A DNA stretch of 24,150 nucleotides from a virus. The stretch is taken from IMG/VR virus record IMGVR_UViG_3300028837_000876, positions 1 through 24,150 of that record, one strand, 5' to 3'. The position numbers and the translations under genes are program-made. Positions 1 through 24,150 of the stretch are shown one piece after another. Under the pieces are notes generated by a model. It was given only the letters and a program-made list of their open reading frames with translations. It was not told the DNA's origin and did not search any database. Positions within the stretch are counted from its first letter, which is position 1. Each line of letters opens with the position of its first letter.

Positions 1-1
1 G

Positions 2-514
2 AGAAAGCGGGATGAGGCTATTATTCTTACCCTGGTAGATACTGGCGTAAGAGTGGGCGAAATGGAGCGCTTGAAATTGAAGGATATCGATTTGAGAGCT
101 CGGGTTATTGAAGTTTCTGGCAAGGGCAAAAAGAAACGGCTCATGAAGTTAAGCACTCCAACGGTGAAGGCAATCTGGGAATATCTTAAAGAGACTGAGA
201 AGATTCGGAAATGCGACAGCCTGTGGCTATCGGAAGAAGGCACAAGTCTAGGTATCTCAGGGCTCAAGCATGGTATTAAGAAGGTGATCAATAACGCAGG
301 CATAGCAGGCCATAAGGCGTCCCCCCATGTCTTTCGCCATACTTTCGCTAATACCGTCCTGGATTCAGGAGAGGCTGACTTGCTCGATTTGCAATATATG
401 CTCGGACATTCCAGCTTAAAAATGGTAGAACGCTACTCCCGAGCTCATAAGCAACAACGAGCATTGAAGGCCCAGGAGCGTGTTTCCCCGGTGGATAGAC
501 TCGGCTTGAAATAA
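2..514 (+). CDS. int: Tyrosine recombinase/phage integrase, C-terminal catalytic domain (5' end outside window)
   Basis: The open frame runs from the left edge, so the gene is cut by the window; an internal ATG at 53 is probably not the true start. The visible 170 residues form the catalytic domain of a tyrosine recombinase. The full active-site set can be seen in order: R in TGVRVGEM, a K in the GKGKKKR beta-hairpin, H-x-x-R in HVFRHTF, H in LGHSS, and the nucleophile Y in VERYSR. Family knowledge: such enzymes cut and rejoin attP and attB through a 3'-phosphotyrosine link and drive integration and, with an excisionase, excision. The N-terminal core-binding domain is missing from view. An excisionase-like HTH gene lies about 750 bp downstream on the same strand. 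A XerC/D-like chromosomal recombinase is possible, but the phage context favours an integrase. Confidence 0.93.
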   Translation, partial: RKRDEAIILTLVDTGVRVGEMERLKLKDIDLRARVIEVSGKGKKKRLMKLSTPTVKAIWEYLKETEKIRKCDSLWLSEEGTSLGISGLKHGIKKVINNAGIAGHKASPHVFRHTFANTVLDSGEADLLDLQYMLGHSSLKMVERYSRAHKQQRALKAQERVSPVDRLGLK

Positions 515-573
515 TTTAGCTCAAAAATCACTATTTCCTTTAAATTTTCCTCTTGCACAAAGCTAGAGCGGAC

Positions 574-602
574 TTGACAAAATTATTGTAATGTTTTACA
601 AT
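574..602 (+). promoter_or_regulatory. Sigma70-type promoter of the early + operon
   Basis: TTGACA at 574-579 is a perfect -35 box. It is followed by a 17-base spacer and TACAAT at 597-602, which matches five of six -10 positions. The next gene starts at 634 after an AAAGGAGG ribosome binding site. This is the best promoter in the window and should drive the three small + strand genes at 634-1427. Confidence 0.8.
585..602. promoter_or_regulatory. Inverted-repeat operator overlapping the -10 box
   Basis: The arms ATTGTAA (585-591) and TTACAAT (596-602) are perfect inverted repeats separated by TGTT. They cover the end of the promoter spacer and the whole -10 box. A dimeric repressor bound here would block RNA polymerase. 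No obvious repressor gene is in the window, so the regulator is unknown. Confidence 0.55.
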
Positions 603-633
603 ATCTATAGTAATAGAAAGGAGGTAAAGGAGA

Positions 634-1047
634 ATGACAAAACAAGAAGCAAGTCAAGCGCAGCGTAACTTCATTAGCAAATTACAAAGGCAATGCTTAG
701 AGGGCTATGACCAAATTAACAAGGAATCAATACGGACAGCCCCTGATTCCTACACAATAGAGATGGAAATAGAACGCACACTAAATTTCAATGACCCGTG
801 GGGCATTCATCATAATCCGATTTGGCACACGGCATCTCCGAACGAAACCCTTCGCAAGTTATGTCAATTCGTTGTCCCTCAAGCAGCCAATTGGGTATCG
901 GCGGGTATGCCGATCCCTGAACTAGACAAGGGGAAGGCATCACGAGTCATAGACTTCCTGAAAGATTGGAAGGTCGGGAGTCTGTATATTTTCCTGCACT
1001 TCCTTGATCCTGAGGGATTATTAGAAAAGATAAAGGAGGAACAGTAA
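634..1047 (+). CDS. Hypothetical early-operon protein (137 aa)
   Basis: I do not recognise this protein. It begins with ATG after two purine-rich ribosome binding motifs (AAAGGAGGTAAAGGAGA), 32 bases beyond a strong promoter with an operator. It is soluble, with no signal peptide or membrane segment. It is rich in Trp, Asn and Pro in the middle (NDPWGIHHNPIW) and ends in a charged helix (LLEKIKEEQ). It is the first gene of a three-gene operon that ends with an excisionase-like HTH protein, so a role in lysogeny control or early takeover is possible, but only from position. Confidence 0.75.
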   Translation: MTKQEASQAQRNFISKLQRQCLEGYDQINKESIRTAPDSYTIEMEIERTLNFNDPWGIHHNPIWHTASPNETLRKLCQFVVPQAANWVSAGMPIPELDKGKASRVIDFLKDWKVGSLYIFLHFLDPEGLLEKIKEEQ

Positions 1048-1245
1048 GTGGAACTTATGACACTGGCAGAATTCTCACGACGACAATACCCTGACTGGGA
1101 TGGTATTTGCATCATCTGCGGTCACGACTATCGAAATGGTTGTCAAGGAAATTGCACTTGCCTAAGTTGCAATTCCCAACGGCAGGATGATGAAAGGGAT
1201 GCACATGCTCTAGGAATCCAGCTAAGAGAAATAGAATCAAAATAA
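1048..1245 (+). CDS. Small cysteine-rich protein, probable zinc-binding (65 aa)
   Basis: The GTG start follows directly on the stop of the previous gene and sits 8 bases after AAAGGAGG; an in-frame ATG at 1057 is an alternative. The centre has two CxxC pairs, CIIC and CLSC, with two further Cys between them (GCQGNC). This is the pattern of a small zinc ribbon or zinc knuckle. The C-terminal 25 residues are charged and helical. The protein is translationally coupled to its upstream neighbour. Function is unknown; DNA binding or protein contact is an inference from the zinc motif. Confidence 0.7.
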   Translation: MELMTLAEFSRRQYPDWDGICIICGHDYRNGCQGNCTCLSCNSQRQDDERDAHALGIQLREIESK

Positions 1246-1265
1246 GTAAAAGGAGGTAAGGGAGA

Positions 1266-1427
1266 ATGAAATTATATTCAGTTAGGGAAGCGGCGAAACA
1301 GATTGGCATAACTCGTTCTTATGCTTATCTCTTAATTCAAATGCGCCGGCTAAAGGCTCAACGAATCGGTGCGCAGTTTGTTATATCTGATAAAGAGATA
1401 GAACGATTTAAAGAGACAAAGAATTGA
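1266..1427 (+). CDS. Excisionase-like HTH DNA-binding protein (53 aa)
   Basis: This short gene has a strong ribosome binding site (AAAGGAGGTAAGGGAGA) and an ATG start. The 53 residues match the winged-helix/HTH_17 excisionase type: SVREAAKQIGITRSYAYLLI forms the helix-turn-helix, followed by a basic stretch (MRRLKAQRIG) and the typical wing and tail (QFVISDKEIERFKE). Such proteins bend or mark att DNA and set the direction of recombination, or act as small regulators. Placement downstream of the integrase and last in the operator-controlled operon fits an Xis role. A MerR-like or transcriptional-control role cannot be excluded. Confidence 0.8.
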   Translation: MKLYSVREAAKQIGITRSYAYLLIQMRRLKAQRIGAQFVISDKEIERFKETKN

Positions 1428-1430
1428 AAT

Positions 1431-1478
1431 AAAAAAAACTTCCCCAACATCTAAGGCTATAACCTTAAACGCCGGGGG
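1431..1478 (-). terminator. Intrinsic terminator at the end of the late operon
   Basis: Read on the - strand, CCCCC (1474-1478) pairs with GGGG (1442-1445). An inner perfect hairpin lies between them: TAAGG/CCTTA, 1452-1456 with 1463-1467, loop of 6. The structure is followed by a run of eight T (1438-1431). It sits between the convergent early + operon and the late - operon. In the + direction the trailing U-tract is short (UUU), so stopping + transcription is less certain. Confidence 0.65.
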
Positions 1479-1512
1479 TTTATACTCGATTTGAGTAATT
1501 TATTTGGCTTGG

Positions 1513-1713
1513 CTATTTAAGTGACCGAATTTTCCTCAAAACTATTATCATTTCCTCGTGCGCGCAATCTGGGCAGGCATTTATAATTGTCCGAATTTCC
1601 TCTAATGTCTCACGTCTGCCCTCTTCCCATGCTTCGGCTTCCATCGTCAGAATAGCCCTCATGGGATTCCCAGGGTAACCTTCTTTTAACATCTGCTTAT
1701 ATTTATTCAGCAT
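1513..1713 (-). CDS. Hypothetical small acidic protein (66 aa)
   Basis: I do not recognise this protein. It is the last gene of the late operon, just before the terminator. Its ATG overlaps the stop of the upstream gene by seven bases, so it is likely translationally coupled. It is mostly helical and acidic (MEAEAWEEGRRETLEEIRTII), with one CPDC pair. There is no membrane segment. Confidence 0.6.
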   Translation of the reverse strand: MLNKYKQMLKEGYPGNPMRAILTMEAEAWEEGRRETLEEIRTIINACPDCAHEEMIIVLRKIRSLK

Positions 1714-2000
1714 GCGTTTCCTTCAGTTCTAGTAATTTCTATAACTATTGTGTCAGCGCCCTTTACTGCTGCCTTTTTGATCAGCTTTGTCACCTTATCT
1801 ATGTCATCGGAGGATTCAGTCAATATTGATGTCCGCCAACGACCATTGAATTTTTCCTGAAAAGCTGTCACATGATATTCAACGAAGCTGCAATCCTCTC
1901 CCGAATTGAACCAATTAAATAATCTAGCGGGCAGCCGTCTAATAGTAGATAGAATTTGACCTATCCTGAATGATAAAGCCCATAAAATAAAATACCACAT
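1707..2000 (-). CDS. Hypothetical protein with N-terminal membrane segment (97 aa)
   Basis: The first 20 residues (WYFILWALSFRIGQIL) are hydrophobic and read as a signal anchor. The next segment is basic (RRLPARLFNW) and probably faces the cytoplasm. The remainder is a soluble alpha/beta region (residues 35-97) with no motif I know. The ATG lies one base beyond the stop of the upstream small gene and follows an AAAGG motif. The position after the XhlA-like gene suggests an accessory lysis or late protein, but that is only positional. Confidence 0.6.
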   Translation of the reverse strand: MWYFILWALSFRIGQILSTIRRLPARLFNWFNSGEDCSFVEYHVTAFQEKFNGRWRTSILTESSDDIDKVTKLIKKAAVKGADTIVIEITRTEGNAC

Positions 2001-2001
2001 T

Positions 2002-2160
2002 CTACCTTTTCGGCCTCTTATCCTGTATCCGATTGACCGCCTCTTTTAACACCGGCAAGCAGAGCTGAATGACATGCCCATTCCACAGCTTAATTTCCGC
2101 CACTACTTCCCTCTGTCTGTGGACATCACACGTCCCTATTTTTACATTTTCCCCTTGCAT
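2002..2160 (-). CDS. Hypothetical small protein (52 aa), start uncertain
   Basis: This frame ends one base before the start codon of the 97-residue gene, which is normal operon packing. From the ATG at 2160 it encodes 52 residues with no known motif (KLWNGHVIQLCLPVLKEAV is a likely helix). The ribosome binding site is weak. The frame stays open and protein-like for about 17 more codons upstream (ending in YIHFWDKD) to a TGA near 2218, but without a standard start codon. It may be the remnant of a longer gene that lost its 5' end. Confidence is limited by size. Confidence 0.45.
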   Translation of the reverse strand: MQGENVKIGTCDVHRQREVVAEIKLWNGHVIQLCLPVLKEAVNRIQDKRPKR

Positions 2161-2251
2161 GTCTTTATCCCAAAAATGGATATATCTAACATCATAAAAT
2201 TTGACAGAGGCCGCGTCTCATTGATTTTTGAAGGCTAAATCGGCCTTTATC

Positions 2252-2575
2252 TCACCACCACCCCATGGCGTTTCCAAAGGCCTGAATCCCGCAACTGATA
2301 AGGCTGATAATAAAAAAAATCCCTCCGCTCGCTATGGCTATATTTTTCTTCGACATCCGTAAATAAGGATTCGCTGTTGGATTAGGATTATCATAACTAA
2401 ATAGAGAACCTTCCATTCTAGCGATTTTGCGGTCATGCTGTCGCACGGTTCCATTAAGTGCAATGAGCTGTTTCTTAATTTCGCCGACATCCTCACAGGT
2501 CATATTGCTCTGCTGCGCCAGCAATATCAGCAGCTCTTTTTCGCTTTTGGCTTCAAAATCAATGTGGCTTGGCAT
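2252..2575 (-). CDS. XhlA-like coiled-coil membrane protein (putative lysis accessory)
   Basis: The N-terminal part (residues 8-58) is a charged, heptad-like helix (EKELLILLAQQ; EIKKQLIALNGTVRQHDRKIARME). A single hydrophobic segment near the C-terminus (about 79-100) reads IAIASGGIFFIISLISCGIQ. This layout is that of hemolysin XhlA-type proteins, which sit in phage lysis cassettes and associate with the membrane together with a holin. The start overlaps the previous gene by 17 bases and follows AAGGAGAA. No endolysin is adjacent, so the lysis role is inferred from architecture only. Another small phage membrane protein is possible. Confidence 0.55.
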   Translation of the reverse strand: MPSHIDFEAKSEKELLILLAQQSNMTCEDVGEIKKQLIALNGTVRQHDRKIARMEGSLFSYDNPNPTANPYLRMSKKNIAIASGGIFFIISLISCGIQAFGNAMGWW

Positions 2576-2750
2576 CGGATTTCTCCTTCTGTAATGCCTT
2601 CTGACTTCCCTCAGCTTTGGCGTTGGTAATGATGACTTCAGTAAGCATTTGCTGAGCCTCTAATAAACTTACGTTGCCTGCAATCTGATATTCCGTTTTA
2701 AGGTCCTTACCGTTGCCAGAAACATTTTTGGCGATTGTGAATACCTGCAT
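2559..2750 (-). CDS. Hypothetical small protein downstream of the tail gene (63 aa)
   Basis: The ribosome binding site AAAGGAGGTAAATC before the ATG is excellent, and the spacing of 13 bases from the end of the large tail gene is normal for the operon. The protein begins with a beta-like segment (QVFTIAKNVSGNGKDLKTEYQI), continues with a helix (LLEAQQMLTEVIITNAKAE) and ends in a basic tail. I do not recognise the family. The location between tail tip and membrane protein is common for small late proteins of unknown role. Confidence 0.65.
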   Translation of the reverse strand: MQVFTIAKNVSGNGKDLKTEYQIAGNVSLLEAQQMLTEVIITNAKAEGSQKALQKEKSDAKPH

Positions 2751-2763
2751 GATTTACCTCCTT

Positions 2764-5385
2764 TTAAGATTTACTTTCCAATTTATCCAAGCGTTTGTTA
2801 ACAGCTAAAACGAACTCCTGCATAGCCCTAACAAGTAGCCATATCTGTGAACCTATGCTTATCCCAATCTGGGGCTCTGGGAGCCAGGGCTTTTTGGCTT
2901 CTTTGCCCTGCTTGACTTTTTCATTATATCGCTCCAGGCTTCTTTCGTAGTGCTCCATCGCCTGCTCATTATCTTCTTGTGTAGGTATCTCTAGCAGCTC
3001 AGGTGGGAATGTGCTTTTGTCCTTTCTGAAAATAGTCAAACCGTGGCCAGCACTCTCTAATTTCTTTTGGATGCTCCGGCTCATGTGCTTGCTAACCCTG
3101 TCCTCTAAAGTGACATATTCTGATGTAGCCCTTAAATTCATTACGGCTTCAAGTGGCTCCGCTATCTCTTCGCAATGGCTGGCTTCGAGAAACCGCTCAG
3201 ACCATATATAATCATGATGAAAATCCGCAGTGCCTATTCTATACGCTTCGTTCTCATCCACCAGCATGTCAGCATCTATAAGGATTTCATCATTGAGTAT
3301 AATCTGCCCATTCGAACTAGACAAAATAAGGTCAGTCTGTGCCTCTATTGTAATAGTGGATGTATTACACCATATCTGCACATTCCCATCACCAATCAAT
3401 CTTAAATGCTTACCAGAGGAGCCATAGGTCCCAATAGTGAAAGTTGTGCTAGAGGCATACATTTTGCCTGTGTTAGAGCCAGAGAATTTGAATTTGACCC
3501 ACTCAGCGCTAGTATTATCATCAATCGTTATACCACCAGAGTCAATTATAACTTTTCCTCCACCAGCACTAATTGCTCCATTAACTGTTAGAGTTTCCCC
3601 CGCTTCGATATTAGAAGCCTTGAGTGTTCCAGCAAATTCCCCTGCGGTGGCATAGACCGTCCCTCTAACGGTCACATCATTAAACTCCGCTGAACCATCC
3701 CCGTTTATAATCCAGCCTGCTGAGCCTGCCGAATAGTTGGATGACTTTATATCGTCGGTTACTGCGACTACACCGTCTAGCGTGATATTATCGGACTGAA
3801 TCTTGATACCTTCGGTAGAGATATTGATTTGGTGGATGACGTCGTTTTTGCTGACTTTTAGAGTGATATTACCGGCATTGACGGTTATCTGACCTTGAAG
3901 AGTAGAATCAGCATTGGTTCGATTGGTGACTTCTAAAGTGATATTATCGGCATTGACATCTATCAATCCTTCGAGCGTGGTATCACCGTTGATCCGATTG
4001 GTAACTTCAATCGAGATGTTATCGGCATTGACGCTTATGTTGCCTTCATTGGTAGTCACCTTGCCATCAAGCGTATTTATATTCGTTACATTGATGGAAA
4101 TATTATTGGTATTGACGCTTATGCTTGAGGTGTTTGTGCTTATCTGTGTATCCCTGACCAGCTCCCATTCCCCGGCTTTAATCTCATCAGCGCCAACACA
4201 GGCAGCCCGATACAATTTATTATGGTCGTTTGTATCGAACCACAAATCTCCTACACGAGTTGATGTAGGGATGCCATCTTGTTTAAATATAGTCACGCCA
4301 GCACCGACTTCAATTTTGTCTGCACTAATCTTGATTCCCTCTGCCGTGGCATTTATCGTTGCTATTACCTCGCCCGTTTCCCCGGATGATGACAAAGGCA
4401 TGAAGTCCAGCCTAGTCAGGTTTATGGTGCCTGTCGTGATGTAATCTCCCCGGATGGTAGTTTCGCCGCCGGTGGCCCAGTCCAGCACGGTAAATGTGCC
4501 TTTAACTATGACCTGCCCCGCCCCTATTACAGTCGCTATATGGTGGTCGAACTGCTGTCGATCATAGACTTCCGTAAGCGTGTCGGTTATGTCCTTGGTG
4601 CGGTTAGCCAGCTCCAATACCATGAGATGAGGATTCAGCAAATCAGGATGCTCAATCTTGACCACTTTCACCGCAACGTCTATGCCCAAATCCTCGTCAA
4701 TAACCGTTATGGTCGAGCCTAACTGCAAAGCCTCAAAGGAGAAATCATATTCCTCTGATTCGCTTAAATCCGCCGTGTCTACCCGATAATAAACCGGTGG
4801 GTTCTTGTAGTCTGCTATTAGCAAGTTCGCCCATGCCAGTAATGTATCAGGATGCGTGATGGACCTGTCCACAAACACGCCTGGATAAATCCCGCCCCAT
4901 TGTTCCTGGCTATCGGTATCTTCTACATAATCTTCCTCTTGCCCATCGGCATCGCTCAGCTTTATCCGTGCCGTGCCTTCACCTTCGCCGTAGGCATAGA
5001 TCCGATTGAACAGCTTGCTATAATCAATCTCCCGCTCGATGCCCTTCAAATTCTTGCGATACCGTATCTGTTGCCCCTTATCCTCGCCCAGGGAGCTGGC
5101 CCATTGCAGCTTCCTATCATTGTCCACATAAATATAGCCGCCCACGGTATCCCGTAGCCTGAATAGAGCTCTCAGAAGCCTATCCCCATCTACTTTAATT
5201 GACCGAGTGAGACTGGAATAATCGCCTGATATCGTCCCCACAGTAATCGCTGGCGTTAGCACCTGGAAATTAAGCAATGCCGTGACGATAGCCGAGACCG
5301 TTGCATCCTCAGCCTCATAGGAGGTAACCATTTCTTTCGCCAACTGCGATGCTAAATCCTGTGCTTCGATTTGTGTGATAATCAT
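2764..5385 (-). CDS. Tail-tip/receptor-binding protein: tail-associated domain followed by beta-repeat fibre
   Basis: Residues 1 to about 260 match the rest of the phage minor structural protein/prophage tail endopeptidase-like (Tal) N-terminal region, but the first part of that domain is absent and lies at the end of the upstream gene. Residues about 400-560 hold repeated coils of about 30 residues (variants of VNADNITLEVTNRTN), typical of trimeric beta-fibres. Residues about 560-730 give further beta-rich segments (GSAEFNDVTVRGTVYATAG). The last 140 residues are helical and charged, ending in a probable coiled coil (FVLAVNKRLDKLE). I see no S74 chaperone motif. The protein should sit at the tail tip and contact the host surface. 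The start ATG overlaps the upstream stop as ATGA and lacks a well-spaced ribosome binding site, so expression probably relies on reinitiation. Confidence 0.8.
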   Translation of the reverse strand: MIITQIEAQDLASQLAKEMVTSYEAEDATVSAIVTALLNFQVLTPAITVGTISGDYSSLTRSIKVDGDRLLRALFRLRDTVGGYIYVDNDRKLQWASSLGEDKGQQIRYRKNLKGIEREIDYSKLFNRIYAYGEGEGTARIKLSDADGQEEDYVEDTDSQEQWGGIYPGVFVDRSITHPDTLLAWANLLIADYKNPPVYYRVDTADLSESEEYDFSFEALQLGSTITVIDEDLGIDVAVKVVKIEHPDLLNPHLMVLELANRTKDITDTLTEVYDRQQFDHHIATVIGAGQVIVKGTFTVLDWATGGETTIRGDYITTGTINLTRLDFMPLSSSGETGEVIATINATAEGIKISADKIEVGAGVTIFKQDGIPTSTRVGDLWFDTNDHNKLYRAACVGADEIKAGEWELVRDTQISTNTSSISVNTNNISINVTNINTLDGKVTTNEGNISVNADNISIEVTNRINGDTTLEGLIDVNADNITLEVTNRTNADSTLQGQITVNAGNITLKVSKNDVIHQINISTEGIKIQSDNITLDGVVAVTDDIKSSNYSAGSAGWIINGDGSAEFNDVTVRGTVYATAGEFAGTLKASNIEAGETLTVNGAISAGGGKVIIDSGGITIDDNTSAEWVKFKFSGSNTGKMYASSTTFTIGTYGSSGKHLRLIGDGNVQIWCNTSTITIEAQTDLILSSSNGQIILNDEILIDADMLVDENEAYRIGTADFHHDYIWSERFLEASHCEEIAEPLEAVMNLRATSEYVTLEDRVSKHMSRSIQKKLESAGHGLTIFRKDKSTFPPELLEIPTQEDNEQAMEHYERSLERYNEKVKQGKEAKKPWLPEPQIGISIGSQIWLLVRAMQEFVLAVNKRLDKLESKS

Positions 5386-7130
5386 GTCCTTACATCCATC
5401 TCGCGAAATAGTCTGAATTTGCGCACCAATGCCCCGCTCGAATAATTCCTCAGCCAGATTTCATTAGCCAGGATGATATTTGCAGCTTTGCCATCATTGG
5501 CTGGTAAATTGAACGATAAGGTATGCGGGCTGTTTATCATCTGAGCATATGCAATATCATGGGCGTTCTCCAGGATAGCTATTAAATCCCCATCGCCATC
5601 ATGTAGTTCCAGAATATATCTGAGAGCGATTAGATGCTTGGCCGCAATTATGGACGGGATGAGCACAGCAACATCAATGCCAATCAGCGGAGCATAGATT
5701 ACCAGGGCCCCTTCCCAAGTTGGTGTTAATGCAGCGGAATCTATGGCTGCTAACACTGCCGAAATGTTTATGCCTAAACTCAAAGATGCAGCGAATGCTC
5801 CGCTCTCCATGGATACAAGCGGGACATCAATACCAGCGCCCAGATGGATAGTCGGAATCAAAGCTTGTCCATCTATGGAAATTAGAGGCGCATTAAATAT
5901 CCTGTCTAATCTCAGGATCGGTGCTAATCCAGCGCTGTCTATCGCAATCAATGGGCCTGCGATATTTATGCCCAAACTCAATATGCCAACTAGCGCTTCG
6001 CTATCTATGGTGATTAAAGGAACATCAACCTCAGTGCCTATCCCGACGGATGGCGCTATGGCTTGCCCGTCAATGCCGATTAGCGGAACGCCAAATAGCC
6101 TATCTAATATCAAGGATGGGTTCAGACCTTCAGCATTTATTTCCGCGGCCACGCCGTTTATCTTCTGGTCCAGGATAAATCCTGGCACAAAAACTTCGCT
6201 GGTTAATGCCACCACTGCTGGAGATATTTCTATGCCTAAGCCTGGTATCCCAGGATATGCTTGGCTGTCTATCAAGATTAAAGGGGCTGCAAATATTCTA
6301 TCTAAGATTAAGCTAGGGGCTATTGCTGCACTGCTAACAGAGACAAGAGGCGAATCAAAGATACGGTCAAGAATGAAGCTAGGAACATATCCCTGCCCGT
6401 TAATACCAACTAGGGGAGAGGCCAGAGACAGTCCCAGGCTCAACTCAGGAACTTTGCCTTCGCTGTTAACAGCCACTGATGGAGGCTGAACCTCGACATT
6501 GGTAACTGCTGCAGTATCTAGCTCGTAGATAAGTTCTGCATAGCTGTCACAGAGCCATATGGTATTAGCATCTCCGCCTACACCCGTGGGGTTGATATAT
6601 GGTGAGGCAGCAGACCTGTCAACCGAGAAGTCGGTGGTCGATAACTCATAGATAATGTCGGAAGCGGTATCACAATGCCATATCGTATTAGCGTCTCCAC
6701 CTATGCCATAGGGGGCAGAAGATGGTGAGCTAGCAGACCTGTCAACTGAGAAGTCAGTAGTCGATAGCTCGTAGATAAGTTCTGCATCCGAGTCACAGTG
6801 CCATATCGTGTTAGCATCTCCGCCTATGCCATGGGGGTAGGTATATGGTGAATCAGCAGACCTATCAACTGAGAAATCGGTGGTCGATAGCTCATAGATA
6901 AGGTCTGTAATGTAGTCACAGAGCCATATGGTATTAGCATCTCCGCCTATGCCGATGGGGGCGACATTTGGTGAGGCAGCAGACCTGTCAACTGAAAAAT
7001 CAGTGGTCGATAGCTCATAGATAAGGTCAGAAACGGGGGCACAATGCCATATGGTATTAGCATCTCCGCCTATGCCATGGGGGTTGCTATCTGGTGAGGC
7101 AGCAGACCTGATTACATCGCCAAAAGCCAC
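5382..7130 (-). CDS. Tail-tip protein with two repeat arrays and the first part of the Tal-like domain
   Basis: The start is GTG after AGGAGATAAGAC. Residues 8-212 are five 41-residue tandem units with the core GIGGDANTIW and YELSTTDFSVDRS, suggesting beta-propeller-like blades; two short patches in each unit differ from copy to copy. Residues about 213-495 are a second array of roughly 25-30-residue units of the type APLISIDGQALIP, probably a beta-solenoid. The last 80 residues (from RYILELHDGDGDLIAILENA through ANEIWLRNYSSG) match the beginning of the phage minor structural/Tal N-terminal domain, whose remainder starts the next gene. The fusion of repeats upstream of this domain is unusual. 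It probably binds host surface material. Confidence 0.72.
   Translation of the reverse strand: MAFGDVIRSAASPDSNPHGIGGDANTIWHCAPVSDLIYELSTTDFSVDRSAASPNVAPIGIGGDANTIWLCDYITDLIYELSTTDFSVDRSADSPYTYPHGIGGDANTIWHCDSDAELIYELSTTDFSVDRSASSPSSAPYGIGGDANTIWHCDTASDIIYELSTTDFSVDRSAASPYINPTGVGGDANTIWLCDSYAELIYELDTAAVTNVEVQPPSVAVNSEGKVPELSLGLSLASPLVGINGQGYVPSFILDRIFDSPLVSVSSAAIAPSLILDRIFAAPLILIDSQAYPGIPGLGIEISPAVVALTSEVFVPGFILDQKINGVAAEINAEGLNPSLILDRLFGVPLIGIDGQAIAPSVGIGTEVDVPLITIDSEALVGILSLGINIAGPLIAIDSAGLAPILRLDRIFNAPLISIDGQALIPTIHLGAGIDVPLVSMESGAFAASLSLGINISAVLAAIDSAALTPTWEGALVIYAPLIGIDVAVLIPSIIAAKHLIALRYILELHDGDGDLIAILENAHDIAYAQMINSPHTLSFNLPANDGKAANIILANEIWLRNYSSGALVRKFRLFREMDVRT
6495..7109 (-). repeat. 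Five in-frame 123-bp tandem repeats
   Basis: Five consecutive 123-bp units encode 41 residues each. The blocks encoding GIGGDANTIW and STTDFSVDRS are nearly identical between units. The codons for the five residues before GIGGD, and for the five after WHCD or WLCD, vary. Copy number could change by recombination or be miscounted in assembly. Confidence 0.9.
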
Positions 7131-7133
7131 GTC

Positions 7134-7559
7134 TTATCTCCTGTAAATTTGAGCTAAAGAAGGACGGGAATGCTTGCGGATTCCTTTTACTCCTTGGACG
7201 TATAATCCCTCTAGTTGCTCTTGAGTGGTCTTCCCGTTCAGTGAGTCAAGGTCTACCCCTTTTTGCTTGATGTGGGCTTGGAATAGGTCGGAGTTCTCTA
7301 CATCAAATCTGGCAGGTAACTTGTCAATTTCTGACTGTATCTCCTTATCAGTATAGAGAACTTTTATACCCTCTGTTTCTCGCCCCTCAAATTGGGATAT
7401 ATCTCTATCGTCCTCTATTACCCTAATTTCTATTTGAGGGGTAGATTCCAAATCCTGCCAGCCATAGCATTGGAGTGCAGGGTCTTTAGCTCGAACCCCT
7501 GCTGGTCTTCCCCCTCTGTCTCCCCTGGAAACATCAAACTGAATTAGCAATGCTTTCAT
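7134..7559 (-). CDS. Hypothetical tail-region protein (141 aa)
   Basis: The ribosome binding site AAGGAGGCTAA is strong. The protein has a beta-like N-terminus (KALLIQFDVSRGDRGGRPAGVRAKDP) followed by acidic, charged segments and a basic C-terminus. I do not recognise the family. It lies between the 27-residue micro-ORF and the repeat-bearing tail protein, four bases from the latter, so it is part of the same transcript and is probably made late. A structural or tail-assembly role is only positional. Confidence 0.65.
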   Translation of the reverse strand: MKALLIQFDVSRGDRGGRPAGVRAKDPALQCYGWQDLESTPQIEIRVIEDDRDISQFEGRETEGIKVLYTDKEIQSEIDKLPARFDVENSDLFQAHIKQKGVDLDSLNGKTTQEQLEGLYVQGVKGIRKHSRPSLAQIYRR

Positions 7560-7568
7560 TTAGCCTCC

Positions 7569-7652
7569 TTATTTCTTGGTCGTTATCTTCATTTCCACGG
7601 TAGGAGCCTCCACCATTACATCTTTTCTAGGCTTCTCCTCTTTTTTGCCCAC
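7569..7652 (-). CDS. Micro-ORF, 27-residue charged peptide
   Basis: This GTG-started frame follows GGAGG with a spacing of five bases and fills the gap between the holin-like gene and the 141-residue gene. The ribosome binding site overlaps the stop codon of the upstream gene. The peptide is highly charged (MGKKEEKPRKDVM, ending MKITTKK). It may be a real small protein or a coupling device that carries ribosomes to the next gene. Length alone cannot decide. Confidence 0.45.
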   Translation of the reverse strand: MGKKEEKPRKDVMVEAPTVEMKITTKK

Positions 7653-7661
7653 TTTTGCCTC

Positions 7662-7856
7662 CTACGGCTTGGTCAGCCTATCGATTTCCTTCTCGGTATC
7701 CCTGGACTTAAACCACCAGATAATGACTGTCACCGCCACTGAGCAAAATGCCTCAGCAGGAATCAGCCCCTTAAAGAAGGCAGCAACAAAGGCTCCAGCC
7801 AAGACATAACTGAGGCCAGGTCGTGTCGTTTCCTTTATCAGTTTTCCGAAGTCCAT
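7662..7856 (-). CDS. Holin-like small membrane protein (64 aa)
   Basis: I chose the ATG at 7856 because GAGGCGGAA precedes it; a GTG at 7868 in the same frame would add four residues but overlaps the upstream stop. Residues about 15-48 are hydrophobic with a short Pro/Gly break (GLSYVLAGAFVAAFFKGLIPAEAFCSVAVTVIIWW written in two helices), and the C-terminus is charged (KSRDTEKEIDRL). Two membrane helices with a charged tail fit a small holin, which makes membrane holes timed for lysis. No enzyme is adjacent, so the assignment stays tentative. It could be another small phage membrane protein. Confidence 0.5.
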   Translation of the reverse strand: MDFGKLIKETTRPGLSYVLAGAFVAAFFKGLIPAEAFCSVAVTVIIWWFKSRDTEKEIDRLTKP

Positions 7857-7867
7857 TTTCCGCCTCA

Positions 7868-8299
7868 CTATGCTATGGTAACTGTGAATATGCCAGAAGC
7901 GTTCCAGGTAATCTGGAAAGTCCCGTTCTCAGAGCTCTTATCCTCGCCGAAGTCCACATAGATTAGCAGTGGCTTATCAGCCTCGGCTGCTGGCGTGTCG
8001 TCGTATAACACGGCATACCTGGCTGTGATGGTAGAACTTTCCCAGGCAACATTATCGCCATCGAACTTGCTGACTTTGGCTGAAATGGTTACTGCATTGT
8101 TTGCCACTGCGGCACCGCCAGCCGTGTAGCCAGTGCCAGTCACCTCATTGGTGATATCATCCTTAAAATCATGGGCATCCTGGTCAGGCGTATAACTGGA
8201 AGTGCACAGCATACACTTAATGCTGTCAGTCTCCAGGTTCATTAGCTTTTCCAGGGCATTCAGTGGCATGTTTGAGTATGCTTTCGCTGTTACGGCCAT
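7868..8299 (-). CDS. Phage structural protein of unknown role (143 aa)
   Basis: The gene has an AAGGAGG ribosome binding site. The sequence resembles a widespread but uncharacterised phage structural family, as I recall it: an N-terminal part beginning MAVTAKAYSN, then IKCMLCTSSYTPDQDAH, NEVTGTGYTAGG, STITARYAVLYDD, and a C-terminal TFQITWNASGIFTVTIA. It is beta-rich with no enzymatic motif. Such proteins are found near tail or head genes and are probably virion components. It sits just after Dit in the transcript, which suggests a minor tail or decoration role. Confidence 0.65.
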   Translation of the reverse strand: MAVTAKAYSNMPLNALEKLMNLETDSIKCMLCTSSYTPDQDAHDFKDDITNEVTGTGYTAGGAAVANNAVTISAKVSKFDGDNVAWESSTITARYAVLYDDTPAAEADKPLLIYVDFGEDKSSENGTFQITWNASGIFTVTIA

Positions 8300-8313
8300 T
8301 TCGTTTTACCTCC

Positions 8314-9063
8314 TTATAAATACCTGTTTCGATATCCTATGGTCAGGCTTCCCGTAGTCGAGAAGTTCGTAATTTTGATATGGTTAGCTTGATCAGGCAG
8401 CAGCCTCGGGAATTGCCCGCTTACGGTTGCCATAGAGGCCGAGCCCTCCTTCTTGACTATCCAGTTCGCAACATCTATGACCAATTCCTGCCCGTTGGTG
8501 AGCGAGCCTATCCACTGTAACTCCTCTAAGGTCTCTATACATTCAACCTTTATCGTAACGTCGGTTAGGTCCTCTCCTGCTGTTAATGTATAAATAGGCT
8601 CGATATAGGCGGTTCCCCCCGTAGTCTCCGTTACTGTCTGATGGTCCGCATCTATGTCATGGTCGCGTGAGACAGCATCGTTGTCATAAGCCAGAGGGTC
8701 AGGGCAGATGAATTGTATGCTTCCCCGCGCCAACTTATGCGTAACGATTTCATATTCAATCGCCGCTGCCACCTTGGCTAAATAGTAGCGGTCATCGGGG
8801 AAATCGAGTACTAATTCCTTTAGCCCATTGACAGGGCTCAGCAGTGCCGAGACAGCATCGAGGTTGCTGATTAAATTTGCCTTAGCCGTGCCGGTGATTA
8901 AGACTTCACAATCTATCGTGCGAGGCTGCAAATAGGCTCTGAAATCATAAGCCTTATCGGCTATTTCGACATGACTGGTCTTGACGGGCGGCATGAACGG
9001 CGCCGGGCTGATTATCCGGGCTGTCAAGCCATAATCAGATAAATCAACGCTGTCGAATTTCAT
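8314..9063 (-). CDS. Distal tail protein (Dit-like, siphophage tail component)
   Basis: The gene starts with TAATG overlapping the end of the tape measure gene and lies directly after it, the standard place for Dit. The N-terminal half (residues 1-130) has the Dit pattern: DYGLTARIISP near the start, RAYLQPRTIDCEVLITG, the VSALLSPVNGLKELVLDFPD segment and FICPDPLAYD at the end. The C-terminal half (about 145-249) is a beta-sandwich like the galectin-type domain of Dit proteins. Family role: hexameric hub joining the tail tube to the tail-tip protein. Length (249 aa) is normal for the family. Confidence 0.8.
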   Translation of the reverse strand: MKFDSVDLSDYGLTARIISPAPFMPPVKTSHVEIADKAYDFRAYLQPRTIDCEVLITGTAKANLISNLDAVSALLSPVNGLKELVLDFPDDRYYLAKVAAAIEYEIVTHKLARGSIQFICPDPLAYDNDAVSRDHDIDADHQTVTETTGGTAYIEPIYTLTAGEDLTDVTIKVECIETLEELQWIGSLTNGQELVIDVANWIVKKEGSASMATVSGQFPRLLPDQANHIKITNFSTTGSLTIGYRNRYL

Positions 9064-11225
9064 TATGCTCCCTGCAGCGCCATCTTAGTTCGTAGCCGCC
9101 TCTCTAGCGCCATGGCTATGCGGTCCACGTCAGCCTCTTCCCGAACCACCAGCTCAGCGATATTGATGACAATGCCCGCAGCTCCAGCGCCAGTAAGAGG
9201 CACCACTGCCTCGGGACCTCTTTCGCCCAGCATGGCCAGTGTCGGCTCGGTAACAATCCCGCCGGCAGCAAAGCTCGGCAGCGATATATTCGGGATATCA
9301 AACCCAAAATGCTTACCGCCAAAAATAGGTACCCAGTCAGGTGCATCGAAGCTGATCTTGTTAATCTGGTCTATCAGCCAGTTAATGGCCCTCTCTATGG
9401 CATCCAGTGCAGCCCTGAAGGGAGACAGCATGATATCTTTCAGCGTAGAAAAGGCTCTGCCGATAGCTGCCGGGATGTTTTTGAAGAAATCTACCAGGCT
9501 GTTCCACACATTACGGATCGCATTCGTTATCTCTTCAGTGTCTATGCCCATCTGCTCCAGGAAATCCCTGAACTCGTCTACCATGGTTTTCGCAGCGCCC
9601 AGGATCGTGCCTTTAACTCCGCCGCCGAATTTCTCTGAGTTCTCCTGTATCTTCCCCCATATTCGACTGGCCGCTTCCCTAGTCTCTTCCCAATTGGAGA
9701 TAAATCCGTTCTTGATTTTATTCCCGACGTCGCTGAAGAAACCTTGTATCTTCCCCCATATCTCTGAGGCTTTCTCCTTGATGGTATCCCAGTGTTTGAT
9801 TATCAGACCCACAGGAGTCATATTGAGGAAGATGGTCTTAATGCCTTCCCCTACCTTCTCAAAGAAGGCTTTTATCGCATTCCATATTTCCGCAGCCTTT
9901 TCTTTAATCTTGTCCCAGTTCTTCCAGATAAGAACGCCGACTGCTATGATTCCAATAATAGCCGCTATGATCAAACCTATGGGTCCGGTCAGAGCTGCAA
10001 ATGCCACTCCCAAGATGGGCAGAGCTGCCGTTATCGCCGGCAGAAAAGCCAGCAGCGGACCCAGTACCAACAGCAGTCCTCCCAGCGCCGCCATGCCGGC
10101 CAGAATCATTGCTGTTAGCTCAGGATGTTCGGCTATCCAATCGGCTATCTTCGTAATAATCGGTGTTATAGCTTCAACCAGTTTCTTGAGCGTCGGCATC
10201 AGCGCCTTCCCGATCGTCATTGCCACATCCATAAACTCCGCCTTCAGGTGCGCCATCTGCCTAGGCATACTTTCTTCCATTTGATCAGCGGCATCATTCA
10301 TTGCCCCCTGCGATTCAGTCATGGCATCTATGTCAGCAGCAGCCATCTCCGCATTTTCACCAGTCGTCCCAAAAACAACACCAAGGGCCTCAACACTACC
10401 AAATGCCTTGCCTAACATTTCATTGTTGCCCTCAGCAGCTACTGTTAAGGCCTCTAATGTTCCATGATAACCTAGAGTTGCTAACATCGCTTCAGCAGTT
10501 TCATAACCAGCAGCTTTTATCAACGCCTTCATTTCTGTAGTCGGTTTAGTCAGAGCGACCATCGAAGCCCTTATCTGGGTAAATGCTTGGCTGGTAGGAA
10601 CACCCTGCTTGGTAAGTGTGGCCACGGTAGCCAGTACTTCCTCATAGCCCACGTTCAAAGCAGCGGCGATCGGCATAGCTAGCGACATGTGAGCCGATAG
10701 TTCCTCAAATGTAGTGACACCTCTTGCTACAGTGGTGAACATAGCATCAGCCACTTTTTCGGCATCACTCATAGGCAACTTGAAAGCATTGATGACTGTG
10801 GTTAATCCCTCAACAGATGTTTTCGTGTCACTCATTCCAGCAATTCCCGCCTTTGTTGCCACTCTGAGGAAATCAATAGCATTCTCCTTCGGCACTCCAG
10901 CCGATATTGCTTGATATAGAGCATTAGCCATCTCAACAGCATCAACCCCCATGTCTTTAGCCAGTCCTCGCACATCATCGGAAAGGTTGCCGAATTCTTC
11001 CTCATTCAGCAGCATCATCGTATTGACTCCCCGCATGGCTGAATCGAAGTCGGCAAACATCTTCAGCGAAGCCGCTCCCACCCCCACAGCAGCACCAACC
11101 ATCGCTCCACCGATGAACTTGGCATGTTTGAGAGCTCCACCTAGCCGTGATTGAACTTTATCCATGCCTTTCTCAAACTCTGAGGTTTTGGCCCCTATGG
11201 CTACCATCAACTTACTATCTGCCAT
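9063..11225 (-). CDS. Tail tape measure protein
   Basis: This is the longest intact protein of the tail block (720 aa), located right after the tail chaperones as in most siphophages. The first 330 residues contain the conserved TP901-type tape measure core (FADFDSAMRGVNTMM, VEGLTTVINAF, AMPIAAALNVGYEEVLATVA, QGVPTSQAFTQIRASM). Residues about 370-440 are strongly hydrophobic with several membrane-type segments (PIGLIIAAIIGIIAVGVLIW). Residues about 440-620 hold short WxxIKEKAxEIWxxI repeats. The C-terminus (ERGPEAVVPL) is the usual end motif. It sets tail length and is ejected during DNA entry. The length predicts a tail of roughly 100 nm at about 0.15 nm per residue. Confidence 0.92.
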   Translation of the reverse strand: MADSKLMVAIGAKTSEFEKGMDKVQSRLGGALKHAKFIGGAMVGAAVGVGAASLKMFADFDSAMRGVNTMMLLNEEEFGNLSDDVRGLAKDMGVDAVEMANALYQAISAGVPKENAIDFLRVATKAGIAGMSDTKTSVEGLTTVINAFKLPMSDAEKVADAMFTTVARGVTTFEELSAHMSLAMPIAAALNVGYEEVLATVATLTKQGVPTSQAFTQIRASMVALTKPTTEMKALIKAAGYETAEAMLATLGYHGTLEALTVAAEGNNEMLGKAFGSVEALGVVFGTTGENAEMAAADIDAMTESQGAMNDAADQMEESMPRQMAHLKAEFMDVAMTIGKALMPTLKKLVEAITPIITKIADWIAEHPELTAMILAGMAALGGLLLVLGPLLAFLPAITAALPILGVAFAALTGPIGLIIAAIIGIIAVGVLIWKNWDKIKEKAAEIWNAIKAFFEKVGEGIKTIFLNMTPVGLIIKHWDTIKEKASEIWGKIQGFFSDVGNKIKNGFISNWEETREAASRIWGKIQENSEKFGGGVKGTILGAAKTMVDEFRDFLEQMGIDTEEITNAIRNVWNSLVDFFKNIPAAIGRAFSTLKDIMLSPFRAALDAIERAINWLIDQINKISFDAPDWVPIFGGKHFGFDIPNISLPSFAAGGIVTEPTLAMLGERGPEAVVPLTGAGAAGIVINIAELVVREEADVDRIAMALERRLRTKMALQGA

Positions 11226-11545
11226 TATTCTTCTCCTCCGAATGCCTTATTTAGCAGTTTCACTGTTTCTAACATCTCCTCTGCCGTCTGTTTCTTTTTC
11301 TGCTTCGGATACTTCGGCATGAAGTCCTGCTCATTGAATGCCCTCGCCCCTTTCTTACGGTAAACATTTGCCAGTATTGTGCAAATCATCGCTGAGCGAT
11401 AATCTCGTCTCTCCTGGTCTTCTAAATATCGCTTGGCCAGGGCATCAAACTGGGCCAGCGTCAGGTGCCAGAAATCCACCTCAGTGATCCCGAGCGCAAA
11501 TCGCCCGAAACTCCACAGTTTTAGCCAGCCTAGCGGTTCTTCACT
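11225..11545 (-). CDS. Tail assembly chaperone T domain, made as a G-T fusion by -1 frameshift
   Basis: This frame has an apparent GTG start at 11479, but it stays open upstream to the slippery site at 11545-11551 and has no good ribosome binding site there. The conserved start of the domain, FGRFALGITEVDFWHLTLAQ, lies upstream of that GTG, so real translation must come from the G frame. A -1 slip gives a 212-residue G-T protein (106 residues from G, 106 from T). Family knowledge (lambda gpG/gpGT and equivalents): the fusion brings tail tube subunits to the tape measure during tail assembly and is absent from the finished virion. The stop overlaps the tape measure start as TAATG. Confidence 0.85.
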   Translation of the reverse strand, partial: SEEPLGWLKLWSFGRFALGITEVDFWHLTLAQFDALAKRYLEDQERRDYRSAMICTILANVYRKKGARAFNEQDFMPKYPKQKKKQTAEEMLETVKLLNKAFGGEE

Positions 11546-11862
11546 AAAGGGCCTTCGCTCTGCCCTTCGCCTTCAGGTCTTGCTTCTTCCATCGCCTCGG
11601 CTATCCTTTCTGCTATATAGGCCATATCCCTGAAGTCCAGCAGTTTGCCTACGTCTTTGAGCGTTAGTTCCTCATCCTCCTGCTTCAATGCAGCCCAAAG
11701 TAACACACACAGATCCGTGGCTGACATATCCGCAACCGCTTCGTGTTTGAGCATATTCTTGCCAGTGATAGCCTCATAATCTATCAAAGTAGTCAAATTC
11801 ATCGGCAGATGTCGTTCCTTGTCCAATACTATTGTTACTTGTGGCTTTGCCTTGTTCTCCAT
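11530..11862 (-). CDS. Tail assembly chaperone G (zero-frame product, 110 aa)
   Basis: The gene follows TTAAGGAGG and lies between the tail tube and tape measure genes. The sequence fits small tail chaperones: a beta-like N-terminus (KPQVTIVLDKERHLPMNLTTL), a helical middle (DLCVLLWAALKQEDEELTLKDVGKLL), and a charged, flexible end (EEARPEGEGQSEGP) where the ribosome slips. Without slippage, translation ends four codons after the slippery heptamer (VKNR). Most product should be this short form, with a minor fraction extended. The family is poorly conserved in sequence; the call rests on position plus the frameshift. Confidence 0.82.
   Translation of the reverse strand: MENKAKPQVTIVLDKERHLPMNLTTLIDYEAITGKNMLKHEAVADMSATDLCVLLWAALKQEDEELTLKDVGKLLDFRDMAYIAERIAEAMEEARPEGEGQSEGPLVKNR
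11545..11551 (-). promoter_or_regulatory. Programmed -1 frameshift site CCCTTTA
   Basis: On the coding strand the zero frame reads C CCT TTA just before the end of the G frame. This is an X-XXY-YYZ heptamer, so both tRNAs can re-pair after moving back one base. The -1 frame is then open through the T domain to 11225. I see no strong downstream pseudoknot by eye. Confidence 0.85.
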
Positions 11863-11877
11863 TAGACCTCCTTAAAC

Positions 11878-11905
11878 GGGAGAGGGGGGAGTTTTTGCCC
11901 CTCCC
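11878..11905 (-). promoter_or_regulatory. Stem-loop between tail tube and tail chaperone genes
   Basis: On the transcript, GGGAGGGG (11905-11898) can pair with a C-rich arm ending CTCTCCC (11887-11878), with a small bulge and an A-rich loop. No U-tract follows, so it is more likely a stability or processing hairpin than a full terminator. It sits after the highly expressed tail tube gene. Confidence 0.5.
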
Positions 11906-11930
11906 TTCTCTGGTTCGTATCGATAGCCTA

Positions 11931-12653
11931 TTATGCCGCCGCTGCCCTAGTCAGGTAAATGGTATAGGTCACAGTTGTTTTGCTGGTCTCTTTGACAGTG
12001 ATGGTTATCTCAGTGACACTGCCCGCATCGCCCAGCGTGATAGGGCTGGAAGCCGCTCCTGATGTTACCACGTTACCATCAACCTTGATGACTGCTGTCG
12101 CTGCGTCTGCAGTTGGGGTGACTGTGACCGATTCGACACCGGTCAGCACCGTGGCCACGTAGGTGTAAACATCGCCTGCCGGATCCGGAACGATAACCGC
12201 GCTCTCAGATATGGAGAAGAATGGCGTGGTTAACCCAGCCGAGGCAGTCACACTCAGAGCCGGCTTACCAGTCAGTTTCATCGTTGCCGTGAAGCTGGCC
12301 TTCTCATCGAATGGCGCTGAAGTGGCAAATGCCGTGACAATGGCATCGAATGTCCACGTGGTAGCCATCCCCGACGGGAAAGTTATCACGTATTCGTCCA
12401 CTGAGCCGTCATTTAAATCAGCCAGCAATGCCACTTGCCCCGCATTCCCCGGGATGAAGTTCCCCTCCAGCGTCACTTCGCCAGCCTCCCTGATGCCCTG
12501 GATAAACTCCCGATAAGTATCCGGCGAATCATGGCTGGTTACATCAACGGTAGCCGCCGATATCGATGGCCCAGTGATGCCCGTCAGTTCCGCTATCGCC
12601 ACTGCCCCCTTCTTTAGCGTTGTTCCAAACGCCAGTTTTGCGCTTGTAGTCAT
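11931..12653 (-). CDS. Major tail tube protein with C-terminal Ig/cadherin-like domain
   Basis: The gene follows AGGAGGTAAATTAA. Residues 1-150 read as a siphophage tail tube subunit: LAFGTTLKKGAVAIAELTGI, DVTSHDSPDTYREFIQGI, GEVTLEGNF, and a final FTATMKLTGKP strand. Residues about 155-240 form a separate beta-sandwich of the cadherin-like type (VESVTVTPTADAATAVIKVDG and ITITVKETSKTTVTYTIYL). Such accessory domains project from the tail surface and are thought to help attachment to cells or surfaces. Position (after tail completion genes and before the chaperones) is standard. The tube subunit is normally the most abundant tail protein. Confidence 0.85.
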   Translation of the reverse strand: MTTSAKLAFGTTLKKGAVAIAELTGITGPSISAATVDVTSHDSPDTYREFIQGIREAGEVTLEGNFIPGNAGQVALLADLNDGSVDEYVITFPSGMATTWTFDAIVTAFATSAPFDEKASFTATMKLTGKPALSVTASAGLTTPFFSISESAVIVPDPAGDVYTYVATVLTGVESVTVTPTADAATAVIKVDGNVVTSGAASSPITLGDAGSVTEITITVKETSKTTVTYTIYLTRAAAA

Positions 12654-12672
12654 TTAATTTACCTCCTATTTT

Positions 12673-13071
12673 TTATTCTTCGTACGCAAGCAAAAAATCG
12701 ACCGCTATGTGATATATCGCCACTTTGTCTTCATATAAATCCGTCTCGTCTGCATAGAAGCACCCTTCCACATTCACGCCTCCCGCTCCTCCCATGATGC
12801 CGCTAAAAGCCTGTATAGCAGACTGAATCGCTATAACTATCTGCTTCGCCTCGTAATAACTATCAGCAAAACAGCTAAATTGAAATCTCGCTCTCGCTAG
12901 CCCCGATGCTCCATCATGCGAATGCTCCCGCGGAGAGCTCACTTTGAAGAACACGATGTATGGCGCCTCCACGTCCTGTGGTGCCTTCACATAGTGAATC
13001 CGCTCGCCTACCAAATCGGTTATGCCCGAGCTGCCCACTAATTCCTTCAGGATCGCTTGCTCAATCAGCAT
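12673..13071 (-). CDS. Tail completion protein (DUF3168-like)
   Basis: The 132 residues match the DUF3168/gp17-type tail completion family: LIEQAILKELVGSSGITDLV near the start, GERIHYVKAPQDVEAPYIVF, ARARFQFSCFADSYYEAKQI, and a final HIAVDFLLAYEE strand. These proteins cap the head-proximal end of the tail so that it can join the head. The start overlaps the previous stop by one base. The order closure protein, gp10-like, this gene, tail tube is the usual one in HK97-type phages. Confidence 0.8.
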   Translation of the reverse strand: MLIEQAILKELVGSSGITDLVGERIHYVKAPQDVEAPYIVFFKVSSPREHSHDGASGLARARFQFSCFADSYYEAKQIVIAIQSAIQAFSGIMGGAGGVNVEGCFYADETDLYEDKVAIYHIAVDFLLAYEE

Positions 13072-13499
13072 TACTTCGTCGCTCCCTCTATATTGTCTTT
13101 TAGCTTTCCTTTGAGCATCCGTTCCACTTCAGGCTTTTTCTCATCCCAGGCTGGCCTGAAGAACGGATGAGCAGCCATTATTCCGGTATACTGCCCTGTT
13201 TTCTTATATCGCTCACTCGTACCATATTCAACTAAGTATGCGTGTGGGGCCTTTTTTCTATCCACTGCTGCTATCGCTGTTGCCGGATGAGTCCCACGCC
13301 GCTTTAGCAGCTTCGCCACCAAAGACCTTTTCAAGTTCCCCGTTGGTCCCCGCGGCGCCTTGTTCCTTGCTGCCTCGGCTACTATCTTCGCCGCCTTCAA
13401 TAATGTCGATTCTACATGCTGGGCATGCACAGACCCCGCCATCTTTTCTAGCTTATCACTTAGTTCCGCCGCCCCTTCTAACTTCACACTCAGTTGCAT
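13071..13499 (-). CDS. HK97 gp10-like tail component
   Basis: Sequence pattern fits the HK97 gp10 family: a short N-terminal segment (LSVKLEGAAELSDKLEKM), a helix (LLKAAKIVAEAARNKAPRGPTGNLKRSL), the conserved APHAYLVEYGTSERYKKTG segment, and HPFFRPAWDEKKPEVERML near the end. Members lie between head closure and tail completion proteins and are needed for neck or tail assembly. Length (142 aa) is typical. Stop and start codons overlap with neighbours, so it is tightly coupled. Confidence 0.87.
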   Translation of the reverse strand: MQLSVKLEGAAELSDKLEKMAGSVHAQHVESTLLKAAKIVAEAARNKAPRGPTGNLKRSLVAKLLKRRGTHPATAIAAVDRKKAPHAYLVEYGTSERYKKTGQYTGIMAAHPFFRPAWDEKKPEVERMLKGKLKDNIEGATK

Positions 13500-13819
13500 C
13501 AGTCCAGCATCTCCTTATATAAAATCTGCAGCTCCTCTTTCTTCTCCAGGGGATGCACAATTGAGATGATCTTGAATATCCTGCTGCCGAATTTGACACG
13601 CATCGTCGGCAGCACTCCGGTCCGGTATCGAATCTTTATCGTCCCTTGCACCTCGCTGTTAGCCTGCATCGCCTCGAAATATCTTTTGCCTGTATTGGGC
13701 AAAATCGCTCCCCACACTGTCGCCCAGTCTGCCCAGGTCTCCACCCATTCATCCATAGCGTTCTTGCTTCGAGTAGCTATCTGTATCGTGATTCTATGTC
13801 GCAATTGTCCGCTTCTCAT
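13499..13819 (-). CDS. Head closure (head-tail joining) protein
   Basis: The protein (106 aa) has the signature of the phage head-tail adaptor family (SPP1 gp16/HK97 type): the opening MRSGQLRHRITIQ, then DEWVETWADWATVWGAI, the FEAMQ region, and KIRYRTGVLPTMRVKFGSRI followed by FKIISI. It closes the portal vertex after packaging and provides the docking surface for the tail. Length and position directly after the connector are normal. Confidence 0.88.
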   Translation of the reverse strand: MRSGQLRHRITIQIATRSKNAMDEWVETWADWATVWGAILPNTGKRYFEAMQANSEVQGTIKIRYRTGVLPTMRVKFGSRIFKIISIVHPLEKKEELQILYKEMLD

Positions 13820-13828
13820 AATAAACCC

Positions 13829-14761
13829 TTAGAAACAGCGGTCCTGCCATAGAAGTGCATCCACTGCGAACGGTACCGGCAGCACGTATGTTTTCCCATA
13901 ATTCAGCACTAATCGCCCTAGCTCATTCTTGGTATCCACGAAATAATCACTTAAAGAAAAGACCGCTTCAGTATCGGAGGTATCATAATATTTGATGAAT
14001 GGCCCATCGATAGCCGTGCCGGTGCCGCTTCCAATCCCTGTCGCTGTAAAATAGACCCCTACCGTATTAGAGGCAGCACCTATTACAGTAAAATCAGTAG
14101 TGCCAACGCTCAAGATACGATATTCCCTGCCAGTAATAAATGAACCCGCCGTTATAGTCCTCGACTGCAATGGTGGCAGTGGAAGCTCAATGTAGCTTTT
14201 GCTTGGAAAATCATCCAACCACAGCTCCCAGACCTGCGTGATGTATGCCCTTCGCTGAAACCCCTCACAATATTCCCGCGCTGCCATAATTAAGGAATTG
14301 AGTAAATCATCCTCCACCAATGTCGAAGCATCCTTTATCACGCTGACCGCAAACTCACAGGCTGCTACCGCCACGGTAGCTACCGCCCTCAGATAATGCT
14401 TCGTCCCGGTGTATTCCTTCTCATAGATGGCATTATCGTTTTCTTCAGTCACCTGGGTGAAGGCGCCATCGGTAACATCGGTCCAGGTAATTCCATCATC
14501 GCTGTCCTGCAGTTTGACGTCTACCTTCCCGCCGACTCCGCAGGCTCCAGCATCCAGATTCACCAGAATAGAATAGCCTGAAACGTCAACAGAATTGCCT
14601 TCCAAGGAATAGGCAGCAGCAACGTCGTGGCTCCCTGGCACAATGCTCTGTTCGGTCGTGACATCCTCAGCAAAGCTGACAGAATCTACCCGCAAATGTG
14701 CCTTTACTTCAGCCAGTGATAATGGTTCAACTGTCGGTCCCGTGTTTAACTTTAACGCCAT
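13829..14761 (-). CDS. Head-tail connector (gp6-like) with two inserted beta domains
   Basis: A gp6-type connector core is recognisable in pieces: PLSLAEVKAHLRVD (residues 13-26), DDLLNSLIMAAREYCEGFQR with a following WELWLDDFP (151-186), and the C-terminal VLNYGKTYVLPVP. Two insertions interrupt it. Residues about 30-148 form a beta-sandwich (VKLQDSDDGITWTDVTDG). Residues about 203-252 form a small module (YRILSVGTTDFTVIGAA, then GIGSGTGTA) of a type I recall as a recurring insert in phage structural proteins. The protein ends soon after LPVPFAVDALL, so the final helix usual in this family appears shortened. At 310 aa it is much longer than the family norm. It forms the ring below the portal. 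Confidence 0.78.
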   Translation of the reverse strand: MALKLNTGPTVEPLSLAEVKAHLRVDSVSFAEDVTTEQSIVPGSHDVAAAYSLEGNSVDVSGYSILVNLDAGACGVGGKVDVKLQDSDDGITWTDVTDGAFTQVTEENDNAIYEKEYTGTKHYLRAVATVAVAACEFAVSVIKDASTLVEDDLLNSLIMAAREYCEGFQRRAYITQVWELWLDDFPSKSYIELPLPPLQSRTITAGSFITGREYRILSVGTTDFTVIGAASNTVGVYFTATGIGSGTGTAIDGPFIKYYDTSDTEAVFSLSDYFVDTKNELGRLVLNYGKTYVLPVPFAVDALLWQDRCF

Positions 14762-14927
14762 CGTATATCCTCCTCGGTCTCGCTCGTTTCAGCATCGCAT
14801 TCTCCGGCGGCTCTATGCTCGTTGTAACGATTACCTTTCTATCCGCCCAGCCGCAGAAAGTACAGTGCTTGATGCCATCAACCTCCTCTAATTCATGCCC
14901 GCACTTCGGACATACTGTCCTTGCCAT
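14727..14927 (-). CDS. Small zinc-ribbon protein (66 aa)
   Basis: Two CxxC pairs (CPKC at residues 6-9 and CTFC at 22-25) with the spacing of a zinc ribbon are followed by a basic C-terminal tail (LKRARPRRIYDGVKVKHG). The gene overlaps the connector start by 35 bases, and the connector ribosome binding site lies inside it. It may be a small late regulator or a minor virion component. The function is unknown. Confidence 0.7.
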   Translation of the reverse strand: MARTVCPKCGHELEEVDGIKHCTFCGWADRKVIVTTSIEPPENAMLKRARPRRIYDGVKVKHGTDS

Positions 14928-14931
14928 AATC

Positions 14932-15300
14932 TCACCTCATGTACAGAATGACCTTGCCGCCTTTCGCATTGCCGGCATTGGCAACTTTTAGCTCAAGCGT
15001 CCCGTCAAAGGCAATCCCGTTCGTGAAAACTGGAATAATCTGTGTATTTGCATCGTTGGCTAGATTTGCACCATCGCCAGCAAGCACATCAATGCCATCC
15101 TCATCCTCACAGGTTACATCATAAGCCGTAGTCGGTTTGGTTCCACCGGTATCCGGCATAAAGACAAACCGCAATATCTGCCCCGATAGCTTTTTGGTCA
15201 ATGTGCCGTTAACATCACCCGATACATCGGATAGCCAGTCAAATAGCACCTTCTTGACAGTTCGACTTTCAGAATATGTGATAACTAAGGTTCCTGCCAT
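14932..15300 (-). CDS. Putative structural protein (122 aa)
   Basis: The gene has a GGAGGTAAAAT ribosome binding site. The protein is beta-rich and of even composition, with no motif I recognise (LVITYSESRTVKKVLFDWLS near the start and GTLELKVANAGNAKGGKVIL at the end). Being in the block between capsid and connector, and one of three such proteins in a row, it may be a head decoration or fibre component. That is positional inference. Confidence 0.6.
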   Translation of the reverse strand: MAGTLVITYSESRTVKKVLFDWLSDVSGDVNGTLTKKLSGQILRFVFMPDTGGTKPTTAYDVTCEDEDGIDVLAGDGANLANDANTQIIPVFTNGIAFDGTLELKVANAGNAKGGKVILYMR

Positions 15301-15314
15301 ATTTTACCTCCAGG

Positions 15315-15348
15315 GGAATAGGGTGGGATAAGATTCTCACCCTATTCC
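15315..15348 (-). promoter_or_regulatory. Perfect 11-bp stem-loop between structural genes
   Basis: GGAATAGGGTG (15315-15325) and CACCCTATTCC (15338-15348) are perfect inverted repeats with a 12-base loop. No U-tract follows on the - strand. The site is between the 153-residue and 122-residue genes and close to the ribosome binding site of the latter. It is likely an mRNA stability or processing element. Confidence 0.6.
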
Positions 15349-15363
15349 GAGATTCTGATTAGG

Positions 15364-15825
15364 CTATGCCGCCTCTACATAGGCGCCATCATCAATCGGG
15401 ATGTAGAAGACCGTCCACTTCACGCTTCCCGTGTTGGATGCGGCACAATCCAAGTCCAGTGTGCCTACTGGTAGGACAACTCCTCTTGTCTGGGCCGGTA
15501 GTGCTCCCGCATTAATTCCAATCATAGCATCCGTATTCAGGCCAGTAACCCCATACAGCGTGCCGACTTCATCAGCAGTAATGCTAAGAACGGCACAAAT
15601 GTCAACCGAGGTGCCTGTAGTCGGATTTGCCGTCAACTTGGTATTGTTGGCCTGCGTCTGAATGACGACTGTAACCTCACCCACAATCTGCGTCAGCAGC
15701 ACTCGCCCGCCTTTGATGTTGAAGATTGCGGCAGCGGTTGTCTGGGGCAAAGTAGCGGTGGCCCGTTCAACCTTCTTGCCTAATAGAAGTTTCCTTAATG
15801 CCTTCCCTGCGATATAGTCGCTCAT
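15364..15825 (-). CDS. Putative structural/decoration protein (153 aa)
   Basis: The ribosome binding site TAGGAGGTAAAAG is strong. After a basic helical N-terminus (GKALRKLLLGKKVERATA) the rest is a beta-rich, low-charge protein (GGRVLLTQIVGEVTVVIQTQ, GALPAQTRGVVLPVGTLDL, KWTVFYIPI). I recognise no known family by motif. It lies close to the capsid gene, flanked by stem-loops, which suggests high expression as a virion protein such as a head decoration protein. Confidence 0.65.
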   Translation of the reverse strand: MSDYIAGKALRKLLLGKKVERATATLPQTTAAAIFNIKGGRVLLTQIVGEVTVVIQTQANNTKLTANPTTGTSVDICAVLSITADEVGTLYGVTGLNTDAMIGINAGALPAQTRGVVLPVGTLDLDCAASNTGSVKWTVFYIPIDDGAYVEAA

Positions 15826-15847
15826 ACTTTTACCTCCTAAAATTTTT

Positions 15848-15896
15848 GGGGGCCGTTAGTAGTGGCCATTGCGGCCAGACAAAAGGCCCAGCCCCC
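15848..15896 (-). promoter_or_regulatory. Nested stem-loop between structural genes
   Basis: GGGGGC (15848-15853) pairs with GCCCCC (15891-15896). Inside it TGGCC (15863-15867) pairs with GGCCA (15873-15877). On the - strand it is followed by AAAAATTTT, so weak termination is possible. It separates the 160-residue and 153-residue genes. Confidence 0.5.
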
Positions 15897-15911
15897 TTAG
15901 CCCTTAGTCCC

Positions 15912-16394
15912 TTATGCTATCGCCGTGGGCGGAACATTCTGCGCGTACCTCGGCTTGCTCAGGATAGCCACTATGGCAGCAAATTCCTCACTGGCGGCTG
16001 AGCTAATCTCTGGAGTTACCCAAGGACAACCGTCGGTCAATTCGGAATCGTCCATCTCCACTACTATCATCCTGTCCTCATAGGTGGCTGCCGTCAAAGT
16101 CAATGCTGCCGAAGAAGCCTCGCCTCCCAGCTTATCGCCATCGGCCAGCTTCAGATCTGCTCCAGTCGCTCGATAGTTGAAGGTTTTTGCTGTCGTCTTG
16201 GCTCCCGCGGTGGCTCCTTCATAAACTTTCAGCACTGCATCGCCGGTCAGTTCCCCAAAGACAATGACGAAGGTTACATGCCCATAGTTCTCCATGGACA
16301 CCGAATCGCCATCTACGCCAGCCGCGTGGTCTTCTGGCTCAAGTATCGGGACTATTTTTGTTTCTTCTGCTAATCTCACTGTTTTGCCCTCCAT
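15912..16394 (-). CDS. Putative head-associated structural protein (160 aa)
   Basis: The gene lies directly after the major capsid gene and starts with ATG after GGGAGAATAAATA. The sequence contains MENYGHVTFVIVFGELTGDA, then DGDKLGGEASSAALTLTAAT and YEDRMIVVEMDDSEL, a pattern I recall from small proteins next to HK97-type capsid genes in many phages, but whose function is not known to me. It is acidic and beta-rich. A decoration or head-fibre role is plausible. Confidence 0.65.
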   Translation of the reverse strand: MEGKTVRLAEETKIVPILEPEDHAAGVDGDSVSMENYGHVTFVIVFGELTGDAVLKVYEGATAGAKTTAKTFNYRATGADLKLADGDKLGGEASSAALTLTAATYEDRMIVVEMDDSELTDGCPWVTPEISSAASEEFAAIVAILSKPRYAQNVPPTAIA

Positions 16395-16405
16395 TATTTA
16401 TTCTC

Positions 16406-16454
16406 CCTCCCTTGACGGGAGGAAGTTAGGGGGAGGGTGAAATCCCCTCCCCCT
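16406..16454 (-). promoter_or_regulatory. Two GC-rich stem-loops after the capsid gene
   Basis: AGGGGGAGGG (16428-16437) and CCCTCCCCCT (16445-16454) form a perfect 10-bp stem with a 7-base loop. CCTCCC (16406-16411) and GGGAGG (16417-16422) form a second one. There is no U-tract. The left part (CCCTTGACGGGAGG) is also a member of the dispersed repeat seen at 20757 and 22249. Confidence 0.65.
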
Positions 16455-16459
16455 CAAAC

Positions 16460-17557
16460 CTAGCTCCTGGTTGCCAGTGCTATGAACGGACTCAGGGAAT
16501 TACCGGCGCCTCCCTTGTAGGGAGTCAGCGCTGAGTTCCAAATAGGCTGTCCATCCACCCTGTACACGAAGCGGAATACGCTCTCATCGGTAAGAAACTG
16601 GACATGAATCGACTGAGCAGTCTGTATTCCATTCTTGTCTGCCAGCACATATTGGCTTAGATCAGCCAGAATTATGTCGCCCACCGTGCCTAGAGTTTGG
16701 CACTGCTCTATGGGGATTACTGACTTACCCATCAGCCTGCCATAGGGCGATTCAGATAGCCCATTAGCTGGCATATAGACCGGGATTCCACCAGTCCCTA
16801 CCGCCAGGCTCATAGTGAACAACTGCGGCTCTATATCCTGGTTGATGTACCACGCCGCATTCGGCCTGCTCTTGGCCCACATCCTTGCCCACATCTTCAC
16901 GATGTTTTCGGTTAGCACAGTAGCCGCCGCCTGCCCAGTCTCCTTCGCCACGCTTACTAAGGCACCACTATTCAGGATCCCTAGCGGTTGCCCGGCGCCA
17001 TTGCCATTGACAATGGCATCATCAACCATGAAGCCGAACTCCTCACTGAAAGCCTGCATGATTATAGATTCCAGAGCAGCAGTATCCTGCAGAAGCTCGT
17101 CAGTGCCATAGCAGAGCCCAATCAGCTTATTGAGGCTTAGCTCAATCTTGCGGAACTTCGGCTTGCTCGCAGTCTTTGTTCCCGCCTCATCCAGCCAGTA
17201 TGCCTGTACGCCACCCCAGCGAGACCCCGTAGCCCTTGAAGTCTCATCAATGCCGTTAATCTTAATGCCATTCGCATTAGAGCTGATAGGGAGCTTACGG
17301 CACTTGTTAGCCAGAATCCCCGTCTGATAGGTTCGCTTCAATAGCTCAGCCGCAAAATCAGTCTGCACCAGGAATCCGCCCTCGGATGGCACTCCCTCTG
17401 ACAGACCGGTAGCCCGTGTAGTCAGCCTCGCATCAACTTTGCCATCAGCCCTAGCCGCTTCAGCCACCGCCATCAACTGCTCCCCGAAGCTCCTGAAAGC
17501 TTTGCCATCGTCAGAATCTCCGCCATCGACATTAGGCTTATTCGGCTCTCTGTTCAT
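16460..17557 (-). CDS. Major capsid protein, HK97 fold
   Basis: The protein matches the HK97 gp5 family: SEGGFLVQTDFAAELLKRTY, the RWGGVQAYWLDEAGTKTASK segment of the E-loop/P-domain region, KLIGLCYGTDELLQD, EFGFMVDDAIVNGNGAGQPL, and the C-terminal ILADLSQYVLADKNGI with DESVFRFVYRVDGQP. I chose the ATG at 17557, five bases beyond the protease stop. In-frame GTG (17593, after AGAAGG) and TTG (17608) starts would overlap the protease gene and add up to 17 residues. The segment before the mature region (about 55 residues, with the acidic GGDSDDG) is short for a scaffolding delta domain. Cleavage by the upstream protease is expected near the start of the mature fold. It forms the icosahedral shell. 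Confidence 0.93.
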   Translation of the reverse strand: MNREPNKPNVDGGDSDDGKAFRSFGEQLMAVAEAARADGKVDARLTTRATGLSEGVPSEGGFLVQTDFAAELLKRTYQTGILANKCRKLPISSNANGIKINGIDETSRATGSRWGGVQAYWLDEAGTKTASKPKFRKIELSLNKLIGLCYGTDELLQDTAALESIIMQAFSEEFGFMVDDAIVNGNGAGQPLGILNSGALVSVAKETGQAAATVLTENIVKMWARMWAKSRPNAAWYINQDIEPQLFTMSLAVGTGGIPVYMPANGLSESPYGRLMGKSVIPIEQCQTLGTVGDIILADLSQYVLADKNGIQTAQSIHVQFLTDESVFRFVYRVDGQPIWNSALTPYKGGAGNSLSPFIALATRS

Positions 17558-17561
17558 GGCT

Positions 17562-18821
17562 TCAATCTCCGCCTTCAGCCCTTTCAGCTCCACGTCCCGC
17601 CTTCTCAAAAGCCGAACGTACCTTCACATCCGTCTGCGGATAGGCCGGATAAGTCACCGGCGACACATCAAATAGCTCCACTTCCTCCAGTGTCCTCACG
17701 TTTTCCTTCCCCGACTCATCCCATGAATCCCTTACAACTTGAAAGGCAAAGGACATCTGATCGACATCTCCTCGCTTTATCGTCTCCATCAAGTCCCGCG
17801 CCCACTGTGTATCAGGCGGCGAAATCTCAATCGCCAGCCCCTTCTTGTCCTCTTCCAGACTCAGCGTCCCGCTCTTTTTTCTACCCAGCACATAGTCAGG
17901 ATTGTGGTTCCATAACGCCCGAATATCGCTTTTTTGGATACTCTTGGCAAACGCCCCTGGAGATACCTTTTCCCTGAAGCCCATGATAGACACTGACAAC
18001 TTATCGAAAACGGCGGCATGACCTTTGATTTTAGGTTTGTCCCCATCATCTATCCGCATCTCCACCTGGTATGACCGCTCCTCTTTGCCCTGGATAAAGC
18101 TTCTGAGAGGAGCCGGCTCCAAATCGGCATCCTTTATGTGCCCTGCCAGGTGATTCCATACTCCTTTCCTATCCTCTGAGGGTATCGTTGTTCCGCCCCT
18201 GGCTCCGTTCAGCACGCCTATCCCTGTCTGGCATCCCTTGATATTCGCTGCCCCGATATTCCCATCGCCCGATACTTCGTGATGGATGAACCTGTATGCC
18301 GCTTTCGTCTCGGCATCTTTATCCGGATCCACCCAGCCGAATGCCTTTCGATAATAAGCTGCATCTCCATCAGCCTTCAGATTTTTCTCGTTCTTCGGCC
18401 CATCCCAAGCTTTATCGCTTGTTGCCGTTTTATGCGGACCTATCGCTCCTCTCGGTTCCGCATCATGCGCAGACTTCTGCCCTGGTCCCGGCCGTTCTAC
18501 CCTTCGACATTTCCCCCCGCATTCAGGGCATTTCACCTCATTGCAGTGCTCCTCAGACTCAAATTTATGCCCGCAATCAAGGCATTCACACCAAAATGTT
18601 TCCTTATTCTTCATATCTTTATCCTCCTTATGTTCCTTAACCCACTTCTTCGCCTTTGCCATAGTCCATCCCTTTTCCTTCAGGAATAAATAGGTGGCAA
18701 TCTTCTTATCCTTGCCACAATACAGAGCCTTTATCCCCTCCTCTTTGGAGATGTCTATTGTGGCAGTGATGTCGCACTCTGCTACTGGTATCCTTATATA
18801 CTTATCTGTTTCCTCTGGCAT
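17562..18821 (-). CDS. Prohead protease (HK97 type) with N-terminal zinc-ribbon and extra domain
   Basis: The last 170 residues form the HK97-type prohead serine protease (peptidase S78): EMRIDDGDKPKIKGHAAVFD, the catalytic His in ALWNHNPDYVLGR (about H306), the catalytic Ser in DQMSFAFQV (about S357), and VELFDVSPVTYPAYP. It removes capsid N-termini and matures the prohead. The first 245 residues are an added region: a helical part (WTMAKAKKWVKEHKED), a zinc ribbon with Cys at about 78-83 and 98-105 (CPECGGKC), and a domain (AYYRKAFGWVDPDKDAETKA, GCQTGIGVLNGARGGTTIP) that I recall in other long phage proteases. Total length, 419 aa, is about twice the plain enzyme. The start follows GGGAGGTCAA. 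Confidence 0.9.
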   Translation of the reverse strand: MPEETDKYIRIPVAECDITATIDISKEEGIKALYCGKDKKIATYLFLKEKGWTMAKAKKWVKEHKEDKDMKNKETFWCECLDCGHKFESEEHCNEVKCPECGGKCRRVERPGPGQKSAHDAEPRGAIGPHKTATSDKAWDGPKNEKNLKADGDAAYYRKAFGWVDPDKDAETKAAYRFIHHEVSGDGNIGAANIKGCQTGIGVLNGARGGTTIPSEDRKGVWNHLAGHIKDADLEPAPLRSFIQGKEERSYQVEMRIDDGDKPKIKGHAAVFDKLSVSIMGFREKVSPGAFAKSIQKSDIRALWNHNPDYVLGRKKSGTLSLEEDKKGLAIEISPPDTQWARDLMETIKRGDVDQMSFAFQVVRDSWDESGKENVRTLEEVELFDVSPVTYPAYPQTDVKVRSAFEKAGRGAERAEGGD

Positions 18822-18939
18822 TTGACCTCCCTATTTTCAGTTTCCGTCTCCATGCCCTATTCATGGGCACTTCCTTGACAACATTCCCTTCCTTGTCAAT
18901 GACACGGACTTTCTTTGTCGGCGATGGCGTAAATTTCAT
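18802..18939 (-). CDS. Small basic hypothetical protein (45 aa)
   Basis: This short gene starts with ATG after TTGAGGTTTT and ends 20 bases inside the protease gene, whose ribosome binding site lies within it. The peptide is basic (KFTPSPTKKVRVIDKEGNVV, then MNRAWRRKLKIGR). I do not recognise it. Tight overlap with the next gene suggests that it is translated and coupled. Confidence 0.55.
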   Translation of the reverse strand: MKFTPSPTKKVRVIDKEGNVVKEVPMNRAWRRKLKIGRSNARGNR

Positions 18940-18958
18940 AAAACCTCAAATTAGACAA

Positions 18959-19138
18959 TTAGGATAAGATATTGGCTAAATGCTCCATAGCAGCTTTTTC
19001 AATCGCTGCCCTACCTTTATCTTCCAATCGTTCATATACTTTCGGCCATTCCTGCATAATCAACTTTTGCTTAATCTCTGGAATTATCCCATCTATTGCA
19101 ATATAAATTGGTATTTCAGTCGGTTTATGTCTTGCCAT
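18959..19138 (-). CDS. Small hypothetical protein (59 aa)
   Basis: The ribosome binding site AAGGAGGTGAATT is excellent and lies just behind the displaced C-extein copy. The product is helical and charged (TEIPIYIAIDGIIPEIKQKL, then EWPKVYERLEDKGRAAIEKA). I recognise no family. Because the native portal-MuF stop (19150-19152) leads straight into this ribosome binding site, the gene was probably coupled to the portal gene before the intein cassette entered. Confidence 0.65.
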   Translation of the reverse strand: MARHKPTEIPIYIAIDGIIPEIKQKLIMQEWPKVYERLEDKGRAAIEKAAMEHLANILS

Positions 19139-19149
19139 AATTCACCTCC

Positions 19150-19182
19150 TTATTCGGCCACAATTTGACAAACGCAGCCCAT
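19150..19182 (-). pseudogene. Displaced native 3' end of the portal-MuF gene (second C-extein copy)
   Basis: In the portal reading frame, beyond its stop, this stretch encodes MGCVCQIVAE and a TAA stop. The eight residues CVCQIVAE are identical to the C-extein that follows the intein, but five of eight codons and the stop codon differ synonymously (for example CAG versus CAA, TAG versus TAA). I read it as the original end of the gene, left behind when the cassette brought its own copy. Confidence 0.75.
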
Positions 19183-19184
19183 AC

Positions 19185-19213
19185 TTGCAACACTTATATA
19201 TCTATGCTACTAT
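19185..19213 (+). promoter_or_regulatory. Possible promoter for the antisense endonuclease
   Basis: TTGCAA (19185-19190) and TACTAT (19208-19213) are separated by 17 bases, each matching four of six consensus positions. It lies in the inserted segment between the duplicated C-exteins, about 70-90 bases upstream of the endonuclease start codons and pointing at it. There is no other explanation for the extra bases there. Confidence 0.35.
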
Positions 19214-22029
19214 TCAGCAACAATCTGGCACACGCAATTATGGACTACAAATCCACCAGCAATGTACCATTGTGAATCTGTATGGAGGTTATAGACGTTA
19301 CCATGAAAAGAATCATACTCAACCCGAACGATTTTATCGGAGACTATCTCAATGGGAAGACTATATTTGCCATTGCGAAAGACCTCGGGGTCTCTAGGGC
19401 CGTTGTACGTAATTACTTGATGACCAACGGGGTGACGCCTAGAACCCGTAGTGAAACTAGTAGAATCATTTGGTGCAATATGACTCCTGATCAACGTGCT
19501 TATCAAGTTGCGGCTGCTCACACGGCCACCATCGGACTTAAACCTACTTTTGAAGCCCTTTGCTTGGCCGCCAAAACTAAGCAACGACGGCAAGTCCACA
19601 TCTCTCATACCGAGAGGATTATTGCTAGCTGGCTCATTGAACGAGGAACTGTGTTTAGCCAGCAATTCGCTATTGGCCCTTATAATTGCGACTTTGCCAT
19701 CCCGCCCGTCGCCGTGGAAATCTTTGGCGGACATTGGCACTGGTATGGTGCTCATCTCGTTCGGCTTGCAAAACGATTTCGCTATATCCTCAATTCTGGC
19801 TGGCATATTCTCGTAATATCTTCCTATGGATTCATTCCCATTACAAGCAAGGCCGCTGATTACATCATCTCCTACGTGCAGGCTGCCCGCAGCAATCCAT
19901 CCATGCCCCGTGAGTATCGGGTGATTAGGGGTGCAGGTGAGCTTGTGGCCTCTGGAAGTATAAAGGACGATAATATCTCCATCAAACCAATATTCACTGC
20001 TCGCCGCAATGCCCTCGGCCGCTACGAGCATACTCCCAGGTAAGCAGCCCAAATGAAGCGGAGGATGTGTCGTCGGCCGATATGCCTTTATCTCCGATCC
20101 CCCTTCCGCTAACAAAGTATCTCCTTCAGCCAGGAATGACTGCTCTATCCCTACTACCTTCCCATCCATCTCCTGGCATAACGGGCAGCTCTTACTTCCT
20201 AATGCCATCCACCTCAGCCTAGTAATCCCTGCCCCGGCAAATATCGTTTTCGCCACCGCGTTGCTCAGTTGCGTCACTTCATTCATCCCTGTCTTGCCAG
20301 GCCGCTTCTCCTCCCATTCGTCCAGCCTCGTTATTATCGCCTCTAATGGGCTCTCCCCTGCATCTACCGCTTCGTTGATAAGAGCCTGTAGCTGCCCTTT
20401 CGATGATTTCACGTATCTGGCATTAAATGCCGTCCCATACTGCCTCAAAAAGTTCTCCAGCTCGGCCGTCATCCCAGCTTCACCATTCACTTCATCCGCT
20501 GCTATCGCCTGTATCGCTTCAGCCAAAGCATATATCGCTGGAGCCATCTGCCTCCCGATAAATTCAGGGAAATCCCGGTAAAAGTCGTCCAACCACTCAT
20601 TGAATTCCACCATTCCCCTTTCCGCTAAGTGTTTCCTGGCTGCCCGCAGCACATTGTCCTTCTCCCGCTTCACTATCCGCCCTGCTGCATCCTCAAACAC
20701 TCTCCGATAAGATTCCGCTGTCCGATGCCGATTCATCGCCGCCCTTAATCCTCGTTCCTCCTCTCCCTTGACGGCAGAGGATTCAGGTGAGGGTGAGCCT
20801 CTAACCAACCCCTTCGCCTCTCCTTCTCCGCTTGCCACGCCGCCCGCCGGCAGCATGTTCATTGGCACATAGTAAATATTTCCCTGATCTCCAGGGAGAG
20901 GATCCATGTTCTCTAGTTCTCTGATGTCATTGGCACTCAGCCAGCCCCATTGTCGCCCCGTGGCATAAGCCTTGTATCGGCTCTCCACGTCTCCGCGGAG
21001 CAGCCCTTCTACTAGGAATTCAGCAAAATATTCTGTCCTTTCGTTAGGCCCCAGCAATTTCTTGGAAATCATTTGCTCCCATCTCACAAACCAGGGCCGC
21101 ATCGTATAGACCACGAACTCGATGCCTTGGTGCTCGATGTTGGAGAAAGTAGCATGTTCCAAATCGCCTATCATGTGCGGCGGAATATGAAAGAAGCTGG
21201 CTATCTCTGCCCGCTGGAATTTCCTCGTTTCCAGGAATTGAGCATCATCAGGTGGTATCCCCACCTGTTGATACTTCATCCCTTCTTCCAGTATCGCTAT
21301 CCGATGCTGATTCGATAACCCTTTGTGCATCTCATTCCAGGACTTGCGCAGATTCTCCTGTGCCGATTCTCCTAATTTGCCCGGATGCTCCAGCACTCCG
21401 CCAGGTTTGGCGCCATTACCGAAGAATCTCGCTCCGAATTCCTCTGTTGCTAGCGATAGCCCAATCGCTTCCCTCGCCATGTGTATCGGCGAGTACCCCA
21501 CCACTCCATCAAACCCTAATCCAGGGATGTGAAGCATCCGATAACTTGGCAGCGTCACCTCAGCCCCATCAGGTAATCGATAATGATAAAATAGTTTCCC
21601 GTTGTCCCGCTTGATTGACATCTTGTCTGGACGGAACGGCCATAATGCCCTTGGCCTTCCCGTTGGCATATCCCAGTCTATCTCAGCATAGGCATTTCCC
21701 CACAGCACCAGGTGCGCCATCAATGCCTCACGGAAGTTGAAACTGGTCATCTCGGGATTCGGGGAATTATGCAGCAATGAATATAGCGGATGCTCGAATG
21801 CCCTCCGTTTGCTGCGCTTTGTCAGCCGCCGGTAAAGCGGCAGCGGAATGGATGCCAGCGTTTCCGATAACAGCCTCACGCAGGCGAATACTGCCACGTT
21901 GTTTAGTGCCGTCCTCTCGTTTACTGCTACGCCGGTATAAGACGGCCTGCCCATCGTCAGAAAGTCCATCTTCTTGTCGGCATCAGCCAGCGAATACCGC
22001 TTTTCAATCAATTGAGTGATAAGTCCCAC
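19210..22029 (-). CDS. Portal protein fused to MuF-like minor head protein, interrupted by an intein
   Basis: The GTG start overlaps the stop of the upstream gene by one base and follows GGAGGTAGGAG. Residues 1 to about 385 are an HK97-type portal (ALNNVAVFACVRLLSETLAS, NPEMTSFNFREALMAHLVLW, HIPPHMIGDLEHATFSNIEH), the dodecameric DNA channel at one vertex. Residues about 400-430 are a low-conservation linker containing a dispersed repeat. Residues about 440-661 are a MuF/SPP1 gp7-like head morphogenesis domain, with CPLC at 615-618 and HPPLHLG before the intein. The intein is residues 662-931, and the C-extein CVCQIVAE ends the protein. The spliced protein would have 669 residues. Portal-MuF fusions place the minor head protein at the portal vertex. 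Without splicing the MuF metal-type motif would be broken. Confidence 0.9.
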   Translation of the reverse strand: MGLITQLIEKRYSLADADKKMDFLTMGRPSYTGVAVNERTALNNVAVFACVRLLSETLASIPLPLYRRLTKRSKRRAFEHPLYSLLHNSPNPEMTSFNFREALMAHLVLWGNAYAEIDWDMPTGRPRALWPFRPDKMSIKRDNGKLFYHYRLPDGAEVTLPSYRMLHIPGLGFDGVVGYSPIHMAREAIGLSLATEEFGARFFGNGAKPGGVLEHPGKLGESAQENLRKSWNEMHKGLSNQHRIAILEEGMKYQQVGIPPDDAQFLETRKFQRAEIASFFHIPPHMIGDLEHATFSNIEHQGIEFVVYTMRPWFVRWEQMISKKLLGPNERTEYFAEFLVEGLLRGDVESRYKAYATGRQWGWLSANDIRELENMDPLPGDQGNIYYVPMNMLPAGGVASGEGEAKGLVRGSPSPESSAVKGEEERGLRAAMNRHRTAESYRRVFEDAAGRIVKREKDNVLRAARKHLAERGMVEFNEWLDDFYRDFPEFIGRQMAPAIYALAEAIQAIAADEVNGEAGMTAELENFLRQYGTAFNARYVKSSKGQLQALINEAVDAGESPLEAIITRLDEWEEKRPGKTGMNEVTQLSNAVAKTIFAGAGITRLRWMALGSKSCPLCQEMDGKVVGIEQSFLAEGDTLLAEGGSEIKAYRPTTHPPLHLGCLPGSMLVAAEGIAASSEYWFDGDIIVLYTSRGHKLTCTPNHPILTGHGWIAAGSLHVGDDVISGLACNGNESIGRYYENMPARIEDIAKSFCKPNEMSTIPVPMSAKDFHGDGRDGKVAIIRANSELLAKHSSSFNEPASNNPLGMRDVDLPSLLSFGGQAKGFKSRFKSDGGRVSSRNLISTLIRSHIAPNDSTSFTTGSRRHPVGHQVITYNGPRDPEVFRNGKYSLPIEIVSDKIVRVEYDSFHGNVYNLHTDSQWYIAGGFVVHNCVCQIVAE
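19237..20046 (-). other. Intein (270 residues, Hint domain) in the portal-MuF protein
   Basis: Residues 662-931 of the precursor form an intein. The first residue is Cys (CLPGSMLVA, block A). Block B is TCTPNHPIL, with the T-x-x-H motif at intein residues 39-42. The C-terminal blocks are GNVYNLHTDSQWYIAGG (F) and FVVHN followed by Cys+1 (G), with the penultimate His and terminal Asn in place. All residues needed for standard Cys-type splicing can be seen. No LAGLIDADG or HNH domain is coded in the sense frame. Splicing would join HPPLHLG to CVCQIVAE and restore the MuF H-P...C-x-C motif. Confidence 0.9.
19282..20043 (+). CDS. Putative Vsr/EDxHD-type homing endonuclease, encoded antisense to the intein
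   Basis: This 253-codon ORF lies wholly inside the intein on the other strand, with codons exactly aligned back to back. Residues about 18-48 form a helix-turn-helix (DYLNGKTIFAIAKDLGVSRA). Residues about 109-180 match the Vsr-like/DUF559-like nuclease fold: E111 in HTERIIASWL, D137 in YNCDFAIPP, E146 and H151/H153 in VAVEIFGGHWHW, then RFRYILNSGWHILVI. The C-terminus (PREYRVIRGAGELVASGSIK and RRNALGRYEHTPR) resembles tails I recall in related phage proteins. EDxHD enzymes are known homing endonucleases. The start is either 19282 or ATG 19303, the latter 13 bases after GGAGG. The stop TAA lies at the edge of the insertion. Long antisense ORFs also occur elsewhere here by chance; the nuclease motifs are what make this one convincing. 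Confidence 0.8.
   Translation: MEVIDVTMKRIILNPNDFIGDYLNGKTIFAIAKDLGVSRAVVRNYLMTNGVTPRTRSETSRIIWCNMTPDQRAYQVAAAHTATIGLKPTFEALCLAAKTKQRRQVHISHTERIIASWLIERGTVFSQQFAIGPYNCDFAIPPVAVEIFGGHWHWYGAHLVRLAKRFRYILNSGWHILVISSYGFIPITSKAADYIISYVQAARSNPSMPREYRVIRGAGELVASGSIKDDNISIKPIFTARRNALGRYEHTPR
20757..20797. repeat. Dispersed GC-rich repeat inside the portal-MuF linker
   Basis: The + strand reads CTCTCCCTTGACGGCAGAGG followed by ATTCAGGTGAGGGTGA. It shares CTCCCTTGACGG...AGG...GAGGGTGA with copies at about 16405-16440 and 22249-22318. Here it is translated, giving about residues 411-425 of the portal fusion (SPSPESSAVKGEEE). It resembles REP-like elements that spread in bacterial chromosomes. Confidence 0.6.
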
Positions 22030-22211
22030 TATCTCCTACCTCCAATTCTGCCTGCCCCAATACCAAGCCATGTAATTGCCGCTCCCAATATAATCAGCGA
22101 AGCAGGCGGATATATTAACCACAACCCTATCCCTACCATTCCACCCCCAATAATAATTAGAGCATCACCTACATCAAAATGAATTTTCAAAGGTATCTTC
22201 ATAATCACCAT
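22029..22211 (-). CDS. Small membrane protein upstream of portal (60 aa)
   Basis: The protein has two hydrophobic segments, about residues 16-34 (ALIIIGGGMVGIGLWLIY) and 37-54 (ASLIILGAAITWLGIG), joined by a PP turn, and a basic end (RIGGRR). Its stop codon shares one base with the portal start, so the two are coupled. The start may be ATG 22211 or ATG 22202. Small hydrophobic proteins are common between terminase and portal genes, but I know no function for them. Confidence 0.65.
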   Translation of the reverse strand: MVIMKIPLKIHFDVGDALIIIGGGMVGIGLWLIYPPASLIILGAAITWLGIGAGRIGGRR

Positions 22212-22248
22212 TTCCTTTTGCTCATTAGATTTCCCCCTTAAATAAATC

Positions 22249-22318
22249 TCCTCTCCCCTGACGCGAATTCCCTCTCCACTTGCTGGAGAGGGTTAGGGTG
22301 AGGCCAAGGTGAGGGTGA
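22249..22318. repeat. Dispersed GC-rich repeat with a 9-bp hairpin
   Basis: This intergenic copy of the dispersed repeat starts CTCCTCTCCCCTGACGCGAA and ends AGGTGAGGGTGA. It contains a perfect hairpin, CCCTCTCCA (22270-22278) and TGGAGAGGG (22284-22292), with a 5-base loop. The end block GGGTGAGG...GTGAGGGTGA is partly doubled. Confidence 0.6.
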
Positions 22319-22608
22319 TAACCAGTCCACTAACCTGCTATACTTTGTCGCGTGAGGCCAGACTTAATCTTTTGCCTGATTATGCTTATCGTCGTAGTAA
22401 TCGACGACTGGAAACATGGTCCCCCCACAATCCCCTACTAGCTTTGATGCCCACATGACCATTTACCCTCACAATCTTCTACACCCCCCTAAAATCGCAA
22501 ATCCTGAAGGCAGTAGTTTTGACATAATCCACTAGCCGCGGCTAGTAGCTTCGAGGATGGCTAAATGCCCAAAAGCAATAGGGGTGGCCACCCCTAAATC
22601 GCCATAAC
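22319..22608. other. Gene-free stretch with palindromes
   Basis: I see no credible gene here. The stretch holds a 6-bp hairpin (TCGTCG 22389-22394 with CGACGA 22402-22407), a perfect 16-bp palindrome ACTAGCCGCGGCTAGT (22531-22546) and a perfect 18-bp palindrome TAGGGGTGGCCACCCCTA (22579-22596). With the neighbouring repeat and terminator, about 450 bp between the terminase block and the portal block lacks genes. Dyads of this kind may be protein binding sites, and the region should contain the promoter for the head-tail transcript, which I could not pinpoint. Confidence 0.5.
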
Positions 22609-22630
22609 AAAAAGCACCCCGTAGGGTGCT
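22609..22630 (-). terminator. Intrinsic terminator after the terminase block
   Basis: AGCACCC and GGGTGCT form a perfect 7-bp stem (22613-22619 with 22624-22630) with a 4-base loop. On the - strand it is followed by TTTTTG. It lies just beyond the 62-residue gene and would stop transcription coming from the terminase gene. Confidence 0.75.
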
Positions 22631-22663
22631 CTAGTTCTTATCACTATCGGTTATTCTTTCCTA

Positions 22664-22852
22664 CTATTCCAAAGGAGGCTCAGCAGCCCGTCCATGCATT
22701 TTAGCCAGTACTTGCTCCATCCTTTGCATCACTTTTGGCATTGCGACTGCCAATTCCTCCGCCATAGCAATAAATTGCTGTTTCGCCTTCCCTAGCCTTT
22801 CCTCAGCCCCATCACCCTTTGAAACTGTACGCAATACTGTCTGCTTATCCAT
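22664..22852 (-). CDS. Small helical protein after the terminase gene (62 aa)
   Basis: The ATG follows GGAAGGGGAA. The product is mainly one long helix (EERLGKAKQQFIAMAEELAV, then MPKVMQRMEQVLAKMHG) with heptad-like spacing and may form a coiled coil. No family is recognised. It is the last gene before a terminator, 47 bases after the terminase stop. A role in packaging or head assembly is a positional guess. Confidence 0.6.
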   Translation of the reverse strand: MDKQTVLRTVSKGDGAEERLGKAKQQFIAMAEELAVAMPKVMQRMEQVLAKMHGRAAEPPLE

Positions 22853-22899
22853 TTCCCCTTCCTTACCTTATCCCAGTCTACCATCAAGGAAATTATTTA

Positions 22900-24150
22900 T
22901 CAAATCGCCACTAATCCCCTTTCCTCATATACCGACTTCCCCCCTTCTCCTCCATGCCTGGTCGCTCTATCTATCGCCATTATCAGCGCCACTATGCCGT
23001 CTACCTTCTGCGTCGATTTCTGTTTGTCCGGCTTCAAATTCCCCGCCGGGTCCTGGTTCACCACTAAGTTGTCCACATTCCATCGCAAGACCTTATTCCC
23101 GCCGTGCCTGATTTTCTTGCCCAAGACTAAATTCATCAGCTCCTTCGTCGGCGGAGACATGGACCTGAATCCTTGCCCGAAAGGCACCATAACAAACCCA
23201 GCATCCATCAGGTCCTGTGACAACTTCGTCGCTCCCCACCTGTCGAAAGCCACCTCCCTGATATCATACAGATCGGCATATTCCTCTAGCTTATGCTGGA
23301 TTGACTTATAATCGATCACGTTCCCCTCAGTTGCAGTCACCAGCCCCTTTTTCACCCATACCGGATAAGGCACTCGGTCATGCTTTGCCTTCTCCAGCAT
23401 CGTATCCCTGGGGATCCAGAAATGCATCAGCGCATCATAAGAATCACCATCCGGGAACACCAGTGCCAGCGCCGTCAAATCAGTTGTCGCCGATAAGTCC
23501 AGGCCGGCATAGCAAGCCTTCCCTTTCAGGTCTTTAGACTTCCCTCCGCAGGCATCCCACGCCTCCAGCGGCATCCACCGTTCTGCGCTCTGTGTCCATT
23601 CATCGAGATAAAGCCTCCTGAATGTCATCTCCAGCGCCGGCGTTTCCAGAGCCTTCTTTGCCAGAGTCTCCATTTCATCCAGGCTCCTGAACACTCCCAG
23701 GGCTGGATTACAGCCATACCATACCTTCTTGTCCTGCCAGTCGGCATCCTCGGGCGCCGCATATATCACCGGCAGAAATGTCGGATCCTCAATTACTCGA
23801 TTCAAAACTTTCAGCGCATAATCATGCTGCTCCCAGCAAATCGAGTTCCTGTCATACCCCGCTGTGGTGATCGCCAGCGTCAATGGCTGCCTTCGGGTCC
23901 CGGTGGAGGTCGTCAGCACGTCCCACAAGTCCCGATTCGGCTGCGTGTGGAGCTCATCGAAGATAATTCCATGGGCGTTGTAGCCATACTTAGAATATGC
24001 CTCGGCTGAGATGGCCGAATAGAAGCTGCCCGTCGGATAGTTCACGATCCGCTTCTGCGAATCTATTATCTTCGACCGCTTTATCAGCGCCGGCGAATAT
24101 CGCACCATCTGGGCAGCCACATTGAATACTAAGCTCGCCTGCCCCTTATC
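22900..24150 (-). CDS. terL: Large terminase subunit (5' end outside window)
   Basis: The frame is open to the right edge (ten more codons beyond a GTG at 24120, reading DKGQASLVFN), so the gene is cut and that GTG is not the start. The visible 416 residues belong to the Terminase_1/HK97 gp2-like family. The ATPase part shows the Walker B-type GIIFDELHTQPNRDLWDVL followed by the coupling motif TLAITTAGYDRNS. The C-terminal nuclease shows the acidic residues of ACYAGLDLSATTDLTALALV, of EVAFDRWGATKLSQDLMDAG, and of QKVDGIVALIMAIDRA. The enzyme binds the portal, drives DNA into the prohead with ATP and cuts the concatemer. The family often uses cos-type ends. The Walker A motif is outside the window. 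Confidence 0.95.
   Translation of the reverse strand, partial: DKGQASLVFNVAAQMVRYSPALIKRSKIIDSQKRIVNYPTGSFYSAISAEAYSKYGYNAHGIIFDELHTQPNRDLWDVLTTSTGTRRQPLTLAITTAGYDRNSICWEQHDYALKVLNRVIEDPTFLPVIYAAPEDADWQDKKVWYGCNPALGVFRSLDEMETLAKKALETPALEMTFRRLYLDEWTQSAERWMPLEAWDACGGKSKDLKGKACYAGLDLSATTDLTALALVFPDGDSYDALMHFWIPRDTMLEKAKHDRVPYPVWVKKGLVTATEGNVIDYKSIQHKLEEYADLYDIREVAFDRWGATKLSQDLMDAGFVMVPFGQGFRSMSPPTKELMNLVLGKKIRHGGNKVLRWNVDNLVVNQDPAGNLKPDKQKSTQKVDGIVALIMAIDRATRHGGEGGKSVYEERGLVAI

Follow-up and report, generated by a model that had tools for sequence, protein, structure and literature searches.

Mobile inteins such as PI-PfuI and TliVMA combine a Hint fold with an in-frame nuclease, occupy a conserved site for which empty alleles exist and are presumed to home. 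In the split inteins of fractured genes, reportedly described by Dassa in 2009, a free EDxHD nuclease gene is said to lie between the two intein halves. The EDxHD homing endonuclease I-Bth0305I (3r3p), a phage-encoded enzyme with a Vsr-like core and DNA-binding modules, is handled in a review as a group I intron-type enzyme (PMC3943268). The ShiLan domain and the Pacc40 insertions are open, in-frame insertions in phage genes, with a disordered sense product, that hide an out-of-frame HNH nuclease on the same strand and contain no splicing element (PMC11855218, 2025), and nuclear group I introns can contain homing endonuclease genes that run antisense to the host gene (PMC9548176).

Here, we describe an intein in a phage head gene that carries, entirely on its opposite strand, a gene for a helix-turn-helix protein with a Vsr/EDxHD-like nuclease domain. 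Like the split inteins, it is accompanied by an unfused nuclease of EDxHD type, but its intein is in one piece and overlaps fully with the nuclease gene. With PI-PfuI and TliVMA it has in common the Hint fold, the conserved site, the empty alleles and the presumed homing, except that the nuclease is a separate protein made from the other strand. The nuclease resembles I-Bth0305I in its Vsr-like core, its DNA-binding module and its phage origin, whereas its gene is antisense in an intein and dual-coded with it. As in ShiLan and Pacc40, a phage gene contains an open in-frame insertion that hides a homing nuclease and the sense product is disordered; however, neither criterion of that type (a same-strand nuclease in a different frame, no splicing domain) applies, as the present nuclease is Vsr-type and on the opposite strand of a complete intein, and in the collections that were searched the arrangement is far more widespread. 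Nuclear group I introns likewise have a homing endonuclease gene opposite the host-gene strand, but their sense strand is a ribozyme and there is no double protein coding. The arrangement is apparently undescribed: the literature searched, in which subscription papers and preprints were poorly covered, gave no account of an intein with a nuclease gene on its antisense strand, and priority is unsettled. We read the locus as a mobile intein whose homing endonuclease lies wholly on the opposite strand, a reading to which we assign a probability of about 0.87 and in which expression, cleavage and homing are inferred.

The window, by which we mean the whole 24,150-base phage fragment that was analysed, contains on its minus strand a gene for a fusion of a portal protein and a MuF-like head protein (19210–22029; 939-aa precursor). 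Profile searches with this gene matched Phage_portal (4e-123) and Intein_splicing (5e-7), and residues 37–662 match the portal protein family phrog_2662. Near the C terminus of the precursor lies a 270-aa intein (19237–20046, minus strand), at the coordinates that an earlier note on this DNA had proposed. It runs from Cys1 (20044–20046) to Asn270 (19237–19239) and is followed by the extein residue Cys+1; its Hint splicing blocks (Cys1, TxNH, YNL..HN and Cys+1) are complete, as required of a mobile intein. The best Foldseek matches of the sense protein are known inteins, namely Mtu RecA, TliVMA and Ssp DnaB. Its AF2 model has an overall pLDDT of 63.9, composed of an N-terminal splicing half (residues 1–67; 19846–20046, minus strand) with a pLDDT of 71–97, which faces the final 65 residues of the nuclease, a C-terminal splicing half (residues 230–270; 19237–19359, minus strand) with a pLDDT of 85–96, and an insert (residues 127–229; 19360–19668, minus strand) that is predicted to be disordered (pLDDT about 38). 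This disordered insert is the complement of the helix-turn-helix, the linker and the first catalytic helix of the nuclease. Neither profile search nor AF2 gave a nuclease match or fold in it, which agrees with the earlier proposal that the sense strand encodes no nuclease, and the locus does not qualify as an intein with an in-frame nuclease. Splicing and homing of the intein are inferred, without bench data.

The antisense open reading frame (ORF) is in exact register with the intein, each of its codons facing an intein codon boundary on boundary. The gene occupies 19303–20043 on the plus strand, encoding 246 aa from ATG 19303; the length of 253 aa given earlier is correct for the ORF from the upstream ATG 19282, but ATG 19303 is the more likely start, as the closest homologue (L001) begins at the aligned position and the start context is conserved. 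A Shine–Dalgarno-like GGAGGT (19284–19289, plus strand) is complementary to TAT AAC CTC, the YNL codons of the intein, and its spacing of 13 nt to ATG 19303 is long, most relatives having a tighter one. The stop codon TAA (20041–20043, plus strand) is the complement of Leu2 (TTA) of the intein, as had been pointed out, so that the gene is contained entirely inside the intein. No convincing sigma-70 promoter was found before the nuclease; the four promoter-like sites, with 2.6 expected, are at chance level.

Over 253 codons, the phase-0 opposite-strand frame has no stops, and the other two frames have 14 and 26. None of the 44 Leu and Ser codons opposite the ORF (the earlier note had counted 45) is TTA, CTA or TCA, against 10.2 expected from codon usage in the rest of the gene; the resulting P of about 7e-6 is close to the chance of about 1 in 100,000 that had been estimated. 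With window-wide codon usage as the null, the p value for so long an antisense stretch somewhere in the 939-codon gene is about 0.003. The ORF by itself is suggestive and does not prove a gene, and the case therefore rests on comparative data from relatives. The other long antisense ORFs of the window, among them one of 390 aa opposite the tape measure gene (p = 0.11), are no longer than chance allows and match no family.

A tblastn search with the antisense protein retrieved 129 phage records, most at more than 80% coverage, from phages whose hosts include Gordonia, Salmonella, Pseudomonas, Vibrio, Klebsiella, Haemophilus, Mycobacterium and Rhodococcus. At the annotated loci that we inspected, the nuclease lies inside an opposite-strand head-morphogenesis or MuF-type gene in every case except phage IME285; Rctr197k is annotated as a gene of this type, yet its flanks are those of a dCMP deaminase. 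Scans of virus contigs enlarged the set to 470 nuclease ORFs, representing 248 clusters at 90% identity (an alignment of 20 relatives was too diverse for scanning collections). All but two of these 248 distinct copies lie nested, in antisense orientation, inside an open sense gene, always in the same codon phase. The sense ORF is continuous through the intein in 246 of the 248, which does not fit the two halves flanking a nuclease gene that define a split intein. Among genome contigs, a first scan gave nothing and a second gave four loci, all nested.

The absence of TTA, CTA and TCA over all nested loci is a partly circular count, because these loci were chosen by their open antisense ORF. We therefore relied on inteins picked without any antisense criterion, either by a sense profile only or, separately, by a short two-motif DNA pattern of the sense strand. 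The antisense nuclease is present in all 80 inteins chosen by the sense profile, with profile scores above 195 bits and open frames of at least 241 codons. In the second set, every one of the 81 inteins reaches about 70 bits or more with the nuclease profile; in 80 of them the antisense frame is 150 codons or longer, and in the remaining one it is interrupted by the end of the contig. The antisense frame is thus kept open in related inteins, as the earlier note had predicted, and the frequent antisense stops among homologues that would have refuted its reading are not seen.

The pattern of substitution points to coding on both strands. In 16 independent pairs, the shares of substitutions at sense codon positions 1, 2 and 3 were.25,.18 and.58 in the extein and.49,.18 and.33 opposite the nuclease core (core versus extein, chi-square 357). 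The fastest sense position opposite the core is thus the third codon position of the nuclease, and this preponderance of changes at sense position 1 over position 3 indicates that coding in this segment is mainly by the antisense frame. Opposite the last 70 residues of the nuclease, where the N-terminal splicing block of the intein lies, the shares were.40,.16 and.44. Amino-acid variation, measured as entropy, is lower in the first 180 residues of the nuclease than in the sense residues that face them, and the trend is opposite in its last 45 residues, where the sense residues vary less. Judged from sequence variation alone, the segment in which the C-terminal end of the nuclease faces the N-terminal splicing half is under dual constraint. 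The overlapping-gene selection test that had been suggested is strongly positive.

These data bear on the possibility that the antisense ORF is no more than a by-product of sense codon constraint in a codon-aligned frame, without any product. A phase-0 antisense frame does inherit similarity from the sense protein: when 68 inteins were recoded with synonymous codons drawn from their own genes, they still scored about 100 bits against the nuclease profile, so conservation of the sense protein by itself accounts for some of the antisense similarity, and long antisense ORFs do arise by chance in this window, such as the one opposite the tape measure gene. Real copies, however, have a median of 327 bits, which recoding reduced to a median of 100 (maximum 157) while adding 5.6 antisense stops on average. 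The inverted codon-position pattern, the lower entropy along most of the antisense protein and its confidently predicted fold (below) also speak against a by-product, as do free-standing homologues that have 5–24 stops in each opposite frame. Recoding and codon-position tests rule out a chance ORF produced by codon bias, and we give almost no weight to the idea that the ORF has no product; on this comparative evidence, the antisense protein is a real gene.

Conserved elements of the two proteins are written in the same bases. The intein motif DFHGDG (sense residues 109–114; 19705–19722, minus strand) is the complement of the active-site strand of the nuclease, in which V-A-V-E exactly complements F-H-G-D of the intein, so that both strands are constrained here. 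The Glu of this motif (E146) is Glu in 147 of 147 relatives, even where the sense protein has Leu in place of Phe. Conversely, the synonymous positions of the nuclease hardly vary here: the two Val codons of VAVE are GTC in 107 of 108 cases (44% elsewhere in the gene) and GTG in 126 of 127 (24%), the Ala codon is GCC in 136 of 142 (44%) and the Glu codon is GAA in 133 of 147 (49%); the active-site bases are needed by both proteins. The ribosome-binding site and start of the nuclease, GAG GTT ATA AAC ATG, are in turn the complement of the H-V-Y-N-L block of the intein. Where the last residue of this block is Leu, it uses CTC in 90 of 124 cases, compared with 21% in exteins (p about 4e-34). The start codon lies four codons from this Leu in 90 of 138 loci, and two codons further in the window.

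The AF2 model of the antisense protein (pLDDT 93.8) comprises a predicted helix-turn-helix DNA-binding domain (model residues about 15–52; 19324–19437, plus strand), a helical linker and a Vsr/EDxHD-like nuclease domain (residues 105–208; 19594–19905, plus strand), of which the earlier note had read the helix-turn-helix and the nuclease core from the letters. In structure comparisons, the nuclease domain aligns with Vsr at Z 11.3 (113 residues, 2.5 Å) and with I-Bth0305I at Z 9.9 (93/97 residues). I-Bth0305I is also the top Foldseek match and, as 3r3p, the best profile match (E = 1.7e-5), followed by 3hrl (E = 2.7e-5); the REase MTES_1575 profile is matched by 10 of 20 relatives, and the anticipated profile similarity is thereby borne out. 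The putative catalytic residues, numbered on the 253-aa ORF of the earlier note, which had named them, are E111 (GAG, 19612–19614), D137 (GAC, 19690–19692) in YNxD, E146 (GAA, 19717–19719) in VAVE and H153 (CAC, 19738–19740) in GGHWHW, all on the plus strand. Over 62 relatives each of the four is invariant or at least 90% conserved, D137 being invariant and E111 and H153 at least 90% conserved. A Vsr-like catalytic fold and conserved acidic and His residues, the two features by which we recognize an EDxHD nuclease, are thus both present. The aligned I-Bth0305I sequence has Ala at the Asp position and leaves the His unmatched, and residue-by-residue equivalence is therefore not proven.

A genuine nuclease need not be a homing enzyme, and a repair, defence or regulatory nuclease might simply hitchhike in the intein. 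Vsr, the closest fold by Z, is a mismatch repair nuclease, and there are no cleavage data. Against such a role, I-Bth0305I leads both the Foldseek and the sequence-profile matches, and a search of a defence library with the nuclease gave no relevant match, the best (E = 0.007) being to a 60-aa HTH-like family. The genomic setting weighs in the same direction, as the gene sits exactly within a mobile element that has empty sites and signs of transfer. In Salmonella phage FSL SP-101 the MuF gene is uninterrupted and lacks exactly the 816 nt that are present in VSe101, a precise empty allele at the conserved site, as expected for a mobile intein. Between VSe101 and LSPA1, the intein is 90–100% identical in 100-nt windows and the N-extein side only 55–80%, a contrast that, on the alignment, is the mark of recent transfer. 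The intein with its antisense nuclease also occurs in genes for dCMP deaminase, UDG-DNA polymerase (UDG-PolA) and MuF-ADP-ribosyltransferase, the family occupying at least three unrelated genes, and at one locus (L429) the unit is present twice within one gene.

Free-standing copies of the nuclease directly adjoin an uninterrupted MuF gene in Acinetobacter phage IME285 and in the contig L064. We rejected a split-intein arrangement for IME285, where the MuF gene is intact and intein-free. In a quick tree with weak inner support, the two free-standing nucleases fall in different parts, each among nested copies, suggesting that they may be independent escapes. On this evidence, we regard a function other than homing as improbable, and a homing endonuclease remains our preferred identification.

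The family also includes decayed members. In L397 and L422 the inteins are shortened and keep their splicing blocks, the nucleases having lost the N-terminal part or the linker and the first catalytic helix, as expected in a homing cycle. Such truncations raise the question of whether the window copy, too, is an inactive homing endonuclease that is only carried along. It is, however, full length, retains E111, D137, E146 and H153, is predicted with the high confidence given above and has a relative at 54% identity, and we consider its inactivity unlikely.

We propose that transcription of the sense strand would yield the portal–MuF precursor, in which the two splicing halves would fold together and excise the intein, the long stretch that separates them arising mainly as a disordered side product of the opposite gene. 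Antisense transcription would yield the helix-turn-helix nuclease, translated from the ribosome-binding site and start that are complementary to the C-terminal block of the intein. By inference from homing endonuclease biology, this nuclease would cut, at the conserved insertion site, MuF genes that lack the intein, and repair on the template of an intein-bearing copy would put in both genes together, because both are one DNA segment. The antisense enzyme thus probably helps the intein to spread. The opposite-strand layout may in addition allow the timing of nuclease production to differ from that of the late structural gene, which is speculation, as no promoter has been identified. The analyses establish the intein and the antisense coding gene, the fold of its product and the catalytic residues, together with selection acting on each strand, the empty sites and transfer; all the computationally testable predictions of the earlier note were met and its interpretation is supported, with expression, cleavage and homing still inferred. 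We think it likely that these loci constitute a mobile-element class of their own, in which a splicing protein and a homing nuclease are obligately encoded on two strands, codon against codon, with the active site and start of the nuclease in the complement of conserved intein motifs and its expression separated in time from that of the late structural gene.

The arrangement appears to be common, a few scans having given 246 distinct nested copies. It is also a long and well-documented overlap in which each DNA strand encodes a full-length protein and each shows selection, so that questions about overlapping genes, and about the tolerance of a structural gene for a selfish element, become directly testable. 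Annotation pipelines miss the nuclease because it lies under another gene, and the other strand of the many phage inteins annotated as nuclease-less deserves re-examination. In the deposited record of Salmonella phage PK2, the antisense ORF is given as a hypothetical protein (XRA40007.1).

An intein with a predicted Vsr/EDxHD-like homing endonuclease on its antisense strand also interrupts two other kinds of host gene, one encoding a UDG-DNA polymerase A protein (locus L408, 2275–5679) and the other a dCMP deaminase (L019, Virus Rctr197k, 2165–3514). Conserved cysteines adjoin the intein in both. The L019 record (KX853510.1) is annotated as a head morphogenesis protein, yet its exteins are those of a dCMP deaminase. 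This label probably derives from other genes that share the intein.

Some inteins are 270 amino acids long, as in the window, and others about 320 amino acids (for example, at loci L105, L119 and L238). The nuclease N terminus is longer in the latter, and the additional stretch is apparently a second helix-turn-helix. The sense insert, the intein stretch between the splicing halves, thus grows with the antisense DNA-binding module. The L397 and L422 inteins are naturally shortened, with a truncated antisense nuclease and complete splicing blocks.

In Acinetobacter phage IME285 (L013, 413–1348) and at locus L064 (2345–3205), a free-standing copy of the nuclease gene is arranged tail-to-tail with a MuF gene that has no intein, and these copies belong to two different clades. 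Either they have escaped from inteins or they are remnants of an ancestral state.

The window also contains a 390-codon antisense open reading frame opposite the tape measure gene (9112–10284, plus strand), a useful negative control: its length is within chance (p = 0.11), and a search for a family match to it found none.

A single MuF-type gene at locus L429 holds two inteins of this kind at different sites (minus-strand matches at 5147–5367 and 6431–6648), each with a separate antisense nuclease. Upstream of the intein studied, the L113 MuF gene seems to contain another C-terminal block resembling that of an intein (VYDLHIQDDHSFIASDVPVHN).
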